Part shown: piece by piece, positions 1 to 46,085 of the stretch
How the letters are laid out: each line of letters opens with the position of its first letter
Numbering within the stretch: the first letter of the stretch is position 1
Assembly: GCA_014376525.1 (NCBI GenBank)
Contig: JACMRI010000121.1
Span: 1 to 46,085, forward strand
From: Bacteroidia bacterium
Lineage (GTDB): Bacteria > Bacteroidota > Bacteroidia > UBA4408
Length of the DNA: 46,085 nt
Direction: 5' to 3'
Notes under the pieces: model-generated
Seen by the model: only the letters and a program-made list of their open reading frames with translations
Database searches by the model: none
What the model was told of the DNA's origin: nothing
Position numbers and translations under genes: made by a program

Positions 1-156
1 TATTATGTATTTTGCATTATTAAAGGCTGACTTTGTGGTTATTGTAAATTTTTAAAATAAGCCAGCCTTATAGGGCAAACCGCTAATGTAGTGGACTAGA
101 GGGATTAATTTTATAATTGTTGCAAAAGTAAACAAAAAAGCATATTGGTGTATAAC

Positions 157-190
157 AAAAAAAAACCCGCACAAGGCGGGGTTTTTTTTA
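157..190 (-). terminator. Rho-independent terminator for the 213..977 gene (possibly bidirectional)
   Basis: aaaaaaaaacccgc-acaag-gcggggttttttt: GC stem flanked by A and T runs, just downstream of the minus-strand stop. Confidence 0.75.
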
Positions 191-212
191 ATAATTTTAA
201 TATTTGTTAAGA

Positions 213-977
213 TTATTGTTTTAATGTCATTGTTCCAGTTGATACTGTAGAACTTGTAACTGATGAAGTTGTAGTCATAGAACCTGATGTGTTAGAATTA
301 GAATAAGTTCCATTCATGTTGATATCGGTTACTATTTTCATTTCTTTGTTAGCTAAACGTAATAATGTCCAAACACCTGATGCTTGACCTTTAGCATAAG
401 AAACAGCGTTGGTTTGAACATCTGTTTCTTTAAAAGATTGACCACCAAATGTATTGGTTTTCAATTCTGTTTCAATAGTATTTTTAGTTAATGTACTTAA
501 TGCAACTTGTTCTTTGTTCTTAGTATTAGGATCGTTTTTACCTAAAAAGTTCCAAGTACCCGTTTCTTTAATATCGTAAGTAGTTTCTTTTACTGTGTTA
601 CCATTGTTTGATGTTGATTTTAAAGTAAATAACTTTGTAGATGACCAAGTACCGTCTTTCTTAATAGAGTAAGCGTTAGTGGTAACAGTACCTTCTTTTG
701 TAGTAGTTGTAGTTACGCTACTTCCTGCACCTGTATAAGAGTTTTCCTCTTTAGTTGTGGTAGCAGTCCAAGTATATTTGCTTACTGAAACACTTGTACC
801 TTGTGGATCAGTACCTTTTGTTGTTGAAGTCATATCTTGTGTATCTAATTTCCATTCTCCTGCAAAACGAGATTTACGAGATGTTAAAGATAATGTTGGA
901 TCTTCTTCACCTTTTTTACAAGATGTAATTGATGCTACTGTAGCTAATGCTAATACTGATAATGTTAATTTTTTCAT
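213..977 (-). CDS. Putative lipoprotein, lipocalin-like, Ser/Thr-rich
   Basis: Signal peptide with Cys after ITS (VASITSCKKGEED) and a 'SRFAGEWKLD' lipocalin-like motif; terminator downstream and promoter upstream. Confidence 0.75.
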   Translation of the reverse strand: MKKLTLSVLALATVASITSCKKGEEDPTLSLTSRKSRFAGEWKLDTQDMTSTTKGTDPQGTSVSVSKYTWTATTTKEENSYTGAGSSVTTTTTKEGTVTTNAYSIKKDGTWSSTKLFTLKSTSNNGNTVKETTYDIKETGTWNFLGKNDPNTKNKEQVALSTLTKNTIETELKTNTFGGQSFKETDVQTNAVSYAKGQASGVWTLLRLANKEMKIVTDINMNGTYSNSNTSGSMTTTSSVTSSTVSTGTMTLKQ

Positions 978-1050
978 TTTGTTTTTTTGTTTTTGTTTTA
1001 GTTTATTATTAATTATTTATTGTTGTTATCTGTTTTTAATTTTTACAATA

Positions 1051-1080
1051 CAAAAGTAGTTATTGTTTTTAATAAAACAA
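1051..1080 (-). promoter_or_regulatory. Bacteroidota sigma-ABfr-type promoter for the 213..977 gene
   Basis: Reverse complement reads TTG-N19-TACTTTTG, matching the TTG / TAnnTTTG consensus with exact 19-nt spacing. Confidence 0.7.
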
Positions 1081-1144
1081 GTTTATTTTTAGGGTTCGTC
1101 CTACAAAAAATATGAGTGAACTAAAAAAAGTGTTTTATTACTTA

Positions 1145-2764
1145 CTATAGACGTACTAATAAAATTGGTTTAGTAATAGAAGGATTGTTATTAATAGTTA
1201 AATCTATAGTTTCTGTATAAGGTTTAAAACCTTCTTTGGTAACTGTTATTGTATATTTTTTTTTTGCTTTAAGCATACAAAAATAACTTCCTTCGGCATT
1301 GCTATTTATTTTGTGTACTTGTTCGTTGGTTATTGCATCAGCTATTATTATATCTGCCTCTACGCCTTGCGATGCTTCGTTATCTATCACATCTCCTTTA
1401 ATAATGACAAGCTCTTTGCTTTTTTCGGCATCTTCTTTATTTACTGGCATTATACCACTTTTAGTCATATCTATTTTATATATGTCTCGTTCGCCTAAAG
1501 CGTTGGGGCCATTGTTGCGTGAGTAGTAGGCAGTGGTGTTATTTGCAGTAAGTACAAAGTGTAGGTCATCGTTTGTGGTATTAATAGGATAGCCCAAATT
1601 TTCGGGTTTAGACCACGACCCATCGGTTGCTAATGTTGTTTTATAAATATCGTAACCACCCATGCTATTATGCCCTTTGGAACTAAAAAAGAGTGTTTTA
1701 CCATCAGGGTGTATATACACAGCTACTTCGTCGTCAGGTGTATTTACTATACCACCAAGGTTTTCGGGAATACCCCATTCGCTTTTTGAAATCTTTTTTA
1801 CTTTGTAAATATCTCCGTTGCCGATAGTGTTTTTGCCTTGGCGTTCGCTTACAAAATAAAGTGTTTGTCCGTCGCTACTAAGGCTTGCCGAACTTTCAAA
1901 ATAACTAGAATTTATATTTTCACTTACACTACGTGGTGTACTCCATTTGCCCGATTTGTTAAGGTTACTCACAAAAATATCTCCACTACGGGTTTCGTCA
2001 GGAATGTTTTTATACACAAATACTTGGTTACCGTCTGGCGATATACTTAATGAGGCATCGTGCGCTTCACTATTTAAAGAACCTTTAATAGCTTCAGCTT
2101 CTGACCATTTGCCTGTACGTTCGTCAAAGTTAGTCATATAAATATCTTCAAAATATTTGCCATCAAATTCGTTATCAACCCCTCCCCCACGTGTATCCTC
2201 ACGGCGCGATGTAAATATCATTGTTTTACCATCGGCAGTTATTGATGGTGCATAATCATCATACTTAGAATTAATAACCGTGCCCATATTGGTAATGGTA
2301 ACATCAACTGGTTTTTGTATAAATTCCTTAGCACGTTCGCACTCTATTTTTACCTCCATAGCACTTTCGTACTCTTTTGGCTTACCTCCTTTTTTTCCAC
2401 TTGCCAAATAATCGTTTACTTCGGCTATTGCCTCGTCTAACTTGCCTGTACTATGGTAACATTTAGCTAACAATAAATGTACATTTTCGTTGTATTTAGG
2501 TTTTTGTTTGAGTGTAGTTTCAAAGTACGTAATAGCATCATCGTATTTTTTTAGTTCTAACAAACATTGCCCAGCATTATAGTTGTAACTGGGGTTGTTA
2601 GGCTCTTTGGCAAGCATATCATAATACATTTTGAGAGCTCCACGATAGTCGTGCGCACTTAATTTATCTTTTGCTAATACTTCTTTTACTTTATCGCCTG
2701 CAAATACATTGGTTATAAATAATAATGTAGCAAGTGTAGCGGTGAGAATTTTTGTAGTGTTCAT
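1145..2764 (-). CDS. TPR + PD40 (WD40-like beta-propeller) + carboxypeptidase-regulatory-like domain protein, PorE-like without OmpA domain
   Basis: Signal peptide; TPR (PNNPSYNYNAGQCLLELKKYDDAITYFE); repeated 'DGKT(L/M)(I/F)F(T/S)S' PD40 motifs; C-terminal 'GVEADIIIADAITNEQVHKINSNAEGSYFCML' CarboxypepD_reg-like. Confidence 0.8.
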   Translation of the reverse strand: MNTTKILTATLATLLFITNVFAGDKVKEVLAKDKLSAHDYRGALKMYYDMLAKEPNNPSYNYNAGQCLLELKKYDDAITYFETTLKQKPKYNENVHLLLAKCYHSTGKLDEAIAEVNDYLASGKKGGKPKEYESAMEVKIECERAKEFIQKPVDVTITNMGTVINSKYDDYAPSITADGKTMIFTSRREDTRGGGVDNEFDGKYFEDIYMTNFDERTGKWSEAEAIKGSLNSEAHDASLSISPDGNQVFVYKNIPDETRSGDIFVSNLNKSGKWSTPRSVSENINSSYFESSASLSSDGQTLYFVSERQGKNTIGNGDIYKVKKISKSEWGIPENLGGIVNTPDDEVAVYIHPDGKTLFFSSKGHNSMGGYDIYKTTLATDGSWSKPENLGYPINTTNDDLHFVLTANNTTAYYSRNNGPNALGERDIYKIDMTKSGIMPVNKEDAEKSKELVIIKGDVIDNEASQGVEADIIIADAITNEQVHKINSNAEGSYFCMLKAKKKYTITVTKEGFKPYTETIDLTINNNPSITKPILLVRL

Positions 2765-2925
2765 AAAAGCAAATATAATAATATGAATTATATAGCAGTT
2801 AAAAAATTACAAAATAAATTAGAATATATCACTCCCCAGTATTAATTATCTAATTAAGCATTTAATTTTAAAATTTAAACAAGTACTATTGTGGATAGAT
2901 TAAAAAAATAAAATTTTATATATAA

Positions 2926-4134
2926 ATGAACAGAATAGTATTAAACCCTGGCAAAGAGCAAGCCTCGTTACGTTTTCATCCGTGGATATTTAGTGGCGCC
3001 ATTAAGCGTATAGTAAACGAACAAGGCGTGTCGGTAGCCGTTACCGATGGAGAAGTAGTGGCTGTGTATGATAACAAGCAACAATTTTTGGCAATAGGGC
3101 AATACCACAACAATAGTATTGCGGTACGTATAATTTCGTTTGATGAAGTAGCAATAGACCAAAATTTTTGGAACAAAAAAATAAGCGACGCCTTTACACA
3201 CCGTACTAACGTTGGGCTTACTAATAATAGTAGTACTAATGTATACAGACTAATACATGCTGAAGGCGATGGTTTACCAGGTTTGATTATAGATTTTTAT
3301 AACGGTACAGCAGTAGTACAAAGCCACAGTATAGGTATGCACTTGGCAAAATCATTTATTGTAGAAGCTTTAAAAGCCTGTTATGGCAAGGCATTGAACG
3401 GCGTGTATGATAAAAGCGAAGATACATTAGCAAAACCAATAGTAGCCAAATATGAAGTTAAGAATGGATTGATATGGGGCGAAACCCTTACCAATGAAGT
3501 AACAGAGCACGGTCATACATTTAACGTAAACTGGGAGACGGGGCAAAAAACTGGTTTTTTTATAGACCAACGTGAAAACCGTGAATTGCTGGCGCAGTAT
3601 GCCAAAGGAAAATCGGTACTAAACACGTTTTGCTACAGTGGCGGATTTTCTGTATACGCTTTAAAAGCGGGCGCTACACTAGTACACAGCGTAGATAGCA
3701 GTGCTAAAGCAATAGAGTTAGTAAATCAAAATATAGCCTTAAACTTTGGTGCTAATGCAACTATTGCACACGAAGCATTTGCTCAAGATACCTTTAATTT
3801 TTTGAGTAAAGCTACTGAAAAGTATGATATTATAGTGCTTGACCCTCCAGCATTTGCAAAGCATCAAGACGCTAAGCACCAAGCTGTGCAAGGTTACAAA
3901 CGCTTAAATGGCGAGGCTCTAAAATACCTCAAACCTGGCGGGTTATTGTTTACGTTTAGTTGCTCGCAAGCGGTAGATAAGTTTACATTTAACAGTACTG
4001 TGCTAAGTGCTGCTATTATTGCAGGGCGCAAAGTACGTGTGCTGCACCAATTGCACCAACCAGTAGACCATGCGTATAGTATATTTCACCCTGAGGGCGA
4101 GTACTTAAAAGGTTTGGTATTGCAGGTAGATTAG
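2926..4134 (+). CDS. rlmI: Class I SAM-dependent rRNA methyltransferase (RlmI/PUA family)
   Basis: N-terminal PUA-like 'LRFHPWIFSGAIKRI', 'ETGQKTGFFIDQRENR', 'VLNTFCYSGGFSVYAL', 'DIIVLDPPAFAK'. Confidence 0.9.
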   Translation: MNRIVLNPGKEQASLRFHPWIFSGAIKRIVNEQGVSVAVTDGEVVAVYDNKQQFLAIGQYHNNSIAVRIISFDEVAIDQNFWNKKISDAFTHRTNVGLTNNSSTNVYRLIHAEGDGLPGLIIDFYNGTAVVQSHSIGMHLAKSFIVEALKACYGKALNGVYDKSEDTLAKPIVAKYEVKNGLIWGETLTNEVTEHGHTFNVNWETGQKTGFFIDQRENRELLAQYAKGKSVLNTFCYSGGFSVYALKAGATLVHSVDSSAKAIELVNQNIALNFGANATIAHEAFAQDTFNFLSKATEKYDIIVLDPPAFAKHQDAKHQAVQGYKRLNGEALKYLKPGGLLFTFSCSQAVDKFTFNSTVLSAAIIAGRKVRVLHQLHQPVDHAYSIFHPEGEYLKGLVLQVD

Positions 4135-4154
4135 CGTGTTTAATTTTGTGTAAT

Positions 4155-4859
4155 TTATTCCGTTTTGATTTCTTCTGGATGTTTTTTAAAATTCAAATTA
4201 ATTCCTAAAATACCAAAACCATAAAAAGGTAACTTATTAAACTCTAATTTATTAATTTGTTGAAAGCCTAATTTTACTACAAACGAAAATCTATTTACGT
4301 TAAGACCCAATACAACTCCAGCGCTTTGAGTTAAGCGGTGGTGCTTAGGATTGGTAAATAAACTATCGGCATTATGTATTTTGGTGGTGTAGTGTGTTTT
4401 TCTAAACAATAATAAACCTATGCCTACATCGGCTGCCAGGGTATATTTTGGTGTGTAAATACCTGGCAATATATTCATGTTCGTTACAATATCATGCAGT
4501 TTGTAGAGTGTTATTTTCTTTTTTACCGACGATGTAATAATGGCTATAGGCAAGTTAAATTTTCTTTTTTTATATACGTTTATTTGAAATCCTTTTTTGA
4601 AAACAAAACGGGTATAATGTTTTTTATTCAACGGGTCACTAAAGTCAATTATACCTGTAATATCACGCTTTATTATTTTAAAATAACGCGTGTGGTTAAA
4701 TCCATAGCTAACGTTTGCAAATGATTCGGAGTATCCTACTCCTACAAAAAACTGATTGTGATACTTGCCCAGTTGTGTATATAACTGTGCATTAGTATTT
4801 GTATGGATTACAAATGATAAAGCGAGTATAAGTATATGTTTATGTTTATAGTAAGGTAT
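4155..4859 (-). CDS. Putative outer-membrane beta-barrel protein; frame extends upstream of the listed 158-aa ORF and has no canonical start codon
   Basis: The listed ORF begins at an internal TTG (4631). Upstream the frame is open and reads IPYYKHKHILILALSFVIHTNTNAQLYTQLGKYHNQFFVGVGYSESFANVSYGFNHTRYFKIIKRDITGIIDFSDPLNKK..., including an apparent signal peptide. Confidence 0.55.
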   Translation of the reverse strand: MPYYKHKHILILALSFVIHTNTNAQLYTQLGKYHNQFFVGVGYSESFANVSYGFNHTRYFKIIKRDITGIIDFSDPLNKKHYTRFVFKKGFQINVYKKRKFNLPIAIITSSVKKKITLYKLHDIVTNMNILPGIYTPKYTLAADVGIGLLLFRKTHYTTKIHNADSLFTNPKHHRLTQSAGVVLGLNVNRFSFVVKLGFQQINKLEFNKLPFYGFGILGINLNFKKHPEEIKTE

Positions 4860-4938
4860 AATTAGACGGAGAGTTTAAGTACTAATATTTAATTTCAAAA
4901 ATTTAGTTATGTTATATTGATATATAACAGTTGTGTAT

Positions 4939-7044
4939 TTACTTAAACTTCATACCTAAGTTGTGCATTACAAAAGACCATATATCTGTGTATTCGTCTA
5001 TTTGTTTGCTAATGGGTTTTCCACTGCCGTGTCCTGCATTAACGTCTATGCGTATTAACGTTGGGTTTTCGCTCGTATTTAATTCTTGTAAGCGTGCTGC
5101 AAATTTAAATGAATGAGCAGGCACTACTCTATCATCATGATCGCCAGTGGTAATAAGGGTTGCGGGGTAAGTTATGTTTTTTAAATTATGATATGGCGAG
5201 TAACTTTTTATGTACTCGTACTCTTCTTTATTATCTGCACAACCGTAATCGCTAGTCCATAAATAACCTATAGTAAACTTATGAAACTTAAGCATATCCA
5301 AAACTCCTACAGTAGGTATAGCTACTTTGGCCAATGTAGGTTCCATAGTCATAACTGCGCCTATTAGCAAGCCTCCATTGCTACGTCCGTGTATAGCAAG
5401 GCTTTCGTGGTTGGTGTATTTATTGTCGCATAGGTAATTAGCTACAGCTATAAAATCATTAAAACAATTTTTCTTTTGTAATTTAATTCCTGCTTTGTGC
5501 CACTCTTCTCCATACTCGTCGCCACCACGTATTCCAGCTACAGCATACACTCCACCTTGCTCTAAAAAAACGCATCTATCTACTCTAAATTCGGGTGCGT
5601 AATGACTACTAAATCCGCCATAACCAAACAAAAAACAAGGATTAGTTCCATTTAACTCAATACCTTTTTTGTGTACTAAAAATACTGGTATTTTAGCACC
5701 ATCAACAGGTACAAATATTTGTTCTGTTACATACTCATCGGCATTAAAATTACACTTTGGTATAAATGTAGCACTCAATTTATTATTTTTAACATCATAA
5801 TTATATATTGCAGTAGGTGCAGTAAAAGTGTTTATTTCCATGCTATAATTACCAGTAATCTCATTGGCGTTAGCACTTGCTAATTGACATACTTCGGGCA
5901 TTTGTAATTGTTGTAATTGTTTACCTTCATAATTATAAACATAGGCCTGCGATTTTACATTATCTAAATAAGATAACAACAACGTGTTTTTGTTGCCGCT
6001 TACTACTTCCAATAATTGTCCTTTATCCGCTATTACTATTTTGGTTTTTTTAGTAACAATATCAAAACTTATAACTTGCTTATTAGGTGCTTTATAATTA
6101 GTAGATAAATAAAGTGTAGTAGGCGTGTTGTGTATTACCGACCAATCATTATCAAAATTATTACTTATTGTTATTAACGGTAGCGTACTATTGCTAGTAC
6201 TTTTTAAATACAGTGCATTGCCAGAAGTAGATTCGCTTTCGTATATCATTACCCATTTTTCGTCATCAGTAATATCTGCGCCAAATGTGCGTTTTGGGGC
6301 TTTCGTATTTTCATATACCAATGAGCCATCGGTAGTAGGAGTTTTTAAATTATAATAAAATATTTTATGACCCTCGTTAGCTTCTGTAAATGTTTTGCCA
6401 TTGTCTTTAGGAGCGTTATATTTACAATAGTAAAACCCCGCATCGCCACGCCACGCTATGCTTGTAAACTTTGTCCAGTTTAATACTTTGCTCAAAGTTT
6501 TCATAGTGCTAAGGTCTATGGTGTAAATGTCTGTCCAGTCGCTCCCTGCTTTAGCCAAGGCATAAGCCAAATATTTTGCATTTTTGGATATGCCAAATGT
6601 GGTAATACTTGCAGTGCCATCGGCAGCTAATGCATTAGGATCCAACACTAATTTCTCTTTACCATCAATGCCTTTCATATACAACACCGATTGATTTTGC
6701 ATACCATTATTTTTAAAATAAAACTCACAACCTGCTTTATAAGTAGGTGCTGTAAGCTTTTCGTAATTCCACAATTTTTGCAACCTATTTTTTACAGCAG
6801 CTCTATTATCTAACTTGCGCATATAGTTTTCGGTCACTTTATTTTGGGTTTCAACCCATGTTTTGGTTTCTGTGCTATTGTCGTTTTCTAACCACGAATA
6901 TTCGTCAGTTAGAGTGTTGCCAGCTACTACAAATTCTTCGGCGCGTTTGTGTGTTGGTGGGTATTGCATATATTGCGCTAAAGATGTGTTTATAAGTGTT
7001 ATTACTAATACTGAAGTGGTAAGTATAATTTTCATTTTGTGCAA
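4939..7044 (-). CDS. Prolyl oligopeptidase family serine peptidase (S9A)
   Basis: N-terminal 'YPPTHKRAEEFVVAGNTLTDEYSWLEN', catalytic 'IHGRSNGGLLIGAV', C-terminal 'GDHDDRVVPAHSFKFAA' and 'NAGHGSGKP'. Confidence 0.93.
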   Translation of the reverse strand: MHKMKIILTTSVLVITLINTSLAQYMQYPPTHKRAEEFVVAGNTLTDEYSWLENDNSTETKTWVETQNKVTENYMRKLDNRAAVKNRLQKLWNYEKLTAPTYKAGCEFYFKNNGMQNQSVLYMKGIDGKEKLVLDPNALAADGTASITTFGISKNAKYLAYALAKAGSDWTDIYTIDLSTMKTLSKVLNWTKFTSIAWRGDAGFYYCKYNAPKDNGKTFTEANEGHKIFYYNLKTPTTDGSLVYENTKAPKRTFGADITDDEKWVMIYESESTSGNALYLKSTSNSTLPLITISNNFDNDWSVIHNTPTTLYLSTNYKAPNKQVISFDIVTKKTKIVIADKGQLLEVVSGNKNTLLLSYLDNVKSQAYVYNYEGKQLQQLQMPEVCQLASANANEITGNYSMEINTFTAPTAIYNYDVKNNKLSATFIPKCNFNADEYVTEQIFVPVDGAKIPVFLVHKKGIELNGTNPCFLFGYGGFSSHYAPEFRVDRCVFLEQGGVYAVAGIRGGDEYGEEWHKAGIKLQKKNCFNDFIAVANYLCDNKYTNHESLAIHGRSNGGLLIGAVMTMEPTLAKVAIPTVGVLDMLKFHKFTIGYLWTSDYGCADNKEEYEYIKSYSPYHNLKNITYPATLITTGDHDDRVVPAHSFKFAARLQELNTSENPTLIRIDVNAGHGSGKPISKQIDEYTDIWSFVMHNLGMKFK

Positions 7045-7054
7045 AATAACGCGT

Positions 7055-7738
7055 TTAAAGTTTCATAATGTAAGCTAATGTGTAATAGGCAGGGCGATTG
7101 TCAAAAGCATTGGCAGCGGGCATAGCATCGGTAGTAAGAGTATGCGTATGATTGCCATCAGTAGAAGTTTGAAAACCACCACGAGAAATTCCTGATGCTC
7201 CACCATCGGCAAATTGAGCTCCTGTAGTAAAACCAGAGCCGTGCTCGGCAGGTAACGGATCAGAATAAAATACACCCGCTGAGTTGGGTCCGTTGCCATG
7301 AAAATGATTACCATCGGTACTTGTGGTAGCAGTGTGTATGTGCGCTGGAAGTTGCGCAGGAGTTAGCGTTAGCGCATCTGTACCGCCTGTAGTATTTACT
7401 AAGTTACTGGTACCTGAAGCCACTATAAATCTATCTCGCAAATCGGGTGTGCCCAATGTGCCATCGCAAAATGCCCAACCCGCGGGTATGTTTGATATAG
7501 CACCACTCCACATTACTATTACGCCTGGAGGCAGCCCATTTACAGCCTGCCAAGTACCTTTACCTGTAGCATCGGAGGTAAGTACTTTACCCACCCCTTG
7601 TGTACCATCTACTACTTTAAGACTGCCTACTACGTGTAGTTTTTCGTCAGGATTGGTTGTGCCAATACCTACATTTTGTGCTTGTGCAACCAATCCGAAC
7701 AAAGAAAATAAAAATAGTAATATGGCTTGATTTAACAT
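7055..7738 (-). CDS. Secreted protein with phage tail-collar domain (start at 7738 preferred over 7765)
   Basis: Signal peptide MLNQAILLFLFSLFGLVAQAQ; 'VGIGTTNPDEKLHVVG' motif; 'PPGVIVMWSGAISNIPAGWAFCDGTLGTPDLRDRFIVASG...GGTDALTLTPAQLPAHIHT...DNRPAYYTLAYIMKL' tail-collar signature. Confidence 0.82.
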   Translation of the reverse strand: MLNQAILLFLFSLFGLVAQAQNVGIGTTNPDEKLHVVGSLKVVDGTQGVGKVLTSDATGKGTWQAVNGLPPGVIVMWSGAISNIPAGWAFCDGTLGTPDLRDRFIVASGTSNLVNTTGGTDALTLTPAQLPAHIHTATTSTDGNHFHGNGPNSAGVFYSDPLPAEHGSGFTTGAQFADGGASGISRGGFQTSTDGNHTHTLTTDAMPAANAFDNRPAYYTLAYIMKL

Positions 7739-7762
7739 AGTGTGAAGTTTTATTATTTGTAA

Positions 7763-7770
7763 CAAATATA
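7763..7770 (-). promoter_or_regulatory. Candidate -7 element TATATTTG
   Basis: Reverse complement of caaatata; matches TAnnTTTG just upstream of the 7738 start. No clear -33 element. Confidence 0.35.
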
Positions 7771-7854
7771 ATTTTTTTAACCGAATGAATTTCGATATAA
7801 AAGCATTACAAACCTTATAGTTTGCAACGCTTTTATATTGAAACTATGGTGTTA

Positions 7855-8303
7855 TTATTTAACTAACAATTTGCCTATTATTAATCCAAATATACCAAGC
7901 GCTTTACTACCTTCTGTTTGTCCTATAAGGCTTGCCAAATATAAGTTGCGCATCACTACGCTAATGAATATAACTTACAGGTTTATACTTTTTATTGTTG
8001 GGTTTTTTAGTTAATGAGTTTAATATATTAGCCAACATTGACGCTGTAATATTAATAGCCGCCGAAGCATAAAAACTATACATAATCATCAAATTATTTG
8101 TTACGCTTTGTAAAATATTTATTTCAATTGACTAACCACTTTTTCTTTCGGCTACCATCTAAAAAAAATGCTACATCGGTCAATTTGCATAATACTATTT
8201 TAACTTTTAACACATTCAATTTGGCTAATGTAGTATACGATATTCCAACATCGTTATAGTTATTGATTATTTGCGAGTTGTTAATTATTGATTTGCTTAC
8301 GCG
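7855..8303 (-). pseudogene. Possible decayed coding tract: three short protein-like fragments in shifting frames
   Basis: Minus-strand pieces: 8124..8303 (no ATG) RVSKSIINNSQIINNYNDVGISYTTLAKLNVLKVKIVLCKLTDVAFFLDGSRKKKWLVN*; 7961..8089 MIMYSFYASAAINITASMLANILNSLTKKPNNKKYKPVSYIH*; 7855..7953 MRNLYLASLIGQTEGSKALGIFGLIIGKLLVK*. Confidence 0.35.
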
Positions 8304-8342
8304 TTATTTTAATGTATTTTGAAACGTGCTGGTTTTGTAAAC

Positions 8343-9320
8343 TTATCTTTTTCGTTCTACAGTGTAATTTACCAATAATTCCAAAGCTTGTCGTGCTTCA
8401 TTATTATTAAATTTATGTAACAAGAGTAATGCTTCGTTTTTAATAGCAAGCATACGCTCCGTAGCATAAGCAATGCCATTGTGCTTGGTTACAAACTCTA
8501 ATACTTGTTTTACTTTTTGCGTATCGTTGTTGTTGCTTTTAATTATGTAAATTATCTTTTGCTTTTCTATCCAAGAAGACTTATTTAGTGCGTGTATTAG
8601 AGGCAAAGTCATTTTCTTTTCTTTTAAATCATTACCCAATGGCTTGCCTACATCATCGGTACCGTAGTCAAACAAATCGTCTTTTATTTGAAACGCAATT
8701 CCAACTAATTCTCCAAATTTTTTAATAGTTTGCATATCCTCTAGGCTCTTATTATTAGTACTTGCTAAACCAGCAGCACAACACGCTGTAATAAGCGATG
8801 CTGTTTTTTTGCGTATTACTTCAAAATAAACAGCTTCATTAATGTCTAATTTGCGTGCTTTTTCTATTTGTAAAAGTTCACCCTCAGCCATTTCTCGCGT
8901 GGCTTGGCTTACTATTTCTAATAATGTAAATTCTTTGTGTTCTACGCTTAATAATAAACCACGTGCAAGTAAATAATCGCCTACAAGTACTGCTATTTTG
9001 TTTTTCCAAAGGGCATTTATACTAAAAAAACCACGTCTCAATTGCGAATCATCAACTACATCATCATGTACTAGTGTAGCAGTGTGCATAAGCTCTATAA
9101 GCGATGCTGCACGATATGTACTATCGTTAATGTCGCTAAATAATTTAGCTGTTAAAAAAACAAACAATGGGCGCAATTGTTTGCCTTTGCGTTTTATAAT
9201 ATAGCGCGTAATGGTATCCAATAGTGGCGTTGTACTTTTCATGGATTCTCGAAACTTGATTTCAAAAATTTCCATTTCAGCTTGCACTGGAGTTTTTATG
9301 CGTGCGTATATATCGGCCAT
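8343..9320 (-). CDS. Polyprenyl synthetase family protein (trans-isoprenyl diphosphate synthase)
   Basis: 'GKQLRPLFVFLTAKL', first Asp-rich 'ELMHTATLVHDDVVDDSQLRRG', second Asp-rich 'GIAFQIKDDLFDY'. Confidence 0.93.
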   Translation of the reverse strand: MADIYARIKTPVQAEMEIFEIKFRESMKSTTPLLDTITRYIIKRKGKQLRPLFVFLTAKLFSDINDSTYRAASLIELMHTATLVHDDVVDDSQLRRGFFSINALWKNKIAVLVGDYLLARGLLLSVEHKEFTLLEIVSQATREMAEGELLQIEKARKLDINEAVYFEVIRKKTASLITACCAAGLASTNNKSLEDMQTIKKFGELVGIAFQIKDDLFDYGTDDVGKPLGNDLKEKKMTLPLIHALNKSSWIEKQKIIYIIKSNNNDTQKVKQVLEFVTKHNGIAYATERMLAIKNEALLLLHKFNNNEARQALELLVNYTVERKR

Positions 9321-9490
9321 TTAAGGATATAGTATTGGTTTGTTTGTAAAACAAAAGTAAGGTTAATTATTTAGCTATTGCTGTATTAAAGTGCATAATT
9401 ATGTCCTATCAAATACAGTTATATTTTAACCAAATTGTTTTGCCTGTTTATATAAGTATGGCTATTCACGCCTTGGTTACTGTATATTCG

Positions 9491-9556
9491 GCAGACTGAG
9501 TAATTAAGCAGAGTCGAAGTAATAATAGTGTGTAATTAAATGGGCTTCGACTTTGC
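9491..9556. repeat. REP-like inverted repeat, degenerate
   Basis: gcagactgagtaattaagcagagtcgaagt ... cttcgactttgc: 12-nt arms 9508-9519 and 9545-9556 pair with one G-T-type mismatch. Confidence 0.4.
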
Positions 9557-9610
9557 ACACCACTAAAATGTAAATATATTTTGTAAATATTTTACCAAAA
9601 TATAATTGTA

Positions 9611-9660
9611 AATAACACAACCCCTACAAAAACTAAATGTTTGTAGGGGTTGTATTATTG
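9611..9660 (-). terminator. Strong hairpin terminator downstream of hpf
   Basis: aataacacaacccctacaaa / tttgtaggggttgtattatt: 20-nt arms with one mismatch, 9-nt loop. Confidence 0.75.
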
Positions 9661-9676
9661 TATTATTTTGCAGTAA

Positions 9677-9991
9677 TTATTCTACAGCTGTGTGTTTAGC
9701 TTGTGTTTTTTCTTTATGTTTTATTATTTGAGTTTTAAGTGCATCGCATACTTCTTCGCACGACTCTTCAAATGATTTTGCACTACGTTTAGCAAACATA
9801 TCGTGACCTTTTACCAACAATTTTATTTCGGTAACTTTATTTTCGCTGTCGCTTGCTTTGTCTAATTTTAATATTACCTCTGCCCCATTTATTTGGTCAA
9901 AGTAGGTTAATAGTTTTTCTACTTTTTCATTTACGTAGGAAATTAATTTTTGGTCTGCTGTAAAGTGTACCGATTCAATGTTAATTTTCAT
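9677..9991 (-). CDS. hpf: Ribosome hibernation-promoting factor / RaiA family
   Basis: 104 aa; 'MKINIESVHFTADQKLISYVNEKVEKLLTYFDQINGAEVILKLD...VKGHDMFAKRSAKSFEESCEEVCDALKTQIIKHKEK'. Confidence 0.92.
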   Translation of the reverse strand: MKINIESVHFTADQKLISYVNEKVEKLLTYFDQINGAEVILKLDKASDSENKVTEIKLLVKGHDMFAKRSAKSFEESCEEVCDALKTQIIKHKEKTQAKHTAVE

Positions 9992-10065
9992 GATTTTTGT
10001 TTTTAAAAGTGAAATTAAATAAGGGTTAATTATGCGTTTTTTGGTATTTATTTTTAATAGTTTAC

Positions 10066-10950
10066 TTACGCCTTTGGATGAGCCAAGTTATATGTTTTTT
10101 TTAATTTATCAATAGAATTGTGCGTATAAATTTGCGTTGCCGATAAGTTGGCATGTCCCATCATTTCTTTTATTGCATTTATGTCGGCGCCTTGGTTAAG
10201 TAGGTGTGTAGCAAAGGTGTGGCGCAATACGTGCGGACTTTTACGATCGGTGGTGGGGAGTAGCGATAGCATTTGTTTTATTACCTTGCCCATTTTGGCG
10301 GGTGTAAACGGCTTGTTTTTTTCGTCAATGAGCAATTGGTCATACGGTACATTAGCACGTTGTTGCAATTGTTTTTTAAGCATAGTGCACAAGTCTTGTG
10401 TTATGGGTATAATACGCTCTTTACTACGCTTACCCATTACTTTTATTTGCATATTAAATATATCTACATCAGTAATATTCAAATTAATAATTTCGCTTAA
10501 ACGTGCACCAGTGTAGTAAAATAAGTTAAAACTTAGGTAGTGCGTAAAGTCTTTTTCGTTATTTAAATTGTAATTAATTTCAAAATAGTGATACAGATTT
10601 TCCATACGCGATTCCTCTACAAACTGCGGTAAACGCTTGTGTTGCTTAGGCGAAACTATTTTTAACATTGGGTTAACAATAATCCAACTGTGGCGCATCA
10701 AAAATTTATAATAAGTTTTAAGTGTAGATATTTTTCGGTTAATTGTGTTGGATTTATTTTCGTCTTGCGCTAAAAAACTAATCCAAGTACGTATGTGTTT
10801 GCTAGTAATATCGCTAATGGTGTTGCAGTGTACGTTGAGTATTATGTATGTTTGATACTGCGCCAAATCGGTCATGTAGGCCGTAGTTGTATGTCCCGAA
10901 AATCGCTTTTCGAACCGCAAATAATTTTCGAATTCTATATCGTAAAACAT
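10066..10950 (-). CDS. xerC: Tyrosine recombinase XerC/XerD family
   Basis: Catalytic residues in 'TGARLSEI', 'SPHVLRHTFATHLL', 'GHANLSATQIYTH'; located just upstream of hpf. Confidence 0.9.
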   Translation of the reverse strand: MFYDIEFENYLRFEKRFSGHTTTAYMTDLAQYQTYIILNVHCNTISDITSKHIRTWISFLAQDENKSNTINRKISTLKTYYKFLMRHSWIIVNPMLKIVSPKQHKRLPQFVEESRMENLYHYFEINYNLNNEKDFTHYLSFNLFYYTGARLSEIINLNITDVDIFNMQIKVMGKRSKERIIPITQDLCTMLKKQLQQRANVPYDQLLIDEKNKPFTPAKMGKVIKQMLSLLPTTDRKSPHVLRHTFATHLLNQGADINAIKEMMGHANLSATQIYTHNSIDKLKKTYNLAHPKA

Positions 10951-11300
10951 GGTTGAATATAAAACAAAAAAATGTATGAAGTAACAATTAAAAATAAAAA
11001 TTATAATTTACATTTAAACCCAATCGTATAGTGGTTTACTGCACTATGAGTTCTACTCCACTATTCCACCAAAAACGTAAATATTAATTGGTAAAATAAT
11101 TGGACTATTTAATTGTGAATTAATCTTTCTTATGTTTTAATGCTTCACACATACTATATATTACATATAATTTTATGTTTAGTTAGCAACTTTCCAAATG
11201 GCTTTTACACTAATTAATTTTTCGATAATCCTTCGTTTAATGGTTATGTTTATAAATATTACAAGTGATATTAATGAAGATAATTGTGATTTGAAAATAA

Positions 11301-11339
11301 TTTTAAACAGTGCAATTTTTTAAATTACACTGTTTAAAA
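11301..11339. terminator. AT-rich hairpin downstream of the helicase gene (possible terminator)
   Basis: ttttaaacagtgcaattt-ttt-aaattacactgtttaaaa: 18-nt arms with one mismatch. Confidence 0.4.
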
Positions 11340-11418
11340 AATTACGTGGCTTTTATACTGTAGGCATTTACTTTACTAAGTAGCCACGCATTATTTATTG
11401 CAACATAATTAATATTAA

Positions 11419-13356
11419 TTACACCTCCATATAATTCCACGCACTATCATAAGCATTTACACGTTGTGTATATTCTACAAAATCGTTATAAAATTTGTGA
11501 TTGGCAATAGTGGCGCTATCACCTATCACTATTAGTTTTTGCTTGGCACGCGTCATGGCTACATTCATACGTCGTATATCGGCTAGGAAACCTATTTCGC
11601 CCTCAGAGTTGCTACGTACAAGGCTTATAGCTATAATATCTCGTTCTTGTCCCTGAAATCCATCTATAGTTTTTACTGTAAGTTTAATGTTATAATTAGC
11701 AAATGGTTTGCCTTCATCAATTATAGTTTGTAATAAATTAACTTGCTCTTTATACGGCGATATTATACCTACGGTAAGTACATTTTCGTTAGCGGTATGA
11801 GCAGTGTATTCTTCTAGTAATTTTGATAAATAATTAATAAGTAAGTGCGCTTCATCTCTATTAGCAAGCGATAAACTTTCTTTGTTAATAGCATCTTCAT
11901 AGCCGCAACCCGCAGTATCAATATAAGATAGCGGTGTGTGGCAATATATTAAATTATCATTAGGTATTAGCACTGTAGTTTTTACGGTAACATCGGCCTT
12001 TAGCATGTTGTTATATAACTGCTCGTTGCTAAACTGCATTATATCTTGGTGCATACGGTATTGCGTATCCAATAGTGTAGATAGTTGGGGCTGTTGAATA
12101 CATTTTTCAAACAAGGTTTCTTTAAGTATTTTTACCGCACTATCTGTACTCTTTACTGTTGGCGGTAGTTGAAGGTGGTCGCCCGCCATAAGCACACGGT
12201 TGGCTTTGGCTATTACCATCCAACACATAGGCTCTAAGGCTTGCGCAGCTTCGTCTATTACTACCGTATTAAATGTTTTTTTACGCAACAAGCGATGCAT
12301 CGATCCTACTGGCGTGCAGGCAATTACTTGTGCTTTGCTTAATTCATCGTTTACAATAAAATCTTCCAATAACTCTGCTTCCGTTTGGCATTTACGAGCT
12401 TCAACAAATAGCAAGTGCTTTTGCTCACGTTCCTCACGTCCAAAATTACGTTTATACTTTTGTGCCATCCGCTTATATTCATCGGCAGTCTTGCGCAGGC
12501 CTTTTATGTCTTTAAAATTTTGATGACGAGATACTTTATAGTCTAACGAATTACTTAACACCTCCTCGCTTATACGTGCAGGATTACCCATACGCAATAC
12601 TCGTACCCCTTGCTCGGCTAGTTTTTCTACTAATAAATCTACTCCTGTGTTACTTGGACAGCATACCATTAGTTGCTTTTCGTTGTGCAGTATATGGCGT
12701 ATAGCTTGCACTATAGTAGTAGTTTTTCCAGTACCTGGAGGCCCATGTATTATAGCTACATCGTTAGCATTTATACAACTATTTACTGCCGCATTTTGCG
12801 AAGTATTAAGGTTGGTAACTTGTATAGGATAATCGTTTATTTTAAACGTAGGTTGGTTTAGTCCAAATATAACATCTCTTAGTTCGGCAAGGCGATTATT
12901 ATCTGCCTTATACACCAAATCTAATGCTGCAAACATTTCTTTATAACTACTCTCATCAAATAATAAGTTTACACCCATTTGCCCACGCTTGCACCAATCG
13001 GGCAGGTCGTCTATAGTTAGTGCTACACGCATACGGTTGTGTATAACCGACTTTACGGTTCCCTTTATTGGCTTGGCCTCCGTGTCTGCTTGCGAAAATA
13101 TGCTTACCATTTTACCACCACCAAATTGATGCGAAGTATTGAGGGCTTGCGTACGTTCTAACTCTACAATTATATAATCGCCAGTGCCTACTTCTTCATT
13201 AGTAATAACAATAGGATACCATGTAACGCCTTGTTCCTTGCGGTGATTAAGATTGTTGCGTTTAAAATAGGCTTCGTGTTGCTTTAGGTCGGCATCGTAT
13301 TCGTGTTTTAAGGCTTGTGTAACTTGGGTTATATAGAGTTGTTGAGGTGATGGCAT
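11419..13356 (-). CDS. Superfamily 1 DNA/RNA helicase, UPF1/SMUBP2 (IGHMBP2)-like
   Basis: Walker A 'IHGPPGTGKTTTIVQAI', 'VVIDEAAQALEP', 'LMAGDHLQLPPTV', 'TVKTIDGFQGQERDIIAISLVRSN', 'RMNVAMTRAKQKLIVIGD'. Confidence 0.93.
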   Translation of the reverse strand: MPSPQQLYITQVTQALKHEYDADLKQHEAYFKRNNLNHRKEQGVTWYPIVITNEEVGTGDYIIVELERTQALNTSHQFGGGKMVSIFSQADTEAKPIKGTVKSVIHNRMRVALTIDDLPDWCKRGQMGVNLLFDESSYKEMFAALDLVYKADNNRLAELRDVIFGLNQPTFKINDYPIQVTNLNTSQNAAVNSCINANDVAIIHGPPGTGKTTTIVQAIRHILHNEKQLMVCCPSNTGVDLLVEKLAEQGVRVLRMGNPARISEEVLSNSLDYKVSRHQNFKDIKGLRKTADEYKRMAQKYKRNFGREEREQKHLLFVEARKCQTEAELLEDFIVNDELSKAQVIACTPVGSMHRLLRKKTFNTVVIDEAAQALEPMCWMVIAKANRVLMAGDHLQLPPTVKSTDSAVKILKETLFEKCIQQPQLSTLLDTQYRMHQDIMQFSNEQLYNNMLKADVTVKTTVLIPNDNLIYCHTPLSYIDTAGCGYEDAINKESLSLANRDEAHLLINYLSKLLEEYTAHTANENVLTVGIISPYKEQVNLLQTIIDEGKPFANYNIKLTVKTIDGFQGQERDIIAISLVRSNSEGEIGFLADIRRMNVAMTRAKQKLIVIGDSATIANHKFYNDFVEYTQRVNAYDSAWNYMEV

Positions 13357-13687
13357 AGTATAATATATAATGAAAATATGATTGCTAATGTAGCTTAAAT
13401 ATTAATTTTTTAAAATTATTTTCAATTAGTGGGGTGTTAAAATAAATTATTGTGCATTTTGATATCGGTTAAATTATTGTGCGGAAAGTTTCAATATGTT
13501 TTTGCCATTACCTTTATTTATCACATCGCTAATTCAAGTTATAAATGCAAATTTTGATGGAGAGGTAAGTTAAATTTATTTTTACTGTTTAGGGTAAGTC
13601 GCAATGAATTTATTTTTTCTCTTTTCTCATAAAAACAATCTTTATGCAAACTCCTTAGGTTACAATTATTAGTCGAATCTAAGAATT

Positions 13688-13722
13688 AAAAAAGGGTTAA
13701 ACAATTAGTTTAACCCTTTTTT
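13688..13722 (-). terminator. Rho-independent terminator
   Basis: aaaaaagggttaaac-aatta-gtttaaccctttttt: perfect 15-nt arms 20 bp downstream of the minus-strand stop. Confidence 0.85.
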
Positions 13723-13741
13723 TAAAAATTGCAATAGTTAT

Positions 13742-15580
13742 TTATTTCATTACTGTAATAGTACCTTTACTATCGTAAGGTTTAGCTGTTGCTGCCGCAG
13801 ATTTAGCCTGAAGTACATAGTAGTAAGTACCTTCAGTTACTGATTTGCCAGCAAGTGTTCGTCCGTCCCAACCTACGTTTTTACCATTAGTTTCAAATAT
13901 AAGTAAGCCCCAACGGTCGTATATTGATAGAGTAAAATCATCATCTAAACCAATGTTAGGAAATACAAAAAAGTCGTTGCTACCATCACCATTTGGAGAG
14001 AATACGTTACTGTATTTAATACCTTCTCTAATTATAATTTTTGTCATTGCAGTATCAGCACAACCATTAGCTGTTTTTACTATTAAAGTAACTGGGAACT
14101 CTCCTGGTTTAGTAAACAAATGGCTTGGATTTTGTAATGCAGAAGTAGCTTCGGCATCTGTAAAAGTCCATTTCCAATTATTAATTATTTCAGGTGTCGC
14201 TACTTTAGAGCTATCCATAAATGTATATACATCGTTAATTGTACCAATGTTCATAGTATCTATTTTGGCAATAGGAGCAGCATATGAATTAATGGTATAA
14301 TTAGAAGAATCTGAGGCACAAGTACCAAATGCTTCCGAAACTTTAACTATACCCGAATTTACCGCACTCCAATTAGTTATAATAGTATCATTTAACGGAT
14401 TACCAATGATTGTAACTCCTGCAGGCAATACCCAATTATAATTTGATGTAGTACTTACACCATTAGCTATAAATTTTAAAAACACCTCGCTACCACATTT
14501 GGCCACGGGACCTACTAACAATGGCATTCCTGGTTTTTGAATTCCTAACACAAAAGGATCTTTACCATGATCAGAAGAGTCCTGAAAACTTAAATAATTA
14601 TTACGAAATACTGTTGCAAAAGGTGCATTTACACCTTGATTATCCGTGAAACCTTTGCTATTCCATTTAGATGCCTGCGGAAAACCCCAGTGGCTAATAC
14701 CTGTCCAAGCTCCATCAGGTACTGTAAGGTAATTTACTGTTACTGTAGCGTCTACTGATGAACCCACTTTATTAATACGGTGATAAAACTTATCGTTTAG
14801 TTTACAATTACCACTGTCGTTAGTAGTTAAATTAAAACCATCTACAGTAGCGTTGTTATTTACAAAAGCTACACCATATTCACTAGGTGTAGTTGAACTT
14901 GGTAGCATTTCAATGGGGCGGTAAGTACCAGCTACACCCACAGGGTAAGTGTAAGATATTGTATTACTATTGGTTGCTCTAAATAATTTACCCTTACCAG
15001 TACTGCTTACGAAACCAGAGTTTGGCAGAAAAATTATAGCTGATGTTGAAGGATTTAATATTTCCATATAATAACCTTGTGTAGCCAATTCTACTGAATT
15101 TAACGCAAATGTACCTGTTGCATTTACTTTAGCGTGTTGCTCTTGCTGGTTAGTGCCTGTTGCGCTTGTAAAAGAAAGATTATGAAATGTAGTTATTTGT
15201 GAGCCTTTTATTTTTTGAGTTCCCGTTGGCATTATTACATCACTATTGTTAGCTGTAAATACTCCGTTGTTGTTCCAGTCTTGCTCAACTATATATTTAC
15301 CATTGCCTTGAGAATTACTTAAAGCATCTATTATTTCAAAATCGCCAAAAATAGAATTTGTACCCGTATTAAGTGGCGAATTTTTAACTTCTATTTGACC
15401 ATCGTTAGTAAACTGCGATGCATTGTTTAATGATAATTTACCATTAACAGTCATTACTGTACTACTTGACGAAGTAACAGCTACAGTAGCACCATTGCTA
15501 TAAAAAATTGCATTTTGTGCTTGTGCCATAAATGGGGTAGCCAATAATGCTATTGCGGATATTTTAGTAGATATTTTCAT
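13742..15580 (-). CDS. Secreted protein with PKD-like domain and gliding-motility-associated C-terminal domain (T9SS type B sorting)
   Basis: Start at MKISTKISAIALLATPFMAQAQ; 'WKWTFTDAEATSALQNPSHLFTKPGEFPVTLIVKTANGCADT' PKD-like; 'YSNVFSPNGDGSNDFFVFPNIGLDDDFTLSIYDRWGLLIFET...GWDGRTLAGKSVTEGTYYYVL' CTD. Confidence 0.88.
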   Translation of the reverse strand: MKISTKISAIALLATPFMAQAQNAIFYSNGATVAVTSSSSTVMTVNGKLSLNNASQFTNDGQIEVKNSPLNTGTNSIFGDFEIIDALSNSQGNGKYIVEQDWNNNGVFTANNSDVIMPTGTQKIKGSQITTFHNLSFTSATGTNQQEQHAKVNATGTFALNSVELATQGYYMEILNPSTSAIIFLPNSGFVSSTGKGKLFRATNSNTISYTYPVGVAGTYRPIEMLPSSTTPSEYGVAFVNNNATVDGFNLTTNDSGNCKLNDKFYHRINKVGSSVDATVTVNYLTVPDGAWTGISHWGFPQASKWNSKGFTDNQGVNAPFATVFRNNYLSFQDSSDHGKDPFVLGIQKPGMPLLVGPVAKCGSEVFLKFIANGVSTTSNYNWVLPAGVTIIGNPLNDTIITNWSAVNSGIVKVSEAFGTCASDSSNYTINSYAAPIAKIDTMNIGTINDVYTFMDSSKVATPEIINNWKWTFTDAEATSALQNPSHLFTKPGEFPVTLIVKTANGCADTAMTKIIIREGIKYSNVFSPNGDGSNDFFVFPNIGLDDDFTLSIYDRWGLLIFETNGKNVGWDGRTLAGKSVTEGTYYYVLQAKSAAATAKPYDSKGTITVMK

Positions 15581-15713
15581 CTTTCTTATGTTTTTTATTA
15601 ATACTAAATAACTAATAAATTTAGATATAAGCAAATTTTATTTTGTTTATAGTAAATATAAGGTAAAATTAATGCAATGCTAAAGTTTTAATGCTGTTTT
15701 TTATACGTTTACA

Positions 15714-16880
15714 TTATATAACACGTGGTGTTGCCTCTACTAAACATTGTGTTTCGTGGTTAAAATTTTGCAATTCTACCAATTGTGCTTTTCTCCCAAT
15801 GGCAATATTTCCATGGCTCATATCTATACCCAAAAATTTAGCTCCGTTGTGTGTAGCCCACTGAACAAGTAAAGCAGTAGTGAGTTGTGGGTAATAGCGT
15901 TGCAATGTTTTCATTTCGGCTACTATGCATAATTGGTCGTTGCTGGCAAGGCTATCTGTACCAAGGGTTATAAGGGCATTGTGGTGCAAAAGCATTGGTA
16001 TGTTAGGCAAACTATTTTCTATATAAATATTAGTATTTGGACATAAGCACCAATAAGTATTAGGATTTAGAGTTTGCGCTAATGCCACGTCATGTGCTGT
16101 AGTAAATGTATTATGTACGTACTGTGTGCGGAGTGTAGCGGGTAGTTGTGGTGCAATGTATTGCATTGCGCTTTGGTGTGTAGCCATGTGGGCTGTAAGG
16201 TCTATACCAAAGTTGTGTATGCGGTTAAATGTTTTGCCTGTGGCAAATTCAAAAAATTCATTCTCGGCTTTGCTTTCTTGTGTGTGTATGGTAAGTGGTG
16301 CATTGTTTAATTTACAATGTGCATTTATAAGTTGTAATAGTTGTTTGCTTACGCTATATGGCGCGTGAGGTGTAAGGCTAGCTTTACCTTTGGGCAATTG
16401 GTTAAATAGGTCCAAACCTAAGGTGTAGGCAGTTTTTGCTCTGCTTGGGCTAAATCCATACAGTTCCACAAAAGTATGGTAATATAATTGTTGTTGTTCT
16501 TTAATGGCAAATGTAGCATCGGTATTGCTTATATCGCCTACGGCTATTATGCCATTGTTACACATGGTTTTTTGCGCTATTTGCGCATGGTGCTGTATGG
16601 TTTTGGTATGGTTAGTTTTTAGGTTTTCTAACTCGGTTATAAAATCATTAATTCCATTATGTTTGCTTATTTTCCCCTGCAAATACGATAGTTCTAAATG
16701 GCAATGCGCGTTAACCATAGCGGGCATAATAGCGCCTTTGAGGTACGTTATAGCATTAGTAGCTACAGGTGTAGTACTGCATAAACTTGTAATTATACCT
16801 TCGTTATTTACACCTATGTACATATCAAAAGCTACATTACCTAAGCCATCAAATAGTGTAGGGGTATGATAATAACGCAT
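15714..16880 (-). CDS. Amidohydrolase family protein (aminofutalosine deaminase / chlorohydrolase-like)
   Basis: 'AIMPAMVNAHCHLELSYLQGKI', 'LTPHAPYSVSKQLL', 'TIHTQESKAENEFF', 'LITLGTDSLASNDQLCI'. Confidence 0.82.
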   Translation of the reverse strand: MRYYHTPTLFDGLGNVAFDMYIGVNNEGIITSLCSTTPVATNAITYLKGAIMPAMVNAHCHLELSYLQGKISKHNGINDFITELENLKTNHTKTIQHHAQIAQKTMCNNGIIAVGDISNTDATFAIKEQQQLYYHTFVELYGFSPSRAKTAYTLGLDLFNQLPKGKASLTPHAPYSVSKQLLQLINAHCKLNNAPLTIHTQESKAENEFFEFATGKTFNRIHNFGIDLTAHMATHQSAMQYIAPQLPATLRTQYVHNTFTTAHDVALAQTLNPNTYWCLCPNTNIYIENSLPNIPMLLHHNALITLGTDSLASNDQLCIVAEMKTLQRYYPQLTTALLVQWATHNGAKFLGIDMSHGNIAIGRKAQLVELQNFNHETQCLVEATPRVI

Positions 16881-16890
16881 TTTTGGTGTT

Positions 16891-18069
16891 TTATTTGTAG
16901 TTATACACTTGTGTAAGTATAGCTACATCAATAGGTGTAAGCTCCATACCACGGCGTGCATATACTCGTGTGGCTATTTCTATGGCCTTATCTAACCTAA
17001 AGGTTTCGCTATCGGTTATGCCTCCCCATGTGTAGCTTGGTACATAAGTAGACGGAAATCCTGGACCAAATATATTAGCACATACGCCTACTACAGTACC
17101 AGTGTTAAACATGGTGTTTATGGCGCATTTACTATGATCTCCCATTATTAGTCCGCAAAACTGCAGTTCAGTATCTTGGTAGTTTTGTACCGTATAATTG
17201 TATAGTTTTACGTTGCCATAATTGTTTTTTAGGTTTGAATTATTCGTATCGGCCCCTAAGTTGCACCATTCGCCAATTACCGAATTACCTAAAAAACCAT
17301 CGTGGGCTTTATTACTATAGCCTATTATTACTGAGTTATTTATTTCTCCTCCCACCTTGCTATGCGGACCTATAGTAGTTGCTCCATATATTTTAGTACC
17401 CAGTTTTAATGCAGAGTTTGCGCACAAAGCAAACGGACCTCTTACTATACTTCCCTCCATTACCTCAGCATCAACGCCAATGTATATAGGTCCTGTAGAA
17501 GCATTTAAAATACTACACTCTACCGTTGCCCCTTGCGCTATAAATATATTGTGCGGTGCAATACATGTATTAGTAGGTGATATTGGTTGCGATGCTTTAC
17601 CTTTGGTTAATAGTGCAAAGTCGTTGCGAAGTTCTAAATCATTATACGTAAATATGTTATTGGGGCGTTGCAATAATGTAAATGATTGGGTAGTGTTTTG
17701 TATTAAAAATGGTGTTATACTTAATGTACTAGCAAACGTCTTGGCATTAGTTTCGTTGGCTCTTACAGCTATCCAAGTATTGTGTGTGGCATCTATTAAA
17801 ACAGTATTAATTGCTAATGTTTTAATTTCATTTACCAATGCTTCGTTAGGGCATACGCAGGCATTAATTATGTAATTATCTGAGGTGTAAATGGCGTGGA
17901 ATTTTTCGCTCAAATAATGCTGCGTTATATAACTACTTTGAGCAAAAAAATACATTTCGTACTTTTCTTTAATTGTTAATATGCCTATGCGCAAGTCGGC
18001 AACTGGACGTGTAAATACCAGTGGTAATAAGTGATTGCGCTGTGCGCTATCGTGCAATAAAATATTCAT
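16891..18069 (-). CDS. GlmU-family putative sugar nucleotidyltransferase with left-handed beta-helix repeats
   Basis: 'MNILLHDSAQRNHLLPLVFTRPVADLRIGILTIKEKYE' and hexapeptide-like repeats 'IYIGVDAEVMEGSIVRGPFALCANSALKLGTKIYGATTIGPHSKVGGEINNSVIIGYSNKAHDGFLGNSVIGEWCNLGA'. Confidence 0.85.
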   Translation of the reverse strand: MNILLHDSAQRNHLLPLVFTRPVADLRIGILTIKEKYEMYFFAQSSYITQHYLSEKFHAIYTSDNYIINACVCPNEALVNEIKTLAINTVLIDATHNTWIAVRANETNAKTFASTLSITPFLIQNTTQSFTLLQRPNNIFTYNDLELRNDFALLTKGKASQPISPTNTCIAPHNIFIAQGATVECSILNASTGPIYIGVDAEVMEGSIVRGPFALCANSALKLGTKIYGATTIGPHSKVGGEINNSVIIGYSNKAHDGFLGNSVIGEWCNLGADTNNSNLKNNYGNVKLYNYTVQNYQDTELQFCGLIMGDHSKCAINTMFNTGTVVGVCANIFGPGFPSTYVPSYTWGGITDSETFRLDKAIEIATRVYARRGMELTPIDVAILTQVYNYK

Positions 18070-18084
18070 TGAGCTATGCTAAAG

Positions 18085-19020
18085 TTACTTAACCTCTTCG
18101 GTTTTTACAACACCGCCGTTTTTGTAGGTTTGTGTACGTACAAGTTTATCTCCTTCATAAAAGTAGCGTTTACCATCCCACAATTTATAGTTTTTAAACA
18201 CACCATCTTGCTCTAATTGTTTGTTTTTATTAAATAATTTACTTTGTCCGTTTTCTACCAAGGATGCTGCTTTAGGCACTACTTTTTCTACCACTACAGG
18301 CACTTCAACCTTAACCTCTTCTTTTATTATTACTTTTTTCTCTTCTACTTTAACTTCGGCAGGAGCTTTTATAGTTAGTTTACGTTTATTGTTAGGGTCT
18401 GGCTTGCCTGAGTCTTCTATGCTTTTAACCGACGCTTCGTCCATTTTACCGCCATTAAAATTCTTTGTACTTTTTAAGGCTCCCGAGTAATAAAATTCTT
18501 TTTGTTCGCCGTTTTCTTTACCTCCATCCCATTTACCTTCTATCATGGTGTAGCCATTGTCATGAAAATATTTTTGTTCGCCCTCACGTTTACCATCATC
18601 ACTGTATTTCCAATCGTAAAATAGCTGCCCGTTTTCATAATACATTTTGTACTCCCCTACCCATTTGTTGTTTTCCCACATTCCTTCTTCGGCAAGTTGC
18701 CCATTTTCGTGAAAAAATTTAGCATAACCTTTGGGTCTATTATTTTCGTAAGTAATTTCGCTTTTGGTTTTTGATGTAGGGAAATAAGCCTTCCAAACAC
18801 CTGTTTTTTTGCTCGCTACATACTTCCCTTCCTCCACTGTTTGATCGTCGCGGTAGCCTGGTAATTTTTTGGTGCTGTTTTTTACTACCCATTTTCCCTG
18901 GCGCAAATTGTTTACGTCCATGGCGTTAATTGTGTCTTTTCCATCCATATCAAAGGTTTGGGCAAACACTGAAGTAAACATAATTGATAGAAATACAGAA
19001 AGAATATATTTTGAAAGCAT
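18085..19020 (-). CDS. MORN/YwqK-like repeat secreted protein
   Basis: Repeats 'FHENGQLAEEGMWENNKWVGEYKMYYENGQLFYDWKYSDDGKREGEQKYFHDNGYTMIEGKW'; start MLSKYILSVFLSIMFTSVFAQ at 19020 gives a good signal peptide. Confidence 0.8.
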   Translation of the reverse strand: MLSKYILSVFLSIMFTSVFAQTFDMDGKDTINAMDVNNLRQGKWVVKNSTKKLPGYRDDQTVEEGKYVASKKTGVWKAYFPTSKTKSEITYENNRPKGYAKFFHENGQLAEEGMWENNKWVGEYKMYYENGQLFYDWKYSDDGKREGEQKYFHDNGYTMIEGKWDGGKENGEQKEFYYSGALKSTKNFNGGKMDEASVKSIEDSGKPDPNNKRKLTIKAPAEVKVEEKKVIIKEEVKVEVPVVVEKVVPKAASLVENGQSKLFNKNKQLEQDGVFKNYKLWDGKRYFYEGDKLVRTQTYKNGGVVKTEEVK

Positions 19021-19268
19021 ATTAAATGAATGGTAAATAAGGGATAACAATTGCTAACAAACATAAAAAATAAACATTAGTATTCCAAATTAGGTTTACA
19101 ATTGTTTTTAAACACGTTTTGATTAAAACTTTAAAGTGTGTTTTAAGTGTTAGTTGAAACAAAAAAAAAGTTTTTGGCTAAAGCAATTTATATTTTATTA
19201 CAACTTATGCGCTAAAGAGAAAAGTGATGGATAACAAAGCAAGTAATCATCAAATGAGCTGAGTGATA

Positions 19269-21284
19269 TTATTGCTTCATTTTTTCAATACCTTCTATAA
19301 GCCACGTTTGGTATGCCTTGGCGTTAGGGTCATAGTGTTTTGGTGCGTTTAACATTTGCTCGTTATTATCAAGCAATATGTACATAGGTTGTGTGTTTGT
19401 TTTATAAACTGATGCTTGTAAGTAGCTCCATTTATTGCCAATAGTTTTAATGGTAAAATCTCTGTCGCCCAATTTTTTTATGGTTTGTTCAGCAGCTGGC
19501 AATTCGGTTTTATCATCTACATACAAACTTACCAATACCACGTCACTACGCAATAGTTTATCTATTTCGGGCTGTTTCCATACACTATTTTCCATTTTAC
19601 GGCAGTTTACACATGCCCAACCCGTAAAGTCTATCATAAGCGGTTTTTGTTGTTTTTTAGCTTCTTTTAATGCTTCATCATAATCGTGGTAACAAGGCAA
19701 ATTATTAGGGCAATGTTCTTTTTGCGTAGTTGCCACAGTATTTACTGTAGCTATGTTATTGTTACCGCTCATGGTTGCTTCGCTGTAAAAATCGGGAGGA
19801 GGAAAACCCGCTATTAATTGCAGAGGTGCATTGCTTGTTAAACCTGGTATTAAATACACAGTAAACGAAAAACTAATTATTGCAAATAACAAACGAGGTA
19901 CACTTATAAATTTTAATTCACTATCGTGCGCTGTTTTAAATACTCCTAGCAAATAAGCAGTAAGTAACCCAAATACTGCAATCCAAATACTTAAAAACAC
20001 CTCACGTGTAATATAGCCAGCTTGGGTAACTAGGTCGGCATTACTTAAGAATTTCAATGCTAAGGCAATTTCTAAAAAACCCAATACAACTTTAACAGAG
20101 TTTAACCAACCGCCTGATTTTGGTAATGAATTTAACCAACCTGGGAATGCTGCAAATAAACCAAACGGTAAAGCTAATGCGCTACCAAAGCCCAACATTA
20201 CCCAAAAAGGACCGCTAATAGCACCACTCGTAGCACTATCCACAAGCACAGAACCAACAATAGGACCTGTACAACTAAACGATACTAATGATAAACTAAA
20301 TGCCATAAAGAAAATACCTATTAACCCGCCTCTGTCGGACTGAGCGTCCATTTTATTTACAAACGATGAGGGCAACACAATTTCGAACGCACCCAAAAAA
20401 GATAGTGCAAATACTATGAGCAATACAAAAAATGCAATATTAAAATAAACGTTGGTACTAAGAGCGTTTAAGGCATCGGGGCCAAATAGTTTGGATACAC
20501 CCAAGCCTAGTGTTAAATATATGAATATAATAGAAGCGGCGTACAACAATGCATTACTGATGCCTTTTGCACGCGTTTTACTACGCTTTGTGAAAAAACT
20601 TACCGTCATAGGTATCATAGGGAATACACAGGGTGTAAGCAATGCTGCTAATCCAGCTATAAAACCTTCTACTAACAACCCCCATGATGAACGCGTTTTT
20701 TCGGGAGGTGTAGTGTTGTTATTTTCAATATTTGTTTGTGACATTTCTGTTGTATCTTCAATGCCTGAAGCATTAGTTACAACAGTATTTTGCACACTTG
20801 TATCAATAACATTTAACGTTTCGGTTGCGCCTTCTACAGGTATACTAAATTGTATTATTTCGGGAGGAGAGCATGCTACAGTATCGCACGCCATAAACTC
20901 TAATTCGCCAGTTATAATTTGCTTACCTTTAGATAAAACCTCTATCTCTTGAGTAAATACGGGCTTACCCTCGTGGGTAATTAAATAACTGTCTATAAGG
21001 TCGTCGTACTCCTTGTGTGGCTTAGGTTCAGTGACAGTACCTATTAGTTTTATGTTGGCATTTTTTGTAAAGGTAATATGTGTTTTTACACCCGCACCTT
21101 CGGGTTGCTTTATACTGTATATGTGCCAATATTTATCTATGATAGCGGTAAATTTTAACGTAGCTCTATTGCCTGTGCTTTGCGCTGAGCCAAACGTCCA
21201 TTTAACAGGAGATTTTATTTGTGCTTGTGTAGTTATTGCAAATAAAAAAAATGCAAGTGTGGTACTTAATAGGTGCTTTGTCAT
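19269..21284 (-). CDS. dsbD: Thiol:disulfide interchange protein DsbD family
   Basis: N-terminal DsbD-alpha-like domain, multi-TM 'LTPCVFPMIPMTVSFFTKRSKTRAKGISNALLYAASI', C-terminal thioredoxin 'LMIDFTGWACVNCRKMENSVW'. Confidence 0.92.
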   Translation of the reverse strand: MTKHLLSTTLAFFLFAITTQAQIKSPVKWTFGSAQSTGNRATLKFTAIIDKYWHIYSIKQPEGAGVKTHITFTKNANIKLIGTVTEPKPHKEYDDLIDSYLITHEGKPVFTQEIEVLSKGKQIITGELEFMACDTVACSPPEIIQFSIPVEGATETLNVIDTSVQNTVVTNASGIEDTTEMSQTNIENNNTTPPEKTRSSWGLLVEGFIAGLAALLTPCVFPMIPMTVSFFTKRSKTRAKGISNALLYAASIIFIYLTLGLGVSKLFGPDALNALSTNVYFNIAFFVLLIVFALSFLGAFEIVLPSSFVNKMDAQSDRGGLIGIFFMAFSLSLVSFSCTGPIVGSVLVDSATSGAISGPFWVMLGFGSALALPFGLFAAFPGWLNSLPKSGGWLNSVKVVLGFLEIALALKFLSNADLVTQAGYITREVFLSIWIAVFGLLTAYLLGVFKTAHDSELKFISVPRLLFAIISFSFTVYLIPGLTSNAPLQLIAGFPPPDFYSEATMSGNNNIATVNTVATTQKEHCPNNLPCYHDYDEALKEAKKQQKPLMIDFTGWACVNCRKMENSVWKQPEIDKLLRSDVVLVSLYVDDKTELPAAEQTIKKLGDRDFTIKTIGNKWSYLQASVYKTNTQPMYILLDNNEQMLNAPKHYDPNAKAYQTWLIEGIEKMKQ

Positions 21285-21425
21285 GGTGAGAGGTGTTAAA
21301 TTTATTATGGTTCAAAATAAGCATTATTTACATTGAAACTACGTAACTGTTGTTACACTAACTTAGATTGAAAATTACATATAGTTTGTACGTAAGATAA
21401 CAACAGTAAAAATAGCATAAATTAA

Positions 21426-21457
21426 TTTGACTATCCTAAACTATTTACATAGGTTTG
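21426..21457 (+). promoter_or_regulatory. Candidate Bacteroidota promoter for the 21492 gene
   Basis: TTTG-N20-TAGGTTTG ending 34 bp upstream of the ATG. Confidence 0.5.
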
Positions 21458-21491
21458 AATAGTTATTACTAGCAACTAAAAATTTTACACC

Positions 21492-22337
21492 ATGAAAATA
21501 GTTTACCTAAAATGGAATGTGTTAAGTACAATTATACTATTGAGCGCCTGCCAAAAAACAGAGCTGTTGCAAAACCTAAGTATGAATAACAATGCTAGCA
21601 AACTAGCTGCAAATGCAAAAAACACAAGTGCTACAACGGCAGTAGGCAATTCGTCGCCTACCCCTACTGTATATCCTAAAACAACTATTGCTACCGTAGC
21701 TACCATCCCTGTGTATAAATTAAGCAATTACAATTGCGTATTGTACAAAGCAGGTTTTGCGGTTGACGCCGATGGTTCGCCCAATGCGTATGGGCCTAAC
21801 AATAGTGGTTTGGATTATACCGCAAATGCAGGCAGCACAGGCAATTGGTGGGGTGTAGTTACTGATAATAGCGGGAATCCTATTATACAAACCGCCACCG
21901 ACCCATCACCTGGTATGTATGTATCTACTACATCGTTGGTAAATAGTTCGTACGTTACTACCAACCCTTTGCGTTACGTAAATTCGGAAACCGTTCCTTA
22001 TTTTGTTATACCCACAGCAGTAAGAAACACAGGTAGTATAACCATTGGCGATATTGCATTTGTGTATAACAAAAACAACAAGAAGGGGTGTTACGCTATA
22101 TATGCCGACTCGGGCCCTGCGGGTAGTTTAGGCGAAGGGTCTATTTATTTGGCTACGCAATTGGGTTTAAATGCAAGTCCTAAAAACGGTGGCACATCAA
22201 CAAAAATAATAGAGTATATTATTTTTCCTGGTACAGGTTTTGGACAAGGAACTATACCTACGCTTACCAAAATAAACAACATAGGAGCTGCTAATATGAA
22301 AAAATTAGGAGGTGTAGAATTAACCAAAACATTATAA
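21492..22337 (+). CDS. Lipoprotein resembling GH75-type chitosanase
   Basis: Lipobox LLSACQ; 'FAVDADGSPNAYGPNNSGLDYTANAGSTGNWWGVVTDNSGNPIIQTATDPSPGMYVSTTSL', 'GCYAIYADSGPAGSLGEGSIYLATQLGL'. Family call by eye only. Confidence 0.6.
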   Translation: MKIVYLKWNVLSTIILLSACQKTELLQNLSMNNNASKLAANAKNTSATTAVGNSSPTPTVYPKTTIATVATIPVYKLSNYNCVLYKAGFAVDADGSPNAYGPNNSGLDYTANAGSTGNWWGVVTDNSGNPIIQTATDPSPGMYVSTTSLVNSSYVTTNPLRYVNSETVPYFVIPTAVRNTGSITIGDIAFVYNKNNKKGCYAIYADSGPAGSLGEGSIYLATQLGLNASPKNGGTSTKIIEYIIFPGTGFGQGTIPTLTKINNIGAANMKKLGGVELTKTL

Positions 22338-22343
22338 CAAGTT

Positions 22344-23294
22344 ATGAAAACACTACTCCTAATTTTTGTATTGATGAGCGAATTAGCATTGGCACAAAAA
22401 ACATTTACCAACCAAAACAATAACACGCCACCTAACGCTGTAAGTAATCATAAAACAAGCAACACAGCCTACGATACATTAAAACCACCCTCGTTTTCCG
22501 CAGCATGTTATACTACTAATAACACACCCAATACACTTTATTTTACTGATTATTACGCTCCGCGCGATTCGGGTTTTGTAACAGGCAACAACGTATATGG
22601 CGACTTGGAAAAAGCACAATTATACTATAACAGCAACGCACTTACTATTGTGGGATGCTTAGCAATGGTAAGGATTGCCTCGTCGGGGAATAACGCATTG
22701 GTAGGTAGTTTAATAAAAATATATGATGTAAATGGCAACGGAAAACCTGGTGTATTGTTGGGGACAAGTAATTTTATAGCACAACATTCGTTAGTAAATA
22801 ATGCGTATAACACATTTACTTTTACACCTGCTATAAATGTTGCTACCGACTTTTTTGTGAGTTATGTATTACCCAACAATGCAGGCGATACCACAGGCAT
22901 TTATAGTACCTACAGCAATTGCCATTCATCACAAATACTAGCTGTAGAAAAAGCCGTTGATAATAGTTGGGGTACAATACGAGGTAACTGGAATTTTCCT
23001 ACAAGTGTAGATATTGATTTGGCACTCCTACCTTTGTTACCAAATACTACAACAACAATTGATGAAAATACCGTTAACCAACTTAATTATACTATTACGG
23101 CCACATCACTTATAGTTAATACAAGCAATAGAAATGCACGCATAAGTGTGTATGACATGTTGGGAAACTTAGTTATAAACACTACACTTACTACTAGCCA
23201 TATAAACATAGCCGCATTAAATTCGGGAATGTATTGTGTGGTACTGCAAGGCAATAACAACGAGGTTTTTAAGGGAAAGTTTGTTAAATGGTAA
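22344..23294 (+). CDS. Secreted protein with T9SS type A C-terminal sorting domain
   Basis: Signal peptide MKTLLLIFVLMSELALAQ; C-terminal 'NARISVYDMLGNLVINTTLTTSHINIAALNSGMYCVVLQGNNNEVFKGKFVKW'. Confidence 0.82.
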   Translation: MKTLLLIFVLMSELALAQKTFTNQNNNTPPNAVSNHKTSNTAYDTLKPPSFSAACYTTNNTPNTLYFTDYYAPRDSGFVTGNNVYGDLEKAQLYYNSNALTIVGCLAMVRIASSGNNALVGSLIKIYDVNGNGKPGVLLGTSNFIAQHSLVNNAYNTFTFTPAINVATDFFVSYVLPNNAGDTTGIYSTYSNCHSSQILAVEKAVDNSWGTIRGNWNFPTSVDIDLALLPLLPNTTTTIDENTVNQLNYTITATSLIVNTSNRNARISVYDMLGNLVINTTLTTSHINIAALNSGMYCVVLQGNNNEVFKGKFVKW

Positions 23295-23329
23295 TGAGTG
23301 AATCAATTACGAATTAAAACTATTCTAAA

Positions 23330-23397
23330 ATTTCTCTTTAAAAAATATATAGCCCACGGTTTAAACCGTGGGCTATATATTTTTTAAAGAGAAATTC
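23330..23397. repeat. Perfect 68-nt palindrome between convergent genes (bidirectional terminator and/or REP-like element)
   Basis: aatttctctttaaaaaatatatagcccacggttt|aaaccgtgggctatatattttttaaagagaaatt, 34-nt arms with no mismatch. Confidence 0.9.
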
Positions 23398-23406
23398 GTA
23401 ATTAAG

Positions 23407-24462
23407 TTAAATTTTTAGACCGTTACTTTTGGCTAATATATTTATCATTCGGTAAAGTATGCGAGCAGCTACATTAGCATCGTATTCGTTGTTTCTAGGT
23501 GCTACTTCGTTAATATCAAAACCTATAATTGTTTTGCCTGAAGCTATCACTAACTCTAACAAATGTAATACCTCCTCGGTTTCAAAACCACCAGATACTG
23601 GCGTGCCTGTGTTAGGGCATAATTTAGGGTCTAATCCATCAATATCAAAACTAACAAATACCTTGTTGGGCAATGCTTTTACTATGTCTTCGTGTATTTT
23701 TTTAATTGATTTACCAGTGTATTGTGCGTGTTTAATATCTTTATCAAAAAAAGTTTTTATACGCCCTTTGCTTGTAGCTATAATTGTATTTTCGGCTTCG
23801 CAATAATCGCGTATGCCTACTTGCACAAGCGTTTTTACTTCTTTTATTTTAAGTGCGTTGTACATAATGCTTGCGTGCGAATATTCAAAACCTTCGTAGG
23901 CGTTACGCAAATCTGCGTGTGCATCTATTTGCAATATACCAAAATCGCCATGTTTTTTGGCCATAGCTTTAAATATACCCAGCGGTGTAGAATGGTCGCC
24001 ACCAAGCCCTACCACTAGCTTGCCAGCGTTTAAATAATTAGATGTTTCTTGCTCTACCCAACTTACCATGTTTTGGCAAGCCTCATTTATAACAGCCTGA
24101 AACTGTATGTTTTCCACACTTTTTTCATCATCGCCATTGCTTAAATTATCTATGTAGGTTTCCACGCCTGAGCGCAAAAGTTTGCTTTGTTTTTTTAGTT
24201 GTGTATTAATGGGAGCCATAGCTACACCTAGTTTCCAAGCGTCTTTAAAAAATGGGTCGTATAAATCTACCTGATACGAGGCGTTAAATATTGCCTTAGG
24301 TCCTTTGCTTGCTCCTGCAGCATAGCTTACAGTTACGTCCCAAGGAATAGGCAGTATAACTATTTGCGATTCTTCAATTGTAAATGGCAAGCCAAATATG
24401 CCATTATTTAAGTTTGCTACGCTGTTAGGATTAAACGATTTTATTTTTAATTTGCGACTCAT
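23407..24462 (-). CDS. speB: Agmatinase/arginase (ureohydrolase) family protein
   Basis: 'VVGLGGDHSTPLGIFKAM', 'LQIDAHADLRNAYEGFEYSHASIM', 'VFVSFDIDGLDPKLCPNTGTPVSGGFETEEVL'. Confidence 0.85.
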   Translation of the reverse strand: MSRKLKIKSFNPNSVANLNNGIFGLPFTIEESQIVILPIPWDVTVSYAAGASKGPKAIFNASYQVDLYDPFFKDAWKLGVAMAPINTQLKKQSKLLRSGVETYIDNLSNGDDEKSVENIQFQAVINEACQNMVSWVEQETSNYLNAGKLVVGLGGDHSTPLGIFKAMAKKHGDFGILQIDAHADLRNAYEGFEYSHASIMYNALKIKEVKTLVQVGIRDYCEAENTIIATSKGRIKTFFDKDIKHAQYTGKSIKKIHEDIVKALPNKVFVSFDIDGLDPKLCPNTGTPVSGGFETEEVLHLLELVIASGKTIIGFDINEVAPRNNEYDANVAARILYRMINILAKSNGLKI

Positions 24463-24561
24463 GTTGTATTGGTTTTTAGTTATGTTTTAATAAATGTAAG
24501 TATAATTGTAAAAAATATGTAAACCGAATTTTAAATTTAATATTTATTGCACGTAATTGTG

Positions 24562-25059
24562 TTATTTTTCTACCCACGAAACATCGGTACACTCGGCTTG
24601 TAATTGCATTATAGTTTTGTTAAATATGGGATGAAGAACATTTGGGGCAATTTCGCATAAGGGTACTAATACAAAATTTCGTTTGTGCAAGTGTGTGTGA
24701 GGAATGGTAAGAATTGTAGAGTGTATTACTTCGTTGTTAAACAATAAAATATCAATATCCAAAGTACGCCCTTGCCACTTATTGTAAGCGGTGCGTGCGC
24801 GCCCAAAATTATGTTCTATACCATTAATAAAATTTAACAATTGTACGGGAGTGTATGTAGTACTTATACAACATACTACATTTAAAAAATGTGCTTGCTC
24901 CGTAATGCCCCAGGGCTGGGTTTTATAAAGGTTTGATGTTTTTATTATGTTACACTTTTCATCAATATCTATAGCCGATAATGCACTATGCACTATTGCT
25001 TGCATATTGCCCATATTGCTCCCTAAAGACAAATAAACAGTATTTACCATAACACTCAT
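24562..25059 (-). CDS. folK: 2-amino-4-hydroxy-6-hydroxymethyldihydropteridine diphosphokinase
   Basis: 'YLSLGSNMGNMQAIV', 'YKTQPWGITEQAHFLNVVCCI', 'NKWQGRTLDIDILLFNNEVI', 'IPHTHLHKRNFVLVPLCEIAPNVLHPI'. Confidence 0.92.
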   Translation of the reverse strand: MSVMVNTVYLSLGSNMGNMQAIVHSALSAIDIDEKCNIIKTSNLYKTQPWGITEQAHFLNVVCCISTTYTPVQLLNFINGIEHNFGRARTAYNKWQGRTLDIDILLFNNEVIHSTILTIPHTHLHKRNFVLVPLCEIAPNVLHPIFNKTIMQLQAECTDVSWVEK

Positions 25060-25985
25060 TTTTTACCACAACAGTTTTTAAATTTTTTGCCGCTGTTACA
25101 GGAGCAAACTTCATTACGCCCAACTTTATTTTTGCCTTGCAATAAATTTTGTGCAGTATCGGTTTTAAAAATATGTTTTAGCAGTGTATATAACTGTGGG
25201 TGTTTGGTTTTTAATAATTGTGGACGCTCAAAAAAGTATTCGCCCACTACGGCAAAAAATTCAGCCTTGCTAGTACCTCCATAAGGGTCAATGTCGGACT
25301 TACCATCGTTTATTTCGGCTATGTTTTCGGCCATTAAATTTATCCATGGAATTACGTATTGTTTTTGCAATAAATTTTCAGGAATGCCATCTGTTGCCCC
25401 ATCTGATTTGTCAATTAAATGTACAAATTCGTGTATGGCAGTATTGTGTTTATCCGTTTCATTTGCAAAGCCTAAATGCAATGCAGGCTTTGATAATATA
25501 ACGCTTCTGTTCATAAAACCATTGCCTACCATACCTAATATTTTGCGGTCCTTGCCAACTGTTTCGTACTCCTTATTAAAACTACTTGGGTACAATAGTA
25601 CTTCTGCTATATTGGTATATCGCCAATTTTTAAATGCAAATATGGGTATAATAGCACTTGCGGCAACAAGCAATTTATCAGTATCATCAATGGATGTATC
25701 AACTCCTGTAATACGTACTGTGTTTAGAAAATATAAAATCTCTGTTTCAAATCGTGTTTTTTCAATAGTGATTAAGCCATTGTAAAATGGTATTTTTTCG
25801 GTTAAGATAATACGCCACTCTACCTTAAAAAAAAGGGGAGCATCCTCCACTGTTTTTTTATTCTTTACTAATAATAAAAAAACAATGGCTATAATTATTA
25901 AGATTGTTATAAATACTTGCACAAGACGTGGTGTACTAATTAAGATGTATATATTTACCACTTCAAAACTAACACTAAATAACAT
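25056..25985 (-). CDS. Membrane-anchored MtfA-like zinc peptidase (M90-type) with C-terminal SEC-C motif
   Basis: N-terminal TM 'VFITILIIIAIVFLLLV', 'NTAIHEFVHLIDKSDGATDGIP', 'AEFFAVVGEYFFERPQLLKTKHPQLYTLL', C-terminal 'VGRNEVCSCNSGKKFKNCCGKK'; ATGA overlap with folK. Confidence 0.85.
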   Translation of the reverse strand: MLFSVSFEVVNIYILISTPRLVQVFITILIIIAIVFLLLVKNKKTVEDAPLFFKVEWRIILTEKIPFYNGLITIEKTRFETEILYFLNTVRITGVDTSIDDTDKLLVAASAIIPIFAFKNWRYTNIAEVLLYPSSFNKEYETVGKDRKILGMVGNGFMNRSVILSKPALHLGFANETDKHNTAIHEFVHLIDKSDGATDGIPENLLQKQYVIPWINLMAENIAEINDGKSDIDPYGGTSKAEFFAVVGEYFFERPQLLKTKHPQLYTLLKHIFKTDTAQNLLQGKNKVGRNEVCSCNSGKKFKNCCGKK

Positions 25986-25993
25986 ATTGTATA

Positions 25994-27793
25994 ATGAAAC
26001 AATTTTTTAAAAATGTATTAAGCTCGTGCTTCGGAATTTTTTTTGCAGGAGTATTGCTTTTTGTAGTAGTAATAGGCTATGTAAGCTATAAAATAAGTAG
26101 TATAAGCAACGACGAAGCTAATGAAGTACTTATTGAAAACAACAGTATTTTAAAACTAAACCTTGATGCGCCGATAAGCGAACGAGAAAATAAAGATCCG
26201 CTGTCGGGCTTTAATTTAAAGGGTTTTAGTGGTGATAACAGCCTTGGACTGTTGGATATACTTAAAGTAATACACATAGCGGCCACTGATGATAAAATAA
26301 AAGGAATATATATAGAAACGTCGGGGGTGAGTACCAACTTAGCCAATGTAGAAGAAATTCGCAACGCGTTAATTGAGTTTAAAAAAAGTAAAAAGTTTGT
26401 GTGGTCATACAGCGAAATGTATTCGCAAACTGGCTATTACTTATGCTCGGTTGCCGATTCGGTATGGCTTAATCCTGTAGGTATGGTAGAGTTTAAGGGT
26501 ATGGTATCGCAAGTAATGTTCTTTAAAGGAGCGTTAGCAAAATTAGAAATTAAACCCGAAATTATTCGTCATGGTAAATTTAAAAGTGCAGTAGAACCAT
26601 TAATAAACGACCACTTGAGCGAAGCGAATAGATTGCAAATACAAACTTACTTAGGTACGTTGTGGTCGCACTTAAAGTTGGGTATAAGCACTGCTCGCAA
26701 AATAAATGTGCAAGAGTTGCAAGCAATGGTAGATAACGCAAAAGTTACCAATGCTAAAACAGCACTACAACATAAATTAGTAGACAGATTATTATACAAA
26801 GACCAAGTATTGGAGCGCCTTGCAAGCCAACTAGATGTAGCTACTACAGATGATATAAAAATGACTTCGTTAGCTAATTATATAGATGCTAACGAAAACA
26901 CAACTTACGCATCAACCATCAGTACTAAAAGCGCAACCGCCAAAAACCGTATAGCCATAGTGTATGCTAATGGCGATATAGAAAGTGGTAAAGGTGATGA
27001 CGAAACTATAGGCTCTGACCGAATAGCACAAGCCATACGCGAAGCACGCTTAGACGAAAATATAAAAGCAATAGTATTACGTGTAAACTCACCAGGAGGT
27101 AGTAGTATGGCAAGCGATATTATATGGCGTGAAGTAATGCTCACCAAAAAAGTAAAACCTGTGGTAGTATCAATGGGGGGATTAGCAGCATCGGGCGGAT
27201 ATTATATAGCATGCTGTGCCAATAAAATAATAGCCGAACCTACTACTATTACTGGTAGTATAGGTGTATTTGGCGTACTGTGGAATGGTAGTGGTTTACT
27301 CAACAATAAATTAGGAATAACTGTAGATACTGTAAAGACAGGGCGTTTTGCTGATATAGGTACAACCACTCGGGCACTTACTGCTACCGAACGTGCTATT
27401 ATACAACAAGAAGTAGAAACTATATATGATGATTTTATTAGTCGTGTAGCCGAAGGACGACACATGACTAAAGCGCAAGTAGATAGCATAGGGCAAGGGC
27501 GAGTATGGACTGCTATTGATGCACAAAAAATAGGTTTGGTGGACGAACTTGGTGGTATAGACAAAGCTATAACAACGGCTGCTACATTGGCAAAATTAGA
27601 TAGTTATAAACTATATAGTTTGCCAAAACAAATAAACCCGTTTGAAAAAATAATGCAAAAAATGGGTGCATCAACTACTGAAGCAAATTCTCGTGCTATG
27701 CTCGGAGAAGCTTATCCTTACTACAAAGCATTGCACAACGCAGTTAAACACAAAGGTATACTAATGCGTACCGAATACGATGTAATATATTAA
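25994..27793 (+). CDS. sppA: Signal peptide peptidase SppA, 67K type
   Basis: Duplicated S49 domains; 'AIVLRVNSPGGSSMASDIIWREV', 'VVSMGGLAASGGYYIACCANKIIAEPTTITGSIGVFG'; N-terminal TM. Confidence 0.93.
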   Translation: MKQFFKNVLSSCFGIFFAGVLLFVVVIGYVSYKISSISNDEANEVLIENNSILKLNLDAPISERENKDPLSGFNLKGFSGDNSLGLLDILKVIHIAATDDKIKGIYIETSGVSTNLANVEEIRNALIEFKKSKKFVWSYSEMYSQTGYYLCSVADSVWLNPVGMVEFKGMVSQVMFFKGALAKLEIKPEIIRHGKFKSAVEPLINDHLSEANRLQIQTYLGTLWSHLKLGISTARKINVQELQAMVDNAKVTNAKTALQHKLVDRLLYKDQVLERLASQLDVATTDDIKMTSLANYIDANENTTYASTISTKSATAKNRIAIVYANGDIESGKGDDETIGSDRIAQAIREARLDENIKAIVLRVNSPGGSSMASDIIWREVMLTKKVKPVVVSMGGLAASGGYYIACCANKIIAEPTTITGSIGVFGVLWNGSGLLNNKLGITVDTVKTGRFADIGTTTRALTATERAIIQQEVETIYDDFISRVAEGRHMTKAQVDSIGQGRVWTAIDAQKIGLVDELGGIDKAITTAATLAKLDSYKLYSLPKQINPFEKIMQKMGASTTEANSRAMLGEAYPYYKALHNAVKHKGILMRTEYDVIY

Positions 27794-27821
27794 GAAAAAA
27801 ATAAAATATACAACACCAATT

Positions 27822-27858
27822 AAAAACTGCCTTACTAAGTTATAGTAAGGCAGTTTTT
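27822..27858. terminator. Bidirectional terminator between convergent sppA and PBP1A genes
   Basis: aaaaactgccttacta-agtta-tagtaaggcagttttt: perfect 16-nt arms. Confidence 0.88.
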
Positions 27859-27896
27859 GATTTATGATAAACTACTGTGCGCTAAAGCATTGAGTT

Positions 27897-30257
27897 TTAC
27901 TCCGTACCCAACGAATCTATCAATACTGGAAGTTCGCCAGCTACACTACTTAAACTATCGGTACGTAGGGTATCTGTGCGCTCCCAAGGTGTAGGACAAT
28001 TGTACTTTTTGGTTATTTTGGTAAATGGTTTAGGGAATTTACTTGGTTTAAACGAGCATTTTGGGTCGTTAAAACAATGTTCTACATACTTTGCAAATAT
28101 TGGTAATGCAGTACGTGCTCCTTCGCCCAATGATGATGTTCTAAAATGTATACTACGTTCGCTTGCACCTACCCACACGCCTGTAATGTACTGCGAAGTT
28201 ATACCCATGTACCAACCATCGCTGTGGTTGCTACTTGTACCTGTTTTTCCACCTATTTCGTTACCGTTTTTAAACACATCAAAGGCCCATAATGCTTGCG
28301 ATGTGCCACCAGGTTCTTCAATACCACCACGAAACATGTGCAGCATAAGCCAAGCGGTTTCTTCGCTTAATACTTTTTTGGTTTCAGGCAAAAACTCGTG
28401 TATTAATTCTCCTTTACTATTGTAAATGCGGGTTACAAGCATAGGTTCGGTGTGTATACCTTTATTTAAAAATGTGCCATACGCACCTACCATTTCCCAA
28501 ACGGATACATCATTACTACCCAAACATATGGAAGGCACTGCTTTAAGTTCACTGGTAATGCCACATTTTTGAGCGTATTCTTTTACTTTATCCCAACCTA
28601 ATTTTTCGGTAACTTGTGCTGTTACCGAGTTTACTGATTTGCCCATAGCTCTTCGCAAAGTCATTTCACGACCTGTAAATACCCAATCGCTGTTGTGTGG
28701 ACTCCATGTTTTTTTCTCGCCGTCCTCTACATAATTAATAGTTACGGCCTTATCAACAAATTTGTCGCAGGGGCTATAACCATTGTCAATAGCTGTTAAA
28801 TAAGCAAATGGTTTAAAGGTAGACCCTGCCTGACGGCGCATTTGTTTAACGTGGTCGTATTTAAAGTATTTGTAGTTAATGCCACCCACCCACGCTTTTA
28901 CATAGCCTGTGGTAGGTTCAAAACTCATCATACCAGTATTCAAAAATTTTATGTAATAAATTAACGAATCTATACTGGAAAACGTGGTGTCTTTTTCACC
29001 CTTGTAAGTAAATACTTTCATACGCTTAGGTAGCATTAGCAAAGCTTGTATGGTATCGGCGTTAGTTCCAAATTTTTTTTTAAGCTGCTGATAAGCGGTA
29101 GTACGTTTCACTAATTTCTCAATAAAATTGGGTATCTCCTTATCATTTTCATCACGCCACGGAATTTGATTTTTCCAATGTTGGTCAAATAAACGTTGCA
29201 ATGGACGCATGTGTTCTTGCACCGCCTCTTCGGCATGATGCTGCAAGCGAGAGTCAATGGTAGTGTATATTTTAAGCCCATCAGCATACAAGTCATAATT
29301 ATTTTCTTTACACCATTTTCGCAAATAATTACTTACTGCTACACGCAAATAGTTGCCATTATCATCATTACCATTATCTATTTTTTTGGGGCTTATATTT
29401 AGTTTTAATTGTATTAATGAATCGTATGCACGCTCTTGTATAATATTGTATTTAAACATTTGACCTAGTACTACATTTCGTCTTTGGAGCGATGCTTGTG
29501 GCTTGCGTAGCGGGTTATAGTTGCTTGGTGCTTTAAGCATACCAACTAGTGTAGCTGCTTGGTCTATTTTTAAACTATCGGTTGAGGTATTAAAATACTG
29601 GCGACACGCCACTTTTATACCAAAAGAATTATTACCAAAATCAACCGTATTTAGATACATATTTATGATTTCGTTTTTGCTATACAAGCACTCTATTTTG
29701 ATAGCAGTAACTATTTCTTTAACTTTGTATATAACTGTGCGTATTACAGGCACACGGCCTAGTAGCCCACGTGCGCCCGACTTACGCGTTTTAAATAAAT
29801 TTTTGACCAACTGCTGTGTAATAGTAGAACCGCCTCGATTATCACCTTTAGCAGAATAATAAATAACCGCTAAAGATGCCAATGGGTCTATACCAAAATG
29901 ATTGTAAAACCGCGCGTCTTCAGTGGCTATTAGAGCTTTTATAATAGTGGTATCTATTTTATCAAACCCAACTGGCGAACGATTTTCTTTATAATATTTT
30001 CCTATCAATACGCTATCGGCAGTGTATACCTCGCTGGCTATTGCAAACTCTGGGTTTTTAAGCTTTGATATAGGAATAGATGTACCAAACAATCCTAAAA
30101 AATTAACCTCCAACGCAAGTACAAAAAGCATGGCAAATTCAAACAACAATTTCACAGCTAATACTTTTTTTGCGCGTGCATTTAAGCCTATATAAGGTGT
30201 ATTGTATTGCGTAAAAAAATAAATAAATTGTTCTTTTATACGTTCGGCTATTGGCAT
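27897..30257 (-). CDS. mrcA: Penicillin-binding protein 1A (transglycosylase/transpeptidase)
   Basis: GT51 'ATEDARFYNHFGIDPLASL' and 'RGGSTITQQLVKN'; transpeptidase 'AGSTFKPFAYLTAI', 'KSVNSVTAQV', 'GGKTGTSSNHSDGWYMG'. Confidence 0.94.
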   Translation of the reverse strand: MPIAERIKEQFIYFFTQYNTPYIGLNARAKKVLAVKLLFEFAMLFVLALEVNFLGLFGTSIPISKLKNPEFAIASEVYTADSVLIGKYYKENRSPVGFDKIDTTIIKALIATEDARFYNHFGIDPLASLAVIYYSAKGDNRGGSTITQQLVKNLFKTRKSGARGLLGRVPVIRTVIYKVKEIVTAIKIECLYSKNEIINMYLNTVDFGNNSFGIKVACRQYFNTSTDSLKIDQAATLVGMLKAPSNYNPLRKPQASLQRRNVVLGQMFKYNIIQERAYDSLIQLKLNISPKKIDNGNDDNGNYLRVAVSNYLRKWCKENNYDLYADGLKIYTTIDSRLQHHAEEAVQEHMRPLQRLFDQHWKNQIPWRDENDKEIPNFIEKLVKRTTAYQQLKKKFGTNADTIQALLMLPKRMKVFTYKGEKDTTFSSIDSLIYYIKFLNTGMMSFEPTTGYVKAWVGGINYKYFKYDHVKQMRRQAGSTFKPFAYLTAIDNGYSPCDKFVDKAVTINYVEDGEKKTWSPHNSDWVFTGREMTLRRAMGKSVNSVTAQVTEKLGWDKVKEYAQKCGITSELKAVPSICLGSNDVSVWEMVGAYGTFLNKGIHTEPMLVTRIYNSKGELIHEFLPETKKVLSEETAWLMLHMFRGGIEEPGGTSQALWAFDVFKNGNEIGGKTGTSSNHSDGWYMGITSQYITGVWVGASERSIHFRTSSLGEGARTALPIFAKYVEHCFNDPKCSFKPSKFPKPFTKITKKYNCPTPWERTDTLRTDSLSSVAGELPVLIDSLGTE

Positions 30258-30443
30258 ATATGATGGTTTTTTTTTTATTAGTATAAAGAAACAAAAATAG
30301 TTGAATGCAAATATTAGGGTGCTATTTTTTTATACTCTTTTTTTTGTGTGAAAATTTTGGTTTCAATTATTTAAAACTGGTTAACAGCTACAAACAATAA
30401 ATATACGTAAATTAGCACCGCATTAAAATTAAAACAAACAAGT

Positions 30444-30935
30444 ATGAATATTTCGTTAGTGGTAGCATTTGACAACAACTTTGCAATAGGCAATAACAAC
30501 GATTTGTTATGGCATTTACCCAACGATTTGAAACATTTTAAAGCATTAACCACAGGGAAAACAATAGTTATGGGACGCAACACCTATGAAAGCATAGGCA
30601 AGCCATTACCCAACAGAACCAATATAATTATAAGCCGCAACACTAATTATGAAGCAAAGGGTTGTATAGTTGTAAACAGTTTGGATGCCGCAATTGCTTA
30701 CAGCAAAACCATGAATGTGGATGAACTAATGATAATAGGAGGAGGACAATTATACATGCAAAGTTTTAACCTATGTACAACATTGTATGTAACCCACGTT
30801 AATTGTGCAACTGTGGCTGATGTGCATTTTCCGATTATTGATTATTCGCAATGGAATATAGTTAGTTCTGACGCACATGAGGTTGATGAAAAGCACAAAT
30901 ACAATTATACATTTGTTACTTATACCAAAAAATAA
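30444..30935 (+). CDS. folA: Dihydrofolate reductase
   Basis: 'ISLVVAFDNNFAIGNNNDLLWHLPNDLKHFKALTTGKTIVMGRNTYESIGKPLPNRTNIIISR', 'ELMIIGGGQLYMQ'. Confidence 0.95.
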   Translation: MNISLVVAFDNNFAIGNNNDLLWHLPNDLKHFKALTTGKTIVMGRNTYESIGKPLPNRTNIIISRNTNYEAKGCIVVNSLDAAIAYSKTMNVDELMIIGGGQLYMQSFNLCTTLYVTHVNCATVADVHFPIIDYSQWNIVSSDAHEVDEKHKYNYTFVTYTKK

Positions 30936-30962
30936 TTCTACACTTAAAAAAACACATACGCT

Positions 30963-33900
30963 TTGAAATTATTCAAAAAAACATTCGTACTACTGTTAGT
31001 ATTTACCTATACATTAACCTTTGCAGATATTGCCAACATTAGGTTTGATAACATAGGTATATCGCAAGGCTTATCGCAAAGCACTATAAACTGTGTAATA
31101 CAAGACCAGTTTGGTTACATGTGGTTTGGCACGCAAGATGGGCTTAACCGATACGATGGTTATACGTTTAAAATATTTAAAGCAGGAAACAAACAAACCA
31201 ATGGTTTAGCATCAAGCTACATTAATGCTTTATATGAAGATAAGCAAGGCAACATTTGGATAGGAACAGAAAACGGATTGAGTATTTATAATAGAAAAGA
31301 AAATAAATTTCAATCGTTTTTAAATGACTCTAAAAACCCACAAAGTATAAGCGGAAATTTCATAACAAAAATATATGCAGATAGCTGGAACACATTGTGG
31401 ATAGCTACTGCTAACGGTTTAAATAAAGTTATTGTGGATACTACCACTGATAATAAAAAAATAAAATTTCAAGTATTTAAACACAGCCCAACAGCCAATT
31501 CTATAAGCGAAAATACGGTAAATGATATAGTAGAAGATAAAACAAATAATTTGTGGTTAGCTACATCAAACAGTTGTATAAATAGATACAATAGAGAGAA
31601 AAACGAATTTGTACAATACCCCATAAATAATACCTATAACTACAGTTGTAAAACGGTGTATGTAGATGAGCAAAATGTACTTTGGGCAGTAACATCATTG
31701 GGTTTATACTATTATAACAGGGCCGAAAAAAACTTTGAACCTATTGTATATGGTAGTTCTAGCATAGCCAACAAACTAAAAGAAGTAGGAATAACAGATA
31801 TAAAACAAATAGAAAAAAATAAGTATTGGATAGCCACTACCAACAATGGATTATACCAATGGAACAATGCCACGCATACTTTGCAACACTACATGCAAAA
31901 CACCCTCTCGGCAGGCAGCCTTACCGACAATAGAGTTACGGCAATACTCAAAGATAATGCTGGCGTATACTGGCTGGGTACTAGCAACGGAATAAGTAAA
32001 TTTGACCCTAAAAAACAATATTTTAATGGATACAACTCTCTAGCTGATTTATCTAATGATAAAATATCTAACAATATATGGAGCGTATTAGCTAACAATA
32101 ATAATCTGTATATAGGCGCTGATGATGGTGTGTACGTTCACAGTAACGAAACAAATACTACTAAATTATTAGCTATAAAATTTCCTTATAAAGGGGCTAA
32201 TTTAACTTACACTATAAAACAATTAAACGCTACGGAGCTTGTTTTTGCTGGCAGTTATGGTGTGGTTATATACAATACGTTAACTTATACATACCGTACA
32301 GTAAGTAAATTAATAAACAAAAAAACTAAAGTAAGTAACTTATACATATATGATGTAATACCTGTAAACGCTAGTGAATTATTGGTTACTACTAATAGTG
32401 GTTTATACTTACTAAACATAAATTTAGCACAAGAACCCCAATTATTATCAAGTATTGAGACTAATAGTAACAATAGCTATAATAGAATAACACGCTCAAG
32501 AACACCTAACCAGTATTGGGTAGCCACTAATAATGCTGGCATATTAAGAGTAGTAAAAAACGGAAATAAATATAGCGTTACACCTCTCTCGTTTCCTAAT
32601 AATAAATTAGCTTTTTTGAAAAAAAATTCGGTAATGCATATTTTTGAAAAAGAAAAAAACATGCTATGGATTGCCACTTTTGGAGGAGGTTTGGTGCATT
32701 TAGATATAAATAAAAATACGATAGAAATATTTGACGAAACACAAGGCTTAAGTAATAATTCTATATACGGAATAGTGCCCGATGATAAGAACAATTTGTG
32801 GTTAAGTACTAATAATGGCATATCGTGCTTTAACACTTTAACAAAAGCATTTGCTACGTTTCATGAAAGCGACGGCTTGCCTAGTAACGAATTTAACTTA
32901 GGGGCATTTGCTACAAGCCCCGATTGTAAAATTATATATTTTGGTAGTATAAACGGACTTACAAGTTTTAACCCATCAAACATAAAAATTAATACCATTG
33001 CTCCAAAGGTTATTATTAGTGCGGTAATGTTGGCTAATAAATCTTTGGAAGTAAATGAAAAAGGACCATTAAAAACTGATTTGGCATTTGCACAAAATAT
33101 AGATTTAAGCTACAAAGACAACCTCATTACCATTGAGTTTGCAGCGTTACATTACAGTAATTCTAACAAAAATGAATACGCATATATGCTTGAAGGACTA
33201 GATGAAGACTGGAACTACATTGGCAACCGTCGCATAGCTATATACAACAAATTAAAACCTGGTGTATATTTATTTAAAGTAAAAGCAAGCAATAGTGATG
33301 GCGTATGGAGCAAAACTCCTACAACGATACGAATAAGCATTACTCCGCCATTTTGGGGTACCTGGTGGTTTCGTATTTTATTGTTTATAACATTAGCTTT
33401 GATAGGCTATTTATACTACCGCCGTAGGTTAGTAGCTATTATTAATTACCGCATTAAACTTGAACAAAAAGTACAAGCACGCACCAGCGAAATTCAAGAA
33501 AAAAACATACTCCTTGAGCAACAATCTATAGAACTTGCGGTAGAAAAAGAAAAATCGGAAAAACTTCTCCTCAATATTCTACCACAAGAAACGGTGGACG
33601 AACTTAAAAATAAAGGTAAGGCATCAGCCCGTCACTACCGCTCGGCATCAGTTATGTTTACTGATTTTAAAGGCTTTACCACTATAGCAGAGTCTTTGCG
33701 ACCGCAAGATTTAGTGCGAGAACTGGATTCCTATTTTATAAAATTTGATGAGATTATAGAACGCCATCAAATAGAAAAAATAAAAACAATAGGCGATGCT
33801 TATATGTGCGTAGGAGGTGTGCCTGTGCGCAACAAAACTAATCCTATTGATATAGTGCTTGCGGGCTTAGAAATACAACGCTACATGCACGAGCTAAAGT

Positions 33901-34853
33901 TACAAAAGCAAACTGCTGGCAAGCCCCACTGGGACTTGCGTGTAGGCATACATACTGGCGAAATAATAGCAGGTGTAGTAGGTATAAAACGTTTTGCATA
34001 TGATGTATGGGGCGATACAGTAAACGTGGCACAACGTATTGAAACAGCCTGTGAAATAGGTAAAGTAAACGTATCTGGAACTACGCACGAAGTAATAAAA
34101 GAATTTTTCGATTTTGATTACCGAGGTAAGGTAATGGCAAAAAACAAAGGTATGGTAGATATGTACTATGTACTGGGCATTAAGTCCGAACTAAGCTTGG
34201 ACGGATTAGGAATAACGCCCAACCCTGCTTTTGTGGATAGACAAGAACATTTATTATATAGTAAAATTAATTACCGTAAAGCAGAGCAATACGTTATAAA
34301 ACTATTGGAAGACAAATTACCTACAAACCTGTACTACCATGGCATACACCATACACTGGAAGTGTGTGCTGCTGCCGAGCGTATAGCAATAGCCGAGGGT
34401 ATTGTAAGCGAAGATGTACACTTACTAAAAACAGCTGCCCTATTACACGATGCTGGTTTTACTCAACAATACGAAAAAAACGAGCCTATAGGCTGCGAAT
34501 TAAGCCGAGATATACTACCACAATTTGGCTACAGTAGCAAACAAATAGAAACAGTAATAGATCTAATTATGGCTACGCAAATACCACATAAGCCACAAAA
34601 CTTAATGGAACAAATAATGTGCGACGCAGACTTAGATTATTTGGGTACAGAAACTTTTAATGAAACTTCCAATAATCTCAAACGAGAGTTGATGGCATAC
34701 GATAAAATAAAAACTGATAAAGAGTGGGACACAATACAGGTGCATTTCTTAACAGCACATTATTTTTTTACGGATACTTCTAAACAATATCGTGTACCAC
34801 TAAAACAAATACACTTAGAAATTGTGAAGCAACGTTTAGCTAATTACATTTAA
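30963..34853 (+). CDS. Hybrid sensor: Reg_prop beta-propeller + Y_Y_Y + TM + coiled coil + class III adenylate cyclase + HD phosphohydrolase (TTG start)
   Basis: Signal peptide; repeats 'GYMWFGTQDGLNRYDG', 'GNIWIGTENGLSIYN', 'NLWLSTNNGISCFN'; 'YAYMLEGLDEDWNYIGNRRIAIYNKLKPGVYLFKVKASN'; TM 'WWFRILLFITLALIGYLYY'; cyclase 'SVMFTDFKGFTTIAESL', 'IKTIGDAYMCVGG', 'VGIHTGEIIAGVVG', 'YDVWGDTVNVAQRIE'; HD 'YHGIHHTLEV...AALLHDAGF...IMCDADLDYLG'. Confidence 0.93.
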   Translation: MKLFKKTFVLLLVFTYTLTFADIANIRFDNIGISQGLSQSTINCVIQDQFGYMWFGTQDGLNRYDGYTFKIFKAGNKQTNGLASSYINALYEDKQGNIWIGTENGLSIYNRKENKFQSFLNDSKNPQSISGNFITKIYADSWNTLWIATANGLNKVIVDTTTDNKKIKFQVFKHSPTANSISENTVNDIVEDKTNNLWLATSNSCINRYNREKNEFVQYPINNTYNYSCKTVYVDEQNVLWAVTSLGLYYYNRAEKNFEPIVYGSSSIANKLKEVGITDIKQIEKNKYWIATTNNGLYQWNNATHTLQHYMQNTLSAGSLTDNRVTAILKDNAGVYWLGTSNGISKFDPKKQYFNGYNSLADLSNDKISNNIWSVLANNNNLYIGADDGVYVHSNETNTTKLLAIKFPYKGANLTYTIKQLNATELVFAGSYGVVIYNTLTYTYRTVSKLINKKTKVSNLYIYDVIPVNASELLVTTNSGLYLLNINLAQEPQLLSSIETNSNNSYNRITRSRTPNQYWVATNNAGILRVVKNGNKYSVTPLSFPNNKLAFLKKNSVMHIFEKEKNMLWIATFGGGLVHLDINKNTIEIFDETQGLSNNSIYGIVPDDKNNLWLSTNNGISCFNTLTKAFATFHESDGLPSNEFNLGAFATSPDCKIIYFGSINGLTSFNPSNIKINTIAPKVIISAVMLANKSLEVNEKGPLKTDLAFAQNIDLSYKDNLITIEFAALHYSNSNKNEYAYMLEGLDEDWNYIGNRRIAIYNKLKPGVYLFKVKASNSDGVWSKTPTTIRISITPPFWGTWWFRILLFITLALIGYLYYRRRLVAIINYRIKLEQKVQARTSEIQEKNILLEQQSIELAVEKEKSEKLLLNILPQETVDELKNKGKASARHYRSASVMFTDFKGFTTIAESLRPQDLVRELDSYFIKFDEIIERHQIEKIKTIGDAYMCVGGVPVRNKTNPIDIVLAGLEIQRYMHELKLQKQTAGKPHWDLRVGIHTGEIIAGVVGIKRFAYDVWGDTVNVAQRIETACEIGKVNVSGTTHEVIKEFFDFDYRGKVMAKNKGMVDMYYVLGIKSELSLDGLGITPNPAFVDRQEHLLYSKINYRKAEQYVIKLLEDKLPTNLYYHGIHHTLEVCAAAERIAIAEGIVSEDVHLLKTAALLHDAGFTQQYEKNEPIGCELSRDILPQFGYSSKQIETVIDLIMATQIPHKPQNLMEQIMCDADLDYLGTETFNETSNNLKRELMAYDKIKTDKEWDTIQVHFLTAHYFFTDTSKQYRVPLKQIHLEIVKQRLANYI

Positions 34854-34927
34854 AAAAAAAATTGAAATAAAACTTACACACGGCATCTACTTTTTTACAA
34901 TATTAAGCTACCTAAGTGTAAATATAT

Positions 34928-36199
34928 TTACTCCACATTACCGCAAACCACAGTGGTCATATTATTAAAATACTGTTGCGATAATGTTTGTATTTGTTGC
35001 GATGTTATGTTGTGCAGCGTATCAAAATAATTATCGTAAAACGAGTAATCTAAATTCCAATCCACTAACGAGTTAAATTTATCTGCTTGCGCAAAAGCCC
35101 CGTCGGCACTACGTAAGAACGTACCCAACATATAATTGCGTACCGACGCCAATTCACTTTCGGTAACTAATTCATTTTGCATACGTGTTATTTCTACATC
35201 AATTTCGTGGAGAGTATTTTGCGTTACATCTGTACCTACTTCAGTACCTATAACCATAAAGCCCGACTGTTGTAACGATGCTAAACTAGCGCCAATACCG
35301 TAGGTGTAACCTTTTTCTTCTCTAATATTTTTCATTAACCGCGAACCAAAATATCCGCCCAAAATCATAGTAGCAACAGATAGTGGTAAGTAATCGTTAT
35401 GGGTTTTGTTAAACATTAATTTGCCCACACGCACTGCGCTTTGTATGGCATTGGGCATATGGTGGCGTATTGTGTTTTGTGGCGTATGTGTAAATGTAAG
35501 CTGTGGCAGGGCTGTAACTGTTGTGCCAAATTGTAATTGTGTTTGTACTAATTTTATCTCCACATCACTTACATCACCTGCTATCATTAGTCGTATAGGT
35601 TTTGCATTTTTATAATAGGTAGTATAAAACTCTTTTACATCGTGTTGTGTTACGTTGCTATAATCGCTTGCACCATTTACATACATACCGTATTGGTGGG
35701 TATCTCCAAACAAATTAGCCGAAAACAAATTGCGACATACCGCATCGGTTTTTGTAGCATTTACGGCTAAGCGCTGTTGTTGTGTGGTTTGATATATTGT
35801 TAATTCTTTTTGTGGAAACGCGGCTTCATTTATAATTTCATTGATGATAGGAAGTACGTTTGCCAAATGTTTATTAAGGCAAAATAGTGCAATGGTAGCG
35901 TTATCTCGGTTACATTCGGTTTCTAAAAATGCACCATAAAAATCTAAGGTATTGGCAATATCTTGTGCGCTACGTTTACTTGTACCCTCGCGCAACATAC
36001 TGGCTACGGTACTTGCTAATGTTTTTTTGTTTTGACATATACTGCCTGCATTATATACAATTTCTATACGAGTAAGTGGCTGCGAGCCAGCATTAATAAC
36101 ATACAGAGGAATATCGTTGTGGAGTACTATTAACTGAGGTTGTAATAATACAGGCTTATTGGCTAATGTAATGGGTGGTGCAATTGTTCTGTTGAGCAT
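34928..36199 (-). CDS. M16 (insulinase-like) family protein, apparently non-catalytic
   Basis: M16 fold motifs 'IEIVYNAGSICQNKKTLASTVASMLREGTSKRSAQDIANTLDFYGAFLET' and 'GGYFGSRLMKNIREEKGYTYGIGASL'; HxxEH position reads TVAS. Confidence 0.88.
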   Translation of the reverse strand: MLNRTIAPPITLANKPVLLQPQLIVLHNDIPLYVINAGSQPLTRIEIVYNAGSICQNKKTLASTVASMLREGTSKRSAQDIANTLDFYGAFLETECNRDNATIALFCLNKHLANVLPIINEIINEAAFPQKELTIYQTTQQQRLAVNATKTDAVCRNLFSANLFGDTHQYGMYVNGASDYSNVTQHDVKEFYTTYYKNAKPIRLMIAGDVSDVEIKLVQTQLQFGTTVTALPQLTFTHTPQNTIRHHMPNAIQSAVRVGKLMFNKTHNDYLPLSVATMILGGYFGSRLMKNIREEKGYTYGIGASLASLQQSGFMVIGTEVGTDVTQNTLHEIDVEITRMQNELVTESELASVRNYMLGTFLRSADGAFAQADKFNSLVDWNLDYSFYDNYFDTLHNITSQQIQTLSQQYFNNMTTVVCGNVE

Positions 36200-36323
36200 T
36201 TTTATTTATGTTTAAAATTTATTTTAATTTTAATTATTGTTTCTAAATTTAGATATTATTAGGGATGAAGATTGGGAATACATTTATCAACTATACAATA
36301 CATATTATTCGTAATTATTAGTT

Positions 36324-37043
36324 TTATAATCCCAACACATCGTTCATAGTAAATACTCCTTTTTTGCCAACAAGCCATTCGGCGGCTATTACAGCACCTT
36401 GTGCAAATCCTTGGCGTGTATGTGCATCGTGGCTTATGGTTATGTTATCAATAGGGCTGTTGTAGGTTATACTATGAAACCCAACTACATCAGGCTTACG
36501 CAGGGCTTCAATAGGTATTTGAGTGTTGCTATTTTTATTTTCTAACAAAACCCAATCGTTATAATTATTGTTGTTTTTTAAAATATCATTGGCTAACGAT
36601 ATGCCTGTACCGCTTGGTGCGTCTAGCTTTTGTAAGTGGTGTACCTCTTGCATACTTATGTTGTACGAGGGGTAAGGCTGCATTAGCTGCGCTAATTTTT
36701 TATTTATAGCAAAAAATACATTTACGCCAATACTAAAATTACTAGCATGTAATAACGCTTGTTGCTGTTGGTTGCATTGGTCTGTAATGGTTGCTAATTC
36801 ATTGTTCCAGCCTGTTGTACCTACTACCACAGGAATGTTTTTGGCAAAGCACGTATGTATATTATGTACTACAGATGTTGGCGTACTAAAATCTATAGCA
36901 ACATCAGCAGTAGTAAATGCTTCAGTTTCCATCATCGAGAGTTTATTAGTACTTACCGTGCAAGCTATGGTATGCCCACGTTCTAAGGCAATGGCTTCAA
37001 TCATTTTGCCCATTTTTCCGTAACCCAATAATACTATCTTCAT
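36324..37043 (-). CDS. dapB: 4-hydroxy-tetrahydrodipicolinate reductase
   Basis: 'MKIVLLGYGKMGKMIEAIA', 'VVVGTTGWNNEL', 'ASNFSIGVNVFFAINKKLAQLM', 'EVHHLQKLDAPSGTGISLA', 'SHDAHTRQGFAQGAVIAAEWL'. Confidence 0.94.
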   Translation of the reverse strand: MKIVLLGYGKMGKMIEAIALERGHTIACTVSTNKLSMMETEAFTTADVAIDFSTPTSVVHNIHTCFAKNIPVVVGTTGWNNELATITDQCNQQQQALLHASNFSIGVNVFFAINKKLAQLMQPYPSYNISMQEVHHLQKLDAPSGTGISLANDILKNNNNYNDWVLLENKNSNTQIPIEALRKPDVVGFHSITYNSPIDNITISHDAHTRQGFAQGAVIAAEWLVGKKGVFTMNDVLGL

Positions 37044-37045
37044 CC

Positions 37046-37678
37046 TTACTTCCGTTGTTTACTATGTACATTTATATTTACCGTTAACCCTACATTTGCT
37101 TTCATAGCAAGGCTATTATTTACCCCAAAATTATAGTAGGGTTGTACGTTTGGTTTTATTTGCATCGATAAATTATCACTCACATCAAAGTACGCCAAAT
37201 GTGCGTCTACAAGGGCATCTACTATGGTTGCCATATATACTACTACACCTACTAGCATAAAAATATCTCTACGGTTATGAAATTTTTCTTGCTCAGTAAA
37301 CAAGCGTTGCGAGTTATATACAACACCATCTTTAAATGTTTCGTTACCCGCAACACTATCTATAGCTGTAAGGTAGCCTATTTTGTATTTTTTATAATTA
37401 ACACCACTACTTATGGCCAAGTAACTGAGCGTACCTAATGCACCATAAACTATGGGTAGTTTCCAATATTTACGGTTATATAATTGTCCGCCACCTGGTA
37501 GTATGGCAAATGTTGCGGCTTTGCGTGGGCAAGGATATCCGCACTTTGCGGTATCTTTTTTGGGAGCAAAAACACTATCTCCCTCAGTAATTATAGTTTG
37601 GCTATACGTAGTTATGGGCAAGCTCGCAAGGAGTGTTGCCCATATACATACAATTAAAAACATGTTTTTAAAACCCAC
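37046..37678 (-). CDS. DUF5683-like membrane protein
   Basis: 'RKAATFAILPGGGQLYNRKYWKLPIVYGALGTLSYLAISSGVNYKKYK'; sits between parB and dapB. Confidence 0.75.
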   Translation of the reverse strand: MGFKNMFLIVCIWATLLASLPITTYSQTIITEGDSVFAPKKDTAKCGYPCPRKAATFAILPGGGQLYNRKYWKLPIVYGALGTLSYLAISSGVNYKKYKIGYLTAIDSVAGNETFKDGVVYNSQRLFTEQEKFHNRRDIFMLVGVVVYMATIVDALVDAHLAYFDVSDNLSMQIKPNVQPYYNFGVNNSLAMKANVGLTVNINVHSKQRK

Positions 37679-37685
37679 TACTAAA

Positions 37686-38597
37686 TTATTCGGTTGGTAA
37701 TTTTAATAGGCTTATAATGCGCTCCAAATCTACATCTGAACTAAACGGAATAACTATTTGTCCTTTGCCTGTAGCTCCTCGCTTTAAATCAATAGTGGTT
37801 TTAAAATGCGAAGTTAAATCGTTACCTAGTTTCTGGAAATTATAAGGCAATACTTTTAAAGTTGGTTTCTTTTTAGATTTTGCACTAGGTTTTTTGTCCA
37901 CGCCACGCACCCATTCTTCTACTTGGCGAACGGATAGGTCATTCTTTATTATGTCGTGATATATTTGTAATTGCGTAGCTTCATCATCAACACTTACTAG
38001 TGTACGCGCGTGTGCCATAGATATTTCGCGGTGTATTATACCACGTTGAATTTCGGGCTGTAATTTTAATAAGCGTAAATAATTGGTAATGGTTGAACGT
38101 TTTTTGCCTACACGCTCGCTCATTTCTTCTTGCGTAAGGTTGCATTCGTCAATAAGACGTTGGTAGCTTAAGGCTATTTCTATGGCATCTAGGTTTTCGC
38201 GTTGTATGTTTTCTACCAATGCCATTTCCAACGATTGTTGGTCGTTGGCAATACGTATAAATGCTGGTATTTCGGTTAATCCAGCTAATTGCGAAGCTCT
38301 AAACCTACGCTCGCCCGATATAAGTTCGTACTTATCATAACCCATTTTACGTACGGTTATGGCTTGTATTATACCCAATTCTTTTATAGATTGTGCAAGC
38401 TCTTCAAGGGCTTCTTGCTCAAATTTGTTACGTGGCTGAAATCTATTAGCAACTATTTGGTCTATACGCAAGTTAGCTACCGAACCCGCAGTATTGCTAG
38501 ACGGTAAATCGCCAGTGTAACGTTGTGTAATGTCGGTTTCGTTGCTTTCGAGTAATGCACTAAGTCCACGACCCATTGCGCTTTTTTTCATTGCCAT
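37686..38597 (-). CDS. parB: ParB chromosome-partitioning protein
   Basis: 'MGRGLSALL', 'NRFQPRNKFEQEALEELAQSIKELGIIQAITVRKMGYDKYELISGERRFRASQLAG', 'MALVENIQRENLDAIEIALSYQRL'. Confidence 0.95.
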   Translation of the reverse strand: MAMKKSAMGRGLSALLESNETDITQRYTGDLPSSNTAGSVANLRIDQIVANRFQPRNKFEQEALEELAQSIKELGIIQAITVRKMGYDKYELISGERRFRASQLAGLTEIPAFIRIANDQQSLEMALVENIQRENLDAIEIALSYQRLIDECNLTQEEMSERVGKKRSTITNYLRLLKLQPEIQRGIIHREISMAHARTLVSVDDEATQLQIYHDIIKNDLSVRQVEEWVRGVDKKPSAKSKKKPTLKVLPYNFQKLGNDLTSHFKTTIDLKRGATGKGQIVIPFSSDVDLERIISLLKLPTE

Positions 38598-38819
38598 GTA
38601 AAGTTTGTTTTATGTAGTTAAATAGTAGTATTCAAATATCTTAAAAATAAACGAATTATGGTAATTGTAAGTAGTAAATCTTTTGTAAAGATTGATGCAT
38701 ACATTTTTGGTTTAAATAAAAAATAGGCTATACCTATAATAAAAACCCTCATTGAGCTAAATTGTGGTTTAACTTACTATTTTTGCATTAATCATAAAAA
38801 AATAAACAATTACACATAG

Positions 38820-40739
38820 ATGGTTTCAGTAAGCGATTTAACAGTACAGTTTGGTGGTACAACACTATTTGCAGATATTAACGTAGTAATAAATAAGCGT
38901 GAGCGTGTAGGACTTACAGGCAAGAATGGAGCAGGAAAATCTACGTTTTTAAAAATATTAGCGGGCGCACAAGAAGCTTCGGGCGGTGTTATAAGCACCC
39001 CCAAAGAGTTTACGATGGGTTATTTACCACAAGAATTATTTAACTATAGCGACCTTACCGTAGCGCAAGAAGTAAAACAATCGTTAAAAGAATTAGCCGC
39101 AGTAGAAGCTAAAATAGAACTACTTAACGACTACATAGCTCACTCCGAAGATTACGAAAGTCAAGCCTATATGGACGCACTTGACGATTACCAACACTGT
39201 ATGGATAGGCTTAATATACTAGGTGCAAACAATATAGATGCAAGTATAGAGCAAGTATTATTTGGTTTAGGATTTAATGGTGTGAGTGTTCATTTTAGTA
39301 TGAATGAGCTTAGCGGAGGATGGCGCATGCGTGTAGAATTAGCCAAACTTATACTACAAAATCCCGATTTACTATTGCTTGATGAGCCTACTAATCACTT
39401 AGATATTGAGGCTATTGATTGGTTGGAAAACCACTTAGTAACTTACGAAGGTGCGGTAGTACTTATATCGCACGACCGTATGTTTTTGGATAATCTTACC
39501 AACAAAACTTTTGAAATAGCCAACCGTGTGCTTACCGAGTATCCTTGCAATTATAGCAAGCATATTATACTTAAACAAGAGCGTAAAGAGCAATTGTTGC
39601 AAAAACAAAAGAACCAAGAAAAGTACATTGAAACTACTCAAAAATTAATTGACCAATATAAAGCAAAGGCTTCCAAAGCAGCATTTGCTCAACAATTGAT
39701 GAAAAAGTTGGATAAATTGGAAGTTGTTGAAATAGACGATGAAGATGTATCTAATCTTAGTTTTAAATTTCCTGTAGCGCCACATAGTGGTAAAGTAAGC
39801 ATTGAGGCTGCAGGTTTAAGCAAATCGTTCGAAACTAAAAAAGTATTAGACAACATAGATTTTTTAATAGCACGTGGCGAAAAAATAGCCATAGTAGGAC
39901 AAAACGGACAAGGAAAAAGTACGCTTATAAAAATAATAGTAGATGAACTGCAGGCCACATCGGGCGTGCTTACACCTGGCCACATGGTACGCATTGGTTA
40001 TTTTGGACAAACACACGCCGACGATTTAGACAAAGAAAAAACAATATTTGAAACTATAGACGAAGTAGCAGTAGGCGAAGTGCGTACACGTGTACGTAAC
40101 ATATTGGGTTCATTTTTATTTAAGGGTGATGATATTACTAAGAAAGTAAAAGTGCTTTCGGGTGGAGAAAAAACACGCTTGGCATTAGCCAAATTATTAT
40201 TAGAGCCTTACAATTTTTTAATACTTGATGAGCCTACTAATCACTTGGATATACTTTCCAAAGACTTACTTAAAAAAGCATTAAAAAGTTTTGAAGGCAC
40301 GTTGTTGTTGGTTTCTCACGATCGTGATTTTTTACGTGGAATAACTGAAAAAGTAATAGAATTAAAAGGCGGAAAACTTAAAGAATTTATTGGCGATATT
40401 GATGAGTATTTGGCACAACGTAAAAAAGAAAATAATTTTACATCAATAGCCGATGCAAAATCTACCGACAGCGTTACCGATGGTAAAGCCCAGTACCTTG
40501 CACGTAAAGAACAAGAAAAAGAATTGCGCAAAATAAAAAATGCAGTTAAAAAAATAGAAGAAGGTATAGAGCGAAACGAAACCAAAATAAAAGCAATGGA
40601 CGAGGAATTACTTGCTAAGCCAACATTATTTAAAGACGCCACATTTACCACTAATTATAATAAATTAAAAGCAGAACTAAAAGGATACTACGCACAATGG
40701 GAAGAAAACAGTACCAAAGCCGACGTAATGGAGGCATAG
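38820..40739 (+). CDS. ABC-F family ATPase (tandem ATP-binding cassettes)
   Basis: Two Walker A motifs 'GLTGKNGAGKSTFLK' and 'AIVGQNGQGKSTLIK', signatures 'LSGGWRMRVELAKL' and 'LSGGEKTRLALAKL', two 'LLDEPTNHLDI'-type motifs, C-terminal coiled coil. Confidence 0.95.
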   Translation: MVSVSDLTVQFGGTTLFADINVVINKRERVGLTGKNGAGKSTFLKILAGAQEASGGVISTPKEFTMGYLPQELFNYSDLTVAQEVKQSLKELAAVEAKIELLNDYIAHSEDYESQAYMDALDDYQHCMDRLNILGANNIDASIEQVLFGLGFNGVSVHFSMNELSGGWRMRVELAKLILQNPDLLLLDEPTNHLDIEAIDWLENHLVTYEGAVVLISHDRMFLDNLTNKTFEIANRVLTEYPCNYSKHIILKQERKEQLLQKQKNQEKYIETTQKLIDQYKAKASKAAFAQQLMKKLDKLEVVEIDDEDVSNLSFKFPVAPHSGKVSIEAAGLSKSFETKKVLDNIDFLIARGEKIAIVGQNGQGKSTLIKIIVDELQATSGVLTPGHMVRIGYFGQTHADDLDKEKTIFETIDEVAVGEVRTRVRNILGSFLFKGDDITKKVKVLSGGEKTRLALAKLLLEPYNFLILDEPTNHLDILSKDLLKKALKSFEGTLLLVSHDRDFLRGITEKVIELKGGKLKEFIGDIDEYLAQRKKENNFTSIADAKSTDSVTDGKAQYLARKEQEKELRKIKNAVKKIEEGIERNETKIKAMDEELLAKPTLFKDATFTTNYNKLKAELKGYYAQWEENSTKADVMEA

Positions 40740-40798
40740 TTGTTGTAACCAATTTTAATGTATATTCGCAATAGAATTTAAACAAAAAACGAAAACAA

Positions 40799-42196
40799 AT
40801 GAAAAAAAATTTATTAGTAACACTAGCATTAAGCACTGCCTTAACTGCTAACGCACAAAGACAATGGGTACCACAAGCAGTAGGTGTACCAATAACTGGA
40901 ACAACCACAAAACTTGCAACCGACGTAAATGTTGTAGATAAAGATAACGTATGGACATGGTTTCGTAGTTCTGTAAGTACTACTTACTTACGTCAGTATT
41001 CTTACACTACTAATGGCGGTGCTAGTTGGAAACCCAAAACCTTAAACTCATCACCAGCTATTACTAACTTAGACATTGCTAATATGTCAGTAATTGATAG
41101 TAGTTATGCGTTTGCATCATTGTATCCTCCAGGATCATCAGGGGCTAATCAAGGCGTGTACAAAACAGTAAATGGTGGTCTTAGTTGGACAAAATCTACA
41201 GTTGGTAAATTTGCAGCAGGAACATCTTTCGTAAATTGGGTGCATTTTTGGAACAAAGCGAAGGGTGTATGTATGGGAGATCCTGCAAATGGAGGATTTG
41301 AAATATATACAACTGTTGATAGTGGCACTACATGGACACGTATAGATACAACAATGGCACCAGTATTAAAACCTACAGATGTAGATGAATATGGTATAGT
41401 AAATTTATTTGATGCACAACCAAATGGTTTAGTATGGTTTGGTACTAATCACGGTCGTTTATTTAAGTCTGCAGATTATGGTACAACATGGACAGTATCA
41501 GCCTCAGGCTTTTCGGCAGTAGGTAACACTACACAAGCATTTACCACTATTCAGTTTAAAAACGATACTGTTGGAGTTATAGTTAGCCAGCATGTAACAA
41601 GTAATAAAATAGATACTGTAAATGTACAAATGACCAAAGATGGTGGTACAAGTTGGTTAAAATGGAACTACTCTGGCCAGTGGAACCCTAGCGATGTATG
41701 TTTTGTACCTGGAACTAACAAGGTAATTACCGTAAATAATTTACAACTAGCACCTAGTTTTACTTACCAAGTTGGTTCTACTATTTCTACAAATAGTGGT
41801 GTTACATTTGGCTACCAAGACTCTATAAATTTATTATCAAGTGTTTCATTTGCTAATGACTCTGTAGGTTTTGCTGGAGGTTCAATTAGTGCTGCTGGAG
41901 GTAGCAAAGGTGTATACAAATGGGATTATGCACCATTGGTTAAGTTAGCAAATATAATGGCTGCAACCAATTCGTTGTCAATATATCCTAACCCTGCCAA
42001 CAATATATTAAACGTATTAGTACCAAGCAAAAAAGCGCAAGTTATAGTGTATAATATGTTAGGCGAAATGGTGTATACTACAACCGTTAATGATGGTCGT
42101 TTAACACTAGACATTACCAACTACACTAGTGGTGCTTATGTTGTACAAGTTATTGATGGTAAAACCAAATTGACAAAAAAATTCATCAAGGAGTAA
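40799..42196 (+). CDS. Secreted YCF48/BNR-like beta-propeller protein with T9SS type A sorting domain
   Basis: Asp-box-like repeats 'TTNGGASWKPKT', 'TVNGGLSWTKST', 'TVDSGTTWTRID', 'SADYGTTWTVSA', 'TKDGGTSWLKW'; C-terminal 'LSIYPNPANNILNVLVPSKKAQVIVYNMLGEMVYTTTVNDGRLTLDITNYTSGAYVVQVIDGKTKLTKKFIKE'. Confidence 0.88.
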   Translation: MKKNLLVTLALSTALTANAQRQWVPQAVGVPITGTTTKLATDVNVVDKDNVWTWFRSSVSTTYLRQYSYTTNGGASWKPKTLNSSPAITNLDIANMSVIDSSYAFASLYPPGSSGANQGVYKTVNGGLSWTKSTVGKFAAGTSFVNWVHFWNKAKGVCMGDPANGGFEIYTTVDSGTTWTRIDTTMAPVLKPTDVDEYGIVNLFDAQPNGLVWFGTNHGRLFKSADYGTTWTVSASGFSAVGNTTQAFTTIQFKNDTVGVIVSQHVTSNKIDTVNVQMTKDGGTSWLKWNYSGQWNPSDVCFVPGTNKVITVNNLQLAPSFTYQVGSTISTNSGVTFGYQDSINLLSSVSFANDSVGFAGGSISAAGGSKGVYKWDYAPLVKLANIMAATNSLSIYPNPANNILNVLVPSKKAQVIVYNMLGEMVYTTTVNDGRLTLDITNYTSGAYVVQVIDGKTKLTKKFIKE

Positions 42197-42221
42197 TTAA
42201 ACAATCTTTATATTTAAAAAT

Positions 42222-42251
42222 ACAAAAGGGAGCGTAACAGCTCCCTTTTGT
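42222..42251 (+). terminator. Rho-independent terminator
   Basis: acaaaagggagc-gtaaca-gctcccttttgt: perfect 12-nt arms 26 bp downstream of the stop. Confidence 0.88.
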
Positions 42252-42902
42252 TTGTTTAAAAACCACTTAAATTATAGAATTAATTATTTTATCATACCCA
42301 TAAAAATTTATTATAATTTAATATTATCAATAACAATTTTTTGTAAGATGCTTTCGCCAAAACAACTACAGTTTAATTACACAAAAACTTGTTGATATAA
42401 AGCTGTAAATATTTTAACTGCACTTTGTGACAGTAACCTAACAGATTTTGTCTTGTTGCAATAAGTATCCATATTAAAAAAAATATTAGTAACCTATTTA
42501 CTCAATATTTCTACTAAGTGTATTTTCATTATAAAATATTTACATACAACGTGCTCTTGTCTGTAACTAATACACCTAACTCTATCAATAGCCTCTTTTT
42601 AATGTTTCATCTATTGCTTCATCAATATTGTTTTGTAGCGCTTTTGCTTTAAAACAACAACAGTGCTTCGATTACTTACCAATAAAAATATCCTTCAAAA
42701 GTGTTAATTCTGCTAGTATTCACGCGTTAAATTTTCCTTTTACCCCTGATTGCTGAGCTTGACCAAAATATTGCTACTTATTACCCTTGTCAAGTTTTAA
42801 TTGGTTTATAAATTTTGTTAGAGTGTAGATAACACCTATTTTTTATTAAATACAACCTAAGTTTTTAATTATTACATATTCTCAATAACATAAATTAAAT
42901 AT

Positions 42903-42938
42903 AAAGCCGCACTGTAGCATTTACAGTACGGCTTTTTA
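42903..42938 (-). terminator. Rho-independent terminator for the 42957..45683 gene
   Basis: aaagccgcactgta-gcatt-tacagtacggcttttt: stem with one internal mismatch, just downstream of the minus-strand stop. Confidence 0.75.
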
Positions 42939-42956
42939 AAACTAGTGTGTAATCGC

Positions 42957-45683
42957 TTATTTATTAATAAACAATTTTTGAGTGTGAATGGTAGCTCCCG
43001 TATTTATTTGTACTACATAAGTACCATTAGCTACATTATTTAAATGTATAGTGTTTGTAGTACTCGTGTGTGTTGCTTTATACACTACTTCGCCTATTAC
43101 GTTAAATATAGTTATGCTTGCATTTGATGAGTTTAACAATAGTGTAAACTCTCCATTGTTAGGGTTAGGATATATGTTTAGTAATGTAGTAACATTTAAA
43201 TTTTTAACGGCAACTGGTTGAGATATTACACTATCCGATTTAATACAAAAATCATCAAATGCAATATTGCCTAATAACTTGGTGTAAGCAAATTTTAAGT
43301 AATGTTCAGTACCATTAAGCACAAACGATACAAACTGACCAGAAGTAGCTATATTATTTTTGTTTAATGTAGCTAAGAGTGTCATTGTACTGGTATTAGC
43401 TCCTACAAACACCTCTAGTTTACTTACAGTATCAAGGCTGTTACCTTTTATCCAAAACGTAACCGAATCGCCCGCTAATGCGTTAAATAGAGGAGTAATT
43501 AAGGTTGCTGTATTTACTCCAAACTTAAATGAGTTGGCACCACTTGGCCCTGCTGAAGTAGCTGATGTGTATACGTTACCAGTTGGTGAGGTACTTAAGC
43601 CCGAACCTGTCCAATCGGTAGGTAATGCCGCAGAACTACCTGTGTAGCTTGTAAAATTTTCGGTTAAGAAGCACGTTTGTGCAGGTGTAGTAACTACATT
43701 GGTAATAGTTACTAGTTGTGTAATAGTGTTTGAACATGTGCCCAATGAATCGGCAATGGTTAACACAACCGTGTAAGTATTGTTAGATAAATATGTAGCA
43801 GTTTCCATATTAGTATAACCCATTACAAAATTACCAAAATCCCAAGTATACTTAGTAGCAGAGGTAACCCCTGTTGATGTACTCATATAATTCACGTTAC
43901 CATTAGTACCTATTACGTAAGTAAAACTGGCAACTAAGTTACATGTAGGTGCAACAACTATATTAGTAATGGTAATAGTTTTAATAATAGTATCGTTAGC
44001 GCAACCGCCAAATACTATTAATGTTGCATTATATGTGCCGTTTGTAGTATATTGATAATTAGGATTTGTAGTAGATACATTTGCAGAGGCATCTCCAAAC
44101 GACCATAAATAATTGCTTGTAGTATCTACAGATGTATTAGTAAAATGTACTAACCCCATTGTATCCAAAGCATAAGTAAATTTAGCTTGTACATTACAAG
44201 GTTGAGTACTAGCAGAGTCCGATTTAATACAAAAATCATCAAATGCCATATTACCCACAGATTTGGTATAAGCAAATTTTAAGTAATGCTCAGTACCGTT
44301 AAGCACAATTGTTACAAACTGACCTGAGGCAATAATGTTGTTTTTATTAATAGTTTTAACCAATATCGTACTGTTTGTATCAGCACCTGCAAATACTTCT
44401 AATTTACTAAGTGTATCTATGCTATTTCCTTTTATCCAAAATGTAGCCGAATCTCCTGCTTTAACGTTAAACTTTGGAGTAAGCAAGTAAGCTGTATTGG
44501 TTTGAAATTTAAACGAGTTTAAACCGCTTGGTCCACATGAAGCTATTGTTGTGTAGTTATTGCCCGATGCGTTTAAATGTGCTCCTAACCAACCAAATGG
44601 TAATGCTGTAGCACTACCAGAGTAACCTGTAAAGTTTTCGCTTATAAAACAAGTTTGAATAGGTGCTACAGGTATATTACTAACTGTAACTGTTTTTGTG
44701 ATGGTATCATTACAGCCGTTAGTAATTATTAATTTTACATTATAAATACCATTAGTTGTATATGTATGAGAAGGATTTACAACTGATGATGATGTAGCAT
44801 CTCCAAAACTCCAATTATAAGTAACCACACTGCCTGTAGATGTGTTAGTAAAATGCACCAAACCCATTGTATCTACTATAAAAGTGTAATTAGCTACGAT
44901 TGTACAAGCAGGCGTGGGTACGCTTGATACAGTTATAGTAATAATTGTAGAGTCGGTGCAAGCCAATGATGTATCTTTAAGTGTTAATTTTACATTATAG
45001 TTTCCGTTTGATGTATAACTATAATTAGGGTTTTGTACTGAGCTGGTATTCCCATTTCCAAAGTTCCAGTTGTAGGTTGTATTAGCTGTAGTACCAGTTG
45101 ATGTACTTAAAAAATGTACTAAACCAGTGGTGTCATAAGTAGTCTGAAAATTACTAGTTAAAGCACATGGTACAGGATACGACTTTGCACAAAAATCATC
45201 GAAAGACAAATTACCTGCCGATTTGGTATAAACAAACTTTGCAAAATGGTGCGAAGCATTTACTGGCACAGAAAAAAACTGACCTGATGCAACTATATTT
45301 ACTTTTTTAATAACTTTAACTAAAGTCATAGTAATAGTATCGACACCTAAAAAAACTTCTAGTTTACTTGTTGTATCTAAAGCATTTGCTTTTACCCAAA
45401 ACAAAATAGAATCACCATTAGCTAAAGTAAAAGTGGGAGAGAATAATGTTGCGCCAGTAACTCCAAATTTAAAAGCATTAATACCACTTGGCCCACTTGA
45501 AGCTGCTGTACTGTAAAAATTATTTGACGCCGTTGTGCTAAGATTGGCTCCACGCCAACCTAATGGCAATGCTGTTTTGGAACCAGTAAAGGTGGTAAAG
45601 TTCTCACTTAATACACAGGTTTGTGCATTAGCCATAACAGCAGTTGCAATAACGGCTACTAATGTTGTAAATATTTTTTTCAT
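42957..45683 (-). CDS. Large modular secreted protein: three homologous adhesion-like modules, PKD-like repeats and T9SS type A sorting domain
   Basis: Three copies of '(E)NFT.(Y/F)(S/T)GS..ALP..W.G..L...GPSG.N.FKF...A.L.(S/T)P.F....GDS..FW(V/I)K.N.(L/I)DT.SKLEVF.G.(D/N)T...DDFC.KS'; PKD-like 'YNWNFGNGNTSSVQNPNYSYTSNGNYNVKLTL'; C-terminal 'LNIYPNPNNGEFTLLLNSSNASITIFNVIGEVVYKATHTSTTNTIHLNNVANGTYVVQINTGATIHTQKLFINK'. Confidence 0.9.
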   Translation of the reverse strand: MKKIFTTLVAVIATAVMANAQTCVLSENFTTFTGSKTALPLGWRGANLSTTASNNFYSTAASSGPSGINAFKFGVTGATLFSPTFTLANGDSILFWVKANALDTTSKLEVFLGVDTITMTLVKVIKKVNIVASGQFFSVPVNASHHFAKFVYTKSAGNLSFDDFCAKSYPVPCALTSNFQTTYDTTGLVHFLSTSTGTTANTTYNWNFGNGNTSSVQNPNYSYTSNGNYNVKLTLKDTSLACTDSTIITITVSSVPTPACTIVANYTFIVDTMGLVHFTNTSTGSVVTYNWSFGDATSSSVVNPSHTYTTNGIYNVKLIITNGCNDTITKTVTVSNIPVAPIQTCFISENFTGYSGSATALPFGWLGAHLNASGNNYTTIASCGPSGLNSFKFQTNTAYLLTPKFNVKAGDSATFWIKGNSIDTLSKLEVFAGADTNSTILVKTINKNNIIASGQFVTIVLNGTEHYLKFAYTKSVGNMAFDDFCIKSDSASTQPCNVQAKFTYALDTMGLVHFTNTSVDTTSNYLWSFGDASANVSTTNPNYQYTTNGTYNATLIVFGGCANDTIIKTITITNIVVAPTCNLVASFTYVIGTNGNVNYMSTSTGVTSATKYTWDFGNFVMGYTNMETATYLSNNTYTVVLTIADSLGTCSNTITQLVTITNVVTTPAQTCFLTENFTSYTGSSAALPTDWTGSGLSTSPTGNVYTSATSAGPSGANSFKFGVNTATLITPLFNALAGDSVTFWIKGNSLDTVSKLEVFVGANTSTMTLLATLNKNNIATSGQFVSFVLNGTEHYLKFAYTKLLGNIAFDDFCIKSDSVISQPVAVKNLNVTTLLNIYPNPNNGEFTLLLNSSNASITIFNVIGEVVYKATHTSTTNTIHLNNVANGTYVVQINTGATIHTQKLFINK

Positions 45684-45714
45684 GATATTTTAATTTAATT
45701 TATTTATAATATCA

Positions 45715-45722
45715 CAAATATA
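45715..45722 (-). promoter_or_regulatory. Candidate -7 element TATATTTG for the 42957..45683 gene
   Basis: Reverse complement of caaatata, 32 bp upstream of the start codon; -33 position reads TTA rather than TTG. Confidence 0.45.
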
Positions 45723-46085
45723 AGTCATTTAAGCCGTATAATAACATTGTAAATTTTACAATGTTATTTTCTTAACTATTACTTAATATTAAAAGTAAGC
45801 ATTAGAATTTAGTTGTTTATTAGCAATTTTTGTTTGTACCATTAACGATTACAAAACGAATACTTTTATATAAATTACTTATTTTTAATTATGTAGTTAA
45901 ACCATTGTTTATATTGGCAGTGCTGTTGATAAGATTACTTTTAACGATATAGTTTGTTAGCAAGTTTAACAGCATTGTTAAGCAAAATAAAACTAAATAA
46001 CCACAACATTTTTTTGTAATTATCTTACTAATTACCACATATGAATTAATAAAAAAATATAGTATTATTAAACCTCTTAAAAAGA

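Follow-up and report, generated by a model that had tools for sequence, protein, structure and literature searches.

A Bacteroidia protein that combines a Reg_prop/Y_Y_Y sensor module, a class III cyclase and a cyclase-linked HD domain

Signalling in the Bacteroidia is usually described in terms of hybrid two-component and ECF systems. A census from 2005 covered the four Bacteroidetes genomes sequenced by that time and listed no adenylate cyclases in them (PMC1183210), and our literature searches, which are weak evidence given their thin coverage of subscription journals, returned no paper on a Reg_prop (two-component regulator propeller) protein with a class III cyclase and no HD-cyclase fusion in Bacteroidota. 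The closest precedent comes from plants: CAPE (COMBINED AC with PDE), found in liverworts and other streptophytes (PMC5159850, PMC8115329), carries a cyclase and an HD-type phosphodiesterase in one chain, and both activities have been shown (PMC5159850). On the sensory side, BT4663 and BT3049 of Bacteroides (PDB 4a2l/4a2m and 3v9f) place a double propeller and a Y_Y_Y domain ahead of one transmembrane helix and end in a histidine kinase and response regulator. The protein analysed here is a conserved, uncharacterised signalling protein; its parts are known, and no description of their combination was found. Computation established its domain content, its fold, its intact active sites and the linkage of its HD domain to cyclases.

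Sensor module, membrane passage and cyclase

The gene lies in a window of 46,085 nucleotides (the whole stretch of DNA analysed) and occupies positions 30963-34853 as a single 1296-residue frame of 3891 bases, with a TTG start and no internal stop; it and all its features below are on the + strand. The start sits 27 bases past the folA stop, PBP1A is a further neighbour, and an M16 peptidase gene faces the cyclase-HD gene. A search of these three neighbours for a pointer to a receptor found none, so that an earlier note's remark on their silence holds for the window; related genomes are discussed below. The domain set, order and coordinates which that note had proposed were borne out, since Reg_prop, Y_Y_Y, Guanylate_cyc and HD all match Pfam above gathering cut-offs, with the cyclase at 33630-34175 and the HD domain at 34344-34631 (Pfam limits).

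The chain opens with a signal peptide (residues 1-21, 30963..31025, from hydropathy and the reading frame; hydrophobic stretch 6-26), followed by two seven-bladed Reg_prop beta-propellers at about residues 28-680 (31044..33002), which are predicted to be periplasmic. The propellers match PF07494 at 9.7e-35, and the sensor part matches PDB 4a2l (BT4663) at 2.3e-105 by phmmer; a regular expression for the strand xxLWIGTxxGL finds 12 copies, and counting by eye gives 14. A Y_Y_Y domain (residues 731-793, 33153..33341; PF07495, 4.8e-16) leads to a lone transmembrane helix at residues 797-819 (33351..33419; hydropathy, model helix 801-852) and then to a cytoplasmic signalling helix, or cyclase transducer, with an LLLNILP motif (residues 820-885, 33420..33617), which the model shows as a continuous helix. 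For residues 1-853, an AlphaFold model (pLDDT 82) could be superposed on BT4663's periplasmic domain, 4a2m/4a2l, with a Foldseek E of 2e-52 and TM scores of 0.75-0.86. With 14 blades, a Y_Y_Y domain, a signal peptide and one transmembrane helix, the input module is thus of the sugar-sensor type found in hybrid two-component systems (HTCS). The protein itself is not such a system, as Pfam found no HisKA, receiver or HTH domain in it, and the earlier reading of an HTCS-type input with a cyclase in place of the kinase stands, as does the single membrane passage behind a signal peptide. From this topology the propellers should be periplasmic and the cyclase and HD domains cytoplasmic. Four other Reg_prop/Y_Y_Y proteins in the same genome carry a SpoIIE phosphatase output and one a His_kinase output (L002-L005, L008), which makes the cyclase one output among several for this kind of sensor.

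The class III adenylate cyclase domain (residues 890-1071, 33630..34175) matches Guanylate_cyc PF00211 at 1.5e-47 and can be aligned from end to end with adenylyl cyclases of bacteria and mammals (PDB 4p2f, 7yz9, 8buz). Its metal aspartates (D901, D945), adenine-specifying pair (K941, D1014) and transition-state pair (N1021, R1025) are all present, which together with the fold places it in class III (IIIa); D901, D945, K941, D1014 and N1021 are invariant in 109/109 cyclase homologues, and the R1025 position is Arg in 101 of the 109. These are the residues that had been picked out beforehand, with one adjustment: the adenine-specifying Lys of EKIKTIGD is there, but it is the second Lys of that motif, K941, and not the first. 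We assign it by its distance from D945, following the established residue numbering of class III cyclases. In these enzymes the residue set tells ATP from GTP substrates, and retention of the K941/D1014 pair and its companions makes ATP the expected substrate, as previously suggested. Judged by homology, the protein is very likely to have adenylate cyclase activity (ATP to cAMP). No second class III cyclase was found in its genome, which is 94% complete.

An HD family that accompanies cyclases

The HD domain (residues 1086-1296, 34218..34850) belongs to an unnamed, cyclase-linked family delimited from PF01966, alignments, the model and Foldseek. The Pfam match (5.1e-9) spans residues 1128-1223, and the H...HD...D ligands noted at the outset were found as H1130, H1162-D1163 and D1221/D1223. 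Across 55 homologues Y1125-H1126, H1130, H1162-D1163, E1174, D1221, D1223, W1255 and H1266 are conserved in 98-100%, and a model built from 36 sequences (pLDDT 95) has the all-helical HD fold, as expected of an HD-superfamily metal-dependent phosphohydrolase. Searched alone against the PDB with phmmer, the HD sequence had no match up to E 1. Foldseek ranks 2pq7 and B. subtilis YpgQ first, then PDE4/PDE5 at 0.014; a profile of 36 homologues ranks them likewise, PDE9A scoring 0.008 in a match confined to the YHxxxH...HD part.

Class I phosphodiesterases share a YHxxxHxxxV...HD spacing in which the leading His serves as general acid and the following one binds metal. The HD family described here has this motif at the same spacing (YH-x3-H), and PF00233 (class I PDEase_I) does not reach its cut-off in the window protein. 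An extra His between the HD pair and the last Asp is listed in a review for all known polynuclear HD phosphodiesterases (PMC8177086); the 55-homologue alignment has no such conserved His between D1163 and D1221, so the site lacks the polynuclear signature and resembles that of mononuclear phosphatases. The protein sequence also has no GYP motif, and NCBIfam gave only a sub-threshold HDIG match; an HD-GYP c-di-GMP phosphodiesterase was rejected for want of that motif.

The distribution of the family bears on its function. Among 197 Bacteroidia genomes, class III cyclases (PF00211) occur in 117 and the HD family (E <=1e-50 to its profile) in 105; 104 of these 105 also have a cyclase, compared with 13 of the 92 genomes without the family. 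Fisher's test on these counts gives 7e-40, a value inflated by shared ancestry among the genomes. A stratified exact test within families, which covers the part of the 197 with a listed family and draws no information from families without cyclase variation, gives P = 1.4e-5, and a crude sign test, in which 9 families agree and 4 disagree, is not significant (P 0.27). One genome (G105) has the HD family and no class III cyclase. The number of HD copies per genome is in most cases one to three, usually one, even where there are up to 16 cyclases, and five with 13-16 cyclases (G067, G179, G146, G080, G090) have one or two. A sister HD subfamily serves as an internal control: it is not tied to cyclases, which accompany it in 11/29.

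Other cAMP phosphodiesterases are scarce in an inventory covering class I, class II and E. coli-type CpdA among the calcineurin-type enzymes. Class I and E. coli-type CpdA exceed their cut-offs in 0 of the 197 genomes and class II is present in eight, one of them marginal; on these counts all three were rejected as the usual resident cAMP phosphodiesterase. Among the 13 cyclase genomes without the HD family, two (G065, G190) have a class II enzyme, and another (G140) has the strongest CpdA-like match, which is below cut-off. Genomes with a class III cyclase thus nearly all have the partner HD family and are without recognised class I/II phosphodiesterases. Although indirect as to substrate, this is the pattern expected if the family were the usual cNMP phosphodiesterase of Bacteroidia, and it suggests a so far unrecognised cAMP-degrading partner of their cyclases.

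Architectures and gene neighbourhoods in relatives

Proteins of 1260-1380 aa with the whole domain set are encoded in MAGs of Flavobacteriales and other Bacteroidia (L039-L048, L051, L056, L058, L062, L063), including members of the family to which the window genome belongs. The architecture is therefore widespread in the clade and not unique to that genome. Other forms are TM-CYC-HD (510-530 aa), CYC-HD (about 610-630 aa), REC-CYC-HD (L153, L154) and Reg_prop-CYC without HD (L071, L076), and at eight loci cyclase and HD are neighbouring genes (L064, L065, L066, L086, L095, L111, L118, L030). Explaining the fused state on the HD tree takes four or more label changes, of which well supported branches force at least two; fusion of the family to class III cyclases has occurred a minimum of two times and probably more.

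The short TM-CYC-HD clade (L049, L052, L053, L055, L057, L059, L067, L132, L137) has His or Ala in place of the cyclase transition-state Arg and an intact HD site; in two genomes (G079, G138) the Arg-replaced protein is the only class III cyclase detected. A strong family member at L152 (575-3163) has the HD domain at the protein end, where it takes the place of a cyclase behind what looks by eye like a TIR-like N-terminus and then TPRs. In L155 (1647-2699) and L156 (1674-2801) the frame continues beyond the HD domain into a region with several TM segments that, by eye, looks like YitT/DUF161. The sister subfamily has its own fusions, to PycTM, a Pycsar effector domain (PF18967; L157 911-1999, L159 827-1900), and to polyphosphate kinase (PPK1) and PrmC methyltransferase (L158 2412-4001, L161 325-1830); the PycTM form is possibly a self-limiting cyclic-nucleotide effector.

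Whereas the window neighbours are uninformative, the cyclase-HD gene in related genomes can lie directly downstream of PorP/SprF and PorE-like OmpA genes. A PorE-like gene (TPR, PD40 propeller, CarboxypepD_reg, OmpA) is upstream on the same strand in 15 of 26 related loci, often overlapping the cyclase-HD gene by a few bases, and a PorP/SprF-type gene is close by in about nine of the 26. Genes of these two kinds lie directly upstream in many relatives, among them L041 (156-3434), L049 (2328-5738), L046 (3-3416) and L062 (1-3396). As the 26 loci are mutually related, the adjacency represents few independent events, and the suggestion that the gene shares an operon with components of type IX secretion or gliding is a lead only. 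The window genome has nine PorP/SprF genes, all elsewhere than the cyclase-HD locus.

Proposed mechanism and its alternatives

We propose that the protein is an inner-membrane one-component receptor whose periplasmic double propeller and Y_Y_Y domain, of BT4663/HTCS type, would bind a ligand. The resulting change would pass through the one transmembrane helix and coiled coil to the class IIIa adenylate cyclase, which as a homodimer would make cAMP from ATP, and the C-terminal HD domain would hydrolyse the cyclic mononucleotide, so that the same chain, under reciprocal control of its two activities, would set how high a local cAMP pulse rises and how long it lasts. Stand-alone HD relatives may act as the cell's general cNMP phosphodiesterase in many relatives. 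We regard cNMP phosphodiesterase as a moderately probable identity for the HD domain, and give the full model, a receptor that both makes and destroys cAMP, a little better than an even chance; ligand sensing, cAMP synthesis, hydrolysis by the HD domain and reciprocal control are all inferred. Counted in its favour are the domains and folds, the complete set of cyclase catalytic residues, the fusions, gene adjacency, co-occurrence, low HD copy number, scarcity of other phosphodiesterases, class I-like spacing, the sister subfamily's independence of cyclases and the CAPE precedent with both activities. Against it stand the missing His, nearest folds (2pq7, YpgQ) that are not phosphodiesterases, the HD genome without a cyclase, the Arg-less cyclase clade with an intact HD site, and the want of a canonical cAMP receptor. 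The idea of a self-limiting synthase and hydrolase in one chain, raised in the earlier note, is strengthened by co-occurrence, repeated fusion and adjacency, with the HD substrate still unproven.

The HD domain might instead be a phosphatase or pyrophosphohydrolase of nucleotides akin to YpgQ and YfbR, acting on a linear nucleotide or a signalling by-product and leaving the cyclic bond alone, with a metabolic or regulatory link to the cyclase. Its mononuclear-type H...HD...D site without the extra His and its best structural neighbours fit such an enzyme, which we nevertheless consider less likely in view of the near-obligate co-occurrence with cyclases, the repeated fusion and adjacency, and the lack of other cNMP phosphodiesterases. 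HD domains with a regulatory role are known, and the position directly after the cyclase in the fusions would suit an allosteric sensor of cAMP, ATP or another nucleotide that adjusts cyclase activity and is itself barely catalytic or not at all; conservation of the metal ligands, E1174 and H1266 in nearly all homologues, stand-alone versions included, makes this quite improbable. Slightly more improbable still is degradation of another second messenger, such as c-di-AMP, c-di-GMP or (p)ppGpp, which would couple two signals. Enzymes that act on these molecules are found in the HD superfamily (PMC8177086), but the window sequence has no GYP motif, and no fusion to a GGDEF, DAC or RelA-type synthase was seen, the synthase fusions of the subfamily being only to class III cyclases.

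Phosphodiesterase activity of the HD domain would leave the question of what reads the signal. The suggested check for CRP-family regulators found, as the sole PF00027 (cNMP_binding) match in the window genome, a 180-residue Crp/Fnr-like frame cut by the contig start (L119, 2-544), in which no canonical cAMP-binding signature was seen by eye. G005, a 99% complete genome with a sensor cyclase-HD protein (L011, L040), has no PF00027 protein, so a different type of protein would have to serve as any cAMP receptor in that organism, and the Crp homologue of P. gingivalis is cAMP-independent (PMC12040651). On these grounds CRP was rejected as the receptor. A propeller-sensing cyclase fusion that signals to a non-CRP receptor and is tied in some lineages to PorP/PorE, and so to type IX secretion or gliding, is a tentative reading that we place somewhat below even. 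What reads the signal in G005, with a window-type protein and no CRP-type domain, is the question that these genomes pose.

Each part of the protein has a described counterpart from which the whole departs. With BT4663 and BT3049 it shares the double propeller, Y_Y_Y domain and single membrane passage, whereas its output is a cyclase and HD domain. Mycobacterial class IIIa cyclases (Rv1625c/Cya; solved, e.g., as 4p2f and 7yz9) have the same catalytic residues and transducer helix, but a multi-TM input and no HD phosphohydrolase. The HD hydrolases 2pq7 and YpgQ (5dqw) have the fold and H...HD...D site in stand-alone form, in contrast to a family marked by a YHxxxHT...DADLDYLGR signature and by its linkage to cyclases. 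CAPE, like the window protein, joins a class III adenylate cyclase and an HD-superfamily domain in one membrane protein; unlike it, CAPE is eukaryotic, with an N-terminal true class I phosphodiesterase, two transmembrane helices and no propeller sensor. If the HD family does degrade cAMP, it would fill a gap in the cAMP signalling of a whole class, and the window protein would be a compact bacterial analogue of plant CAPE, with on and off functions separable by point mutation.
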